Of a stretch of 64,000 nt of DNA, positions 1 through 64,000 are shown in pieces. The DNA lies in NCBI GenBank assembly GCA_029931975.1, contig JAOZQY010000005.1, positions 1-64,000 of the forward strand, written 5' to 3'. Made by a program: the position numbers and the translations under genes. The number at the start of each line of letters is the position of its first letter. The stretch's first letter is position 1. The notes beneath the pieces were generated by a model. The model saw only the letters and a program-made list of their open reading frames with translations, made no database searches and had not been told where the DNA came from. Source of the stretch: Bacteroidales bacterium. Lineage in GTDB: Bacteria > Bacteroidota > Bacteroidia > Bacteroidales > GCA-2748055.

Positions 1-151
1 TATCAACAGTATTGGCTTGATTTATAGATAATTGCAAGTTTTCTTAGAGGCACTATATAAGTCTATTCGGATACTTGTGTTGACCTACTCCCAAATTTCC
101 AAGAAGCTTTGTTGTTTGAACTTTGTATTTAGCCTGTTATCTACTTAGAAA

Positions 152-379
152 TCAACCTTTAATGAAATATCTTACTCCAAGCCACAACTCATAAAGTCCA
201 AAAGCAATCAACCCAACAACCGATATCCGGGCAGCTATACGGGTTACTTTAGAACCTAGTTTACGCGCACTTGCGAAGATAAAAATGATACCTGAGAGGC
301 TAATGACCAAGGTTGTATAAAAAGCTGCCACTAAAACAACTCCATTAATCGGCGCCAGAATAATTATTGGGCCATCACT
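152..379 (-). pseudogene. C-terminal remnant of a polytopic membrane protein (LysE-type exporter-like), no start codon
   Basis: Minus-strand open frame SDGPIIILAPINGVVLVAAFYTTLVISLSGIIFIFASARKLGSKVTRIAARISVVGLIAFGLYELWLGVRYFIKG* with no ATG; overlaps the GH127 stop. LysE-like C-terminal pattern recalled from family knowledge. Confidence 0.35.
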
Positions 380-2474
380 TTACAATGTTTATAGTTGGGA
401 ATTCAGTAATTCGAAGCGTCGTACACCCATAAGGTATAAGTTCTATCTCATGAAGATGCAGGTTCTCATTTTTCAGATCTTTCGGGCTCCATGGTATAGA
501 TAAGGGGATACCTGTTATCTTTCGCCATCCCGGGGTAATCGCAGCTCTGGCCTTAATTGCAACAGGGGAATTTTTTATATTCCATGGATAAGCTGAATTG
601 TTATGGAGAGAAACGAATTTGAAGTTCTTCTCCAAATCCTGCAGATCGTCCTCAATCAGAGAATAATTCCATTGGCTCGCGGGGTAGACTTCATAATAAT
701 CCTTAAACTTATCCTTATTCTCAATGAATTTCCAGGATTCCTCTATTTTCAATGAATATACCAGTGGCCCTCTTTCAACTGCCACTGAGAAATCATGCCA
801 TCTGCTCGTTTTCAGTTTCATAGGCAACACCAATTCAAGCACATCACCATCAGACCATTTCCTGTCAAGAATTAAAATTTTGTTGCCCTGTTCCTCTGTG
901 AAATCATGCTTATTAGTGATCACTGTTGCTTGTTCACACCAGGCTGGTATTCGCAAATGCAGGGGAAAAGAGATATCCTGATCAGTTGTACAAGTAAACC
1001 GAATTGTATCGTTAAACGGATAGTTAGTCTCCTCTAAGAACCTCACGGTTATCCCATTGCCAACCTTTGCGGTCACTTCACTGGAAGAATAAACCAATGC
1101 TGCAAGACCATGATCAGCAGTAGCATACCACAAATTTTGAGTAAACTTCGGCCATCCCTGGTGCATATTGCATAAGCAACAGGGGTATCCTGAAACTGTT
1201 CCAAAGCAGCTTCCTGTATAATCATGTTCAACATCCTGATAGAAGTTATTCGGATTTCTTGAAATTTCGACCTGGTTTGCTGCCTGGAAATACTGTTTCA
1301 TCATATAATCATCCATTACCTGGGTTGGCAAAGCATTGAATGCTAATTTCTCCAAATGATCGGCGAACCCGATATCACTGGTAATTTTTAACATTGTTTC
1401 AAGAGAATACATCATTTCAACAACTGAGCAAAGTTCTATTCCCTGAGTTGGGTCTGTACCATGAAGGGGCTCGTCACCCCCAAACATACCCTGAGCTTGT
1501 CCATGATAGGTTTTCAAATCATAAAACGCTCTTTTTACAGCTTTTACAAGGGAACTATCCCTGTTTTGCTGAAAATAAACAAGCGGTTCCTTGATACCCT
1601 GTGCCACATTCACACAGTGAAATCCTCCGAAATGCTTGAGAGAAAGATTGTCCAGCTCATTCTCATCAAAAGGATATTTCTTTATTTCAAAACAGTGCCA
1701 GGGAGTTTCTGCGCTTTTAGTGACATCATCGTTTAAAAAGACTGTGCCCCATGGAAATGTTTGTTCATGAATGAGTTCCGCCAATTCCAATAGATAATCC
1801 TCACCTGTTATATTATAGAACCAGTAGACGATCATCAGATTATCTCCCCCCCGCCTGTTTCCCCAGAATGTCAGAAAATCAAGTGGTTCTTCCGGTAATT
1901 GTTTCAACTGGAACCGGAAGTATTTATCCATTAGAATTAGAACTCGCTGATCATTAGTGGCATTATAATATTGCTGCAATACTTTCAGCATTACCATTTT
2001 TGGCCACCAGTCCTGACGCTTTGTTCTTTGAACTCCAGGTATCTTTTCCACCTTCTTTTTGAAGGGTACCGGGCCAAAATAGCCATTTTCTTGCTGGTTA
2101 TTTAAGGACCAATCGACCCATTCCAGCGCTTTTGCTTTAAGTGTGTCATCATTCAGAATATAAGCCAGTGGCAGCAATCCGTCAATCCAGTATGGACCTC
2201 GTTCCCAGCCATCACCATCACCTCCCAGCCATCCGTTATTCTCTCCGACAACTTCGGGGTATATTTCATCAAGATGCCCTGTTAATCCATCCCGCATCAG
2301 GTTCAATTGATCCAACAACCACCCTTCCGGTTTTATCGCCCCAAGCGGAAGTTCCATGTATATGTTTTCCTTCAGGGGGGCACGGTTATTTTGATACAGT
2401 TGTTTAGATTCCTGTGAATAGAGAGAAACAGAAAAACAAAAACTTACTGAAATAACGACTAATCTGATCTTCAT
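375..2474 (-). CDS. Secreted GH127/DUF1680-type glycoside hydrolase (beta-L-arabinofuranosidase-like)
   Basis: 699 aa, signal peptide, DUF1680-like motifs (GWLLDQL, GRGDGWERGPYW-like, CCLCNMHQGWPKF). Confidence 0.8.
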   Translation of the reverse strand: MKIRLVVISVSFCFSVSLYSQESKQLYQNNRAPLKENIYMELPLGAIKPEGWLLDQLNLMRDGLTGHLDEIYPEVVGENNGWLGGDGDGWERGPYWIDGLLPLAYILNDDTLKAKALEWVDWSLNNQQENGYFGPVPFKKKVEKIPGVQRTKRQDWWPKMVMLKVLQQYYNATNDQRVLILMDKYFRFQLKQLPEEPLDFLTFWGNRRGGDNLMIVYWFYNITGEDYLLELAELIHEQTFPWGTVFLNDDVTKSAETPWHCFEIKKYPFDENELDNLSLKHFGGFHCVNVAQGIKEPLVYFQQNRDSSLVKAVKRAFYDLKTYHGQAQGMFGGDEPLHGTDPTQGIELCSVVEMMYSLETMLKITSDIGFADHLEKLAFNALPTQVMDDYMMKQYFQAANQVEISRNPNNFYQDVEHDYTGSCFGTVSGYPCCLCNMHQGWPKFTQNLWYATADHGLAALVYSSSEVTAKVGNGITVRFLEETNYPFNDTIRFTCTTDQDISFPLHLRIPAWCEQATVITNKHDFTEEQGNKILILDRKWSDGDVLELVLPMKLKTSRWHDFSVAVERGPLVYSLKIEESWKFIENKDKFKDYYEVYPASQWNYSLIEDDLQDLEKNFKFVSLHNNSAYPWNIKNSPVAIKARAAITPGWRKITGIPLSIPWSPKDLKNENLHLHEIELIPYGCTTLRITEFPTINIVK

Positions 2475-2494
2475 TTTTTTTGCATCAGTAAGTA

Positions 2495-4033
2495 TTAGTT
2501 TCCCGTAAACAGGTTGTCTGAAGAATACTCAGGATCGCAGGTAAGGTTTACATGCAATTTTCTGAGTCCCGCTTCATCACCAGGTGTAGGAATATGAGTC
2601 AGATGGACCTCACAGTTCCGCAATTCGGCCAGTTTTTCAATGGCCAGCTGTGCTGCTGGATTTGAGATGGCTGAGATCCCAAGCATAATCAGGGTTTCTT
2701 CCACGTCAAGGCTTAGCATTTTTCCGGTAAGAATTTCCTTCTTGAGAAAGGTAACTTTTTCAACCATGTTTGCCGGGAGAAGATACATATGATCCGGAAG
2801 TCCGGCCAGATGTTTGGAGGCATTCAGAATCAGGCTCGAAGCCGAATGCATCAGTTGGGAATTCTTACCGGTAATCAGGGTGCCGTCCTTCAGCTCGATG
2901 GCAGCCCCGCAGAATATTCCGTTGTTCCCGGTTCCCGATTCTCTGGCGTCCATGGCAGCCTGTCTGGAAGGCTGCACCACTCTCCTGTCCTCTATCCTGG
3001 CGTTGACCTTCTTCATAATCAATTCGGCCCTGTCAAGGGTATCCCTGTTCACCAGTCCCATGGTATATTCTACGGCACACCGGAAATACCTGCGGATGAT
3101 CTCCTGATGGGAAGCCTCAGTGATTACCGCATCATCCACTATGCCTGCACTTGCCCTGTTAACCCCCATGTCGGTGGGACTTTTATAAATGGATTCCTCC
3201 CCAGTTATCTTTTCTAGTATCCTTCTTAGCAAGGGGAAAGCTTCAACATCCCTGTTGTAGTTTACAGTTTTCTCATTATAAGCTTCCAGGTGATGATGAT
3301 CGATCTGTACAATGTCCTTCAGATCGACGGTGGCTGCTTCATAGGCGATATTCACCTTGTGTGAAAGTGGAAGGTTCCAGATGGGAAAAGTTTCAAATTT
3401 GGCATACCCGGCTTTCACACCCTGCTTGTATTCATGATACATATTATTAAGACAGGTAGCCAGTTTCCCACTGCCCGGTCCTGGTGCAGTCACAACCACG
3501 ATAGGTTTTTTTGTTTCTATATAAGGATTGGCTCCATATCCCTGATCACTGACAATCAGGTCCACATCCATGGGGTAACCCTTTGTGTATCCATGGGTAT
3601 ATACTTTGATACCATTTCTCTCAAGCTTGTTTTTAAAAGAGCTTGCCTGCGGCTGTTCATTATAACGTGTTATTACCACTGCCGTTATTTCCAGTCCCCA
3701 CTCCTTGAATTCATCAATAGTTCTTAATGTATCCGAATCATAAGTAATACCAAAGTCTGCCCGGATCTTCTTCTTTTCAATATCTCCTGCATGTACACAT
3801 AGTATGATATCGATTTTATCTTTCAATTCTTGAAGAAGTCGCATTTTTACATTCGGATCGAATCCGGGAAGCACCCTTGCAGCATGGTAATCGTACATGA
3901 TCTTCCCCCCAAATTCCAGATAAAGTTTTTCTTGAAAATAATCCACACGCTCAAGGATAGAAGTGGTTTGTTCTTTGATATAGGCTTCATTATCGAATCC
4001 TATTTTTTGAACATTTTCAGCATGATCATACAT
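2495..4033 (-). CDS. DUF1846 domain-containing protein
   Basis: 512 aa; full-length similarity by eye to the DUF1846 family (GFDNEAYIKEQT...ILERV..F..KLYLEFGGK). Confidence 0.8.
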   Translation of the reverse strand: MYDHAENVQKIGFDNEAYIKEQTTSILERVDYFQEKLYLEFGGKIMYDYHAARVLPGFDPNVKMRLLQELKDKIDIILCVHAGDIEKKKIRADFGITYDSDTLRTIDEFKEWGLEITAVVITRYNEQPQASSFKNKLERNGIKVYTHGYTKGYPMDVDLIVSDQGYGANPYIETKKPIVVVTAPGPGSGKLATCLNNMYHEYKQGVKAGYAKFETFPIWNLPLSHKVNIAYEAATVDLKDIVQIDHHHLEAYNEKTVNYNRDVEAFPLLRRILEKITGEESIYKSPTDMGVNRASAGIVDDAVITEASHQEIIRRYFRCAVEYTMGLVNRDTLDRAELIMKKVNARIEDRRVVQPSRQAAMDARESGTGNNGIFCGAAIELKDGTLITGKNSQLMHSASSLILNASKHLAGLPDHMYLLPANMVEKVTFLKKEILTGKMLSLDVEETLIMLGISAISNPAAQLAIEKLAELRNCEVHLTHIPTPGDEAGLRKLHVNLTCDPEYSSDNLFTGN

Positions 4034-4114
4034 TATTTGAAAGAATTAGAAAGGATTAGTTTTCAAGGTGAAATAGAGTTTCAATATAGGAAATATCCTG
4101 CTCAGTTCGCCTAT

Positions 4115-4816
4115 CTAGACAGGATCAGCCTGTTTTAATGCCGCAACGGCCAGCAACACACCAAGAACGATGCCCAGGAAGGCAGCAAACAGCACCCTGA
4201 ACCCCTCTGGCAAAAGGAAAGTGATGGTTTGAGCAGGGATCCAGAACAATGGGATAGTCCGCTTAAACACAAAGTTCCACTGCACATCCCAGTTGATCTC
4301 CTTAAAAATCCGAGCAAAACCTATGGGTCTGAAAAATCCCCGGAGTGTTCCACCATTCTCCAGAATATGAATATCCGTAATTTTATGGAAAGTCATCATC
4401 ACCGGCGCATAGAAAAGATTTAGCGCCGTTGAGATGCTGAATGAAACAACTACCTTCTTCCAACCCAGGTCCGAATGCAGGATACCTGCCGCATTTTCAA
4501 AGCCCACCTTCTCCAAAAAAACAGGGGTACCGTTTGAAAAAATAGCAAAGGCACCATAAATGGTCGTTCCAAGAAATCCCCAGACCAGAGCACGCGGAAG
4601 CAGTCCAAATCCCTTATAATGATAAAGGCCCGTCTTAATCCTGAGTCCAATCACTTCACCCAGAGTAGCCAGGAAGAAGAATTTGATAAAGCTCATCAGC
4701 AGGCCATGCTCCAGGTTGAACTGGTAGTAAGCATCAAATAAGCTTTCAATTAAAAAAAATGGCAGAAAGAATACGAGCACTCCAAATATAAAGAACAGAT
4801 CTTTTCGTGAATTCAT
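4115..4816 (-). CDS. Mpv17/PMP22-like integral membrane protein
   Basis: 233 aa polytopic; C-terminal FKRTIPLFWIPAQTITFLLPEGFRVLFAAFLGIVLGVLLA resembles the Mpv17/PMP22 signature. Confidence 0.6.
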   Translation of the reverse strand: MNSRKDLFFIFGVLVFFLPFFLIESLFDAYYQFNLEHGLLMSFIKFFFLATLGEVIGLRIKTGLYHYKGFGLLPRALVWGFLGTTIYGAFAIFSNGTPVFLEKVGFENAAGILHSDLGWKKVVVSFSISTALNLFYAPVMMTFHKITDIHILENGGTLRGFFRPIGFARIFKEINWDVQWNFVFKRTIPLFWIPAQTITFLLPEGFRVLFAAFLGIVLGVLLAVAALKQADPV

Positions 4817-5028
4817 TACTTCGTATTATAAAACCATTATACTTCAAAAAGGGATTAACATAAACCGATCCCTCCCGGAACACGCCATCCAGAAAATAAG
4901 ACTGAATTTCAATCAGCGCACTAAAGATAGCTTTTGCACTAGTTTTTCTTATCAATTTTCACTTATTTCACTACCGGATTCAGGTTAAGGCTCTATCCTG
5001 TTATATATTCCCTTATTCATACACATCC

Positions 5029-7239
5029 ATGCGCAAAATTTCTACTCTCATCCTATTATCCGCTCTGACAAGCCTGCTACATGCCCAGGTACACTGGGAA
5101 ACCATGGTAAAAGCCGATCACAACTGGAACTATTTCATTGGAGATTCCGAACCTGCATCTGGATGGTTTACCTCAGAATATAACGATGATTCCTGGCTGA
5201 CCTCCAGGGGCAGCTTTGGCTTTGGCGATGAAGATGACACCACAGACCTTTCCATCACCCATTCATTATATATCAGACATGCTTTTACCATAAGTGATGT
5301 ATCCCAGATTGACAGATTGCTACTGGACATTGACTATGATGATGCCTATGTGGCCTACCTGAACGGCACCATTATCTCCAGATCCTTCAATGTGGAGACC
5401 GATTTTCCGACCTATGACTACACTCCCACTATCGACCAGGAGGCCACTATGTATACCGGCGGGCAACCTTCCCGGGTATCGGTTCCAGAGAGTCTGCTCC
5501 TTGATGGCGAGAACGTCTTAGCCATACAGGGTATTAATGTGAATATAACCTCCAGTGATTTCTCTCTGGCTCCCTTTCTCCAGGTGAGGCTTGATGCAGC
5601 AGGCATTGTCTATAACCAGGTTCCCGACTGGTTCCGGGATCCGGACGCTCCACTTGAAAGTAATCTGCCCATCATTGTCATTTCGACGGAGAACGGTCAG
5701 AGCATACCAGATGAGCCAAAGATAACGGCCCATATGGGTATTGTTAATAATGAATCGGGCCTTAATCAATTTCCGGGCACCTTCAACGACTACGATGGAA
5801 AAATCGGGATTGAACTCAGGGGAGCAAGTTCGCAGGGTTATGCCAAAAAAGGATATGGACTGGAAACCCGCCTGGAGAATGGTGAAAACAACAATGTTTC
5901 CCTGCTGGGGATGCCCGTGGAAAATGATTGGGTTCTTCATGGACCCTACTCCGACAAGTCCCTGATCAGAAACATTCTGGCCTATCATTTTGCAGCTGAA
6001 ATGGGACAGTACGCCCCAAGGACCAGGCTATGCGAACTTTTGGTAAACAACAACTATTCCGGAGTCTATGTCTTAACTGAAAAAATCAAGAGAGATACCT
6101 TCCGTCTGGATATTGGAAAACTTACAGCAGATGAAGTATCGGGCCGGAATGTAACAGGCGGATATATCTTTAAACTGGACAAGGGCGAGGAGTGGGACGG
6201 GGGTCTTCCGTCAAATCACTGGGTTTCCCCCTATCCGGCCATTGATGGCAATGATATCAGGATTCTATATCACTATCCCAAACCAGAGGATATAGCCACA
6301 GAACAAAAAACGTATATTAAGAATTTCGTGAGCGGTTTTGAAGATGCCCTGGCAGGAGATCAGTTTTACGATCCCATATTGGGTTATAAACCCTATATCG
6401 ATGTGCAATCCTTTATCGATTTTTACCTGGTCAACGAGCTTGGAAAAAATGTTGATGGTTTCCGGATCAGCACTTTTTTACATAAAGATAAGGACAAACT
6501 GGACCACGTGAGTCCCATAAAGGCCGGACCCGTTTGGGATTTTAACTTTGGTTTTGGAAATGCCGATTATTATGATGCTTCCCTGGCATCGGGCTGGCAA
6601 AGCGAGTATAAGCTTCCCAATGATTACTGGTCAAATCCTTTTTGGTGGAAGAAGCTCAAAAAAGATCCGGAGTACTTCAACCGGATGGTGGATTCCTGGA
6701 AAGCATACAGAACTACTATTCTGTCCGATGTACGGGTCGAGGAGGTCATCGATTCGCTGACGACCTTGCTGGCCGACGCCCAGCAAAGGAATTTCGAGGC
6801 TTTTCCCGTGCTGGACCAGTATATCTGGGCGAATAATTATGTGGGAGGCAGCTATGAAAATGAGATTGCCTACCTGAAAAACTGGATCTTTGACCGGATG
6901 GACTGGATGGATCTCCACCTGGCTTCCTATAAGTATCCTGTCTCCAGTCCCCAGACTACCGGCTTAGACCAGATGGATGTGCAAATCTACCCCAATCCGC
7001 TGGAAGATCAGTTCAGCCTCTACCTGAATGTGGACCGAGCCTCTGAATTGGGTATTGAGATCCTCAATATACTTGGACAGCACATGTATCAGGCAAACTA
7101 TGATCTTTATGATGGAGCTCAAACACTCTATTTCGGAACCGAGGTGGTCAATGAGGCCATGAAAGAATCCGGAATCTACTTCATTAACCTGAGTATAGAC
7201 GGAAAATTCGTCGGAGCACGGAAAATCGTGAAACAGTAA
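5029..7239 (+). CDS. CotH-kinase family secreted protein with T9SS C-terminal sorting domain
   Basis: 736 aa; signal peptide, CotH core (IELRGASSQGYAKKGYGLETR...WVLHGPYSDKSLIRN), C-terminal VQIYPNPLEDQFSL... Por-secretion-like tail. Confidence 0.85.
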   Translation: MRKISTLILLSALTSLLHAQVHWETMVKADHNWNYFIGDSEPASGWFTSEYNDDSWLTSRGSFGFGDEDDTTDLSITHSLYIRHAFTISDVSQIDRLLLDIDYDDAYVAYLNGTIISRSFNVETDFPTYDYTPTIDQEATMYTGGQPSRVSVPESLLLDGENVLAIQGINVNITSSDFSLAPFLQVRLDAAGIVYNQVPDWFRDPDAPLESNLPIIVISTENGQSIPDEPKITAHMGIVNNESGLNQFPGTFNDYDGKIGIELRGASSQGYAKKGYGLETRLENGENNNVSLLGMPVENDWVLHGPYSDKSLIRNILAYHFAAEMGQYAPRTRLCELLVNNNYSGVYVLTEKIKRDTFRLDIGKLTADEVSGRNVTGGYIFKLDKGEEWDGGLPSNHWVSPYPAIDGNDIRILYHYPKPEDIATEQKTYIKNFVSGFEDALAGDQFYDPILGYKPYIDVQSFIDFYLVNELGKNVDGFRISTFLHKDKDKLDHVSPIKAGPVWDFNFGFGNADYYDASLASGWQSEYKLPNDYWSNPFWWKKLKKDPEYFNRMVDSWKAYRTTILSDVRVEEVIDSLTTLLADAQQRNFEAFPVLDQYIWANNYVGGSYENEIAYLKNWIFDRMDWMDLHLASYKYPVSSPQTTGLDQMDVQIYPNPLEDQFSLYLNVDRASELGIEILNILGQHMYQANYDLYDGAQTLYFGTEVVNEAMKESGIYFINLSIDGKFVGARKIVKQ

Positions 7240-7296
7240 TTCATCCATAAGAAACGGGAGTTCCAGGCTTACAACATTCCTGGAATCCATGAACAG

Positions 7297-9477
7297 ATGA
7301 GCAAGATTGAGCTACTCGCACCAGGTGGAGATGTGGATTCCATTAAGGCTGCCATTGCAGCAGGAGCAGATGCGGTCTACTGCGGGGTAACTAAATTCAA
7401 TGCCAGGAACCGGGCATCCAATATCTCTTTCAAGGACTTAAGCGGGGTGTTGCGATTGGCTCACAACCATGATTGCAAGGTCTTTCTGACCCTGAATATC
7501 CTCATAACAGAAAATGAGATTCCGGATCTCCTGCGCCTGCTCAACAAGCTTGTCAATACCAGTATCGATGGGATCATTGTCCAGGACCTTGGATTACTTT
7601 ATCTGCTCTCTGCATATTTCAAAGGTCTGGATCTTCATGCCTCCACCCAGCTCACCACCCACAATGAGGGTCAAATCAAATTCTTAAGCAAGCTGTCCGT
7701 CACCCGGGTGAATCTTTCGAGGGAGATAAATCTGGAGGAGATCAAAACCTTAAGCGCCAGCGCTCATGAAAACGGGCTCCTAATTGAGGTTTTTGTTCAT
7801 GGCTCCTACTGCATCTCCTTTTCGGGTCTCTGTTACATGAGCTCTGTGCAGGGAGGAAACTCCGGGAACCGCGGCAAATGCAGTCAGCCGTGCAGAGACC
7901 AATATGAATTGACTCCTGCAGGCAAGCGCTACCCGCTGAATCTGAAAGATAATTCTGCCTGGGCTGATTTGGAGGAGCTAAGTGAGGCAGGTGTAGACTC
8001 CATGAAGATTGAGGGAAGAATCAAGAAGTTTCACTATGTATATACGGTGGTGGAAGCCTACAGAAAGCAGCTTCAGCGTCTTAATGAGGGGATAAACCTG
8101 AGTACAGATAAGGGAAGCCTCAAAAAGACTTTTAACCGATCTTTCTCCAATGGATTCTTAAAGGGAGATATAAATAAGGATATGTTTGTTGACAATCCCC
8201 GGGATATTTCAGCGACCGATCTGGCTGAATTTACCGAGATCAGATCAAAGGTGAAAAGCATCATTGATCCCTTAAGTATCGCTAAGGTCCCTCTTACAAT
8301 CACCATATCGGGGCGAAGGGATGAAGCGCTCCATATTGCCATCAATACCTCCGATTCATCATTTGTAATCTCTTCAGAGAAATATCTAACAAGCAGTGGC
8401 AAATCGCCATTGAATGAGAATGAATTATTAAAAAGATTCAAAGCACTCAATGAGACGGAGTATTTCATTGAAAAGCTGGACATAAAAAACCTGTCCTCCG
8501 GTCTCCACCTCCCTTTCAGTGAACTAACCCTCCTTAAAAACAGGATCCTCTTCATTTTAAATGATTCCAGGGCACAAGTGGCCCCGGTGAAGCTTCCGGT
8601 CCTACTCAGATCGGATCAACGATCCACTCCCCCTGCCCTTTCGGTATTAATCTCCTCCGAGAAAGATCTTCACCTATGTGAAAAAACAGCTGTTCACATC
8701 TACTTTCAACTTCCCGATTCTCCTTCAAATAACCTGGCAGAGTGGATAGTCCTTTTTAAAAATAACAGCAGCCTAATTCCCTGGTTCCCCCCAGTTTTAA
8801 TCTCTAAGGAGTACCATGCTGCGGAGCAATTCCTGAAGGAGGTGCAACCCGAACAGATCGTAACAAACAATACGGGAATAGCCTTTAAGGCCAATGAAAT
8901 GGGGATCCCCTGGATTGCCGGTCCCTTTCTCAATATGACTAACTCTTATAGTCTCCTTGCCTTGAAAGAGAGTTCCAACTGTGCAGGAGCATTTATCTCA
9001 AATGAGCTCAGCCTCCGGCAGATCAGGGGAATCAAGAAACCTGAAAATTTCGATCTCTTCTTCAGCATCTACCATCCCATTGAGCTGATGACAAGCAGAC
9101 AGTGTCTGCTTCAGCAGGTAAGCGCATGTGAAAAAGAGCAGATAGATGAAACATGCATCCGAAGCTGTCAAAAATCCGCTTCCATACGCAATCTGAAACA
9201 GGAGACGCTCTTTATTGATAAAGGAGCCGGAAACTATTGCCGGATCTACAATGAAACAAATTACCTGAACACAGAAATTGTAGCGGATGTGCCAGATCTT
9301 TTCAGCAGATTTCTTATTGATCTGAGGGACATCAGGACCGAAACCAGGCTGGAGATGGATAAATCAAAATGCATTCAACTGTTCGCTTATCATCTTCAGG
9401 GAGATCCCCACGCAACATTACAACTCAGGGGGGCAATTCATCCCACAAATAACAAGCAGTATCAAACTGGAATCTGA
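7297..9477 (+). CDS. Peptidase U32 family protein (RlhA/TrhP-like)
   Basis: 726 aa; IELLAPGGDVDSIKAAIAAGADAVYCG and FVHGSYCISFSGLCYMSS...NRGKCSQPCR motifs. Confidence 0.88.
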   Translation: MSKIELLAPGGDVDSIKAAIAAGADAVYCGVTKFNARNRASNISFKDLSGVLRLAHNHDCKVFLTLNILITENEIPDLLRLLNKLVNTSIDGIIVQDLGLLYLLSAYFKGLDLHASTQLTTHNEGQIKFLSKLSVTRVNLSREINLEEIKTLSASAHENGLLIEVFVHGSYCISFSGLCYMSSVQGGNSGNRGKCSQPCRDQYELTPAGKRYPLNLKDNSAWADLEELSEAGVDSMKIEGRIKKFHYVYTVVEAYRKQLQRLNEGINLSTDKGSLKKTFNRSFSNGFLKGDINKDMFVDNPRDISATDLAEFTEIRSKVKSIIDPLSIAKVPLTITISGRRDEALHIAINTSDSSFVISSEKYLTSSGKSPLNENELLKRFKALNETEYFIEKLDIKNLSSGLHLPFSELTLLKNRILFILNDSRAQVAPVKLPVLLRSDQRSTPPALSVLISSEKDLHLCEKTAVHIYFQLPDSPSNNLAEWIVLFKNNSSLIPWFPPVLISKEYHAAEQFLKEVQPEQIVTNNTGIAFKANEMGIPWIAGPFLNMTNSYSLLALKESSNCAGAFISNELSLRQIRGIKKPENFDLFFSIYHPIELMTSRQCLLQQVSACEKEQIDETCIRSCQKSASIRNLKQETLFIDKGAGNYCRIYNETNYLNTEIVADVPDLFSRFLIDLRDIRTETRLEMDKSKCIQLFAYHLQGDPHATLQLRGAIHPTNNKQYQTGI

Positions 9478-9512
9478 TTCCTTTCAATTATTCGGCTGTA
9501 CTGCTGACAGAT

Positions 9513-10847
9513 CTACACTTCAATTTCCCAGCCTTTTTCGTAGGTTCTGCTCCACAATTTCATGGCGTCTGCATCCAGCATCTTACCTGAACTGTCAATG
9601 TCAAATCCCTTGTTGATACGATAGGCCACATTCGCATAATGCACCAAAGCCATACTGATTGATGCATCATTAATGGGGGCACGTAATTCTTCTTCCCCGC
9701 GAATGGTATTAAAGAAATTCTCCGCATGGATGGTTGTTGCTGAGCCTCCGCCTCCTAATGCTATGCCAGCTTCTTTTGATGCAGATTCAAAGTCTTTTAC
9801 CACTTTTCCGGCTCTGTCGTATACGATGTATTTATTCCTGTTCACAAACACACTTCCTTCGCTGCCATATATAATCGTACCCCGGTCATATCCATAAGTG
9901 TCATAGCCATTGCGGCTTCTTCCATCCCATGTTATCGACTTATTGTCATCGAATTTGAAGTTTGCTTCCATGGTATCGTACATCTCCCATCCATCGTCAA
10001 GGAACTGGCCTTTCGCAGCGTCCACTTCAACATGCTTAGGAAAATCAACCTGCAAAGCCCAGCGCGCAATGTCCATTTCGTGTGTGCCATTGTTGCCAGC
10101 CTCTGCCGTTCCATAATCCCATCCATACCAATGCCAGTTGTAATTCCAGGTTTCCGAAGTATATGCTCTTCGTGGCGCCGGTCCCTGGAACAGATCCCAA
10201 TCCAAACCACCGGGAACTTCAGATGGTTGCTGGTTGGGTACCCGACCACGTTTGTTGGTATAAAACGCTACGGCTTTATAGGGAATCCCAATTAATCCAC
10301 TATGTATTTCTTTTATTATCTCCATGCTATGGTATGATGAGCGCTGTTGATTTCCCATTTGTACCACACGGTCATATTTATCTGCAGCAGCTACAAGCAG
10401 CTCATTCTCACTCATGTTGTGACTACACGGCTTTTCTACATACACATGTTTACCTTCTTTCAAAGCCATAATTGAGCCTGGCGTATGCCAATGGTCGGGC
10501 GTGGCATTAAATATGGCATCAACCTGTTTGTCCTCCAATATTTTTCTGATATCATTCTCCAGCCTGGGTGCATAATCAATCAAATGAGAAAACTGTTGGG
10601 CTGCCTTTTCCCTTTGACTGGGCATGACATCGCATAGGTAAGCAAGGTTCACATTATTCAATTTCTTACTTATAGGCTCCGCATAACCACTTAGCCTGCG
10701 TCCCAAACCAATAACAGCTATATTAAGTCTGTCGTTTGCGCCAATAATTTGTTTGTAACTTTTTGCGGAAAGGGATGCACCGCCCAGCATCATCCCGGCT
10801 GTTCCAATTGTGGTTTTCCGTATGAAATCTCTTCTTGAACTTTTCAT
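9513..10847 (-). CDS. Gfo/Idh/MocA family oxidoreductase with TAT-type leader
   Basis: SSRRDFIRKTTIGTAGMMLGG leader; GLGRR Rossmann motif; ATPDHWH and EKPCSHN motifs. Confidence 0.88.
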   Translation of the reverse strand: MKSSRRDFIRKTTIGTAGMMLGGASLSAKSYKQIIGANDRLNIAVIGLGRRLSGYAEPISKKLNNVNLAYLCDVMPSQREKAAQQFSHLIDYAPRLENDIRKILEDKQVDAIFNATPDHWHTPGSIMALKEGKHVYVEKPCSHNMSENELLVAAADKYDRVVQMGNQQRSSYHSMEIIKEIHSGLIGIPYKAVAFYTNKRGRVPNQQPSEVPGGLDWDLFQGPAPRRAYTSETWNYNWHWYGWDYGTAEAGNNGTHEMDIARWALQVDFPKHVEVDAAKGQFLDDGWEMYDTMEANFKFDDNKSITWDGRSRNGYDTYGYDRGTIIYGSEGSVFVNRNKYIVYDRAGKVVKDFESASKEAGIALGGGGSATTIHAENFFNTIRGEEELRAPINDASISMALVHYANVAYRINKGFDIDSSGKMLDADAMKLWSRTYEKGWEIEV

Positions 10848-10859
10848 CTCTTTATTGTT

Positions 10860-11963
10860 TTATGACTCTATTTGTTGAAGTGCAAAAGCATATGCTCCCA
10901 GAGCAATGGACTCACTGGCTCCCCTGGAAGAGGTAGCTAGGGCCAACCTAGGAAGGGGATCGTATGAAATGGACCGGTCCGTACCAGGTATGGGGAGGGT
11001 TTTGGAGTAATCCTTAAAGAAACCTTCCCGGTCCTGTGCATCATCCAGGTTAAATACTTTCTGCACCAATCGGGGCATTTCATCTGCATTGGAAGGATGA
11101 AACTTAAAATTCAGCTCCTCCATCACTGCTGGCATATATAGATCGCTGGCACCGGTGATTCCTCCACCGATAACTGCTATGCCATCCGTAAAAGTGAGGA
11201 TGTTAGCCACTGTATCACCCAGAGCACGACCAGTCTGTTCATAAGCCTTCAGGGCAGCTTTCTGATTCCCTTCCCTTTCTCCTTTGGCAATCTCGTAAAT
11301 ATCTTTGGGCTCCAATTCATTGGGATAGGCAATACCCGCCTCCACAGCATAGACACGTTGCACAGATCGGATGCTGACCACATCTTCGGCATTGACATCC
11401 GGACTGTGCCTGTTGCTGAAAAGCCAAACTTCAGCAGCGGTCACATTGTCGCCGGTAATGAGTTGACCATTGGAGACAAAACCACCGCCAAATCCGGTGC
11501 CCAGGGTAAAACCAAAAAGGTTCCTGTATCGCTTAGGGCTTCCGGCTGCTTCCAGTTGGGCATTGATCTCGGGCAGAATTCCTCCCAATGCCTCACCATA
11601 GGCAAAGAGATCCCCATCGTTGTTAATGAATACCGGCAGTCCGAATTCTTCCTCCAGGATGCTCTTCAGCGGAACACCTCCTTTGAAAGCAGGTAGGTTA
11701 TTGGAATTATCAATGATGCCATTGCTATAGTCGGCCGGACCTGGAAAAGCAAAACTTATGGCCACAGGCGATACCCCGATCTCCTGCATTACCTCTCGGA
11801 AGCCGGCTTTCATATTGGCCAGGCATCGCTCCAGGTGATCTGCATTGGCATCCTTTCTGATCCCCTTTGAGATGGCCTTTCCACCCCTAAAAGCATTGAA
11901 TACAAAATTTGTTCCGCCAGCATCCAGGGTCAAAACCACTCGATCGTCTTGATAAATGCTCAT
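10860..11963 (-). CDS. ROK family sugar kinase-like protein
   Basis: LTLDAGGTNFVF ATP motif; NNDGDLFAYGE catalytic Asp; GTGFGGGFV; no CxCGxxGC zinc motif seen. Confidence 0.8.
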   Translation of the reverse strand: MSIYQDDRVVLTLDAGGTNFVFNAFRGGKAISKGIRKDANADHLERCLANMKAGFREVMQEIGVSPVAISFAFPGPADYSNGIIDNSNNLPAFKGGVPLKSILEEEFGLPVFINNDGDLFAYGEALGGILPEINAQLEAAGSPKRYRNLFGFTLGTGFGGGFVSNGQLITGDNVTAAEVWLFSNRHSPDVNAEDVVSIRSVQRVYAVEAGIAYPNELEPKDIYEIAKGEREGNQKAALKAYEQTGRALGDTVANILTFTDGIAVIGGGITGASDLYMPAVMEELNFKFHPSNADEMPRLVQKVFNLDDAQDREGFFKDYSKTLPIPGTDRSISYDPLPRLALATSSRGASESIALGAYAFALQQIES

Positions 11964-11966
11964 TGC

Positions 11967-13124
11967 TTATGCTTTTGAAGTACGTAAAGAGATATATAGA
12001 ATATATACCATACAGAGACCCGGAACGACAAATCCGGCCATCAATCCAAAGAGGTCGGCCACGCCACCAAAAACAATGGGCACAATGGCTCCTCCGATGA
12101 TGGCTGTCACCATCAGCCCGGAGATTTCATTACTCCTATCCGGAAGGGCATCCACTGATATGGAAAAGATCAGCGGGAAGATATTGGCAAAACCCAGTCC
12201 GATAATGAATATAAAAACAAAAGCCAGCACCTGGCTGCCAAGGATATACAGTCCGACTATCCCGACAATGGCCAGTATACTGCTGGAGACAAGGAATATC
12301 TTAGGTGAGAGCCAGTTCAAAATCACCCCACCAAGGAAGCGACCTGTCATTAGTGAAACAAAGAAGAAGAGCGTTCCAAACAATCCTTTCTCCTTAATAT
12401 CATAATCAAATTTTGCCTCCAGGAAGTTAGGTAGCTTGGCGCTCATGCTCACTTCAGAGCCCACGTAGAGGAAGATGCCAATGACCATCATCAGCACATA
12501 GGGATTCTTCAAGAGTCCAAAACAGGATTTTAGGGTAGCTGGCTTTTCACTTACTGCCTTCTCTTCGATACGCGTCGCAAGGAGGATCACCACCACCACC
12601 AGCATTACTCCGCCATATATGGGAAACAACAATTTCCAGTCCAGGCCCCAGTATCGGGCCGCCACAATGGGAATCAGCGAACCTGACAAGGAGCCAATGG
12701 CCTTCACAAACTGTCCGAAGGAGAGGTTTCTGGAATATTTTCCTTCGGGAGACACATCCCGCATAATGGGATTCCCGGCAACCTGCAACAGCGTGGCCCC
12801 TGTTCCCAGAAACAGCAGTCCGCCCAATATCAAAATGAATGACTCATAATGACCAAGAATAGGCAGGATCATGCCCACAAGTGCGGAAAAAAGCCCCAAC
12901 AAAAGCACATGCTTTCTTCCTTTACGGTCCTGGTAAAGCCCCATGGGGACAGAAAGCAGTCCGAACATGATAAAGGCCATAAAAGTGACCAGTCCGGCTT
13001 GAAAATTGTTCAGGCTGAAATCAGTCTGCAGTTGACTAGTAAGCGGTCCGGATACATCGCCAAAACCCATTACCAGGAAGGCCAGGAATATGGGTGTTGA
13101 CTTCAGATAGTTGTTTTTTGTCAT
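11967..13124 (-). CDS. MFS sugar transporter
   Basis: 385 aa, about 12 TM, MGLYQDRKGRKHVL MFS motif A. Confidence 0.8.
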   Translation of the reverse strand: MTKNNYLKSTPIFLAFLVMGFGDVSGPLTSQLQTDFSLNNFQAGLVTFMAFIMFGLLSVPMGLYQDRKGRKHVLLLGLFSALVGMILPILGHYESFILILGGLLFLGTGATLLQVAGNPIMRDVSPEGKYSRNLSFGQFVKAIGSLSGSLIPIVAARYWGLDWKLLFPIYGGVMLVVVVILLATRIEEKAVSEKPATLKSCFGLLKNPYVLMMVIGIFLYVGSEVSMSAKLPNFLEAKFDYDIKEKGLFGTLFFFVSLMTGRFLGGVILNWLSPKIFLVSSSILAIVGIVGLYILGSQVLAFVFIFIIGLGFANIFPLIFSISVDALPDRSNEISGLMVTAIIGGAIVPIVFGGVADLFGLMAGFVVPGLCMVYILYISLRTSKA

Positions 13125-13313
13125 GCTGAGTTAAATTTTCAATCCCAATATTACCATTAATTATGCTTCTATCATTTAAATCGCTCTTCCAATATCTGAA
13201 TATACCCTCTCCCTGATAATGTATGACGTGCTGGATGCGGTGCTATAGTCTTTTAAAAATATTTCCTTGATCGCATTTTTTTTTCTACTTTGACAAAAAC
13301 TACTAACCATACT

Positions 13314-14702
13314 ATGAACAACTCAAGAAGATCATTTCTCCGAAAAGCGGTACTTGGTACTGCAGCAGTCTCCTCGGCACCCATGGTACTGTCCGGAAGT
13401 TATAAGCAAGGTCTGTTGCTGGACCCCCGCTCCTATTCTACTGCAGCTTTTGCAGCCAATGACCAGATCAACCTGGCACTGATTGGCACAGGGATCCAGG
13501 GCATCTACGATACTACTACTGCACTACAGGTACCCGGTGTCAAACTGGTTGCGACCTGCGACCTTTACAAGGGAAGGCTCGCCAGGGCAAAGGAACTCTG
13601 GGGAGATGGTATTTTTTTGACCAGGGACTACCGGGAGATCCTGGACCGGAAAGATGTGGATGCGGTGATTATCGCCACTCCGGATCACTGGCACAAGCGG
13701 ATCAGCATCGAGGCGCTGAATGCGGGGAAAGCAGTCTACTGTGAAAAACCCATGGTGCAGAAAGCTGAAGAAGGTCATGAACTGATCGCGGCCCATCAAA
13801 AGTCCGGAAAGATCATGCAGGTAGGAAGCCAAGGCATGTCGTCGCTGGGTAACGAGAAGGCCAAACAGCTCTATGAGGATGGAGCCATTGGTCAGATTGT
13901 TATGCTGGATATGTACAACGACCGCTATTCTTCCGAAGGAGCCTGGAACTATCCCATTCCTCCTGATGCTTCGCCCGATACGGTAGATTTTGACACCTTC
14001 CTGGGCAGTGCACCTAAAGTTCCTTATGAACTGAAGCGCTTTTTCAGGTGGAGAAACTACAAAGATTATGGCACCGGTGTTGCTGGCGACCTCTTTGTTC
14101 ATGCCTTCTCAACCCTGAACTTTGTCATCAGCTCTCATGGCCCCAACCGGGCGCTGGCCACGGGTGGATTGCGTTACTGGGACGACGGGCGGGATGTGCC
14201 CGATGTAAGCATCACCCTTTATGACTATCCAGAAACCAAAACCCATGCGGCCTTTAATGCCTCTTTCCGGGTGAACTTTATTGCCGGGAGCGGTGAAGAT
14301 TATGGGTTCCGGCTGGTGGGAACCGAAGGAGAAATGCACGTGGGAACGGACCAGGTGAAGCTTGTCCGTTCGAAGCTGGGAATGAAACCCGGTGGATATT
14401 CATTGATCTCCCACACCGAAGAGAACCAGAAAAAGATTGTAGCTGCCTATGATAAGAAGTTTGCCAATGAGAGGTCCAAAGACCTGAATATCGGTGAAAC
14501 GCTCTGGGAAGCACCCGAAGGTTATAAGGGCAGTCACTATGACCACTTCAATAACTTCTTCGAGGGGATACGCGGAACCAAGGAGATCATCGAGGATCCT
14601 ACTTTTGGATTACGCGCCGCCGGAGCTGCCCTGCTGGCCAATGAAAGCTACTATAAGGGACACCCCGTGCAGTGGGATCCTGAAGCAATGAAACTAATCT
14701 AA
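13314..14702 (+). CDS. Gfo/Idh/MocA family oxidoreductase with TAT-type leader (start moved from 13290)
   Basis: MNNSRRSFLRKAVLGTAA leader; GTGIQG; ATPDHWHKR; CEKPMVQ. Confidence 0.88.
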   Translation: MNNSRRSFLRKAVLGTAAVSSAPMVLSGSYKQGLLLDPRSYSTAAFAANDQINLALIGTGIQGIYDTTTALQVPGVKLVATCDLYKGRLARAKELWGDGIFLTRDYREILDRKDVDAVIIATPDHWHKRISIEALNAGKAVYCEKPMVQKAEEGHELIAAHQKSGKIMQVGSQGMSSLGNEKAKQLYEDGAIGQIVMLDMYNDRYSSEGAWNYPIPPDASPDTVDFDTFLGSAPKVPYELKRFFRWRNYKDYGTGVAGDLFVHAFSTLNFVISSHGPNRALATGGLRYWDDGRDVPDVSITLYDYPETKTHAAFNASFRVNFIAGSGEDYGFRLVGTEGEMHVGTDQVKLVRSKLGMKPGGYSLISHTEENQKKIVAAYDKKFANERSKDLNIGETLWEAPEGYKGSHYDHFNNFFEGIRGTKEIIEDPTFGLRAAGAALLANESYYKGHPVQWDPEAMKLI

Positions 14703-14719
14703 CTTAAGAGCTATAATCC

Positions 14720-15598
14720 ATGAGAAGAGTACTTATTTCTTTCTGTTTCCTGCTGGTGGCTGCATTTCTGTTTGCCCAGGAAAGACCCCTGAATGTAATT
14801 GTCATTGGAGCACACCCGGATGATCCCGATGGAGATTTTGGTGGAACTGCTATTCTGCTTGCAGAAATGGGTCATAATGTTAAGTTTGTTTCACTGACCA
14901 ATGGCGATGCTGGCCACCAGAGCCGCGGAGGCGGTGACCTGGCCAGAGTCAGGATCGCAGAGGCACAGGAAGCCGGTAAACGATTTGGTGTGGAATATGA
15001 GGTTCTGGACAACCACGACGGAGAGCTGATGCCTACCCTGGAAAATCGCAAGAAGGTCATCCGCCAGATCCGGGAATGGAATGCAGATGTGGTCCTGACA
15101 CACCGGACCAACGACTACCATCCGGACCACCGTTACACTTCCATCCTGGTGCAGGATGCCGCCTACATGGTTATCGTACCCAATGTGGTTCCTGAAGCAG
15201 CTCCTTTGAAAAAGAATCCTGTTTTCCTTTATGTACAGGATTACTTTCAGAAACCCACTCCTTTCGAGCCCCAAATTGCAGTTGATATCAGCGAGGTATA
15301 CGAGCAAAAAATCTATGGCATGGCTGCCCATGCTTCACAGTTTTTTGAATGGTTGCCCTGGACCTCAGGGAGACTGGACCAGGTACCTGAGGGTGAAAAA
15401 GAAAGACTGGAATGGCTGGGGGCAAGGCGTTATAATGTTCCTACCCCTGAAATAAGAGAATGTCTGGAACTCTGGTATGGAGACAAAGCTAAGGAAATTA
15501 CCCACGCCGAAGCCTTTGAAATCTGCGAATATGGCAGGCAGCCAGACAAAGAAGAAATCCTGAAGTTGTTTCCCATGCTGCCGGGCAGTACAGACTAA
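14720..15598 (+). CDS. PIG-L family deacetylase, secreted
   Basis: Signal peptide; IGAHPDDPDGDFGGTA and HRTNDYHPDHR metal-binding motifs. Confidence 0.88.
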   Translation: MRRVLISFCFLLVAAFLFAQERPLNVIVIGAHPDDPDGDFGGTAILLAEMGHNVKFVSLTNGDAGHQSRGGGDLARVRIAEAQEAGKRFGVEYEVLDNHDGELMPTLENRKKVIRQIREWNADVVLTHRTNDYHPDHRYTSILVQDAAYMVIVPNVVPEAAPLKKNPVFLYVQDYFQKPTPFEPQIAVDISEVYEQKIYGMAAHASQFFEWLPWTSGRLDQVPEGEKERLEWLGARRYNVPTPEIRECLELWYGDKAKEITHAEAFEICEYGRQPDKEEILKLFPMLPGSTD

Positions 15599-15615
15599 AT
15601 AATACCAGGTATTAG

Positions 15616-16137
15616 TTTTCTATCTTTACTTATGAAACCCCGGAACAGGAAGCTTTTCTAGAAAAGGATGCCGGGTACCAGCAGTCCGCCCAGGCCTATA
15701 CCAATGCTCCCCACGACAATCCACCCTACACAAGAATCGAAAGTATAATCCTTCGTGCCTTTAATGCCACACCCCGAATGGCACTGCCTGAACTAGAATC
15801 ACCAAGAGAGGAACGGGTCTATGAATTAAGAAGTTATGAAGGAGCCACCGAGAAACTCTATAATCTGAAAGTGGACATGTTTAATAAAGGGGAATCGGCA
15901 CTGTTTAAGGAGCTGAAGTTCAACCCGGTCTTCTTCTGCGAGGTGCTCTCCAGTGCACATATGCCACACCTGATGTATATGACCACCCATGCAGATACCA
16001 TTGCACAGAAGGAAAACTGGGGAAACTTTGTCAATCATCCGGAATGGGACAGGATGAAGAACCTGGAGAGGTATCAGAATACGGTTTCGGGCATGACCAA
16101 ATTACTGCTATTCCCTACGGAATACTCGGACTACTAG
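15616..16137 (+). pseudogene. NIPSNAP family protein, N-terminally truncated
   Basis: Open frame without start codon: FSIFTYETPEQEAFLEKDAGYQQSAQAYTNAPHDNPPYTRIESIILRAFNATPRMALPELESPREERVYELRSYEGATE...; in-frame TAG at 15613 just after the PIG-L stop; the predicted ORF from 15778 starts mid-domain. Confidence 0.7.
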
Positions 16138-16186
16138 AGATCCATACTCTGCTGATATAAGTGAATACCAGCTCTAAAATAATGAT

Positions 16187-17275
16187 TTATTCGTAGGTGG
16201 TCCCCCGGTGTGATGATCCATCCAGCCTTTGCACAAAAGATTTCAGGATGAACACACGATTCGTTGCCTGGTGATATACATGCAGATTACTGCCATGCAA
16301 TTCATAGATGGTCTCTTTGCTGATATCCACCTTATTTACCCAGAGGTAAAATGTACCAGAAGGGGTAGCCTTCCAGGTAAATGGAACCTTGATACCGCTT
16401 TTTCTGTAAGCATCGCGGGGTATCCCTTCATTCTCCCTGGAAACAGCCTGTTGAACTGTCGGCGTGTGTGTCTGCTGCACCGGCAGTGCAGCAATGGGTG
16501 TATAACCCACACCTGAGCCATTCCGGAAATAGAAATCTCCTACCAGGGAACTGGACTCCCATGGGGTTTGCTGACCATTGCTGCTGGCCAGCACATCGGC
16601 CCTTACGCCTTTAAAAACTTCTTCCACCTTTACTCCTGGTTGTTGCATATGCTCCAGCAGAGCACGGGTATAGAGACCATAATCCTGATCTCCATCCGAT
16701 GCCACGGAACCCGGTGAGGTGGAGTAGGCAATCATGGTACCGGTGGGAGCCACCATGGTAGTGAGGCCCTGTTTGGTATCCCTGAATGAACGTGAAAAGG
16801 GATTGTTCCGACAGGCATCCAGGATCACTATATTTACATTACTTTTTGCACTTTCCATATAGGCCAGGATGAAACCCATATCAAGAGCCTCGTATTCTAT
16901 TTCCTGCTCAATATGCATCACTGCCTGGGTTGGAAGCAAATAGTTATAGCCATTGACCTGCATGCCATGGCCGGAGTAGTAAAAAAGTGCTGTTCCTTCT
17001 GATTTCAGTTTCATTCCAAATTCTCGCACAGCCTGCTTCATCGCATTCTGGTTCTTCACATTCTCCCTCAGGATCACCTCAAAACCGGAGGATTCCAGGA
17101 CCTTTGCCATGGCACGGGCATCATTTACTGTGTTTTTCAGGGGCCCATTCAGGTAGTCTGCATTCCCTATCACCAGTGCCACCCTGTTCTCTGTGGATTG
17201 TCCTTTCAGGGCATCTGCACCCACCAGTGCAAAAAAAACAAGAAGTACTCCGCATCGAATCATGAAAGTTTTCAT
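16187..17275 (-). CDS. Secreted caspase-like peptidase (C14 family)
   Basis: NRVALVIGNADY, FYYSGHGMQ (catalytic His) and VILDACRNNPF (catalytic Cys). Confidence 0.85.
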   Translation of the reverse strand: MKTFMIRCGVLLVFFALVGADALKGQSTENRVALVIGNADYLNGPLKNTVNDARAMAKVLESSGFEVILRENVKNQNAMKQAVREFGMKLKSEGTALFYYSGHGMQVNGYNYLLPTQAVMHIEQEIEYEALDMGFILAYMESAKSNVNIVILDACRNNPFSRSFRDTKQGLTTMVAPTGTMIAYSTSPGSVASDGDQDYGLYTRALLEHMQQPGVKVEEVFKGVRADVLASSNGQQTPWESSSLVGDFYFRNGSGVGYTPIAALPVQQTHTPTVQQAVSRENEGIPRDAYRKSGIKVPFTWKATPSGTFYLWVNKVDISKETIYELHGSNLHVYHQATNRVFILKSFVQRLDGSSHRGTTYE

Positions 17276-17305
17276 ATTTTTAAGATAAACAAAAATATCC
17301 TTGAT

Positions 17306-17968
17306 ATGCTTATACGCAAAATATTCCCTAAAGTTTTTCTACTATCTCTCATCTTTATATCGGCTGCTGCTATCGGGCAAAAGCAGGTGGACCTGAATGC
17401 ACTGGAGCAGGAGAATCCAAAACTCTTTTCTGGTCGTTATTTCCGTGGTGGTGTTGGCTTTGCTCGCGCCACTCAGGACTTTGGTAGTGTCTACGACGGT
17501 ATCAGTCTGACCCCGCTTCAGATCAACCTGGAATTTGGCACGAGAATTAAGAGAACCTTCGGGATCTATTTGGGTATGTATCTCAACACCATGTTGAACG
17601 AGACCTATTACGGCATAGGCTATACCGGAATAAGCACCAACATTGAAACATGGTACCAGAGCTCCTTAAACCTGGGTGGACTGTACTACCTGAAGGGAGG
17701 AAACTCCTATTTTGCCCCGGAGGTGGGATTTGCTGTCGGGACCATAGAAACCACGGAATTTTACGAGGAAGGCACCATTGGTATACATACAGCACTTAAA
17801 TATGGATATGACTGGCACATCCTGAGTAAATTTTATTTAGGAGCGCAGGCATATATCAGCTATGACAACTGCAAACACGATGAAGGCCTTATTGATGACA
17901 CGGGTGAGGTCCTGGTTTCAACTACCCTTATGTATGGTGTGAACCTAACCATTAAACTCGGAAAATAG
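17306..17968 (+). CDS. Outer-membrane beta-barrel-like protein
   Basis: Likely start at MLIRKIFPKVFLLSLIFISAAAIGQ (signal peptide); alternating aromatic/Gly beta pattern. Confidence 0.6.
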   Translation: MLIRKIFPKVFLLSLIFISAAAIGQKQVDLNALEQENPKLFSGRYFRGGVGFARATQDFGSVYDGISLTPLQINLEFGTRIKRTFGIYLGMYLNTMLNETYYGIGYTGISTNIETWYQSSLNLGGLYYLKGGNSYFAPEVGFAVGTIETTEFYEEGTIGIHTALKYGYDWHILSKFYLGAQAYISYDNCKHDEGLIDDTGEVLVSTTLMYGVNLTIKLGK

Positions 17969-17983
17969 TCAGCTACTCCCGCA

Positions 17984-19378
17984 TCAATCTTCAGTGATCA
18001 GCTTTCGGATGCGTTCAATCTGTTTCTGTTTATTTACTTCGCGAAGACTCCTGGCAGTTTTCGTGAAATAAGAATGCCCGGATATAAATTTCAATTGCAG
18101 TTTGTTCCATTCATTCAGGGTTCCGATCTTATTCTGTTCATGCAGTTCCTTAAACAAGGTATTGGAAACCGGGATCATATCGCTTCTGCCCAGGTAGTCA
18201 AGGTCGGCATCGCAGATAATCTCCTGGTAAATATCCTTGGGTTGTGGAGGTAACTTGGTGGCCATGATAATGTCACAGATCTTTTCGATCTGCTCCTCCG
18301 AATATCCGTAATCCGGAAGAATTTTTTTTACCATCTCCGTTCCGTGATACTCATGCTCATCGTAATCAATGGTATGTCCGGCATCGTGAAACAGGGCTGC
18401 TGTTTTCAGCATCAGGATTCCTTCATCATCAAGTCCTTCGGCCCAACCGATCAGTTCCACTTCTGTAACCACATCCACCGTATGTTTCACATTGTGATAG
18501 TAAAGATAGTCGGGTAGTTCATTTTCCAGCCTGTCGAGAATCAGTTCCTGGATATCGGTAAACTGGATCAACTTAAATTTCGTATTAAACAAAGCATTGG
18601 GCATGACACCTTTGTTCCTCATTGAGAACTCAGGTCTGATCCCGTTCACCACAAACATTTCCAGGTCACCCTTATATTTCACGGGCATCTTACCATAATA
18701 CTCGCATATAAAAAACTCTTTGACCAGTTCATAGGTCATCACCGAGATCAGTATCTTTCCACTTTCTCCCCCTCCCTGCATACGGTGAGCTATATTGACC
18801 GTATCGCCCTTTATATCATAGCTAATCTTCCTCTTTCCCGATACAGTCGCTGTAACTGGTCCGGTGTGAATACCCAGCCTCAGGTTCCAATAGCGTTTGC
18901 CGTCAATTCTTCTGAGCTGGTTCAGAAACAAATTCATCTCCAGAGCTGCCATCACCACATCGATGGGGTTGGTTATATTCTTTTCCGGAATTCCACCTGC
19001 TGCCATATAAGTATCTCCGATGGTTTTAATCTTATGGATCTTGTACTTCTTAAGGATGCGGTCAAATTCAATCAAAACTTCATCCAGCTGGTCCATAGCC
19101 ACCGAAGCTTTCTCTTGGACAGTCAGATGCTTAAACCCACTTATGTAGGCAAAAAGCACCGTAGCCATCGTATACTTCTTCACTCGCTCCCCGGTCTCCT
19201 GATATCGTTCCTCCTTCATACCAAGACGGGCATCCTTCAGGCGTAGCTTCAGGTTTTCATTCTGTTCCGTGATCTGAGCAAGTGCTCTTTGCAACTTCTC
19301 ATTCTTATCATACAGGTCCTGGTTCTGCTTGACCAATTTCTGAATCCGCTTTAACAGTTCATCCTGCTTTTGTCCCAT
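17984..19378 (-). CDS. Class III nucleotidyl cyclase domain fused to C-terminal HD domain, N-terminal coiled coil (start moved from 19417)
   Basis: KKYTMATVLFAYISGFKHL...KTIGDTYMAAGG...YDIKGDTVNIAHRM (cyclase) then YHNVKHTVDVV...ALFHDAGHTIDYDEHEYHG...ICDADLDYLG (HD). Confidence 0.82.
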   Translation of the reverse strand: MGQKQDELLKRIQKLVKQNQDLYDKNEKLQRALAQITEQNENLKLRLKDARLGMKEERYQETGERVKKYTMATVLFAYISGFKHLTVQEKASVAMDQLDEVLIEFDRILKKYKIHKIKTIGDTYMAAGGIPEKNITNPIDVVMAALEMNLFLNQLRRIDGKRYWNLRLGIHTGPVTATVSGKRKISYDIKGDTVNIAHRMQGGGESGKILISVMTYELVKEFFICEYYGKMPVKYKGDLEMFVVNGIRPEFSMRNKGVMPNALFNTKFKLIQFTDIQELILDRLENELPDYLYYHNVKHTVDVVTEVELIGWAEGLDDEGILMLKTAALFHDAGHTIDYDEHEYHGTEMVKKILPDYGYSEEQIEKICDIIMATKLPPQPKDIYQEIICDADLDYLGRSDMIPVSNTLFKELHEQNKIGTLNEWNKLQLKFISGHSYFTKTARSLREVNKQKQIERIRKLITED

Positions 19379-19415
19379 TATGTTTAATATCTTTGTAGTA
19401 TAATATTTATCGCCC

Positions 19416-20444
19416 ATGAAAAACAGAGCTATTCTGACTGCACTTCTTTTTATCGCATTACAGTCTATCTACTCTCAGAAGAACGTAAAATCCTTCCTCG
19501 TGGTTTCATATAATGTAGAAAACCTTTTCGACACTATCAATTCTCCACAATTTGAAGATGACGAATATACCCCTTCCGGGACCTTAGCATGGACCTACGA
19601 ACGTTATGAAAAGAAACTGAAGGACCTGGCCCGCGTGGTGCTCTCATTGCCCGGCAAGGAGCTCCCGGCAGTGATCGGACTTGCGGAAGTCGAGAACAGG
19701 ATGGTACTGGAAGATCTGTGCGCTGTGCGTGGTATCAGGAAGGGGGAATATGAGATTGTTCATGAGGATGGTCAGGATCCAAGGGGGATTGATTGTGCCC
19801 TGCTTTACAGGCCTGATCTTTTCAAATACAAATCCCATGAATATATACCCATTGTCGATCCTGTGAACACCGATTACCTTTACAGGGGAATTCTGCATGT
19901 TCGGGGAAAGGCGCCCGATGGTTCCATGCTACACATCTTTGTAAATCACTGGAAATCGAGGAGTGGAGGAGTCCGGGAGACTGAAAGGCAAAGAATGTTT
20001 TCAGCCATTACACTGCGAAAGGAGCTGGATAAATTGCTGGCCAGGGAATCTGATTTCAAGGTGATTATCATGGGAGACTTCAACGACGAACCTACCAACA
20101 GGAGTATTTCAAGCGGTCTGTCTGCAGGGAACAAACGTCGCAATATCGAAATGGGGGATCACTACAACCTCTTCTATGATCTTCACAATAGCGCCAGAGA
20201 AGGAACTTACAACTATAAAGGAACCTGGAATATGCTGGATCAGATGATTGTCTCCTATAACCTGTTAAACCAGGAGAGGGGACTGAGCACCGGATTTGAC
20301 GGCGGACATATTTTGAAGGAGGAATGGATGCTCTATGTGAGTGAAAAATACGGAGAGAGCCTTCCCTCTTCCACCTATGGCGGGCCTGAATACTTCGGGG
20401 GACCCAGCGACCACCTTCCTATCTACGTAGAATTCACCTGGTAA
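19416..20444 (+). CDS. Secreted endonuclease/exonuclease/phosphatase family protein
   Basis: SYNVENLFD, GLAEVEN, NHWKSR, IMGDFNDEP, SDHLPIYVEF motifs. Confidence 0.88.
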   Translation: MKNRAILTALLFIALQSIYSQKNVKSFLVVSYNVENLFDTINSPQFEDDEYTPSGTLAWTYERYEKKLKDLARVVLSLPGKELPAVIGLAEVENRMVLEDLCAVRGIRKGEYEIVHEDGQDPRGIDCALLYRPDLFKYKSHEYIPIVDPVNTDYLYRGILHVRGKAPDGSMLHIFVNHWKSRSGGVRETERQRMFSAITLRKELDKLLARESDFKVIIMGDFNDEPTNRSISSGLSAGNKRRNIEMGDHYNLFYDLHNSAREGTYNYKGTWNMLDQMIVSYNLLNQERGLSTGFDGGHILKEEWMLYVSEKYGESLPSSTYGGPEYFGGPSDHLPIYVEFTW

Positions 20445-20445
20445 G

Positions 20446-22470
20446 ATGGAGTACAGGCTCACCTCGGACTATAAACCCACAGGGGACCAGCCTGAAGCAA
20501 TCAAACAGCTGGTGGATGGATTCAATGCCGGTGAGCAGTTTCAGACCCTGCTTGGGGTGACCGGATCTGGAAAGACCTTTACGGTAGCCAATGTGATCCG
20601 GGAACTTGACAGACCTGTGCTGGTATTGAGTCACAATAAAACCCTGGCAGCGCAGCTCTACAGTGAATTTAAGCAGTTCTTTCCGGAAAACGCTGTAGAA
20701 TATTTTGTGAGCTATTATGATTACTACCAGCCTGAGGCTTATCTCCCTGTCACAGATACCTATATTGAGAAGGATCTCTCCATCAATGACGAAATAGAGA
20801 AACTTAGACTGAGTACAACCTCTTCCCTGCTTTCGGGACGAAGAGACGTGATTGTGGTTTCTTCGGTATCCTGCCTTTACGGCATCGGAAATCCTGATGA
20901 TTTTCACAGTTCTACCATCAAGGTGAGAAAAAGCGAGATGCTTAGCCGGAATGTCTTTCTCCGAAGACTGGTGGATGGACTCTACTCCCGAAACGAGGTG
21001 GATTTCAAACCGGGAACCTTCAGGGTGCGTGGCGATACGGTGGATATCCGCCTGGCTTATACGGACCTGGCATACCGGGTGGAGTTCTGGGGAGATGAGA
21101 TCGATTCCATTAAATCGATCCACCCGGTGGGCGGACACACCATTGAGGAACACAGCGAGGTAATCATCTTTCCTGCCAATATATTCATCACCTCCAAAGC
21201 ACGTACAAAGGCTGCCATTGAAGAGATCCAGGACGACATGATGAAGCAGGTGGATTTCTTTAAAGAGGAACAGAAACTAATTGAGGCACAGCGGATCGAG
21301 GAGCGGGTCACATACGACCTGGAGATGATCAGGGAACTGGGCTTCTGTCCGGGCATCGAAAACTACTCCAGGTATTTTGATGGCCGTTCGCCCGGAACCA
21401 GACCCTTCTGCCTCCTGGATTACTTCCCCGACGATTTTATTACAGTGATCGATGAAAGTCATGTAACTCTGCCCCAGGTACATGCTATGTATGGAGGCGA
21501 TTTCTCCAGGAAAAGAAACCTGGTGGAGTACGGCTTCCGGCTTCCTGCAGCGGTGGATAACAGGCCGCTGAAATTCAATGAGTTTGAGAATCTTATTGGT
21601 CAAACTCTCTTTGTGAGTGCTACTCCTGCTGATTATGAGTTGGAGCGATGCGGTGGGGTCATTGTGGAGCAGGTAATTCGTCCAACCGGACTGGTGGACC
21701 CGGTCATTGAGATCATGCCAAGTGTAAACCAGATCGACCAGCTGATCGGGGAGATCAACAAGCGCGTTGATAAAAATGAACGGATCCTGGTTACCACACT
21801 CACCAAGCGGATGGCCGAGGAGCTTACAAACTACCTGGTAAAACTGAATATCCGGACCCGCTACATCCATTCGGATGTGATTACCATGGATCGGGTGGAG
21901 ATCCTCGAGGGCCTCCGAAAAGGCACCTTTGATGTGCTGGTGGGCATCAACCTGCTGAGAGAAGGACTGGATTTACCGGAGGTCTCCCTGGTTGCCATCC
22001 TGGATGCAGATAAGGAGGGCTTCCTGAGATCGGAACGTTCCCTGACCCAGACTGCCGGCCGTGCTGCAAGGCACCTGAATGGCAAGGTTATTATGTTTGC
22101 CGACAAAATTACCGGATCCATGCAGCGAACCCTGGACGAAACCAAACGCCGAAGAACAAAACAACTGGCATATAACGAGCAACATCAGATTATACCCACC
22201 CAGATTTTTAAAACAACCCACAGCCTCTTTGACAAGAGCCTGGATCAGCTAAGCCTGGAGAGCGCCTATGCCGGACAGGCCAAAAGTGATATAGCAGCCG
22301 ACCCGATAGTCAAATATATGGGCAAGGAGGAACTGGAAAAAGCCATAGATAAGGCGAAAAAGCAGATGGAAAAAGCAGCCAGGGAGCTGGACTTCATCGA
22401 AGCTGCCCGCCACCGGGACGAGATGTATGCCTTCCAGGAGCTGCTGAACAAGCAAAAGGAGGCTGGTTAA
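20446..22470 (+). CDS. uvrB: Excinuclease ABC subunit B
   Basis: 674 aa; GVTGSGKTFT Walker A, VSYYDYYQPEAY, DESHV, C-terminal UVR motif. Confidence 0.98.
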   Translation: MEYRLTSDYKPTGDQPEAIKQLVDGFNAGEQFQTLLGVTGSGKTFTVANVIRELDRPVLVLSHNKTLAAQLYSEFKQFFPENAVEYFVSYYDYYQPEAYLPVTDTYIEKDLSINDEIEKLRLSTTSSLLSGRRDVIVVSSVSCLYGIGNPDDFHSSTIKVRKSEMLSRNVFLRRLVDGLYSRNEVDFKPGTFRVRGDTVDIRLAYTDLAYRVEFWGDEIDSIKSIHPVGGHTIEEHSEVIIFPANIFITSKARTKAAIEEIQDDMMKQVDFFKEEQKLIEAQRIEERVTYDLEMIRELGFCPGIENYSRYFDGRSPGTRPFCLLDYFPDDFITVIDESHVTLPQVHAMYGGDFSRKRNLVEYGFRLPAAVDNRPLKFNEFENLIGQTLFVSATPADYELERCGGVIVEQVIRPTGLVDPVIEIMPSVNQIDQLIGEINKRVDKNERILVTTLTKRMAEELTNYLVKLNIRTRYIHSDVITMDRVEILEGLRKGTFDVLVGINLLREGLDLPEVSLVAILDADKEGFLRSERSLTQTAGRAARHLNGKVIMFADKITGSMQRTLDETKRRRTKQLAYNEQHQIIPTQIFKTTHSLFDKSLDQLSLESAYAGQAKSDIAADPIVKYMGKEELEKAIDKAKKQMEKAARELDFIEAARHRDEMYAFQELLNKQKEAG

Positions 22471-22490
22471 CTATAAAAACAGGCCTAAAC

Positions 22491-22523
22491 AAAAACGGGG
22501 CTGCCTTTCGACAACCCCGTTTC
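22491..22523. terminator. Bidirectional intrinsic terminator between convergent uvrB and rpoD
   Basis: AAAAACGGGGctgcctttcgacaACCCCGTTT inverted repeat flanked by A/T. Confidence 0.7.
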
Positions 22524-22541
22524 ACGATAAAAATTATGTTC

Positions 22542-23402
22542 TTACCCCAGGTAGGTCTTCAAGAGTTTACTTCGGGAAGTATGGCGGAGTCTGCGTATCG
22601 CTTTTTCCTTGATCTGACGCACGCGTTCGCGGGTCAGTCCGAATTTTTCGCCAATCTCTTCCAAAGTCATCTCTTGAGTTGCAATTCCGAAGAAAAGTTT
22701 AATGATATCTCTCTCCCTTTCGGTAAGCGTGGCCAGAGCCCTGTCCACCTCACGGGATAAAGATTCATTGATAAGGGTGTTGTCTGCATTGGGTGAATCA
22801 TTGTTCACCAAAACATCCAGCAGACTGTTGTCTTCACCATCGACAAAAGGTGCATCAACGGATACATGCCTTCCCGAAACACGGAGTGTGTCAGCCACTT
22901 TCTCCTTGGGAAGATCTAAAGCCTCAGCGAGCTCCTCTGGTGTGGGTTGTCTTTCATTCTCCTGCTCAAACTTCGAAAACGCCTTGTTGATCTTATTTAG
23001 CGAACCAACCTGGTTCAGCGGAAGGCGAACGATCCTTGATTGTTCTGCCAGGGCCTGAAGGATCGATTGTCTGATCCACCAAACGGCATAGGAAATGAAT
23101 TTAAAACCTCTGGTTTCATCAAATTTTTCAGCAGCTTTAATCAGGCCCAGATTTCCTTCATTAATTAAGTCGGGAAGACTAAGTCCCTGGTTCTGGTACT
23201 GTTTTGCCACAGAAACGACAAACCTCAGATTTGCCCGAGTGAGTTTTTCAAGAGCGGCCCGGTCGCCCTTTTTGATCCGTTGAGCTAATTCTACCTCTTC
23301 CTCAACAGTGATCAGTTCTTCCTTACCAATTTCCTGTAAATACTTGTCCAACGAAGCACTTTCCCTGTTGGTAATGGATTTTGTGATCTTTAATTGTCTC
23401 AT
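22542..23402 (-). CDS. rpoD: Primary sigma factor RpoD (Bacteroidetes type)
   Basis: 286 aa; [57 protein letters not shown] and region 4 [19 protein letters not shown]. Confidence 0.95.
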
Positions 23403-23511
23403 GTACTACTTCTCAAATCAAATTAGAATTATAAAACTTAGCAAAGGTACCTTGTTATCTATCTTTAATCAATTTAAATAAGGATAATCTTCTAAGGAAG
23501 TGAGAGGAATG

Positions 23512-24948
23512 TTACATTCCAAAAGCATAATAGGACTTCGAGCCATTCCGGTCCATACCTTCAATAATAACTCCTCCTTCAGATTCTTTCAGAATAGATG
23601 CAATATCATTAACGCAGCCAACAGGCTTTTTGTTTACCGAAGTGAGGATAAATCCTTCCCGAATTCCCACCTTCATAAACTTGCCTTTACTGACAGAGGT
23701 AACTTTTAGTCCGCTTTTTAAACCAAGAGCGTGCTTTTCTCTTTCAGTGAGTGGTACAAAGCTTGCTCCCAGAATATTCAGCACATCATCTTTCTTAACA
23801 ATTTCCGTACTGCCCTGAAGGTTACGTAGAAGCAGATCAAATTGTTTCAATTTCCCGTCTCTTTTAACTACTACCCTCACCTTCTGGCCCGGACGGTACC
23901 TGGAAACCACTTCCTGCAAGGCTGCAGAACTGTTCACCCGGTTATCATCAATGGAGATAATGATATCGCCCTTTCTAATTCCAGCCTGTCTGGCGGCTCC
24001 TTCCTCGCGAACCGAACTCACATAAACACCTTCAATCTCGTCAATATTCTTCTCACTGGCCAGTTCGGCTGTCACGTCTCTAATCTCAACCCCGAGTATG
24101 GCCCGTTGAACTTCTCCATATTCTATTAAATCCTGTACAATCTTTTCCACAATGCTCACCGGGATCGCAAATGAATAACCTGAAAATGCACCGGTACGTG
24201 AGGCGATGGCCGTATTGATACCCACCAGTTCGCCTCTTGTGTTTATCAGGGCTCCACCGCTGTTCCCTGGATTTACGGCAGCATCGGTCTGAATAAACGA
24301 CTCTATACTAAACTCCTGTGATCGAAGGATATTGATATTACGGGCCTTGGCACTCACGATCCCCGCGGTGACAGTACTTGTAAGGTTGTAAGGGTTCCCG
24401 ATGGCCAGCACCCATTCGCCCAGGCGAAGTGCATCGGAGTTTCCGAATTTCAGGTAGGAAAGTTCATCGGCCTCCACTTTCAGCAGGGCCAGGTCGGTCG
24501 TAGGGTCAGTGCCTATCAGCCGGGCATTGTATTCCTCCTTGTTATTCAGAACAATCACAATTTCGTCAGAACCATCAATCACATGGTTATTGGTCACTAT
24601 ATATCCCTTATCGGAAATGATCACTCCACTTCCAAAACCCAATATCGGAGGAGCTTCGCTACCGGGTTGATCCCCGAAAAAGAATTCATAGAGGGGATTA
24701 ACCTGGTACTCCCTGAAGACCTTGGTTTTCACGTGAACAACTGCATCCATGGATTGCTCAACTGCTCCCGTAAAATCAAGGGCACTCCCAGATGCCGCTC
24801 CCGGCAAATTAACATACTGGACCTTTTGCTCAGCTGGAACTTCAACGATGGTTGCCTCGGGTTGAAACACCCTTGAATAAACAATAATGGCTACCATTGC
24901 TCCAAGAACTGCTACCACAAACAGTCCCACGAATCTCCTCGCTTTCAT
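23512..24948 (-). CDS. HtrA/DegP-DegQ family serine protease with PDZ domains
   Basis: TNNHVIDG, DLALLKV, NPGNSGGALIN catalytic triad motifs. Confidence 0.93.
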   Translation of the reverse strand: MKARRFVGLFVVAVLGAMVAIIVYSRVFQPEATIVEVPAEQKVQYVNLPGAASGSALDFTGAVEQSMDAVVHVKTKVFREYQVNPLYEFFFGDQPGSEAPPILGFGSGVIISDKGYIVTNNHVIDGSDEIVIVLNNKEEYNARLIGTDPTTDLALLKVEADELSYLKFGNSDALRLGEWVLAIGNPYNLTSTVTAGIVSAKARNINILRSQEFSIESFIQTDAAVNPGNSGGALINTRGELVGINTAIASRTGAFSGYSFAIPVSIVEKIVQDLIEYGEVQRAILGVEIRDVTAELASEKNIDEIEGVYVSSVREEGAARQAGIRKGDIIISIDDNRVNSSAALQEVVSRYRPGQKVRVVVKRDGKLKQFDLLLRNLQGSTEIVKKDDVLNILGASFVPLTEREKHALGLKSGLKVTSVSKGKFMKVGIREGFILTSVNKKPVGCVNDIASILKESEGGVIIEGMDRNGSKSYYAFGM

Positions 24949-25102
24949 CTTTCTATACTTTAAATTTATAACTTTGTTGATGCGAAATTCCTTATTTGAA
25001 TTCCGTGACTTTAAACAGGCAATTTACTATCATAACAGCTTGAATTGAAAAAAAAATTGGTAATCAACTCTGGTTTTAACCTTTTTTAACGCGAAACCCT
25101 AT

Positions 25103-25891
25103 ATGCTTGTTCACTTTTCGAAATATCATGGTACCGGGAATGATTTTATTATGATTGATGGACGGCATCAGGATTGCTCCTATTTTGATACCAAACATAT
25201 CAAGCAACTATGCGACCGAAGGTTTGGAATTGGGGGAGATGGATTGATTATCCTTCAGGAGAGCAAGAACTTTGATTTTAAAATGTCGTACTACAATGCA
25301 GATGGCGGTGAGGGTACCATGTGCGGGAATGGGGGACGTTGTATTACAGCTTTTGCCCATAAGCTGAGAATTATTAGCCGGGAAACTACTTTTGAAGGCA
25401 TCGACGGTTCGCATGCTGCCAGCATACTTTCCGGGGAAGTGGTTCGTCTGAAACTGGCGAATGTTACAGGAGTAGAACGATTGAAGGATGGCTACCTGCT
25501 CAACACAGGCTCTCCTCATTTTGTAAGTTTCGTAGAGAACCTGGATGATCTGGATGTGGCACACGAGGGAGCAAAGATACGGCAGCAGTCCAGGTTTGGT
25601 AAAGGAGGAGTAAATGTCAACTTCACAGAAGTCACCTCCGGAACGATTGCCGTAAGAACCTTTGAACGCGGTGTGGAAGGTGAGACCTGGTCATGTGGAA
25701 CAGGTGTGACAGCAGCTGCCATATCAGCAAGGATTCACCTTCGATCTGACAGTCTTTCCTATACTATTCAAACCAGGGGTGGAATGCTGAATGTCAGCTT
25801 CAGGACCGTGGATCAAAAACAGTTCTTTGATATCTGCCTCAGCGGTCCGGCATTACATGTGTACGATGGGGCCTTCGAAATTATCATCTGA
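25103..25891 (+). CDS. dapF: Diaminopimelate epimerase
   Basis: MCGNGGRC and WSCGTGVTAAA catalytic Cys motifs. Confidence 0.95.
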   Translation: MLVHFSKYHGTGNDFIMIDGRHQDCSYFDTKHIKQLCDRRFGIGGDGLIILQESKNFDFKMSYYNADGGEGTMCGNGGRCITAFAHKLRIISRETTFEGIDGSHAASILSGEVVRLKLANVTGVERLKDGYLLNTGSPHFVSFVENLDDLDVAHEGAKIRQQSRFGKGGVNVNFTEVTSGTIAVRTFERGVEGETWSCGTGVTAAAISARIHLRSDSLSYTIQTRGGMLNVSFRTVDQKQFFDICLSGPALHVYDGAFEIII

Positions 25892-26368
25892 TCCCAGTTC
25901 GTAAATCTTCCTGGCAAATTCGAGAATACGCTCAAAATCAATATCGGGTTCCTTCTTCAGGCGGGCCGCCTTTCGGGTCATGATTTTCTGCAGAAGATTC
26001 ATCTTTTTAATATTCAACTCACCCCCAAAGAATCCGCTTGCCAGGGCGTGCTCTATCAATTGATCCGGGAATGCCTGGGCTATAAGTTCCTGCTCGTTGG
26101 CATCCGAATCCATACAGCAAATAAAGAGGCCAATCTGTTTCTGCATCAGAACCGCCAGGTTGCTATCACAAAATTTATGAACTGAACGCTGGATCATTCC
26201 CTCATGAATGGAACCGCCAACGATGATGGTATCGTATTGCTGGAGGTTGAACCTGCGCCGCCTGGAGATGCGAACCATCTCCACGTCTTCGCCAATATCT
26301 TCTTTCAGTTTTGATGCACACTGTTCAGTACATCCCAGTGTGGTTGAGTATGCAATCAGGGTTTTCAT
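25853..26368 (-). CDS. Flavodoxin-domain protein (HemG-like)
   Basis: MKTLIAYSTTLGCTEQCASKL FMN-binding loop; YDTIIVGGSIHEGMI. Confidence 0.75.
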   Translation of the reverse strand: MKTLIAYSTTLGCTEQCASKLKEDIGEDVEMVRISRRRRFNLQQYDTIIVGGSIHEGMIQRSVHKFCDSNLAVLMQKQIGLFICCMDSDANEQELIAQAFPDQLIEHALASGFFGGELNIKKMNLLQKIMTRKAARLKKEPDIDFERILEFARKIYELGSDDNFEGPIVHM

Positions 26369-26512
26369 ATATTTGATTCGATTCAGGGCGTGTTAAAAAT
26401 ACACTATATTGTTAATAAAACCTTCCAGTTCTGGTTCTATTTTTTTTCTTAAATTTAACGCTGGCATAACAATTTGATATACATTTACGTATTAGAGTTA
26501 AAACCTTTCCTA

Positions 26513-26830
26513 ATGTCGGGTAAACCAGCGAATGTCAGAACCGCTCCCATAATGAATGAAGGAGCCAAGAGAAAAAGAGCCCAGAAAAAATACTCACTTC
26601 CCGTGATTGGACATTTTGCCGACAGGAGCGTGGAATTCAAAAGTATTCTGGAAGCCGAACAGATCACCGGGATCAGCTACACACTGATCTTTGAAGCATG
26701 CATTGGTAAGATTTTCAAAGCCAAGAATGTGCACTGGGAGTTCAAAAAAGGAAACCACTATATCAAATACAAAGCATTCTATATCAACGCCCAGTCAAAC
26801 TACACCCGTGTGGGAGGTTTTAATGGTTAG
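26513..26830 (+). CDS. Small basic protein with NUMOD1-like helix-turn-helix
   Basis: FKSILEAEQITGISYTLIFEACIGKIFKAKNVHWEF resembles NUMOD1 (..FxSIxEAAxxTGIs...). Confidence 0.45.
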   Translation: MSGKPANVRTAPIMNEGAKRKRAQKKYSLPVIGHFADRSVEFKSILEAEQITGISYTLIFEACIGKIFKAKNVHWEFKKGNHYIKYKAFYINAQSNYTRVGGFNG

Positions 26831-26869
26831 AAGCTTCGCTTTCACCCTTTATAACAGTGCCCGGGACTA

Positions 26870-28324
26870 TTACACTTCATAGGTGGAAGAGCTGGTATCT
26901 CCTCCCCTTCCGGTCCAGTTGGTATGAAAGAACTCACCCCTTGGCCTGTCAACACGCTCATAGGTATGCGCCCCGAAATAGTCGCGCTGTGCCTGCAACA
27001 TATTGGCCGGAAGACGTTCTGAACGGTAGCCGTCAAAATAGTTCAGCGCTGTGGTAAATGCCGGAACAGGAATTCCGTTCACCAGTGCCGTGGCAACCAC
27101 TTTGCGCCAACCCTCCTGTGCAGCTTCCACCTTCTCTTTGAAGAAGGGATCGAGCAAGAGGTTGGGAAGAGCCGGATTCTGATCAAAAGCATCCTTAATC
27201 TTGGTCAGGAATACCGAACGGATAATGCAACCACCTCTCCAGAGCAGGGCAATACCACCATAGTTCAGTTCCCATCCATACTCTTTTGAAGCTTCTCGCA
27301 ACAGCGTATATCCCTGGGCATAAGAGACGATCTTTGAAGCGTAAAGGGCATTTTTGATATCATTGATAAACATCGCCCTGTCACCTCCATAGGATGGTAC
27401 CGGACCTGAGAGAACCTTAGAAGCTTCCACACGTTCCTCTTTTATGGCCGAAAGGCATCTGGCAAATACAGACTCCCCGATCAGCGTCAAGGGGATCCCC
27501 AGATTAAGTGCCTCAATACCGGTCCATTTCCCTGTTCCCTTCTGTCCGGCCGTATCAAGGATCTTCTCAACCAGCGGCTCACCGTCCTCGTCGCGGAAGC
27601 CCAGGATATCTCTGGTAATCTCGATCAGGTAGCTATCCAGTTCCCCTTCGTTCCACTCCTTAAAGACTTCGTACATCTCGTCGGCACTCATTCCCAGGAG
27701 GTTCTTCATCAGGTTATAGGCCTCACTAATCAGCTGCATATCACCATATTCTATACCGTTGTGTACCATCTTTACAAAATGACCTGCGCCATTATCACCC
27801 ACCCAGTCGCAACAGGGTGTTCCATCTTCAACCATTGCTGAAATGGCCTGAAAAATATCTTTCACATGCGGCCAGGCCTTTGCCGATCCGCCGGGCATAA
27901 TGGAAGGACCCATCAGGGCACCCTCTTCTCCGCCTGAAACACCAGTCCCTATAAAAAGCAGTCCCTTACTCTCCACATATTTAGTGCGTCGGATGGTATC
28001 CGGAAAATGCGAGTTCCCGCCGTCGATAATAATATCACCCTCTTCCAGGTGAGGAAGTACCATCTCAATAAAATCGTCCACAGGCTGTCCGGCCTTGACC
28101 AGCATCATCACTTTTCTGGGACGCTCCAGTGACACTACAAATTCCTCAATGGAATGCGCTCCAATAAAATTCTTATCCTTGCCTCGGCCATTCATGAATT
28201 TATCTACCTTCTCAACGGTGCGATTATAGACTGCAACGGTAAATCCGTTTCGTTCCATATTCAGCACCAGGTTCTCACCCATAACGGCCAAACCAATCAG
28301 TCCGATATCAGCTTTTGTTTTCAT
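26870..28324 (-). CDS. gnd: 6-phosphogluconate dehydrogenase, decarboxylating
   Basis: 484 aa; GLIGLAVMGENLVLNM, GGNSHFPDT, GTGVSGGEEGA, HNGIEYGDMQ motifs. Confidence 0.97.
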   Translation of the reverse strand: MKTKADIGLIGLAVMGENLVLNMERNGFTVAVYNRTVEKVDKFMNGRGKDKNFIGAHSIEEFVVSLERPRKVMMLVKAGQPVDDFIEMVLPHLEEGDIIIDGGNSHFPDTIRRTKYVESKGLLFIGTGVSGGEEGALMGPSIMPGGSAKAWPHVKDIFQAISAMVEDGTPCCDWVGDNGAGHFVKMVHNGIEYGDMQLISEAYNLMKNLLGMSADEMYEVFKEWNEGELDSYLIEITRDILGFRDEDGEPLVEKILDTAGQKGTGKWTGIEALNLGIPLTLIGESVFARCLSAIKEERVEASKVLSGPVPSYGGDRAMFINDIKNALYASKIVSYAQGYTLLREASKEYGWELNYGGIALLWRGGCIIRSVFLTKIKDAFDQNPALPNLLLDPFFKEKVEAAQEGWRKVVATALVNGIPVPAFTTALNYFDGYRSERLPANMLQAQRDYFGAHTYERVDRPRGEFFHTNWTGRGGDTSSSTYEV

Positions 28325-28370
28325 TTTTGTTATTGTTTTGTTTATTGTTAAAATTCAATTCTTTATGTTT

Positions 28371-29513
28371 TCACATACACTGGTCCGACAGCACATCGAA
28401 ACCCAGCTTCTCCAACATGACCCTGAGCTCCGGATATCCCTGGAAAAGTCTGACCACAAATGCTGCGGGCTCCCTTCGAAAGGGGTAATCTCCCCTGAGC
28501 TTCTCAAAGCTTTCCGGATTGCTGCGAAGGCGATGGTCGTCGGAACTTACATCATAGGTCTGACGAAACACCTCCCATAAAAGCTCATAAAGCTTCTGGT
28601 CAGCTGTGTCAATTAGTATTTCAGAAATCTCTGGAGCAGGCATGGATACAGGGGACCATTGGTCGAGTCCCAGTCCGAAAAAGCGGCTCACCGCCTGCAC
28701 CGACATGGTGGTTCCATTGGCCTTTCCATCCAGGGAATAGCCTGCAATATGGGGAGTAGTCAGCGTAAGGGCCTCCATGAAATCACTACTTATATTCGGT
28801 TCATTTTCAAACACATCCAGCACCACATTTGAAACATAAGCTCTCCGGATCCCTTCCAGAAGCGCTACTTCGTCTACCACAGCTCCGCGAGAAGAGTTGA
28901 TCAGAATGGCCCCCTTCTTCAAATGAGTAAGAAATTCCCGATCGACCAGGTGGTGAGTGTTATCTATTCCCCCTCTGTTTAAAGGAACATGCAGAGTGAT
29001 GATATCTGACTGCTCCTCCAGCTCCTCCAGAGTGACAAATTCAGCAATGCCCTCCGCCCTCGCACGGGGGGGGTCATTAAGCAGGACCCTCATGCCCAGT
29101 ACCCGTGCAGCTGCAGCCACTTTACTCCCCACATTTCCCACACCAATCACTCCCAGTGTGCTATTGGAAAGATCCAGCTTTCTGTTCACAGTCAGCCAGA
29201 GCAGTGTGGAAACAATATATTGTTCAACGGAGGAGGAATTGCATCCTGGTGCATTGGTCCAGCTGATTCCCCGCCCTTCACAGTATCCGGTATCAATGTG
29301 ATCGTAGCCAATGGTAGCTGAAGCGATAAAGCGAACGGTGGTCCCTTCCAACAGGTCCCTGTTGCACTTCGTGCGTGTCCTGGTAATCAATGCATCTGCA
29401 TCCAACAGGTCGCTTTTTGAAATCTCTCCTCCGGGAAGATAGACCACTTTGGACACACTCTCCAGGGCACCCTCCAGGAAGGGAATCTTGTTGTCGGCTA
29501 CTATCTTGATCAT
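28371..29513 (-). CDS. pdxB: 4-phosphoerythronate dehydrogenase
   Basis: D-2-hydroxyacid dehydrogenase fold (GVIGVGNVGSKVA) and PdxB-type C-terminal domain. Confidence 0.9.
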   Translation of the reverse strand: MIKIVADNKIPFLEGALESVSKVVYLPGGEISKSDLLDADALITRTRTKCNRDLLEGTTVRFIASATIGYDHIDTGYCEGRGISWTNAPGCNSSSVEQYIVSTLLWLTVNRKLDLSNSTLGVIGVGNVGSKVAAAARVLGMRVLLNDPPRARAEGIAEFVTLEELEEQSDIITLHVPLNRGGIDNTHHLVDREFLTHLKKGAILINSSRGAVVDEVALLEGIRRAYVSNVVLDVFENEPNISSDFMEALTLTTPHIAGYSLDGKANGTTMSVQAVSRFFGLGLDQWSPVSMPAPEISEILIDTADQKLYELLWEVFRQTYDVSSDDHRLRSNPESFEKLRGDYPFRREPAAFVVRLFQGYPELRVMLEKLGFDVLSDQCM

Positions 29514-29518
29514 CTTGT

Positions 29519-30793
29519 TTATGATTTAAACTTATCCTTCCAGGACCATAATCCCAGGGCAGGATTCGATATATAATAGATTTCCTCCCCGTCTGGCAGG
29601 GTATTGAAACCTTCTTCCAAGTACTCCGGATTGTACGAGTACAACATTTCCTGAAGGTCGCCATACTGGTAATGAACCGACTCGATCTCCTCCCTGGAAA
29701 GCTGACCCGGACAATAGGTAACGCTGAACCGTCCCTCCGTAGAACCATGTATCAGGTGGGCCGCCGCACTGAGATTCTCCTGCAGATCCTTATTCTCCTC
29801 CACCGCTTTCAGAATCTCCGGGGTAGTCAGATAGCCATATTTTTTGATAAGCCGGTCGATCTCCCCATCCTCACCAAACTCTTTAAGTCCAGGTGCCAGC
29901 ACCACCAGCTCCCCTCCATCAGCAATGGCCATCCGGGTTCTGTATATACTCTTATTACCCAGCCAGGTACTCTTAAATTCCTCCGGTTCCAGGTAGACCA
30001 CCACCTTGTGCAGGGGCTTCTCCAGCATCTGGAAATTCACCTTAAGGGATAATTCAGCAGCTTTAAGAAAACACTCCTCATCATCCCCGATGTATAGTCC
30101 CCGGACAACCAGCTTACCCTGCTGGTTACGTCCAATCACAGTCTGGATATAAACAAATGGAAAATCCGCAGCAAAATGCTCAGAAGCATAATTTAGTACG
30201 TCCCTGACGGGCGTCGATGCACGTCCCATTATACGTTCCAGGCCATAGACGGCACCCAGAAAATGGCTCTTATTTATCCCTTCGGGTCCGCCGGTCCCCA
30301 CAAAAATATTCTTATTGTAATTGGCCATCCCGACCACCTCATGGGGTACTACCTGCCCGATGGAAAGAATCAGGTCGTGTTGGCCCTCTACCAGAAGCCT
30401 GTTGACCTGGGCGGGCCATGAATAATCGACCCTGCCTTCAGAAACCTTTTCAACATAGGATGCAGGCACCTCTCCCAGGGACACCACATCATTCCGCCAG
30501 TCATGCACCCTGAACAAGGACCGGGGAACCGCGCCAAACATTTTCCCTATCTCCTCCCCGGTCATTGCCGCATGGGTGCCAAGAGCAGGAAGCACATCGA
30601 TCAGTTTCTCACCATAATACTCCCAGGCCAACTCGGTCAGTCGCCCGGCCATACTGTGGAACCTGGTCATATCCGGAGGAATGGCAAGCACCCTGTTTCT
30701 GGTCCCGATTTTCCCAAGGGCTTCCTTAAGCCCCCTGTTTATGTCCTGGTCATTCAACTCGGCATTTGCCGCACCCTGTTCAAAATATATCAT
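29519..30793 (-). CDS. LarA-like (DUF2088) nickel-pincer racemase/epimerase family protein
   Basis: GTHAAMTGEEI and PHEVVGMANYNKNIFVGTGGPEGINKSHF; His-x9-Lys-x15-His spacing as in LarA. Start placed at MIYFEQG. Confidence 0.85.
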   Translation of the reverse strand: MIYFEQGAANAELNDQDINRGLKEALGKIGTRNRVLAIPPDMTRFHSMAGRLTELAWEYYGEKLIDVLPALGTHAAMTGEEIGKMFGAVPRSLFRVHDWRNDVVSLGEVPASYVEKVSEGRVDYSWPAQVNRLLVEGQHDLILSIGQVVPHEVVGMANYNKNIFVGTGGPEGINKSHFLGAVYGLERIMGRASTPVRDVLNYASEHFAADFPFVYIQTVIGRNQQGKLVVRGLYIGDDEECFLKAAELSLKVNFQMLEKPLHKVVVYLEPEEFKSTWLGNKSIYRTRMAIADGGELVVLAPGLKEFGEDGEIDRLIKKYGYLTTPEILKAVEENKDLQENLSAAAHLIHGSTEGRFSVTYCPGQLSREEIESVHYQYGDLQEMLYSYNPEYLEEGFNTLPDGEEIYYISNPALGLWSWKDKFKS

Positions 30794-30794
30794 C

Positions 30795-31646
30795 TTATAC
30801 CCCTCCATATGCACTGTAACCACCATCCACCGGTATACATATTCCGGTGATAAAATTGCTCATATCCGACAGGAGGTAGAGCACGGTCCCATTCAGGTCC
30901 TCCGGCTCGCCAAACACTCCCATGGGCGTATTGGCAATAATCTTCTCGCCACGGAGGGTCAGCGCCCCGGTCTTTTCATCGGTGACCAGGAAACGATTCT
31001 GATTGGTCAGGAAGAAACCCGGTGCTATGGCATTGACCCTGACTCCCACTTTGGCAAAGTGTACCGCAAGCCATTCGGTGAAGTTATTAATGGACGACTT
31101 GGCCGCAGAATAGGCGGGAATCTTGGTAAGTGGCTTATAAGCATTCATGGAAGACACATTCAGGATTACCCCTTTTTGCCGGGCCACCATATCCTTCGCA
31201 AAAACCATGGTGGGTAGCAGGGTACCGTTAAAATTAAGATCGAAGACCTTCTGGAAGCCCTCCAGCTCCAGTCCAAAGAATCCATCTTCCAATTGATCCA
31301 GATTCTCCTCTGTAATCTGTTCCAGTTTTGTTGTAGCTTTGGGAGAGTTCCCGCCAGCGCCGTTGATCAGCATATCTATTTCGCCAACTTCCCTTAGTAT
31401 CTTTTCCCGGACCTCTTCCAGGGAGGATCTGTCCAGGACATTGGTCCTGAATCCAAAGCTCCTCACACCATAATCGGAGGCGACCTCAGTAGCGACCTTA
31501 TAAGCTGCCTCCTCATTGATATCCAGGATGACCGTAATGACCCCTTCCGAAGCCAGTCCCCTGGCCATGGAGGTACCCAGCACACCGCCACCACCTGTGA
31601 TCACACATATCTTTCCCTTTATTAATTCAATTGCCCTGTTTCTCAT
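30795..31646 (-). CDS. SDR-family D-mannonate oxidoreductase-like protein
   Basis: GGGGVLGTSMA, NGAGGNSP, YSAAKSSI; context with uronate genes. Confidence 0.85.
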   Translation of the reverse strand: MRNRAIELIKGKICVITGGGGVLGTSMARGLASEGVITVILDINEEAAYKVATEVASDYGVRSFGFRTNVLDRSSLEEVREKILREVGEIDMLINGAGGNSPKATTKLEQITEENLDQLEDGFFGLELEGFQKVFDLNFNGTLLPTMVFAKDMVARQKGVILNVSSMNAYKPLTKIPAYSAAKSSINNFTEWLAVHFAKVGVRVNAIAPGFFLTNQNRFLVTDEKTGALTLRGEKIIANTPMGVFGEPEDLNGTVLYLLSDMSNFITGICIPVDGGYSAYGGV

Positions 31647-32714
31647 TTATTTGTATGTATTTGGTTGATAGTAAGGTAGATTTTCCGAGGTAATAATGTC
31701 AATGGGAATCCACAACCTCTCCTGTGGTTCCCTGTTAAAAACCACCAGGTTATAAAGGGAGCTCAGTCCCAGAAAAGCCTGCTCTTCTGGTTTCTGTGAA
31801 AGTAGAAAATCGATACGTTTCTCTTTCAACAATTCAATGTTCTCAGGAAGCAGGTCATACCCGATGAGCCTGACCTTCTCCCTCCCTGTTTCAGACAGAA
31901 AACGGGCCACCTTATGCACCCTGGAGTTGGTCACAAAAAGTCCGGCAATATCAAAGGAGCTGCAGATTTCATTCAGTTTTTCCTTCAAAGAGTAATCCTC
32001 CGCTCCATTCAAATCAATGGTTATCAAATGATTCAAACGGTTTTTTTCATCTGCAAAGTAGGCTCTGAAACCCTTCTCCCGCTCTATAATGTGGGCATAA
32101 TGATCCTTCCGGGCCGACATATTTACAATGGCCACGTCCTTACCCTGCTCAAGACCGTAATCAATCAGCCTGGCAGCAACATAACCACTTTGGAAAGCAT
32201 CCTGACCTACGAAACTGCTTACAGAAGGAGATTCCAGAAGAGAGTTAAACAGGACCACCGGAATGCTCTCCCGAGCACAACGTTCCAAAAAAGCCATGGA
32301 TTCATCCTTAAATACCGGGGCAAACAGCACACCCTCAAGCTCTCCAAAAGGGAAATCTTCAAACATTCTATTAAATCCCCGGCGATCCAACTGGTCAAAA
32401 TAGAAGCGCTGAATGCTTACATGATCATGATCCAGTGAATCAAGAGCCTTTTGAATACCCAGCTGGGGAAGCTCCCAAAAGGTGTGGTTGTTTACAACCC
32501 GGGGCATTACCACTGCAAATTGTATGTGCCGTTTTAATGCCAGAGAACGTGCCGCAATATCGGGCTGATAATTGTACTCCCGCAACAGCTTCAGTATCTT
32601 TTCGCGGGTTACTTCAGAGACCTCACCCCGATTGTGAATAACCCGGTCCACCGTCCCAATGGATACAGAAGCGATTTCGGCTATATCCTTGATTCTTATT
32701 TTACTCATACACAC
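31647..32714 (-). CDS. LacI-family transcriptional regulator (uronate-associated)
   Basis: IRIKDIAEIASVSIGTVDRVIHNRGEVSEVTREKILKLL HTH. Confidence 0.93.
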   Translation of the reverse strand: MCMSKIRIKDIAEIASVSIGTVDRVIHNRGEVSEVTREKILKLLREYNYQPDIAARSLALKRHIQFAVVMPRVVNNHTFWELPQLGIQKALDSLDHDHVSIQRFYFDQLDRRGFNRMFEDFPFGELEGVLFAPVFKDESMAFLERCARESIPVVLFNSLLESPSVSSFVGQDAFQSGYVAARLIDYGLEQGKDVAIVNMSARKDHYAHIIEREKGFRAYFADEKNRLNHLITIDLNGAEDYSLKEKLNEICSSFDIAGLFVTNSRVHKVARFLSETGREKVRLIGYDLLPENIELLKEKRIDFLLSQKPEEQAFLGLSSLYNLVVFNREPQERLWIPIDIITSENLPYYQPNTYK

Positions 32715-32819
32715 CTCATCTCCTGATACTTATAGGTTTTAACCGTCATATATAAGCATTAAATTCTCAAACAAAATTAAGCAAAATATCTAGGAAAGAG
32801 TCATAAAATTGTTTAATTT

Positions 32820-32833
32820 CGTGTCCGCACACG
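32820..32833. promoter_or_regulatory. Candidate LacI-type operator upstream of uxaE
   Basis: CGTGTCCGCACACG near-perfect CG-centred palindrome (one mismatched pair) in the lacI/uxaE divergent intergenic region. Confidence 0.5.
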
Positions 32834-32849
32834 GAAATACATCAATCAC

Positions 32850-34091
32850 ATGAAATTAGAGAAATACTCTTTGGGGATCGGCGACAGGTTCGGACAGCAA
32901 GGTATAGCACAGCTTGAGGCACTGATCAAAGCTAAAAAGGATGGGGTCGAATTTGTCCCTGTCTGGAACAAATCAAATCGGGAACACCAGATCATCCACT
33001 CTGAGCCCAAAGACACAAAAGTTGAAGCTGATGCAGCTGTAAAAGCCCTGCAATGGGATAAGCCCTATTATGTGGATGCGGACCATATCAACCTGAATAC
33101 GGTGGACCCTTTCCTGGATCACTCCAATTTCTTCACCCTGGATGTGGCCGACTACATCGGCTCCGAATCAGCTGATGGCGACTTAGAGGAATTTCTGAAA
33201 CAGGCTTCTCCCTATGAAGGAGAACTGCAGATCCCGGGCATCAGTAAGCCTTTCGAAATAACACACCAGATGCTTGTCACCATAGCCCGGAATTTCCTGG
33301 GTGCGGTGCGTGAAGCGGCAAGCATCTATCAGCATATTGCTGAGAAAAAGGGAGCAGGAAACTTTGTTGCCGAGATATCGATGGATGAGGTTGAAGCAGC
33401 GCAAACACCTGTTGAACTCTTCTTTATCCTGATGATGATTAAATACTATGGAATCCCTGCTCAGACTATAGCCCCCAAATTTACCGGCCGCTTTAACAAG
33501 GGGGTTGACTATGTGGGCGATATTGCGCGCTTCCGAAAGGAGTTTGAAGAGGACCTTCTTGTCATCGATTTTGCAGTGAAGACATTTGACCTTCCCGATA
33601 ACCTTAAATTAAGCGTACACTCGGGAAGCGACAAGTTCACCATCTATCCCATTATGGGCGAACTTGTCAAGAAACATAATAAGGGTTTGCACGTGAAAAC
33701 AGCAGGAACCACCTGGCTGGAAGAAGTGATTGGTCTTGCCATGGCCGGAGAAGAGGCCCTTCAGATGGCAAAAGAAATATACAGGCGAGCCTACGAGAGG
33801 AGGGATGAACTATGCGCCCCTTATGCCACAGTTATTGATATAGATCCTGCCAACCTCCCCATACCCTCAGAGGTGGAACAGTGGACCGGGAAAAAATTCG
33901 CCAACACCCTTCGAAATATCCCCGGTCATCCCGATTACCACAGTGGATTCAGACAACTGATTCATGTGGGCTATAAGGTAGCAGCTGAAATGGGTGAATC
34001 CTACCTTGCCATGGTCAGGAAACATGCTGACGTAGTGGGTGATCAGGTGCGGACTAATATTTACGAGAGGCATATACAACGATTGTTTTAA
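32850..34091 (+). CDS. uxaE: Tagaturonate epimerase family protein
   Basis: 413 aa; KYSLGIGDRFGQQGIAQL, DADHIN, KFTGRFNKGVDYVGD, SVHSGSDKF; UxaE-type. Confidence 0.85.
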   Translation: MKLEKYSLGIGDRFGQQGIAQLEALIKAKKDGVEFVPVWNKSNREHQIIHSEPKDTKVEADAAVKALQWDKPYYVDADHINLNTVDPFLDHSNFFTLDVADYIGSESADGDLEEFLKQASPYEGELQIPGISKPFEITHQMLVTIARNFLGAVREAASIYQHIAEKKGAGNFVAEISMDEVEAAQTPVELFFILMMIKYYGIPAQTIAPKFTGRFNKGVDYVGDIARFRKEFEEDLLVIDFAVKTFDLPDNLKLSVHSGSDKFTIYPIMGELVKKHNKGLHVKTAGTTWLEEVIGLAMAGEEALQMAKEIYRRAYERRDELCAPYATVIDIDPANLPIPSEVEQWTGKKFANTLRNIPGHPDYHSGFRQLIHVGYKVAAEMGESYLAMVRKHADVVGDQVRTNIYERHIQRLF

Positions 34092-34102
34092 AGCGAACTC
34101 CC

Positions 34103-35503
34103 ATGAAGAAGTTTCTTGATAAAGATTTTTTACTTGAGAATGATACTGCCAGAAGGCTCTACCATGAGGTGGCCGCTCCTGTGCCCATTATCGATTATCA
34201 CTGTCACCTGGACCCCGCTCTTATTGCTGAGGATCACAACTTTGAAAATCTGACCCAGGTGTGGCTGGCAGGTGATCACTACAAGTGGAGAGCCATGCGA
34301 GCCAATGGCGTAGTTGAACGGTTCTGTACCGGAGATGCAAGCGATGAAGAAAAGTTTATGAAGTGGGCAGAAACAGTGCCCGACACCCTGCGTAACCCAC
34401 TATATCACTGGACTCATCTTGAGCTTCAGCGTTATTTCAATATCCATGAATTACTGAATCCGGAAAGCGCACAGAGAATCTATCAAAGGGCCGGTGAACT
34501 CTTACAATCAGAAGGCTTCAGTGTACGCAAGATGATCCGAAAAATGAATGTGGAGGTGATCTGTACCACCGACGACCCGGTGGATTCGCTGGAATATCAC
34601 CAGAAAATCAAGGAAGATGGATTTGAAACAAAAGTGCTGCCAGCCTGGAGACCGGATAAAGTTATGGCGGTGGAGGATCCCGATAAATACAACCAGTACA
34701 TCCATCAGCTTGAGCAGGCTTCCGGCACCTCCATCTCAAGTCTTATGGACCTGCTTACAGCGCTCCAGAACAGGCACGACTTCTTCCACCAGATGGGTTG
34801 CAGGATTTCCGACCATGGCCTGGAAGGATTCCTTGCGGAAGAGTTTAGCTACCTGGATATTGAAAAGATTTTCCTGAAAATAAGGAAGGGTCGAATGCTG
34901 AACAAACAGGAAATTAGCCTTTTCAAATCAGCCATGTTAGTGGAACTTGCCGTGATGGACCATGAGAAAGGATGGACACAGCAGTTTCATGTGGGAGCCA
35001 TCCGGAACAACAATTCCGGCCGCCTCCGTAAACTGGGTCCGGATACGGGATTCGACTCCATTGGAGATTTCAAGATGGCCAGTGCCATGTCACGTTTCTT
35101 CGACCGGCTTGACACCCAGGACCAGTTGGCCAAAACAATAGTATACAACCTCAATCCGGTGGACAATGCTTTGATTGCAACCATGGTCAATAATTTCAAT
35201 GACGGCAAAACACCAGGGAAAATGCAGTTTGGATCTGGCTGGTGGTTTTTGGATCAGAAATATGGGATGACCGAGCAGATGAATACGCTCTCCTCGTTGG
35301 GACTGCTCAGCCGGTTTGTTGGCATGCTGACCGATTCACGCAGCTTTCTATCCTACCCCCGGCATGAGTATTTCCGCAGGATTCTCTGTAACCTGGTGGG
35401 CACCGATGTGGAGCATGGTGAGATTCCGAATGAGCCAAAATTAATAGATAAACTGGTTCAGAATGTCTGTTATTACAACGCAAAAGAGTATTTTGCATTG
35501 TAG
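34103..35503 (+). CDS. uxaC: Glucuronate isomerase
   Basis: 466 aa; IIDYHCHLDP, TTDDPVDSLEYH, QFHVGAIRNNN. Confidence 0.96.
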   Translation: MKKFLDKDFLLENDTARRLYHEVAAPVPIIDYHCHLDPALIAEDHNFENLTQVWLAGDHYKWRAMRANGVVERFCTGDASDEEKFMKWAETVPDTLRNPLYHWTHLELQRYFNIHELLNPESAQRIYQRAGELLQSEGFSVRKMIRKMNVEVICTTDDPVDSLEYHQKIKEDGFETKVLPAWRPDKVMAVEDPDKYNQYIHQLEQASGTSISSLMDLLTALQNRHDFFHQMGCRISDHGLEGFLAEEFSYLDIEKIFLKIRKGRMLNKQEISLFKSAMLVELAVMDHEKGWTQQFHVGAIRNNNSGRLRKLGPDTGFDSIGDFKMASAMSRFFDRLDTQDQLAKTIVYNLNPVDNALIATMVNNFNDGKTPGKMQFGSGWWFLDQKYGMTEQMNTLSSLGLLSRFVGMLTDSRSFLSYPRHEYFRRILCNLVGTDVEHGEIPNEPKLIDKLVQNVCYYNAKEYFAL

Positions 35504-35517
35504 TAAACAATTCAAGC

Positions 35518-38148
35518 GTGGGTAAAAGATTTCTTAGAGCACTGTCTGTTTCCCTGTTTCTGACTGCTTACCTGAGCAGTGTTCATTCCCAGGGTATCAG
35601 TGGAAAGATACTGGATACCAATGGTGAACCGGTCCCTTTTGCAGCTATCTTTATAAAAGAGCTGACCAGGGGAACGACCTGCAATGCGCTTGGTAGCTTT
35701 TCTCTTCCCCTGCCCGAAGGGATTTATAATATTTTCTTTCGCAGCCTGGGATATACCGAGGTTAATCGCACCATTGAGGTGGGTTCCGATTACACCGACC
35801 TGGAAATTGTGCTTCCACCCCAGATGTATATAATCCCTGAAGTCAGGATCAGCGCCTCCGGTGAGGATCCAGCCTACTGGATCATGCGCAAAACCATCGG
35901 CCTGGCCAATTACCACCTGAATGAAGTTCTGAATTACAACGCGGAGATCTATATCAAGGGTACAGCCATCCTTGAAAAACTGCCCAGGGCCATTGCCAAA
36001 AGAATCCAGGTGAATCAGATCAAAGTAGAAGAGGGTGAAGCCTACATGCTTGAATCACTTAATAAAGTAAAATTTACTGCTCCTGATAAATATGAGATGC
36101 GGGTGATTGCCTCCCAGAATACCCTGCCGGGCTATACCGAGAATGTAAATCCCATGGATTATATCAATGCCAGCCTCTACCAGCAGCAAATAGAAGGGAT
36201 CATCTCTCCCCTGGCAAGGAATGCCTTTACCTACTACCGTTTCAAATTTGAAGGAACCTTTATGGAAGGTACTTATATCATCAATAAGATTAAAGTGGTT
36301 CCTAAGAGGAAGAGTCAGCAGATGTGTAAAGGCTATCTTTACATTGTAGAAGATCTTTGGTGCCTTCACTCGGCCCAACTCTCTGTCAACTCCATAGCAG
36401 GGACCGTGTCACTGGAGCAACTCTTTGCCAATGTCATGATGGATGCCTGGCTGCCTGTCAATCACAAAATAGGCGTGAATGTAGATATAGCCGGTGTTCT
36501 GGCCCAGGTAAGCTACGTATCTTCGCTGGAATACTCCGATGTAACCCTTAATCCAAATCTACCGGAGACCTATTTTGTTTCCATGAACAAGGTGGAAGAG
36601 CCTGAAGATCAAGCTAAAGAAGAGGTTCCCACCAGGGATCAGGAAAAGATCAAGGAATTGTTGAAGAAGGATGAACTGACCAACCGGGATGTGCAACGGC
36701 TCTCCAAACTGATGGAGAAAGAAACTGAGAAAGCTGCCCCGGAACAAAAAGGAGAAAACCTGAATCAGACAGGAACTACCTTTTCCGTGGCTGACAGCGC
36801 CGTAAAGAATGATTCCGTCTACTGGAACAAAGTTCGCCCCATCCCCCTGACCCCTGAAGAGCATACCACGCTGACGGAGAGGGATTCCATTATCGGTGCC
36901 CGTGCCAGCTCAGCTGTAGCGGCCGATACACTAAAGACTACCAGGCACAGACAAGGCCGGGCTCGGGGCATTCTCATTGGACGCTCCTATACTATGAGCA
37001 GGGGCAAGTTCAGGTTTACACATGATGGATTGATCGATCTGGACCGGCTGGGATATAATACGGTGGACGGACTCTCCTATGGACAGTCCTTTAGTATTAA
37101 TTGGAAAACAGACTCGGTGCATACCCTTCGTTCACACCTGGTGACAGACTACGCCTTCCACAGGAACGCGCCAATGCTTACCTGGAACACGGACCTGTTG
37201 TATGCGCCCATGGCTCGTGGAAAGGTGGCACTCTACCTCAACTACACTTCCTCCGACTTCAATGGTTCCACAGGTATTCCAGGCTTCACCAATATGGCTT
37301 ATACCCTCTTCCTGAGAGAGAACTACCTGAAAAAATATGAACATATCGATGCTACCCTCTACAATCGCATCGATGTAAGCAATGGATTCGTGCTGACCAC
37401 CTCGGCCACCTATGGCCGGCAGAATAATCTGGTCAATACGACCGACTTCTCCTTCTTCTTCAGCAATGAAAGAGATTTCACCCCCAACACACCCGGGGCC
37501 CTTGCTTCGGATGATCCTTCCCTGTCAGGGTCTCAGAAACTGATGGGAGTGATTCGGATCGATATCACTCCCAATCAGCCCTATAGGGTAAGAACCTACC
37601 GAAAGGACCTGCGTGAATCAAAATGGCCAACCTTCTCGCTGGAGTACCGACATACTTTCCCGGTGGAGAATACAGGGTGGTCAGACTTCAGCCTGTTTAC
37701 CCTGGGTATCAGACAATCCATGGAAGCAGGATTGCTGTCAACTCTTGACTGGTCGGTGGAATCGGGATATTTCCTGAACAACAGCGCCCTTCACTATTCA
37801 GACTTCCACCATTTCAAATCCAGTCCCCTCTACATCGATATGGCCGGATTTGATAATGCGCTGATGCTGATGGATTACTACGAGGCAAGCACCTCCGATT
37901 ACTGGGTCACCGCCGATGTAAAGCTTAATGCCTCCTACCTGCTCATCAAATTTCTACCCTGGTTCAGTGAACGACTATGGAAAGAGTCCATAGGAATTAC
38001 CTACCTGTATACACCCCAGACTCCGCACTATGTGCAAGTAGCTTACAGCCTGGATGAGGTTTTCTTCCTGATGGATCTGGGAGTCTATATGGGATTTCAG
38101 GAGGGTAGCTACAAAGGATTCGGTGCCCGGCTCAATTTCAGATTCTAA
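35518..38148 (+). CDS. DUF5686/carboxypeptidase-regulatory-like outer-membrane protein (GTG start)
   Basis: 876 aa; N-terminal ISGKILDTNGEPVPFAAIFIKE, C-terminal barrel. Confidence 0.8.
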   Translation: MGKRFLRALSVSLFLTAYLSSVHSQGISGKILDTNGEPVPFAAIFIKELTRGTTCNALGSFSLPLPEGIYNIFFRSLGYTEVNRTIEVGSDYTDLEIVLPPQMYIIPEVRISASGEDPAYWIMRKTIGLANYHLNEVLNYNAEIYIKGTAILEKLPRAIAKRIQVNQIKVEEGEAYMLESLNKVKFTAPDKYEMRVIASQNTLPGYTENVNPMDYINASLYQQQIEGIISPLARNAFTYYRFKFEGTFMEGTYIINKIKVVPKRKSQQMCKGYLYIVEDLWCLHSAQLSVNSIAGTVSLEQLFANVMMDAWLPVNHKIGVNVDIAGVLAQVSYVSSLEYSDVTLNPNLPETYFVSMNKVEEPEDQAKEEVPTRDQEKIKELLKKDELTNRDVQRLSKLMEKETEKAAPEQKGENLNQTGTTFSVADSAVKNDSVYWNKVRPIPLTPEEHTTLTERDSIIGARASSAVAADTLKTTRHRQGRARGILIGRSYTMSRGKFRFTHDGLIDLDRLGYNTVDGLSYGQSFSINWKTDSVHTLRSHLVTDYAFHRNAPMLTWNTDLLYAPMARGKVALYLNYTSSDFNGSTGIPGFTNMAYTLFLRENYLKKYEHIDATLYNRIDVSNGFVLTTSATYGRQNNLVNTTDFSFFFSNERDFTPNTPGALASDDPSLSGSQKLMGVIRIDITPNQPYRVRTYRKDLRESKWPTFSLEYRHTFPVENTGWSDFSLFTLGIRQSMEAGLLSTLDWSVESGYFLNNSALHYSDFHHFKSSPLYIDMAGFDNALMLMDYYEASTSDYWVTADVKLNASYLLIKFLPWFSERLWKESIGITYLYTPQTPHYVQVAYSLDEVFFLMDLGVYMGFQEGSYKGFGARLNFRF

Positions 38149-38186
38149 ACAATCATGACCCCGGATTTGTTATCTTTGTAGCAGAA

Positions 38187-38528
38187 ATGAAAGGAATCAC
38201 AATCATATTGATCGGCTGCCTGCTCTTCCTGGGTGCGGAACATCTTTGGGATAGCTTTCACGAAAGCGTTATAAGCACGGCCATGATGTGTAATTGCGGA
38301 TGCTGCAACATCCCGGGTGAACCTCAGGATAAGGAGGGACCATGCGATGAAAATCATAATTGCCTTCCCGATTGTGACTGTCTCCATCCCCTGCAGGTAT
38401 CTGCAATCGAATACAAGTTAATTGAGTTACCCACTATTGTGGTACAATCCTATAACTATAGCCACTATATGAACAGCTATACCTACGAGTATAGCAACAA
38501 CTTTCTTCAACCACCCCGTTTTGCTTAA
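38187..38528 (+). CDS. Small secreted/anchored Cys-rich protein
   Basis: 113 aa; MCNCGCCN...C...C..DCDC cluster after a hydrophobic N-terminus; immediately upstream of the HMA-TonB receptor. Confidence 0.6.
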   Translation: MKGITIILIGCLLFLGAEHLWDSFHESVISTAMMCNCGCCNIPGEPQDKEGPCDENHNCLPDCDCLHPLQVSAIEYKLIELPTIVVQSYNYSHYMNSYTYEYSNNFLQPPRFA

Positions 38529-38574
38529 CTGAAGTCCTTACAAGTTCTATTCAGTTCATCAAAACGTATTTCCA

Positions 38575-41121
38575 ATGAAAATTAAAGTAACAGTGCTTTT
38601 ATGCATGCTCTTAGCTGCATACAGTCAAAACGTGGTGGCAGGCACAGCACCACCAGCCGATTCGCTCTCCCTATGGGTCAACGGAGCCTGCGGGATGTGC
38701 AAGACCCGTATCGAAGCCACTGCACTTAAAGTGAAAGGTGTTAATAGCGCTTCCTGGGACAGGGAGACACATATGCTCACCCTGAGCACTGATCCTGAAA
38801 AGTTTAAATCACATAAACTGCATTATAAAATTGCCAGTGTGGGTCACGATACCCGTGAGATGCTTGCCCCCGATCCGGTGTATAATGCCCTGCCCCAATG
38901 CTGCAAGTACAGGGATCATATTCAGGAACTCAACGATGATGAAGGTAAAGGAGACATCACAGGCAGCGTCTTTGAAAGTGGTGATGACAACATCACCATT
39001 CCTTTAACAGGAGCCAATATCTACTGGGCGGGGACCACCATCGGGACCAGCTCCGATGCTGACGGAAATTTCTTCATCGATCTGATGGAGGGGGCCCATT
39101 TTCTGGTGGTAAGTTTCGTGGGATATCCAAATGATACCCTTCATGTTTCGGAACCATCAGAAGTAGAGGTAGAGTTTTCCAGGGCGGTGATGCTCGAAGA
39201 AGTACAGGTGGTACACCGGATCAAGTCCACTTCTGTGGCTTTCAACAGTGCCTTCCATATCCAGAACATTCATGAAAAGGAGCTGACCAAGGCAGCCTGC
39301 TGCAACCTCTCTGAAAGTTTTGAAACCAACCCCTCGGTGGATGCCGGATTTACAGATGCCGTTACCGGCACCAGAAAGATTGAGATGCTTGGACTGGCGG
39401 GACCCTATGTGCAGATTACACGCGAAAACATGCCTGACGTAAGGGGTCTCTCGGCCCTCTATGGCCTCACATATATTCCCGGGACATGGATCGAGGGAAT
39501 ACAACTGAATATGGGAGCAGGCTCTGTGGTCAATGGCTTTGAGAGTATCACGGGACAGATCAATGTGGAGCTCCGTAAACCTGAAAATAGTGACAGACTC
39601 TATCTCAACGTGTATGGCAACAGCGATGGAAGAATGGAAAGTAATATCCTTAGCGCTTACCTGATGAATGAAAAATGGAGCGGCAGCCTGCTGCTTCATG
39701 GGAACAGCAGACCCTTCCAACAGGACCACAATCAGGATGGTTTTGTGGACCATCCCACAGGAAATCAGCTGGTGGCGCTAAAGCGCTTCAAATACAGCGG
39801 GGAGAACGGTGTGCAGAGTCAGCTGGGAATAAAGGTGGTCTGGCTTGATCACCTGGGTGGACAGCTGGACTTCGATCCGGAAACACCCCGTGATCAACAA
39901 TCCTACTGGGGGTCGGGAAATATTACCAAACGTCTGGAAGGCTGGGCCAAGATTGGTAAGGTTTTTGAAAATAAACCATTTGCCAGCATGGGCTTCCAGC
40001 TATCAGCCTTGCTCCACAGTCAGGATGTCTATTTCGGTGTGACCGACTACCTGGCAGAACACCAGTCGCTGTACGCCAACCTGATCTACCAGTCAATCCT
40101 GGGTTCTACCAACCACCAGTACCGGACCGGACTTAGCTTCCAGGCCGACACATATGATGAAACCGTAGGGGCAACTCAATACCTGAGGAGGGAGCTGGTC
40201 CCGGGAGCCTTCCTTGAGTATACCTTCAACCACCTTGATCTTTTTACAGCGGTGGCAGGTATCCGTGCCGACTACCACAATAATTATGGTGCCTTTTTTA
40301 CGCCCCGGCTTCACCTGAGATATGAACCAATAGAAAAAACCGTATTCAAAGCTTCAGCAGGAAGGGGACAGAAAACGGCTTCAGTTTTTGCTGAAAATAT
40401 TGGCATCTTTGCCAGCTCCAGAAGCCTTTTCCTTGACAATAATAGCGATGGCAAGCCCTATGGACTTGAAGCAGAAGTGGCATGGAGCTACGGGCTCAAT
40501 TTCGCCCAGGGATTCAGCCTGGGAACCAGAGAGTCGGTCTTCAAAATTGATTACTACCATACCCGCTTCCAGAACCAGGTGGTGGTTGACCTGGACCGTA
40601 ATCCCCGAGAGGTCCATTTCTACAACCTGGAGGGAGATTCCTGGTCCAACAGCATGCAGGTGCAGCTGGATACGGAGCCCCTTGAACGTTACGATATCAG
40701 GATCGCCTACCGCTTCAACGACGTACAAACCACCTATGGAGATAAATTGAGGCCCCGGCCACTGGTCGCAAAGCACCGGGCCTTTATCAACATGGCCTAT
40801 GCCACCCTTAAGCAGTGGAGCGTTGATCTGACCTGGAGCTGGCAGGGTCCCAAGCGCATTCCCGGTACTCAAAGCAATCCGGCACCCTACCGACTTCAAG
40901 AATATTCACCGGCTTTCTCCCTGGTAAACCTCCAGCTGGGAAAAACCCTCTTTGAGCGACTCGAGCTTTATGCAGGAATCGAAAACCTGCTGGGCTTTGT
41001 ACAGGAAGATCCTATCCTGGCCAGTGAGGATCCCTTTGGACCATGGTTTGACAGTTCTATGATCTGGGGACCTGTTTATGGAAGGAAGTTTTACGGGGGA
41101 CTCCGTTTCCGGATAAACTAA
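38575..41121 (+). CDS. TonB-dependent receptor with N-terminal heavy-metal-associated (HMA) domain and carboxypeptidase-like domain
   Basis: GACGMCKTRIEATALKVKGVNSASWD HMA motif; TonB plug/barrel; AACCNLSESFETNPSVD. Confidence 0.88.
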   Translation: MKIKVTVLLCMLLAAYSQNVVAGTAPPADSLSLWVNGACGMCKTRIEATALKVKGVNSASWDRETHMLTLSTDPEKFKSHKLHYKIASVGHDTREMLAPDPVYNALPQCCKYRDHIQELNDDEGKGDITGSVFESGDDNITIPLTGANIYWAGTTIGTSSDADGNFFIDLMEGAHFLVVSFVGYPNDTLHVSEPSEVEVEFSRAVMLEEVQVVHRIKSTSVAFNSAFHIQNIHEKELTKAACCNLSESFETNPSVDAGFTDAVTGTRKIEMLGLAGPYVQITRENMPDVRGLSALYGLTYIPGTWIEGIQLNMGAGSVVNGFESITGQINVELRKPENSDRLYLNVYGNSDGRMESNILSAYLMNEKWSGSLLLHGNSRPFQQDHNQDGFVDHPTGNQLVALKRFKYSGENGVQSQLGIKVVWLDHLGGQLDFDPETPRDQQSYWGSGNITKRLEGWAKIGKVFENKPFASMGFQLSALLHSQDVYFGVTDYLAEHQSLYANLIYQSILGSTNHQYRTGLSFQADTYDETVGATQYLRRELVPGAFLEYTFNHLDLFTAVAGIRADYHNNYGAFFTPRLHLRYEPIEKTVFKASAGRGQKTASVFAENIGIFASSRSLFLDNNSDGKPYGLEAEVAWSYGLNFAQGFSLGTRESVFKIDYYHTRFQNQVVVDLDRNPREVHFYNLEGDSWSNSMQVQLDTEPLERYDIRIAYRFNDVQTTYGDKLRPRPLVAKHRAFINMAYATLKQWSVDLTWSWQGPKRIPGTQSNPAPYRLQEYSPAFSLVNLQLGKTLFERLELYAGIENLLGFVQEDPILASEDPFGPWFDSSMIWGPVYGRKFYGGLRFRIN

Positions 41122-41147
41122 TTATATTTGGATTTGAAAATGTAAGC

Positions 41148-42410
41148 ATGAAGATGTCCCGGACCCTCACCCTGCTGTTTCTGATGCTTCTCCCTGCACT
41201 CAACGGCCAGGAGGTTGAGCTCATAGACTGGGACTATGAAATCGATCTGCTGGGCCGGGAGCTGGCAAAGAAACACCCCGATCTGTTCTTTCAGACCGAT
41301 TCAACCTGGTTCTTTCATGAAATGAGACAGCTTGCGGCGCAAACTGCCGGAAAAACCACCTTTCAGATATCGGTCAGACTACAGCAGGTGCTGGCCTTAA
41401 TGGGCGATGCTCAAACCCGGATCAATTATCATTATATGATCGAAAAATCCCAAATCCTCCCCTTTAAGTCTTACTGGTTTGAGGATGGAATATACATGAT
41501 GGAAACGGACAGGATGTACGAGGCGCTGCTTGGTAAAAAACTAATTGCTATAAATGGGGTTTCCATTGAAGTAGTGATTGATTCGCTGGCCACCTTGCTG
41601 GTGAATAAGAATCCATCGGTAGTGAAAAACAGCATCCCCCGCATGCTCACCTGGTTTCAACTGCACGAATACTTTGGATTTGCCACAGGCGATGATATCT
41701 CCTTAACACTTAGGAAGTCATCCGGAGAAGAGATTGAAGTTGTAATCAATTTGCCCGCAGAGCCGGGAGAAATGCTTGCCCTCCAACCGAAACCTATGCC
41801 CCTGGGATGGCAGGATCAAAAATCGTTCTTCTGGGATCACTATCTGGAAGATGAGCATCTTTACTATATCCAGTATAACCGTTGCTGGAGCCGCGAGGTA
41901 GAAGAGGAACATGGTTCTGGTGCCTCGGCCCTGTTCATGCCCTCTTTCAAGGATTTTGAAAAACAGGTACTCCCGGTGTTGAGAAAGAAGAAAATTGACA
42001 GACTGGTTTTCGATATGCGCTTCAACAGGGGTGGATATGCACCCCAGGGAACTGAATTTATCAGAAAAATCTGCAAATCACTGCCCAGGGAACATGGTGA
42101 TATTTTTGTACTCATAGGGAGAACGACACGGGCATCTGCCATCATTAATACGGTGGATCTTATTAATAGTGCGGAAGTTGTGCTTGTAGGAGAAGAGACC
42201 GGCGGAAAACCTAACTTTTTTGGAGAAGTCAGGCGATTCGTACTGCCTGAATCCAGGATTATAGTCTCTCACTCCACGAAGAGCTTTCGCTTGCTGGACG
42301 AGGATCTTCCCACCATCGCACCCGATTTGATGGTGCCAATCGATTATGAAAGCTACATGAAAGGGATAGATCCGGCCATTGAAGCCGTCCGTCACCACAT
42401 GGACCCCTGA
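41148..42410 (+). CDS. S41 family peptidase
   Basis: FDMRFNRGG, RTTRASA, GEETGGKPN motifs. Confidence 0.75.
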   Translation: MKMSRTLTLLFLMLLPALNGQEVELIDWDYEIDLLGRELAKKHPDLFFQTDSTWFFHEMRQLAAQTAGKTTFQISVRLQQVLALMGDAQTRINYHYMIEKSQILPFKSYWFEDGIYMMETDRMYEALLGKKLIAINGVSIEVVIDSLATLLVNKNPSVVKNSIPRMLTWFQLHEYFGFATGDDISLTLRKSSGEEIEVVINLPAEPGEMLALQPKPMPLGWQDQKSFFWDHYLEDEHLYYIQYNRCWSREVEEEHGSGASALFMPSFKDFEKQVLPVLRKKKIDRLVFDMRFNRGGYAPQGTEFIRKICKSLPREHGDIFVLIGRTTRASAIINTVDLINSAEVVLVGEETGGKPNFFGEVRRFVLPESRIIVSHSTKSFRLLDEDLPTIAPDLMVPIDYESYMKGIDPAIEAVRHHMDP

Positions 42411-43088
42411 CTACTTCTCCAGGATAAGACCCTGCACAATCAGGTATTGGGCCGCAATATAAGTAAGCATAATCAGGAAGCCCGCCAGCGGAATCGCGCT
42501 GTGGAACTTGTTGAATGCAATCATGCTGTCGGAAAGCAAAAACAGCAGAGAACCAAAAAAAACCAGTTTGAAGCTGAGGTCCCCCACTCTTCCCGAACGG
42601 TTCAGGGCCATCATGGACATAGCTATAAGCGAAAGGGCATAGACAGCAATAATTGGTCTCATCATCCCCTCCATACCCGGGAAAAGAAGCATGAGCATTC
42701 CTGAAATATAGGCCAGGAAAAAGATGGATATCCAGGGGTTTTTCTGCACAAAACCCTTTCCCCCATACTCTCCAAACTTCGAGTAGATATATATATAAGT
42801 CACCTGGGCAAAGAAAAAAGCTCCCACACCGGCAAAGAAGAAGAGTTCATTATTCCCGGAGAACATCAGGAAGTTATCTCCCAGCCAGGAGAAGAAAAAA
42901 GCGATCAGTACCACGACTGTAAAGGCAGTTTTCTGTTTGTTCTGCAAGAAATAAACCGCGATCCAGATCATGATTAGTGGTTTCACCGCATACTCCATCT
43001 GAATATAGTCCAGGAGCCTGCCTGTTAGCTCAATTATAACAATAAGAGCAAAGATCAGGTGCATTAAAAGGGAAGTGTTCTTCTTCAT
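42411..43088 (-). CDS. Lysoplasmalogenase (YhhN family)
   Basis: Polytopic; FSWLGDNFLMF and YhhN-like TM pattern. Start placed at MKKNTSLL. Confidence 0.75.
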   Translation of the reverse strand: MKKNTSLLMHLIFALIVIIELTGRLLDYIQMEYAVKPLIMIWIAVYFLQNKQKTAFTVVVLIAFFFSWLGDNFLMFSGNNELFFFAGVGAFFFAQVTYIYIYSKFGEYGGKGFVQKNPWISIFFLAYISGMLMLLFPGMEGMMRPIIAVYALSLIAMSMMALNRSGRVGDLSFKLVFFGSLLFLLSDSMIAFNKFHSAIPLAGFLIMLTYIAAQYLIVQGLILEK

Positions 43089-43153
43089 AGCAGCAGGGTT
43101 TAGAAGGGTAAATATAATAAATGACTTGAATGGAGCATATTTTTTCACTGGTT

Positions 43154-43171
43154 TGCGCAATCGATTGTACA
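43154..43171. promoter_or_regulatory. Candidate LacI operator, copy 1
   Basis: TGCGCAATCGATTGTACA (core palindrome CAATCGATTG) just upstream of TAACTTTG (43179-43186) and the lacI start at 43196. Confidence 0.6.
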
Positions 43172-43195
43172 CTTTTTATAACTTTGTCTGAAACC

Positions 43196-44224
43196 ATGTA
43201 TAAAAAACAGCACGTTACCATCCATGATATTGCCAGGGAGCTGAATGTTTCAGCTTCAACTGTTAGCCGTGCACTTCAGGATCATCCCAGAATCAGTGAA
43301 TCGACCAGAGAAGCTGTAAAAAAAACCGCAAGTCGGCTCAATTACCAGCCCAATGTGATGGCCTCTTCCCTAAGAAGAGGGAAAAGTAAAACTGTAGGAG
43401 TGATCGTTCCAAGGATCAACCGGAATTTTTTTGCCAACGTGATTGGTGGAATGGAGGAACTCCTGGCCACTTCAGGATATCACCTGATAATTTGTCAGAC
43501 GAAGGAAAAGCTGGAAAATGAGGTGGCAGCCATCCAGACCCTGATTAATGCACGTGTAGATGCGGTTCTGCTCTCTATCTCCATGGAAACAACCCGGAAC
43601 GATTATATGCACATACTCACCGAACGTGGGATCAGGCTTTTCTATTTTGACCGTGTACCCGCCGGCACCAAGAATGGATCAGTGGTGGTGGATGACCACC
43701 TGGGCGCTTACTTGAGTGTCAAGCACCTGCTGGGACAGGGTTACAGGAAGATCCTCCATGTTTCAGGTTCAGAACATATCAATATCTACCGTTCCAGGAA
43801 AGAGGGATACCTGCAGGCCATGCATGAAGCCGGCATGGATGTGCCCCAGGCCTGGATATTACACAGGGACCTGGTGCAGGAAGGCGGTGAATCTGCCTTT
43901 CTTACTGGAATGAAAATGAAAAAGAATCCGGATGCCTTCTTCTGTGCAGGGGATTTTGCGGCCCTTGGTATAATGCGGGCTGCAAAACGAGCGGGAATTT
44001 CCATACCGGGCAACCTGGGAGTAAGTGGCTTCGCCAATGAACCCTTCACTGCCTTCCTGGAACCTTCCCTGACCACCGTTGACCAACGGGGGAGCGAAAT
44101 GGGCCGGATGGTTGCTGAAATGTTCCTCAAATGCGTGGAAGAGGACAGTGTATCAAGCACATGCAGGCAGACAATTTTAAAACCCCAGCTTATTATACGT
44201 GACAGTTCACTCTTAAACAAATAA
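43196..44224 (+). CDS. LacI-family transcriptional regulator
   Basis: VTIHDIARELNVSASTVSRALQDHPRISESTREAVKKTA HTH; start moved from 43130. Confidence 0.95.
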   Translation: MYKKQHVTIHDIARELNVSASTVSRALQDHPRISESTREAVKKTASRLNYQPNVMASSLRRGKSKTVGVIVPRINRNFFANVIGGMEELLATSGYHLIICQTKEKLENEVAAIQTLINARVDAVLLSISMETTRNDYMHILTERGIRLFYFDRVPAGTKNGSVVVDDHLGAYLSVKHLLGQGYRKILHVSGSEHINIYRSRKEGYLQAMHEAGMDVPQAWILHRDLVQEGGESAFLTGMKMKKNPDAFFCAGDFAALGIMRAAKRAGISIPGNLGVSGFANEPFTAFLEPSLTTVDQRGSEMGRMVAEMFLKCVEEDSVSSTCRQTILKPQLIIRDSSLLNK

Positions 44225-44235
44225 ACAGATATATT

Positions 44236-45075
44236 ATGGAAGTCAATTATGAAGTAAGATTTTCCAACCATCCCGACGATGCCAAGCATTATGGGACGGA
44301 CAGACTTAGAAAGGAATTCCTGGTAGAGAAGCTAATGATACCCGGAGAGATCAACATGGTCTACTCCATGAACGACCGATTTATTGTGGGCGGAGCTGTT
44401 CCAGACACAGAACTGGAACTTATCTCCATTGACCCCCTTAAGTCAACACATTTTTGCGATCGTCGCGAACTGGGAATCATCAATGTGGGTGGCGCAGCCA
44501 TCATCCGTGTGGATGGCACCGATTTTAATCTGAATTTCAAGGATGCACTCTATGTGGGTGCGGGATCAAAGCAGATTCTTATGATAAGTAAAGAGAAAGC
44601 AAATCCTGCACATCTCTATTTCAACTCTGCACCTGCCCACCAGGCCTTCCCCTGTAAAAGAGTAAGTCTGGCCGATGCAGATGTGGCTGAGATGGGTGCC
44701 CCTGAACAGTCCAATGCCAGGACAATCAATAAACTGCTGGTCAACTCGGTCATTGATACCTGCCAGCTGCAGATGGGAATGACAGAGTTAAAACCCGGAA
44801 GTGTATGGAACACCATGCCTCCCCACCTGCATGACCGGCGTATGGAGGCCTATTTTTATTTTGAAGTTCCAGATGGTCAGGCCATCTGTCATTTTATGGG
44901 CGACCCCAAAGAAACCAGACATATCTGGATGCAAAACGAGCAGGCAGTTATTTCACCTCCCTGGTCGATCCACAGTGCCGCCGGCACAAGCAACTATATC
45001 TTCATATGGGGCATGGCCGGTGAGAATCTTGATTACGGGGATATGGACCTGATCCAGCCCGATGAAATCCGATAA
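44236..45075 (+). CDS. kduI: 5-dehydro-4-deoxy-D-glucuronate isomerase
   Basis: 279 aa; KduI signatures (MTELKPGSVWNTMPPHLHDRRMEAYFYFEVP). Confidence 0.97.
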   Translation: MEVNYEVRFSNHPDDAKHYGTDRLRKEFLVEKLMIPGEINMVYSMNDRFIVGGAVPDTELELISIDPLKSTHFCDRRELGIINVGGAAIIRVDGTDFNLNFKDALYVGAGSKQILMISKEKANPAHLYFNSAPAHQAFPCKRVSLADADVAEMGAPEQSNARTINKLLVNSVIDTCQLQMGMTELKPGSVWNTMPPHLHDRRMEAYFYFEVPDGQAICHFMGDPKETRHIWMQNEQAVISPPWSIHSAAGTSNYIFIWGMAGENLDYGDMDLIQPDEIR

Positions 45076-45085
45076 AAGCTATAAG

Positions 45086-45877
45086 ATGTCACAACAACTA
45101 TTTGATCTGAAAGGCAAAACTGCCCTTGTTACCGGTGGAACGCATGGTCTTGGGATGGCCATAGCTACGGGACTTGCCAATGCAGGAGCCACCATTGTTA
45201 TCAATGATGTATTCGCAGATAAACTTGAGGCTGCCAAAAAAGCGTATGCAGAGAAGGGAATCCATATCCAGAGCTATGTGCTGGATGTCACCGATGAAGC
45301 TGCAGTTGAAAAGACTATTCCTTCCATAGAAAAGGAAGTTGGTCCCATCGATATCCTGGTCAACAATGCGGGGATTATAAAGCGGATCCCCATACTTGAG
45401 ATGAAAGCAGAAGAGTTCAGACAGGTACTGGACGTGGACCTTACCGGACCTTTTATTATGGCCAAGGTAGTAGCACGGGGAATGATGGAAAGAGGCCAGG
45501 GCAAAATCATCAATATGTGTTCCATGATGAGCGAGCTGGGAAGGAATACCGTATCGGCCTATGCAGCTGCCAAAGGGGGACTGAAAATGCTCACCCGAAG
45601 CATGGCCACCGAATGGGCCAGGTTCAATATTCAAACCAATGGTATTGGTCCGGGTTACTTCGCCACTGCCCAGACAGCACCCATCCGTGTGGACGGACAT
45701 CCGTTAAATGAATTTATCATAAACCGTACACCTGCCGGTCGCTGGGGTGATCCGGAGGATCTGGCTGGCACAGCTGTATTTCTTGCGTCAAAGGCCTCCG
45801 ATTTTGTAAACGGACAGGTGGTCTATGTGGATGGAGGCATCCTTGCTACCATTGGAAAACCCTCCAATGAAGAATAA
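45086..45877 (+). CDS. kduD: KduD / gluconate 5-dehydrogenase-like SDR
   Basis: LFDLKGKTALVTGGTHGLGMAIA; NNAGI; YAAAKGG; follows kduI. Confidence 0.9.
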   Translation: MSQQLFDLKGKTALVTGGTHGLGMAIATGLANAGATIVINDVFADKLEAAKKAYAEKGIHIQSYVLDVTDEAAVEKTIPSIEKEVGPIDILVNNAGIIKRIPILEMKAEEFRQVLDVDLTGPFIMAKVVARGMMERGQGKIINMCSMMSELGRNTVSAYAAAKGGLKMLTRSMATEWARFNIQTNGIGPGYFATAQTAPIRVDGHPLNEFIINRTPAGRWGDPEDLAGTAVFLASKASDFVNGQVVYVDGGILATIGKPSNEE

Positions 45878-45905
45878 AAGATAGACAACATACAAATTTG
45901 AAATC

Positions 45906-47159
45906 ATGCAAAGATCATTCATCATATGCCTGTTTGTGGGAATACTAACACTATCCTGCAGTTCAAATCCCAAAATTACACTGCGTATTTCCAATCCCAT
46001 GGATCAGACCCGCAGTGATGCGATCGTTTTGCTGTCCAGAGGAGAGATCAGTAGTTGGACCAGCATTCCTGAATTGCAGCTACCTGTGCTGAAGGATGCT
46101 CGCGGCGAATTCATCCCCTGTCAGGCAGATGATCTGGATGGTGACGGAGACTGGGACGAATTGTTTGCCCTATGTGATCTGGAAGCAAAGGAAAGTAAAA
46201 ACCTCGTACTGAGCTTTATCTCCCCGAAAAAGTATCCTGTTTTTCCTGCCAGGACTAACCTGCACCTGGGTGATGCCAAAGATAATTACCGTAAACTGGA
46301 GCGGGCCGACAGACTGGAAGGAGTCTCCTTTCATAATTATTCAGGCCGCACGGCTGCCGCCTTTCAAATGGAGGGACCCGCCTGGGAGAACGATCTGGTG
46401 GGTTTCAGGAACTACCTGGACCAGCGCAACGGACTGGATATTTTTGGAAAAACCACCACTAAAATGGTACTGGACAGTGTGGGCATAGAAGGTGGTCCCA
46501 GCTACCATGAACCGGGCTGGTGGGGATCTGATGTGCTTAAGGTGGGAACCAGCCTGGGTGCCGGTGCCATAGGCTATATGTACAGGGACTCTATTTATAG
46601 GGTGGGTGACAATGGATCGGGGACCTATGAGGTAATGTTCCGGGGATCGCAACGTAGCCGGTTCAATCTGAATTATACAAACTGGATGCTTGAGAATGAG
46701 GTACTTAATGTGCATCACCAGGTAGAAATTACAGCTGGACGCCATTACTACCATGGTCTGGTAACATACTGTGGGACGGAAGAGAGCCTCTCCCTGGTTG
46801 TGGGCATAGTGAACATGAAAAGCGATAAGCTTCATGTCATTAAGCTAAATGATCACTATACCGGACTCTATACCCTGGACCATCAGGCAGAAGATAGTAC
46901 CATGCTGGCCATGGCCCTGGTGGTTCCCAGCAGCTGCCTGAAACTGGCAGGGGAGACCAGGGATATGGGTAAGGGTGTTATACAGACCTACTACGCACTA
47001 TTGGATGCGTCTCCGGGCGATCCGGTTCCCTATCGCTTCTACTCCCTATGGGAGAAGGAAGATCAGAAGTGGAGCTCCCCGACGGAGATTGAAAATCTTC
47101 TGAAAACTGATGCTGAGCGATGGACCCAGTCTGTGGTTTATCCAGGTCAACACCACTAA
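45906..47159 (+). CDS. DUF4861 family secreted lipoprotein-like protein
   Basis: Lipobox-like LTLSCSSN; family recalled from kdu/TRAP context. Confidence 0.7.
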   Translation: MQRSFIICLFVGILTLSCSSNPKITLRISNPMDQTRSDAIVLLSRGEISSWTSIPELQLPVLKDARGEFIPCQADDLDGDGDWDELFALCDLEAKESKNLVLSFISPKKYPVFPARTNLHLGDAKDNYRKLERADRLEGVSFHNYSGRTAAAFQMEGPAWENDLVGFRNYLDQRNGLDIFGKTTTKMVLDSVGIEGGPSYHEPGWWGSDVLKVGTSLGAGAIGYMYRDSIYRVGDNGSGTYEVMFRGSQRSRFNLNYTNWMLENEVLNVHHQVEITAGRHYYHGLVTYCGTEESLSLVVGIVNMKSDKLHVIKLNDHYTGLYTLDHQAEDSTMLAMALVVPSSCLKLAGETRDMGKGVIQTYYALLDASPGDPVPYRFYSLWEKEDQKWSSPTEIENLLKTDAERWTQSVVYPGQHH

Positions 47160-47231
47160 TTTTATTACATTGAATGAACTACGAGCACCATAAAAATTAT
47201 TTCGGAATTAAAGCAATAATTCATATAGCAT

Positions 47232-48209
47232 ATGCAGATCAGATCGCTTCTCCTTACCACGCTTTTTATTCTCTTGCTTAGTGGCTGCGCACAAGAAAAG
47301 CAGGGTACAGTTCTGAAACTGGCCCATGGGCTTGATCCCTCCCACCCGGTTCACCAGGCCATGGTTTCCATGGCCGACCGCTGCAAAGAAATTTCAGACG
47401 GACAACTAAGCATTGATATCTATCCAAGCGGTCAGCTGGGTTCCGAGCAGCAATGTGTAGAACTACTTCAGATTGGAAGCCTGGCCATCACCAAGGTATC
47501 TGCTGCCGTTATGGAGAGTTTTACCGAAGAGTTCAAGGTACTTGGACTGCCCTATATATTCAGGTCCAGGGAGCACTCCTTCAAAGTACTCGACGGGGAA
47601 ATTGGAGATGAACTGCTCCTGAGTACTGAACCCTTCTGGATCAGGGGACTCTGTTTCTATGATGCAGGAAGCCGGAGTTTCTATACCATCGACAAACCAA
47701 TAAATCACCCGGACGATCTGAAGGGGATGAAAATCAGGGTCATGAAAAGTATCACAGCCATGGAGATGGTGAAGGCCCAGGGGGGTTCCCCCACCCCCAT
47801 CTCCTGGGGAGAACTCTATACAGCTTTGCAAAGTGGTGTGGTGGACGGAGCAGAAAATAATCCCCCCAGCTTCTACACCAGTCACCACTACGAGGTCTGC
47901 AAATATTACAGCCTGAACGAACACACCATGGTTCCGGATGTGCTGATTATCAGTCAGAAAATATGGAGAAAGCTAAGCGAGCAGGAAAAACTCTGGTTGC
48001 AACAGGCAGCAGACGAATCGGTAGCAGTTGAGCGAAAGTTATGGGCTGAATCCGAAAAGGAATCCTTGAGGATCGTACAGGAAGCCGGGGTTAAAATCAA
48101 TTATCCTGATAAGGAACCCTTTGCCAAAAAGGTCACAGAATTATTGGAGTCGTATCGTGAAAACGAAAAATTATTTGATCTGATTAACCGTATCAAAGCA
48201 GTAAATTAA
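47232..48209 (+). CDS. TRAP transporter solute-binding protein (DctP family)
   Basis: LKLAHGLDPSHPVHQAM, IDIYPSGQLGSEQQCVELLQIG, MKIRVM, GVVDGAENNP. Confidence 0.93.
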   Translation: MQIRSLLLTTLFILLLSGCAQEKQGTVLKLAHGLDPSHPVHQAMVSMADRCKEISDGQLSIDIYPSGQLGSEQQCVELLQIGSLAITKVSAAVMESFTEEFKVLGLPYIFRSREHSFKVLDGEIGDELLLSTEPFWIRGLCFYDAGSRSFYTIDKPINHPDDLKGMKIRVMKSITAMEMVKAQGGSPTPISWGELYTALQSGVVDGAENNPPSFYTSHHYEVCKYYSLNEHTMVPDVLIISQKIWRKLSEQEKLWLQQAADESVAVERKLWAESEKESLRIVQEAGVKINYPDKEPFAKKVTELLESYRENEKLFDLINRIKAVN

Positions 48210-48214
48210 GTATT

Positions 48215-48685
48215 ATGAAATTCCAGAAGAACTTTAACAGGGTATTGGAGGTGTTCCTGGTAATCCTGATGTCAATCCTGGTCGTGGATGTACTATTGCA
48301 GGTATTCAGCCGTTACCTCCTGTCCTCCCCCAGTTCCTTCACAGATGAGCTGGCCGGTTTCCTGCTGATCTGGGTGGGCATACTTGGTTCCGCCTACGTG
48401 GCTGGCAGACATGAGCATCTGGCCATAGATATACTGATTCAGAGGTCATCTCCTGCCAGGCAGCGTAATTTACGTTTTGTCATACATGCAATTATCCTTT
48501 TGTTTGCCCTGGGTGTGATGGTGGTTGGCGGTGCAAGCCTGGTCTACAGCCGCTTTGTATTGGATGTGAAGTCGGCAGCCTTGCAACTACCGCTCGGTTT
48601 CGTATATAGTGTTCTACCCATCAGTGGAGCGATCATCGTCTACTATGAGGTCATCCATATGATTGATATAAAAAAATCCAAGTAA
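48215..48685 (+). CDS. TRAP transporter small permease (DctQ family)
   Basis: 156 aa, 4 TM, position between DctP and DctM. Confidence 0.9.
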   Translation: MKFQKNFNRVLEVFLVILMSILVVDVLLQVFSRYLLSSPSSFTDELAGFLLIWVGILGSAYVAGRHEHLAIDILIQRSSPARQRNLRFVIHAIILLFALGVMVVGGASLVYSRFVLDVKSAALQLPLGFVYSVLPISGAIIVYYEVIHMIDIKKSK

Positions 48686-48686
48686 T

Positions 48687-50144
48687 ATGGAAGTCCTTAT
48701 CCTCGTCCTTAGCTTTGTCATCCTCCTGGTCATAGGCGTCCCCATTGCCTTCAGTATCGGAATCTCAGGTATTCTGACCATGCTCATGTCCATTGACAGT
48801 CTGCCCGCGCTCACCACCTTTGCACAACGCATGGCCACCGGTCTGGATAGCTTTGCCCTGTTGGCCATACCCTTCTTTGTACTGGCCGGTGGTATTATGA
48901 ACAGTGGCGGCATAGCCTTGCGACTGATCAACTTCGCCAGGGTACTTGTAGGCAAACTCCCGGCCGGTCTGGCCTTTGTCAATGTGATTGCCAATATGCT
49001 TTTTGGAGCCATCTCAGGTTCTGCTGCTGCAGCCACCTCGGCCATTGGCAGTATTATGGGCCCGGAGATGAAAAAGGAGGGCTATGATGAAAATTTCTCT
49101 GCTGCGGTCAATATCACTTCGGCCACCACCGGTCTGAGTATCCCCCCCAGTAATATCCTGATCATCTATTCGCTGGCCAGCGGAGGTGTATCCATTACAG
49201 CACTTTTCCTTGCAGGATACATTCCCGGAATTCTTACGGGAGTGGGCATTATGCTGATGGCCATGTCCATGATGATTTTTAAAAATAAGGGTCTCAGCGG
49301 ATTGATGAAGACCCTGGGTACAATACTCCTGATCTCAATTATCCTGGTGGGTGCCGGCATTGGCCTAAAGGCATTGCATGACAATTCTTCCGCCTCCCTT
49401 TTCACTGGTGTTAAATACGGATTGCTTGCCCTCTTCCTGGCTTACTCGGTATATAAGTCGGCCACCAACTGGGTGTTCTTCAAGTTCGCCTTCAGGAAAT
49501 TTATCGATGCCCTGCCCTCCCTGCTGATGCTGGTCATTGTGATCGGGGGGATTGTTGCTGGTTACTTTACCGCCACCGAGGCTTCGGCTGTGGCCGTATT
49601 GTATGCCCTCATCCTGGCACTGATCTATAAGGAGATTACCATAAAAGACCTTCCGGCAATTATCCTGAAATCTGTTCGGACCACTTGCATTGTACTGCTC
49701 CTGGTAGCCACCAGTATCGGGATGTCCTGGATCATGTCCTATGAAAACATTCCCCAGAATGTCAGCACCGGTCTGCTTAGCCTGAGCGATAATCCTGTGG
49801 TAATCCTTCTGGTTATCAATTTCATCCTGCTTTGTGTGGGCATCTTTATGGATATGACACCGGCGGTTCTGATATTTACCCCCATCTTCCTGCCCATTGT
49901 CTCGGCACAGCTAGGAATGGATCCCATCCACTTTGGAATTATCCTGGTGCTGAACTTAAGCGTGGGGCTCTGTACACCGCCTGTGGGCTCAGTGCTCTTT
50001 ATTGGATGCAGTGTGGCCAACCTGAAGATCGAGCAGGTGATTAAACCCCTGCTACCCATGTTTATTGTGATGTTCGTAGTGCTTATGCTGGTTACCTACA
50101 TCCCCTTTCTGAGTCTCTGGCTACCCAATCTGTTGATGAAATAA
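48687..50144 (+). CDS. TRAP transporter large permease (DctM family)
   Basis: VPIAFSIGISG, GAISGSAAAATSAIGSIMGPEM, TEASAVAVLYAL. Confidence 0.93.
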   Translation: MEVLILVLSFVILLVIGVPIAFSIGISGILTMLMSIDSLPALTTFAQRMATGLDSFALLAIPFFVLAGGIMNSGGIALRLINFARVLVGKLPAGLAFVNVIANMLFGAISGSAAAATSAIGSIMGPEMKKEGYDENFSAAVNITSATTGLSIPPSNILIIYSLASGGVSITALFLAGYIPGILTGVGIMLMAMSMMIFKNKGLSGLMKTLGTILLISIILVGAGIGLKALHDNSSASLFTGVKYGLLALFLAYSVYKSATNWVFFKFAFRKFIDALPSLLMLVIVIGGIVAGYFTATEASAVAVLYALILALIYKEITIKDLPAIILKSVRTTCIVLLLVATSIGMSWIMSYENIPQNVSTGLLSLSDNPVVILLVINFILLCVGIFMDMTPAVLIFTPIFLPIVSAQLGMDPIHFGIILVLNLSVGLCTPPVGSVLFIGCSVANLKIEQVIKPLLPMFIVMFVVLMLVTYIPFLSLWLPNLLMK

Positions 50145-50150
50145 ACTATA

Positions 50151-50173
50151 GTTAGCGTATTATTTACGTTAAC
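50151..50173. promoter_or_regulatory. Candidate autoregulatory operator of the Nudix-type regulator
   Basis: GTTAGCGTA-ttatt-TACGTTAAC inverted repeat (8/9 arm match) overlapping TAACTTTG (50170-50177). Confidence 0.5.
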
Positions 50174-50210
50174 TTTGCTTTTGATTGATTTCTTTTCTAC
50201 TTTAGCCAGC

Positions 50211-50954
50211 ATGAACGTGCCTGGTCGAAACATTAATCCTCATATTTCGGTGGACTGTGTGATCTTCGGATTCAGCACCAAAATGCTGAAGGTTCTTTTG
50301 ATAGGGCGGGAATATACCAACCCTGAAGGCAAGCTCCAAAAAGACTACAAACTGCCGGGCGACTTTATTGCCAACAATGAGGACCTGGACCTTGCTGCTT
50401 CACGAACTCTGGAGGAACTCACCGGCTTGAAGGATATTTATCTCCAGCAGTTTGCATTTTTTGGTAAACCCGACCGAATCTCCAGGAAGGAGGATATTGA
50501 GTGGCTCAAAAACAACACCGGACATGATATACATCGTGTGGTAACAGCAGCTTACTACTCCCTGATCAGTGTTACAGTAAGCAGCAGTGAATCGGCCATC
50601 AAAAACAATGCTACATGGATCGATATTCAACATATACCCCATCTTGCTTTTGACCACAGTACCATTATATCCAAAGGACTTGCGCATCTTCAAGGTAAAC
50701 TACGCAGCGAACCCATTGGCTTTGAACTTCTGCCGGAAAGGTTTACCATAAGGGAGTTGCAAACCCTATATGAGGTTATCCTGGGCTGCACCCTGGATAA
50801 CCGGAACTTCAGAAAGAAGATCCTGAAATCTAAATACATGGTCCAGCTGGAAGAAAAGCAAAGTGGCGTGGCCCATAAACCCGCATACTACTATCGCTTC
50901 GACAAAAATATTTATGAGAAATATAAATCAGCCTCACTTGGCTTCAACTTCTAA
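50211..50954 (+). CDS. Nudix-domain/winged-HTH transcriptional regulator (NrtR-like), pentose type
   Basis: N-terminal Nudix-like fold with degenerate box (LPGDFIANNEDLDLAASRTLEELTGL), C-terminal wHTH; precedes xylB/xylA. Confidence 0.85.
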   Translation: MNVPGRNINPHISVDCVIFGFSTKMLKVLLIGREYTNPEGKLQKDYKLPGDFIANNEDLDLAASRTLEELTGLKDIYLQQFAFFGKPDRISRKEDIEWLKNNTGHDIHRVVTAAYYSLISVTVSSSESAIKNNATWIDIQHIPHLAFDHSTIISKGLAHLQGKLRSEPIGFELLPERFTIRELQTLYEVILGCTLDNRNFRKKILKSKYMVQLEEKQSGVAHKPAYYYRFDKNIYEKYKSASLGFNF

Positions 50955-51002
50955 TATATTGATTATTAACTTACTAACATATAACTCACTAATTTTTTTC
51001 AT

Positions 51003-52493
51003 ATGTACTTACTTGGATACGACGTAGGAAGCTCCTCGGTAAAAGCAAGCGTGATCAATGCAGAATCGGGACGCTCGGTCGCCTCTGCCTTCTATCCCAA
51101 AAAGGAGATGAAGATAAATGCTCCCAAATCCGGATGGGCCGAACAGAATCCAGAGCAATGGTGGACCAACCTGATACTGGCTACCAATGATGTGATGGAA
51201 GAAGCTGAAATTGATCCTTCCTCAATCAAGTCCATTGGTATTGCTTACCAGATGCACGGACTGGTTCTGGTGGACAAAGATTATAACTTACTGCGCTCTT
51301 CCATCATCTGGTGCGATTCCCGGGCAGTCTCTCATGGCGATCATGCCATGAATAATATTGGCCAGGAGCGCTGCCTGTCTCACCTGCTGAACTCACCAGG
51401 AAATTTCACAGCCTCCAAACTGAGCTGGGTCATTATGAATGAACCGGAATTGTATGAAAAAGCATATAAGTTTATGCTGCCGGGCGATTATATTGCCATG
51501 AAGATGACCGGGGAGATCAACACAACCATTTCCGGTCTCTCTGAAGGGATCATGTGGGATTTCCAGGAGAACTCACTGGCTGACTTTCTGCTGGAGTATT
51601 ACGGAATCCATCAACACCTTGTTCCCGAGGTGGTCCCCACTTTTTCGGAACAGGGACGTCTCACAGCTTCCGCTGCTGAGGAACTGGGACTGGTGCCGGG
51701 AATCCGGATCGCCTATCGCGCCGGCGATCAGGCCAACAATGCATTCTCCCTGAATGTACTGAACCCCGGAGAGATTGCTGCCACCGCAGGAACCTCAGGT
51801 GTTGTATACGGGGTAAGCGATAAGGTAAAGTACGATCCACTCAGCAGGGTCAACACCTTTGCCCATGTGAACCACAGCCCGGAGCTCAACAGGTTGGGGG
51901 TACTGCTATGCATCAATGGCACAGGGATCCAGTATTCCTGGCTGAAAGAACAACTTGCCCATAGTCAGATGAACTACCCTGCCCTCAATGACCTTGCAAA
52001 GGATGCACCCATTGGGTCGGAGGGACTGCTGATGTTGCCCTTCGGAAACGGTGCTGAACGGATGCTGGGGAACAAAGATGTGGGGGCCACAATCAAAAAT
52101 ATCAACTTCAATATTCACAACAGTGCCCATCTGGCACGTGCTGCCCAGGAAGGGGTTGCCTTTTCCTTCCACTATGGCATGGAGATCATGAAAGAGATCG
52201 GCATCAATCCATTGGTGATCAGGGCTGGCATGGCCAACATGTTCCTGAGTCCGGTATTCAGGAATACTCTGGCTGAGATTTCAGGATCCACCATCGAGTT
52301 ATACGACACCGATGGTTCCATAGGTGCAGCCAACGGAGCCGGCATTGGATCGGGCACTTACGGATCCTTCGAAGAGGCTTTTGAGAACCTGAATATGCGC
52401 ATGGTAGTGGAACCCACAAATAGCCATTCAGAACAGTATACCGAGGCATATGACAACTGGAAGAATACACTTATTAAGTGTATATTATCTTAG
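51003..52493 (+). CDS. xylB: Xylulokinase (FGGY family)
   Basis: LLGYDVGSSSVKASV; QMHGLVLVD; AGTSGVVYGV. Confidence 0.9.
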   Translation: MYLLGYDVGSSSVKASVINAESGRSVASAFYPKKEMKINAPKSGWAEQNPEQWWTNLILATNDVMEEAEIDPSSIKSIGIAYQMHGLVLVDKDYNLLRSSIIWCDSRAVSHGDHAMNNIGQERCLSHLLNSPGNFTASKLSWVIMNEPELYEKAYKFMLPGDYIAMKMTGEINTTISGLSEGIMWDFQENSLADFLLEYYGIHQHLVPEVVPTFSEQGRLTASAAEELGLVPGIRIAYRAGDQANNAFSLNVLNPGEIAATAGTSGVVYGVSDKVKYDPLSRVNTFAHVNHSPELNRLGVLLCINGTGIQYSWLKEQLAHSQMNYPALNDLAKDAPIGSEGLLMLPFGNGAERMLGNKDVGATIKNINFNIHNSAHLARAAQEGVAFSFHYGMEIMKEIGINPLVIRAGMANMFLSPVFRNTLAEISGSTIELYDTDGSIGAANGAGIGSGTYGSFEEAFENLNMRMVVEPTNSHSEQYTEAYDNWKNTLIKCILS

Positions 52494-52530
52494 AATATAA
52501 ACAGTTACACCAATTATAAAACATACTGAA

Positions 52531-53862
52531 ATGGACTACTTACTGGGCAACAAAGAGTATTTCCCGGGCATCGGGAGAATCAGATTCGAAGGCAGAGAAT
52601 CGGACAATCCACTGGCCTTTAAATTCTATGATGCAGATAAAATTGTGGCTGGAAAGAGCATGAAAGAACACATGCGCTTTGCCATTGCCTACTGGCACAC
52701 TTTCTGTGGAACAGGAGAGGATCCTTTTGGACCTGGCACCCAGATCTTCCCATGGGCAAGCGGTAACAGCGACATTGAACGTGCTAGAAACAAGATGGAT
52801 GCCGCTTTTGAATTCTTCACCAAGATCGGTGCTCCTTACTACTGTTTTCATGACATTGATGTGGTTTCGGAAGGTGCTTCGATCAATGAATACGAAACCA
52901 ATATGCAGACCATGGTAGCATATGCCAAGAAGAAGCAGGCCGACTCCGGTGTTAAGCTGCTCTGGGGCACTGCCAATGTATTCTCCAATCCACGTTATAT
53001 GAACGGAGCTGCCACTAATCCGGATTTCAATGTACTGCCCTGGGCAGCCACACAGGTAAAAAATGCTCTGGATGCCACCATCGCCCTTGGCGGGGAGAAC
53101 TATGTCTTCTGGGGAGGTCGTGAAGGGTATATGTCACTGCTGAATACAGATATGAAACGCGAGCAGGAACATATTGCCCGTTTCTTCTCCATGGCCAGGG
53201 ACTATGCCCGTAGCAAGGGTTTTACCGGTCCTTTCCTTATTGAGCCCAAACCCATGGAGCCCACCAAGCACCAGTATGACTTTGATACTGCCACGGTCAT
53301 TGGCTTCCTAAACAAATATGGGCTGGCCGATGATTTTAAGATGAACATCGAGGTAAACCACGCCACCCTGGCAGGTCACACTTTCCAGCACGAGCTTCAG
53401 GTAGCCGTGGACAATGGTATGTTCGGATCCATCGATGCCAACCGGGGCGACTACCAGAATGGCTGGGATACCGACCAGTTCCCCATCAATTTGTATGAGC
53501 TGATTGAGTCCATGTTCCCCATCATTGAAAATGGCGGCTTTACCACCGGAGGTATCAACTTCGATGCCAAGACCCGAAGAAATTCCACCGACATGGCTGA
53601 TATCTTCTACGCGCACATCGCCGGTATGGACACCTTCGCCAGGGCTTTCGAAATCACCCTGGAATTACTTGAGAAAAGTGCCTATAAAAAGATGAGGGCA
53701 GATCGCTACTCCTCCTTTGACAGCGGCAATGGAGCAAAATTTGAGAAGGGTGAACTAAAACTGGAAGAGTTGAGCACACTGGCCAAAGCCAAGGGAGAAC
53801 CCAGGCAGATTTCGGGTCAGCAGGAACTTTACGAATCTCTTATTAATCAGTATATCAAATAG
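52531..53862 (+). CDS. xylA: Xylose isomerase
   Basis: 443 aa; [52 protein letters not shown]. Confidence 0.98.
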
Positions 53863-53867
53863 AAAGC

Positions 53868-55478
53868 ATGAGCTCTCCCACAAAGACCCACTCCATCTCC
53901 CCGGTAATTTTTGCTTTAACCCTGGTTGCCGCGCTGGGCGGACTTCTGTTTGGATATGATACTGCTGTAATCAACGGTGCCACCAATGCCCTCAGGCAGT
54001 TTTTCATCACACCGCTTGAGAGTGATCCGGTCCTGGCCACAGCTACAATTATCCAATTCAAAGGGATTGTTAGCATTTGCCTGGTAATCGTGGTTGCCTT
54101 GATTACAAGCTTCATCGTTAAACTTTTTGGTAAGAAAAAAGGCCTGTTCATAAGCGGAATTTTGTGGCTGGTGGGCATTGTTGTTTTCTATTTCTTCTTT
54201 TTAAGAGGCGAAAATGTACTCACCGAGGGACTGGGTAACTCCATCAAAGGATTCACCATCTCCAGTGCCCTGGTGGGCTGCATTATCGGCGGATCCCTTG
54301 GAGGATATATCAGTCAGGGTATTGGCAGGAAAAAGGGACTCATTCTGGCCGCCATCCTCTTTCTGATCTCAGCACTGGGATCGGCCATGCCCGAAAAGCT
54401 CAACTTCATGGGATTGGCCACCATCAGCTCCTTTATCTTCTACCGGGTGCTTGGTGGAATCGGCGTGGGACTGGCTTCCATGCTTTCGCCCATGTACATT
54501 GCTGAGATTGCCCCTGCCAATGTTAGAGGTAAGCTGGTTTCATGGAACCAGTTCGCTATTATTTTCGGTATGCTTGTAGTCTATTTTGTGAATTATGCTA
54601 TTGCCAGGGGACAAGCTGCTGATTGGATCAATGCCACAGGCTGGCGCTGGATGTTTGGCTCTGAAACCATTCCTGCCACCCTCTTCCTGATCCTCCTCTT
54701 CTTTGTTCCCGAATCACCCCGCTTCCTCGTAATAAAAAAGCAGGAAAATGAAGCCCTGGCCCTTTTAAAAAGGATCAACCCGGGCACTGCCGAACAAGTA
54801 TTTGCGGAAGTGAAACTTTCATTGAAAGAAAAGCGGGCCCCCTGGTTATCATTCGGCGGACTTATTATCGGAATTGGAATCCTGCTTTCAGTCTTCCAGC
54901 AATTTGTGGGTATTAATGTGGTTCTCTATTATGCAGGGGATATATTCAGAAGCATGGGATCGGGAAATGACTCATCGCTATTGCAAACCATCATCGTTGG
55001 AATTGTTAACCTAAGCTTTACTGTGGTTGCCATCCTGACAGTGGACAAATTTGGACGGAAGCCTCTGATGATAATCGGAGCTATTGCCATGGGAGTAAGT
55101 ATGCTTGCCCTGGGACTCTCCTTCTACCTGGATAAATTGGGAATCCTTTCGCTGATCTTCATGCTTACCTACACCGCTGCCTTTGCCATGAGCTGGGGAC
55201 CTGTCACCTGGGTACTGCTATCTGAGATCTTCCCCAACAGTATCAAGGGAGCCATGTCCATTGCCGTAGCCTCCCAGTGGCTTGCAAACCTGCTTATTTC
55301 ATGGACCTTCCCTATGATGAACGAAAGCACGCTGCTGACCAGAATCTTCAATCACGGCTTCTCCTACTGGATTTACGGACTCATGGGATTCCTGGCCGCC
55401 TGGTTCATCATAAAGCTGGTTCCTGAAACCAAGGGCAAGACCCTGGAAGAGATTGAGGGAATCTGGAAAAAGAGATAG
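53868..55478 (+). CDS. Sugar porter (MFS, XylE-like) with extended TM1-TM2 region
   Basis: GGLLFGYDTAVINGA, RFLVIKKQENEA, PETKGKTLEEIE. Confidence 0.92.
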   Translation: MSSPTKTHSISPVIFALTLVAALGGLLFGYDTAVINGATNALRQFFITPLESDPVLATATIIQFKGIVSICLVIVVALITSFIVKLFGKKKGLFISGILWLVGIVVFYFFFLRGENVLTEGLGNSIKGFTISSALVGCIIGGSLGGYISQGIGRKKGLILAAILFLISALGSAMPEKLNFMGLATISSFIFYRVLGGIGVGLASMLSPMYIAEIAPANVRGKLVSWNQFAIIFGMLVVYFVNYAIARGQAADWINATGWRWMFGSETIPATLFLILLFFVPESPRFLVIKKQENEALALLKRINPGTAEQVFAEVKLSLKEKRAPWLSFGGLIIGIGILLSVFQQFVGINVVLYYAGDIFRSMGSGNDSSLLQTIIVGIVNLSFTVVAILTVDKFGRKPLMIIGAIAMGVSMLALGLSFYLDKLGILSLIFMLTYTAAFAMSWGPVTWVLLSEIFPNSIKGAMSIAVASQWLANLLISWTFPMMNESTLLTRIFNHGFSYWIYGLMGFLAAWFIIKLVPETKGKTLEEIEGIWKKR

Positions 55479-55494
55479 TGCCTTGGAATAAGTA

Positions 55495-55520
55495 CCTGGT
55501 GCCTGGTGCCTGGTGCCAGG
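55495..55520 (+). repeat. Three perfect copies of CCTGGTG followed by CCAGG (hairpin-capable)
   Basis: CCTGGTGCCTGGTGCCTGGTGCCAGG in the porter-lactonase intergenic region. Confidence 0.9.
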
Positions 55521-55539
55521 AAATTATTAAGTTAGGGGT

Positions 55540-56703
55540 ATGAAAAAACTTAAGCTATCCATAAAGATGTGCCTGGTGGCACTTACAGGAATGACACTGT
55601 TGAGCTGTACTGGAAACAAAGAACTTGCAGAAACCATTAAATTCTATGTGGGATCTTCCAATGGAAGCCTCTCCCACTCCATCTACCTCTGCGAACTGAA
55701 TCCGGCTAATGGGGCCTTTGCGGTGCTTGACTCCTTTGCCGGCGCCAAGGGGGGCTCCTACCTGGATTTTTCACCCGAAGGTAACTATCTCTTTTCCATC
55801 AACCAGGCGCCCCTGGACCAGGAAGGAAAACACGCCAGCGTGACATCCTTTTCCATTGATCCCAGAAGCCTGGCCCTGAGAACAATCAACAGCCAGTCCA
55901 GCGAAGGTGAGGATATTTGTCATATCAACTGCAGCAAAAAGGGCGATTACATCTTTGCAGCCAACTATGGAAGCGGACATGCCACTGCTCTTCCTGTTCG
56001 AGCTGACGGGACGATCGCGACCGCCAGTTCTGTGGTGGTGGGAAGCGGCAATGGCCCGGTCGAAAACCGCCAACAGGGTCCACATGCCCACCAGGTAATG
56101 CTCGACCCCGGACAAAATTTCCTACTGGTCCCCGACCTTGGATGCGACAGGGTGATGATCTACGCCTTTGATTCAGAAAAAGGGGAGCTTTCTACCAACC
56201 CGGCCCAGCCTTTCTTCCCCTTATTAGCAGGTGCAGGACCGCGCCACCTGGCCTTTCATCCCGATGGAAATTCGCTCTATATTGTGAATGAACTGAACTC
56301 TACCATCACCGCCTGCAGATATAATGGTTCTGATGGCACAATCAGGGAAGTGAACACACTGAGCACCGTTGAGGAGGGGCACGAAGGGATGAGATACCCG
56401 GCAGCAGTCAGGGTTCATCCCAATGGCAGATATGTATACGCCTCCACCCGGGGCGAAAATTCTTGCATCACCACCTTTGAGATTGAAGCCGACAAATCGC
56501 TCACACTCATCCAGGTGATGGAGCAGGTACCCAATTGGCCCAGGGATTTCAATGTGGACCCTTCAGGGAAGTTGATGCTTGTAGCAGGGGAACGTTCAGA
56601 TGAGATCAGACTATACAAAATCGATCCGGAAACTGGTCTTCTTTCAGAGACTGAAAGCCTTGTAAAAGTTCCTGCCCCAGCCTCTGTTCTGTTTGTCCAA
56701 TAA
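55540..56703 (+). CDS. Lactonase family beta-propeller lipoprotein (6-phosphogluconolactonase-like)
   Basis: Lipobox TLLSCTGN; FHPDGNSLYIVNELNSTI, RVHPNGRYVYASTRGENS. Confidence 0.85.
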   Translation: MKKLKLSIKMCLVALTGMTLLSCTGNKELAETIKFYVGSSNGSLSHSIYLCELNPANGAFAVLDSFAGAKGGSYLDFSPEGNYLFSINQAPLDQEGKHASVTSFSIDPRSLALRTINSQSSEGEDICHINCSKKGDYIFAANYGSGHATALPVRADGTIATASSVVVGSGNGPVENRQQGPHAHQVMLDPGQNFLLVPDLGCDRVMIYAFDSEKGELSTNPAQPFFPLLAGAGPRHLAFHPDGNSLYIVNELNSTITACRYNGSDGTIREVNTLSTVEEGHEGMRYPAAVRVHPNGRYVYASTRGENSCITTFEIEADKSLTLIQVMEQVPNWPRDFNVDPSGKLMLVAGERSDEIRLYKIDPETGLLSETESLVKVPAPASVLFVQ

Positions 56704-56706
56704 GAA

Positions 56707-57921
56707 TCAGAATAGTTTGACAATCCCGTATATACCGACCATAAAAATGGCCAAGCAGCTGATTATCAGAAAGAATTTGTAGATTCTTCCTGGAGGAAGC
56801 ACTTTTTCACCAGGACCGAAGCGGAACCTGATTCCTGCAAACACTACGATAAAGAGCATTACAAAGGTGGCAATCCCCCCGATGGTCACCATCAATACCG
56901 GTAGTTTGATCACCAGGAAGGCAATGGTCCAGAGCGCCGGAAAGATGATGGCCAGCAAGCGGATGGTCCGTAACCTGGTTCGCATATTGCTGAAATCGAT
57001 CCATCCCATCACACCGAAGAGATCCGAGAAGACCCGGGTTCGAATGGCCAGTGCGGCAAAGAGCGTGGAAAAGAGTACCATGAAGGAACCCAACAAAAAG
57101 ATATTCTTGGCGGTGGGCCCCACAGAATCTGTATAGATGCGCGAAATTGTTTCAATCATTTGGTACCCTTCGGGTATCTCTCCACGCTGGTAAAGGATAG
57201 AGGCCCCCAGCAGGAAGAAAGCAGCTGTCACAACAGTGTAGACTATCATGGAGAGAAAGGCATCCATATACATTACCCGAATCCAGCCCTTTGCCCGCTG
57301 TTTCCATATGGCTGAATCCTCCCGTTCTCCGGCATATCGGGCATAACCCTTTTCAATGCACCAGTAGTTATAGGAGAGAATCTCATCCCCTCCTACCCCC
57401 GTAAGGCCGAAAGCAGCAAAAGCAAAACCAACAGTAGCCCTGGGCAGCTTGAAGGAAAGTCCCCCGGCAATATCCGGCCAGCTCACTGCAAATTCCGTAT
57501 TCTGAACCATGAAAAGGGCCAGCAGGGTAAACACAGTAAAGAGTCCCATAAAAACCATGGAAATCTTCTCTATCACCTCGTAGAAACCAAAGAGCATCAC
57601 CGAAATCACCACAAAGGCCACCAGGATGGTCCATACAGCGATGGAGAGTGCCGGAATGGCAATATTAAGGATGATGGCGACGCCTCCAATGATTCCTCCC
57701 AGTTGAAGGGGCTTAAATACCCAGAGGATCAGCCAGAGGGTAACAAATCCAGCCTTGGCTCCAAGAGATGTGGTGGCGATCAGTTCGCCTGAACCCACCA
57801 CCGAAGCAGAGAGGATAAATCCTGGTCCAAGGTACTTAAGTTTTTGTCTGAAGCCATCCGGCGCCGGGGTGATGGATTGTTCATTAAATAGATAGGGATC
57901 CTTCGGAGATTTCTTTTGCAT
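56707..57921 (-). CDS. Nramp-fold transporter lacking canonical metal-binding motifs
   Basis: LKYLGPGFILSASVVGSGELIATTSLGAKAGF (DPGN position = GSGE); GLTGVGGDEILSYNYW at the MPH position. Confidence 0.75.
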   Translation of the reverse strand: MQKKSPKDPYLFNEQSITPAPDGFRQKLKYLGPGFILSASVVGSGELIATTSLGAKAGFVTLWLILWVFKPLQLGGIIGGVAIILNIAIPALSIAVWTILVAFVVISVMLFGFYEVIEKISMVFMGLFTVFTLLALFMVQNTEFAVSWPDIAGGLSFKLPRATVGFAFAAFGLTGVGGDEILSYNYWCIEKGYARYAGEREDSAIWKQRAKGWIRVMYMDAFLSMIVYTVVTAAFFLLGASILYQRGEIPEGYQMIETISRIYTDSVGPTAKNIFLLGSFMVLFSTLFAALAIRTRVFSDLFGVMGWIDFSNMRTRLRTIRLLAIIFPALWTIAFLVIKLPVLMVTIGGIATFVMLFIVVFAGIRFRFGPGEKVLPPGRIYKFFLIISCLAIFMVGIYGIVKLF

Positions 57922-57942
57922 AGAGTAAGCTAAGGAAACTAA

Positions 57943-59016
57943 TTATCTTTTCACCCGGGCATTTCCCTGCCAGATGCTCCATACCTGCTCCTCATCGGCA
58001 GGCTGCGCATAGTCGGTCTGCAGGGTAGCCACCAGGGCACCGCTGGCCCATCCAAACTGGATCCACTTTTCGGGCTCCCATCCGCGCAGAATGGCGTAGA
58101 GCATCCCACCTACAAAACCATCGCCTCCGCCAATGCGGTCATACACATAAATATCACGTGGTTCCACCACATGCCAGTTCCCATTCTCAAAAATAATACC
58201 GCCCCACATATGCATGTTTGTGCTGATCACCTGGCGCAGGGTGGTGGCGTAGACAGATACATCCGGAAAAGCGTCTCTCACGCGATTGATCATGCCCTTG
58301 AAACCATCAATCTTGTCTCCAATATCCTTACCTCCTGCTTCAGGTCCCTCAATGCCCAGGCAGAGCTGGAAGTCCTCTTCGTTGCCAATAAGGATATCTG
58401 AGATGGATGCAATTTCAGCAAAAATCTCATGTAGCTCCTTCTCCCTTCCCAGCCAAAAAGAGGCCCGGTGGTTCAGATCAAAGGAGATGCGGGTACCATG
58501 CTTTTTGGCCACCCGTGCAAGCTCAAGGCAGAACTGACTGGTCTCAGGCGAGAGCGCTGCAATCAATCCCGAAAGGTGCACGACCTGGGCTCCCTCTTCG
58601 CCAAAGATACGATCCAGGTCAAAGTCTTTTACATTCAGGGTTCGTCCCACTTCACCTGCCCGGTCATTCTGCACCCTGGGTCCACGCGATCCATAACCCG
58701 AATCGGCAATATTGATCTGGTGGCGGTAGCCCCAGGGATTGTCCTGTTCCACCTCCGGACCCTCATAGTCCATGTGCCGACTGGCCAGGTTGTCCTTTAT
58801 CTTCCTGGCAATGGGGCTCCCCTTTACAAACGTGGACAGAATCTTTACCGGTAAACCCAGGTAAGATGAGGTGGCCCCCACATTGGACTCAGCGCTGGTG
58901 GCATCCATCCTGAACAGTTCGCTGCAATGAACCGGCTGACCATTTATGGGGGTAATCCGGATTCCCATACTGGTGGGAATAATCATGGCATACTTTGTAT
59001 CTTTTCTTAGTTCCAT
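57943..59016 (-). CDS. PfkB-family sugar kinase (2-keto-3-deoxygluconate kinase-like); start moved from 59097
   Basis: VVHLSGLIAALSP, DLNHRASFW, YDRIGGGDGFVGGMLYA. Confidence 0.82.
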   Translation of the reverse strand: MELRKDTKYAMIIPTSMGIRITPINGQPVHCSELFRMDATSAESNVGATSSYLGLPVKILSTFVKGSPIARKIKDNLASRHMDYEGPEVEQDNPWGYRHQINIADSGYGSRGPRVQNDRAGEVGRTLNVKDFDLDRIFGEEGAQVVHLSGLIAALSPETSQFCLELARVAKKHGTRISFDLNHRASFWLGREKELHEIFAEIASISDILIGNEEDFQLCLGIEGPEAGGKDIGDKIDGFKGMINRVRDAFPDVSVYATTLRQVISTNMHMWGGIIFENGNWHVVEPRDIYVYDRIGGGDGFVGGMLYAILRGWEPEKWIQFGWASGALVATLQTDYAQPADEEQVWSIWQGNARVKR

Positions 59017-59037
59017 AATTCCATTTCTGATAAATAT

Positions 59038-59055
59038 TGCGTAATCGATTGCACA
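59038..59055. promoter_or_regulatory. Candidate LacI operator, copy 2 (upstream of kdgK-like gene)
   Basis: TGCGTAATCGATTGCACA, 16/18 identical to 43154-43171; directly downstream of minus-strand TATATTTG (59060-59067). Confidence 0.6.
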
Positions 59056-59097
59056 ACTACAAATATAACTCTTTTTAATAAATGTTATGTCTGTCAC

Positions 59098-60220
59098 CTA
59101 TAGCTTAAAGCCATCCAGACACAGAGTATCACCCATCTCCACCTGGAGTTTCTCCAGTTTCTGAAACATGCTGCCAAGGCGATCCTGCTGTCTTGATGCT
59201 ATTGCCAGATTATGCATTTCCAGGGGATCATTGACCAGGTCAAACAATTTTACTACCCCAGCTTTCGGATAAACAATCAATTTGTACTCGTCTACCCGGA
59301 TCATTCTCTGGAGATCCATATAAGCTCCATATACCTCCGGGTAATTTGAAGCAGAGCTTTCCCCTTCAATAAAAGGTTTAAGGCTTTTGAATTCCACCCA
59401 TTCCGGCACTTCGCCTCCGGCATACTCTATGGTAGTGGGCATGATGTCCTGCAGGTAGACTTCCATATTCTTTCGCTCTCCTGCATAGACTCCCGGGCCT
59501 GCCACCAACAAAGGTGGGCGCATGCTGTGCTCATACATATTCTGTTTCCCCATCAATCCGTGCTGTCCCACTGATAGTCCATGATCGGCAGTAAAAAAAA
59601 TATAGGTATTATCGGCCTGCCCGGTCTCTTCGAGATGCGCAAGGATCCTTCCAATCTGTGCATCCAGATGGGAGATAATGGCGTAGTATTCCTGTCTGTG
59701 CACCTTCACAGAATATTCGGTCCTGGGAAAGGGTGCAAGCTTCTCATCTCTCAATGTGGCAGGACATCCTATCTCATCCTTAAGTGGATATTCCGGGAGG
59801 AAATTCTCAGGAAGTGAGATATTATCCAGGGGATACAAATCCACATACTCCTTTGGTGATTGCCTGGGATCGTGGGGCGCATTAAAAGCCACATACATAA
59901 AGAAGGGCTTTTCTGAAACTGAAGCGTCATCCAGAAATCCCATGCATTCATTGGCCACCACTTCGCTCCAGTGGGTTCCACCCTCCCAGAACCCTCCGAA
60001 AGCGGTGTCCCATGGGGTCCACTCCCAGTCATTCTCGTCCAGCGGCCGGTCGTGCCAATTCATCCAGAGTAGGTGTTATCACCTCCTGATTTCCCAGTTC
60101 GTGAATGGTATTGTAACACTGGTCATCGGCAAAAATAAACAGGATATTGGGTGGATCCTGCTCACTCTTACATGAAAAGAGCAGGGCAATTAGAAGCAGT
60201 ACAGCGGTAATTTTGTGCAT
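59098..60220 (-). pseudogene. Sulfatase lipoprotein with internal deletion/frameshift removing the formylglycine motif
   Basis: ORF 60029-60220 gives SCKSEQDPPNILFIFADDQCYNTIHELGNQEVITPTLDELA; ORF 59098-60063 gives ...RPLDENDWEWTPWDTAFGGFWEGGTHWSEVVANECMGFL...; no C/S-x-P/A-x-R motif between them. Confidence 0.8.
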
Positions 60221-60250
60221 GATCTTTCTATATTTTCCTGGTTTCTTAGC

Positions 60251-61240
60251 TTACCTGGTTTCAATTTCAAATACAACAGCCATATCCTCGGGAACTTCAT
60301 CTGAAATAAGAAGGGAGAAGCCTGTATCTGACTGATTCCATTGAATGTTCTTGTCACATCCCATCAATTCCACGGAGCTTACCTCCAGGGATTCGGGCAG
60401 ACTATCCACCGCAAAGGCAGTGAGTTCGATATTCTTACCTGCCCCCGGCCATCCCAGCAAAGTGGCGTAAATTGTTTTGGATGCTGTGGTGTATCGAACA
60501 TCCTTCCATGAGTATTTGATTTCCAGGAATTCCTGGTGATTCCTGAAATGTCCTTCAGGCTCTTTGGTGGGACCCTCTCCAAAGGTATACCAGGGACGGG
60601 TGTCATAGATGGCCTCACCGTATTTCTCTAACCAGATCCCCATATCCAGCAATACCTGCTGCTGATTCCCGGGGATTGTTCCATCTGCCATCGGAGATAT
60701 ATTCAGCAGAAGCACACCATTTTTACTGCAGATATCAATCAGTACATGTAATACATCAGTGGCTGTCTTGATTTCCAGATTATCGGTATAGCACCAGCTT
60801 CCATTGCTGATAGTCTCATCGGTCATCCAAGGCTCTTCCCCGATCCGGTTCTTCCTTGACTTTTCCAGGTCATCCACGGTACAATTAATGGGCAGATCCT
60901 CATGTTTTCTTACAATAACGACCTCCTTATCCCATTTTTCAGCCTCATTCAGATAATTGGCAGAAAACTTTTGCCGGTAGGCCTCCGGAATCTGGTCCAA
61001 TACATAATCAAACCATATGATATCAGGAGAATACGGGTCAATAACCTCCTTCAGTTTAGCAAACCAGACCTCCTCCAGCCACACATCGGCGGGCATGTTG
61101 CCATATAGCTTCTGGAGCTTTGGATCATCAGAAGAGGTGGGCATTTCCCTGTAGAGGTTTCCCAGGTAACTGGTCCCGTAAACCACCTCCGGCACCAGCA
61201 GTCCGGTGCGTCCCAAGGGCTTTTTAGAAGTGAGTTTCAT
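60251..61240 (-). pseudogene. In-frame fusion: N-terminus of aldo/keto reductase joined to C-terminal part of GH29-like alpha-L-fucosidase
   Basis: First 33 aa MKLTSKKPLGRTGLLVPEVVYGTSYLGNLYREM match an AKR N-terminus; the rest (DPYSPDIIWFDYVLDQIPEAY...NGVLLLNISPMADGTIP...YGEAIYDTRPW.TFGEGPTKEPEG) is fucosidase. Confidence 0.75.
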
Positions 61241-61261
61241 CTGGTATTCAGTAAATTATTT

Positions 61262-62562
61262 TTAGTGCGCAAAAGTCCTTGTTCTGTACCCGTAAGCGGC
61301 AATCACCACAAAACAGATCAGAGGAATGATAAATGAGAAGTTCTCAGCCGGAATGGAGAGAACCGTTCCTTTTTCTATGATTACGGCCTGCAGAGGGGGC
61401 ATCACCGATCCGCCCAGAATGGCCATAATCAATCCGGCGGCACCAAATTTCGCGTCTTCACCCAGCCCTTTAAGTGCTATTCCATAAATGGTTGGGAACA
61501 TCAAAGACATGAATGCGGAAGTAGCTACTAGGTAGTACATGCCCATGATTCCCTGTGAAAGTATCACACCTGCTACGCTGACAAAACCTCCAATAGCAAA
61601 AAACATCAGGAGCTTTCCAGGCTTTACATAGCGCATCAGGAAGGTGGCAATAAATCTACTGACAATGAAGATGGCCATGGCCACTTTATTGTAATTCTGA
61701 GACAGTATTTCGGCATCCTGCTCTCCCATTCCCTGACTCATAAAGAAGCGGGTACCGTAATGAATAATAAAGGTCCAGCACATGATCTGAGCACCCACAT
61801 AGAAAAACTGGGCCACCACACCTTCCCTGTAGCGGGGGATCTCAAAAATCCGTTTCAGGGTTGGAAGTAAATCTATCTTGTGATTCTGATCCGCATTCTT
61901 CGGCATTCGCACCGCGGCCACAATCGCAAACATCACCAGGATAACGATTCCAATGATTACGTAGGGCGACGCAAGAATGTCCAGATCACTCATCTTCATG
62001 GCCTCAAACTCTTCCGGTGACAGTAAAGAACGCGTGGCTGTATCAGCTTCATTGATTCTAGCCTGGATGAAAGTGCTGGCAATATACATCCCTGTGATGG
62101 ATCCGATGGGATTGAAAGATTGAGCCAGGTTAAGCCGCTGGGTGGAAGTCTCCTCCGAACCCATGGACAAAATATAGGGATTGGCACTGGTTTCAAGGAA
62201 AGACAGGCCGCAGGTGAGGATGAAATAGGCGATTAAAATGGGGCATAGTATCCCATGGCACTGGCAGGGATGAAGAGAAGGGCACCCGTGGCATAAAGCC
62301 CAAGTCCCACCAGGATCCCGGACTTGTAAGTGAACTTACGAATAAACATAGCTGCAGGGAAAGCCATGGCAAAGTAGCCCCCGTAAAAGGCCACCTGCAC
62401 CAATGAACCCTGGGTGGTGCTCATCAGGAATATTTTTGAAAAGGCCTTGACCATGGGATTGGTAATGTCATTGGCCAATCCCCAGAAAGCAAAGCATGAG
62501 GTGATCAGTATAAAAGGAACCAGATATTGCTTCTCCAGTATCTTGAACTTTCTCTTCTCCAT
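61262..62562 (-). pseudogene. fucP: L-fucose:H+ symporter (FucP-like MFS) with single-nucleotide frameshift
   Basis: ORFs 62233-62562 and 61262-62170 rejoin as ...ASAMGYYAPFLIAYFILTCGLSFLETSANPYILSMGSEETSTQRLNLAQSFNPIGS if one A is added to the A4 run at 62235-62238. Confidence 0.85.
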
Positions 62563-62569
62563 TAGTTCT

Positions 62570-63167
62570 CTATTTTAGTTTGTAACAATCAATGGCATTC
62601 TGATATAATATTTTTTCTCGCTCTGACTTCTCCAGAGGCTCAATAAATTTCGTGACAATCTCAATCACATCGTCATATTCACCTGCCAGCCTGCAGACAG
62701 GCCAATCGCTCCCCACCATAATCCGCTCAGGTCCGAATGCCCTTAGTACTACTTGCATATAGGGCACAAAATCCTCCTGCTTCCAGTTGTGCAATCCCCT
62801 TTTTAAATTCGGGTTGCAACATAAAATTATCATCCGCCTCATCATGAATCACATGCCTTACCCCCACCAGTTTTGGATGAACAGCAAATTCTTTCAACTC
62901 TTGTCCCAGCTTCGGGGAGCAAAGATCAACCCAGCCAACCACACCTTTGATAAAAGGGTTCGCTACTGCCTGTCCCAACAACCAGCGCGTCTCCTCTATA
63001 CTCTGATTTGTCTGAACCACCACAGTTCCTTTGACCCTGGCCTTCTGAAGTTCAGGTTCCAGATTGGCCGGAAGGTAATCCCGCTTCAGTACAGACATGG
63101 TGTGGTCCATCCATCCATACTCTTCTGGCTTGTACTTCCAGAGGTGGTGATGTGCATCGATCATCAT
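62570..63167 (-). pseudogene. Amidohydrolase (L-fuconolactonase-like) with internal deletion and frameshift
   Basis: N-part MMIDAHHHLWKYKPEEYGWMD...GVVGWVDLCSP...GVRHVIHDEADDNFMLQPEFKKGIAQLE and C-part NWKQEDFVPYMQVVLRAFGPERIMVGSDWPVC meet in different frames near 62780-62800. Confidence 0.8.
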
Positions 63168-63544
63168 TACAATCTGTCCAGCTTGTAGATTCGCTCCATC
63201 AACTGCCACTTCTCATCGGCTCTGGCTTCAGAAGAGGTCTTCTGAAAGCGGGAGACAAAGGCCTCCCACTCCGATTGGCGGGGCTTCCCTGCCAGTTCTT
63301 TCATGTCACGATCGTGATCAAATTCCGGGATGGTATCCATAATCATGAACAGATGATTTCCCAGAATGTAAATCTCCATATCGATAATACCAACTTCGAT
63401 CATCCCCCGGGTAATCTCCGGCCAGGAATTTCCTTGTGCATGCACTTTCTTATACTCCTTAATCAGTTGTGGATCATCCTCCAGGTTCAGTGTCTTGCAA
63501 TAGCGCTTGTAGCAAGTGTAGTCTCTTTTTGAAATAACGGTCAT
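63167..63544 (-). CDS. L-rhamnose/L-fucose mutarotase family protein (RhaM-like); start moved from 63592
   Basis: YCKTLNLEDDPQLIKEYKKVHAQGNSWPEITRGMIEVGIIDMEIYILGNHLFMIMDT. Confidence 0.8.
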   Translation of the reverse strand: MTVISKRDYTCYKRYCKTLNLEDDPQLIKEYKKVHAQGNSWPEITRGMIEVGIIDMEIYILGNHLFMIMDTIPEFDHDRDMKELAGKPRQSEWEAFVSRFQKTSSEARADEKWQLMERIYKLDRL

Positions 63545-63619
63545 TTGAAATATATATTTATATCGACAAATCAGGCATTTGAAGATAATCAAAAAAAGGA
63601 GGCTGAGTAAATTGTTTCA

Positions 63620-63760
63620 GTATTGAAAAAGCCACGGAACAGATATATCAATAAGGCCATTGATTTCTATAATAAGCTTCAAAAAGAGCCACAACAAGTT
63701 AAAGGGAGATTCCATAAATATTCTTCGGGATTTTGAGGAGATCGATTATGGAGCTTAAAC
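63620..63760 (+). pseudogene. Frameshifted antitoxin-like remnant upstream of the MazF-like remnant
   Basis: Frame pieces SIEKATEQIYQ*, INKAIDFYNKLQKEPQQVKGRFHKYSSG and FEEIDYGA*, the last overlapping the toxin ATG. Confidence 0.35.
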
Positions 63761-63926
63761 AATTTGATATCTGGCTGGCAGATCTGAAGCAGGACTGTGA
63801 TATACAAGTTGATCAATTTAGGGCAATTGACAACAAACGCCTGATAAAAAAGATCGGTGAGCTACCCTATGCATCTATAAAGACCACCATGAGAACCTGA
63901 AAATCATATTGGACCTGGATAATTAG
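63748..63926 (+). pseudogene. PemK/MazF-family toxin remnant with internal deletion and frameshift
   Basis: MELKQFDIWLADL|KQDCDIQVDQFRAIDNKRLIKKIGELPYASI then, in a shifted frame, KDHHENLKIILDLDN*. Confidence 0.7.
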
Positions 63927-64000
63927 TCAATGGCCTCCATTCGGAAACGCTCCAGTTCAGCCGTTGTATGGGCCTTCTCCATGATCAGCTCCAAATTACG
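63923..64000 (-). CDS. Partial C-terminus of an unidentified protein running off the window end
   Basis: Minus-strand open frame RNLELIMEKAHTTAELERFRMEAID* (26 codons to the window edge). Confidence 0.3.
   Translation of the reverse strand, partial: RNLELIMEKAHTTAELERFRMEAID

Follow-up and report, generated by a model that had tools for sequence, protein, structure and literature searches.

Bacterial deletion pseudogenes retain recognizable homologues, have missing parts and broken frames, and cluster in genes that are no longer needed (Liu et al. 2004, PMC522871). The locus described here, in a Bacteroidales genome, shares these properties, but the fused frame at its center is open and would escape frame-based pseudogene detection. 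One of the two genes that meet in this frame belongs to the GH29 alpha-L-fucosidases and exo-alpha-L-galactosidases (nearest solved structures 7snk, 7ljj, and 4ni3), in whose (beta/alpha)8 barrel strand 4 ends with the nucleophile and strand 6 with the acid/base residue (PMC10154630). What the fusion shares with these enzymes starts ahead of the nucleophile strand, runs to the C terminus, and includes the nucleophile Asp; the first ~208 residues, which hold the signal peptide, barrel strands 1 to 3, and the HWG and EHHDGF motifs, are gone. From the other, the aldo/keto reductase (AKR; PF00248) of a fucose operon, the first 32 to 33 residues are shared, while everything past the first barrel strand, including the catalytic residues and cofactor site, is missing. 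Set against these systems, the fusion amounts to a pseudogene of a familiar kind within an operon that is decaying. We consider it very probable that the pseudogene is recent, lies in a fucose operon that is being lost, and looks intact to gene finders.

A single open frame joins parts of two genes

The window is the whole 64,000-nucleotide stretch analyzed, taken from contig C143. A 329-aa open reading frame is present at 60251 to 61240 on the minus strand, as the initial annotation had described, and its proposed makeup, an in-frame chimera of an AKR N terminus and a GH29 C terminus, is borne out by tblastn with intact relatives, by Pfam, and by a search of 60 relative genomes. We read this frame, an AKR start followed by the C-terminal ~59% of a GH29 protein, as a pseudogene. 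Codons 1 to 32 (61145 to 61240, minus strand) derive from the AKR, as judged from tblastn with the AKRs of relatives L026 and L028 and from DNA comparison. The remainder (60251 to 61144, minus strand), which begins in the barrel ahead of the nucleophile strand and continues through the C-terminal domain, derives from GH29, as judged from Pfam (PF01120 positions 186 to 345, and PF16757) and tblastn.

The AKR portion comprises the first 32 to 33 codons of a sugar dehydrogenase gene and has 76 to 82% identity to relatives; residues 1 to 33 or 34 of the intact AKRs are placed at 61240 to 61142 or 61139, and the AKR of L028 matches the window solely with residues 1 to 33, at 61240 to 61142. The GH29 portion makes up the C-terminal nine tenths of the protein and comprises ~295 codons without a stop, with 74 to 82% identity to relatives. 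Here the L028 protein matches the window solely with residues 206 to 505, at 61153 to 60254 (74% identity), and the closest relative is the GH29 of L030 (82.5%). At the DNA level, the window tracks the AKR through CTCTACAGGGAA, with the last AKR-supported base at about 61145, and GH29-supported DNA begins with ATGCC at about 61144. The junction previously placed at 61138 to 61141 is thus confirmed in the sequence but lies a few bases away, at about 61144/61145 (within 61137 to 61150, minus strand), and ~2.62 kb is missing there relative to L026, L028, and L030.

Pfam analysis of the fusion detects Alpha_L_fucos from profile position 186 to 345 of 345, plus Fucosidase_C, corresponding to approximately the latter half of the catalytic domain and the C-terminal domain, whereas an intact relative covers positions 8 to 345. 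Both Pfam and alignment agree with the earlier assignment of this part, including the IWFD nucleophile region, to GH29. The AKR piece, which retains 33 of 349 AKR residues, gives no Pfam match. Its designation as a fucose-dehydrogenase type holds as far as AKR is concerned; the type is suggested by operon context, as the intact AKR of a relative scores as generic Aldo_ket_red only, and literature searches turned up no publication describing a fucose dehydrogenase of AKR type from operons like this one.

Among the 60 relative genomes, no match covers the fusion protein over its full length (1 to 329). The best matches span residues 29 to 329 and lie within open frames of about 500 residues, and residues 1 to 34 to 1 to 40 are matched separately, mostly in open frames of about 350 to 420 residues. 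Because residues 1 to 34 and 29 to 329 match different genes in relatives, the two-source structure is not due to chance. A continuation of residues 1 to 34 into GH29 homologues was looked for in the relatives and not found.

The operon in relatives and the missing stretch

Where the window has the fusion, relatives have three intact neighboring genes, encoding the AKR, a zinc alcohol dehydrogenase (ADH), and the GH29 enzyme, within an operon ordered amidohydrolase-fucP-AKR-ADH-GH29-sulfatase. The order (amidohydrolase)-fucP-AKR-ADH-GH29 is seen in L026, L028, L030, L031, and L032, with genes at contig ends cut; the sulfatase directly follows GH29 in L026 and L028 and lies further downstream in L032. 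The fucP of an intact relative belongs to family TIGR00885 (L-fucose:H+ symporter), and in the window the start codon of the fusion, which is that of the AKR, sits 21 bp past the fucP stop. The distribution of the AKR-ADH-GH29 module across the genus is patchy: the ADH is missing in G017 and GH29 on contig C279 of G016, and the matches in G002 (C9) and G005 (C158) go from fucP directly to the sulfatase.

From the coordinates, the distance between the end of AKR codon 32 and GH29 codon 209 is about 2,623 bp in L026 and 2,616 bp in L030. The comparison with relatives supports a single deletion of about 2.62 kb, which would account for the losses from all three genes, and agrees with the earlier proposal that one deletion took most of the AKR and the N terminus of the fucosidase and left the frame open. 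Such an event would have taken 317 codons from the AKR, the initial 208 from GH29, and all 340 of the ADH. The zinc-type ADH, which lies between the AKR and GH29 in most relatives and is wholly deleted here, was absent from the initial annotation. Neither a second AKR copy nor a close ADH is found in the genome, which has only distant ADH relatives (27 to 39% identical).

Predicted function of the fused frame

The nucleophile Asp is kept in the fusion: D78 of the IWFD motif, whose aspartate is conserved in all relatives, aligns with an Asp in 7ljj and an Asn in 7lnp. A candidate acid/base region around PWMTDE is also present, although the acid/base residues of GH29A show poor alignment between sequences (PMC10154630). 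The complete (beta/alpha)8 GH29 catalytic domain is not there, as barrel strands 1 to 3 and the HWG and EHHDGF motifs, both conserved in all relatives, are missing, and so is an export signal, where most relatives begin with a lipoprotein-like signal (such as MKKY...LAAC). The catalytic tetrad of AKRs consists of Asp, Tyr, Lys, and His, and the AKR-derived piece, which we take to be only the hairpin and first strand of the AKR fold, does not amount to a domain with this tetrad. As the barrel would be unable to close, HWG and EHHDGF are missing, and there is no export signal, neither fucosidase nor reductase activity would be expected, and judged from its sequence the fusion is very unlikely to be an enzyme. 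AlphaFold2, run with the same nine sequences in both cases, gives a mean pLDDT of 43 for the fusion and 50 for an intact GH29 protein used as the control, which is itself poorly predicted.

Broken neighbors and the rest of the contig

Besides the fusion, three operon genes are broken, by two further deletions and one frameshift, damage that the initial annotation did not mention. Downstream, the sulfatase pseudogene (59098 to 60220, minus strand) has an internal deletion of ~96 codons and a frame change near 60048 to 60054, and aligns to residues 1 to 57 and 154 to 326 of the relative's protein in differing frames. The CxxSR active-site motif is gone; its cysteine (Cys76, by motif position in the L028 sulfatase), which is needed for formylglycine, is among the deleted residues. 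A 321-aa ORF at 59098 to 60063 would be annotated as a sulfatase though the active-site cysteine region is deleted. Upstream, fucP (61262 to 62562, minus strand) carries a 1-nt frameshift near 62231 to 62239, and the amidohydrolase, a probable sugar lactonase (62570 to 63167, minus strand), lacks ~76 codons and changes frame near 62779 to 62787, its remnant aligning to residues 1 to 129 and 206 to 276 of a relative in differing frames. Programmed frameshifting was rejected as an explanation for fucP, given the two unrelated frame-changing deletions in the same operon. Next to the amidohydrolase, rhaM, of the L-rhamnose mutarotase family, is apparently intact (63167 to 63544, minus strand; PF05336 1 to 105 of 105).

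Four lesions are thus packed into a 2.7-kb stretch (60.05 to 62.78 kb), and just upstream, at a distance of less than 5 kb, lie the remnants of two other genes with internal deletions. One is a PemK/MazF-like remnant of ~50 residues (63748 to 63900, plus strand; profile positions 68 to 99 of 109 only), in which an N-terminal dozen residues are joined to the C-terminal part and the middle is gone. The other, just outside the window, is a GH42 beta-galactosidase remnant with a 204-aa open frame on the minus strand (65452 to 66066 of contig C143, equivalent to L039:3453 to 4067) that matches profile positions 2 to 70 of 376 plus the C-terminal domain; like the fusion, it is an in-frame deletion scar, the second in this zone. 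Elsewhere in 102 kb of the contig, examined with a coding-frame Viterbi scan that in-frame deletions would escape, no frame lesions are seen; the other frame changes are only ordinary gene borders, with stop and start close by. Pfam matches are found in 9 of 10 neighboring genes tested, most with full or nearly full domains. This clustering of lesions, with the rest of the 102 kb clean, suggests relaxed selection at the fucose locus.

Junction sequences and a possible mechanism

AGGGAA occurs in both the AKR and GH29 genes of the nearest relatives, so that about 6 to 7 bp are shared at the fusion junction, although a crossover at this motif would give a junction one base shorter than the actual one, which calls for different ancestral bases or a later change. 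The sulfatase junction shares about 3 bp (ACG), and the amidohydrolase junction about 3 to 4 bp (TGG). Repeats in the 59- to 64-kb region consist only of short imperfect pairs, none of which flanks the junctions. The junctions fit microhomology-scale illegitimate recombination or slippage, which we infer with the exact ancestral bases lost. The AKR-ADH-GH29 stretch was probably deleted by such recombination, or by slippage during replication, at very short matches, once the operon had lost its usefulness or had first been inactivated, and the in-frame joining would be due to chance, with odds of one in three. If transcription of the operon starts on the amidohydrolase side, the frameshifted fucP would be crossed before the fusion is reached, so translation of the fusion would probably be weak.

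Rates of change

The fucP remnant shows faster amino acid change on the window lineage than uvrB (38/59 versus 19/61 singletons; Fisher P = 0.0005), and so does the sulfatase remnant (Fisher P = 0.02), in tests that disregard tree shape and possible transfer. The GH29 part gives mixed results that vary with the reference gene, P being 0.014 for GH127 and 1.0 for uvrB, the latter in a comparison that used other relatives. The dN/dS of this part against relatives is 0.055 to 0.096 where computable, with dS so near saturation that it cannot date the fusion. The low dN/dS, together with the lack of stops in the remnants, suggests that the decay is recent. By themselves, this low ratio and the ~295 stop-free GH29 codons speak against a pseudogene, but a recent loss would explain both.

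Alternative explanations

Compared with its intact homologues, the fusion is disrupted, and so are its operon neighbors; as damage extends to the sulfatase, fucP, and amidohydrolase genes of this operon, operon decay is favored over the birth of a new protein. That the fusion is instead a new cytosolic GH29-derived protein on an AKR start, kept by selection, is highly improbable. The junction is in frame, the AKR start codon is kept, 295 GH29-derived codons are free of stops, and the nucleophile aspartate is retained; however, half of the catalytic barrel is gone, the operon is broken both upstream and downstream, the fusion occurs in 0 of 17 congeners, and one in three deletions is expected to join in frame. 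It would be equally surprising if the protein were expressed, folded as a mosaic of an AKR strand and a GH29 half-barrel, and were maintained for a cytosolic role such as binding of fucosylated ligands. The least probable reading is an old clade-wide rearrangement, with a variant operon rather than recent decay in one lineage. The patchy module (no ADH in G017, no GH29 on C279 of G016) and the fucP-to-sulfatase matches in G002 and G005 would fit it, but the fusion itself is absent from G017, G016, G002, and G005, whose differences look like clean whole-gene presence or absence, and none of the 17 congeners has its junction.

An unlikely explanation, though more probable than these, is that the assembler, or strain mixing in a metagenome, created the deletions and the frameshift and that the operon of the living organism is intact. 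The assembly is a draft broken into 366 contigs, with 96% completeness and 3.1% contamination, and is, like its relatives, probably a metagenome-assembled genome; assembly errors underlie many pseudogenes in public assemblies (Cooley and Wright, PMC11017572), and several lesions within a few kilobases could mark a poorly covered stretch. Yet the two sides of each junction share at most ~7 bp, far under usual k-mer sizes, so a misjoin in the assembly graph is not expected. Nor are the missing AKR and ADH on another contig, as might occur had a real copy been skipped. Frameshifts caused by generic base error would be scattered, and none are seen elsewhere in the 102 kb; the faster protein change in the fucP and sulfatase remnants is likewise not predicted by assembly error.

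Implications for fucose use

Two open L-fucose isomerase genes lie elsewhere in the genome, on contigs C277 and C156 of G000. C277 additionally has two GH29-like matches, and C156 has a short stretch resembling fucP DNA; this content suggests a separate, putative isomerase-type fucose locus. As the genome also carries other GH29 genes besides the two isomerase genes, fucose use need not be lost. For annotation, the deletion scar passes as an intact 329-aa gene that would be called an alpha-L-fucosidase, and domain coverage and neighbors need checking before such ORFs are counted as fucose-degrading genes. For the organism, these observations suggest that the genome is dropping one fucose operon while isomerase genes are retained for another route.
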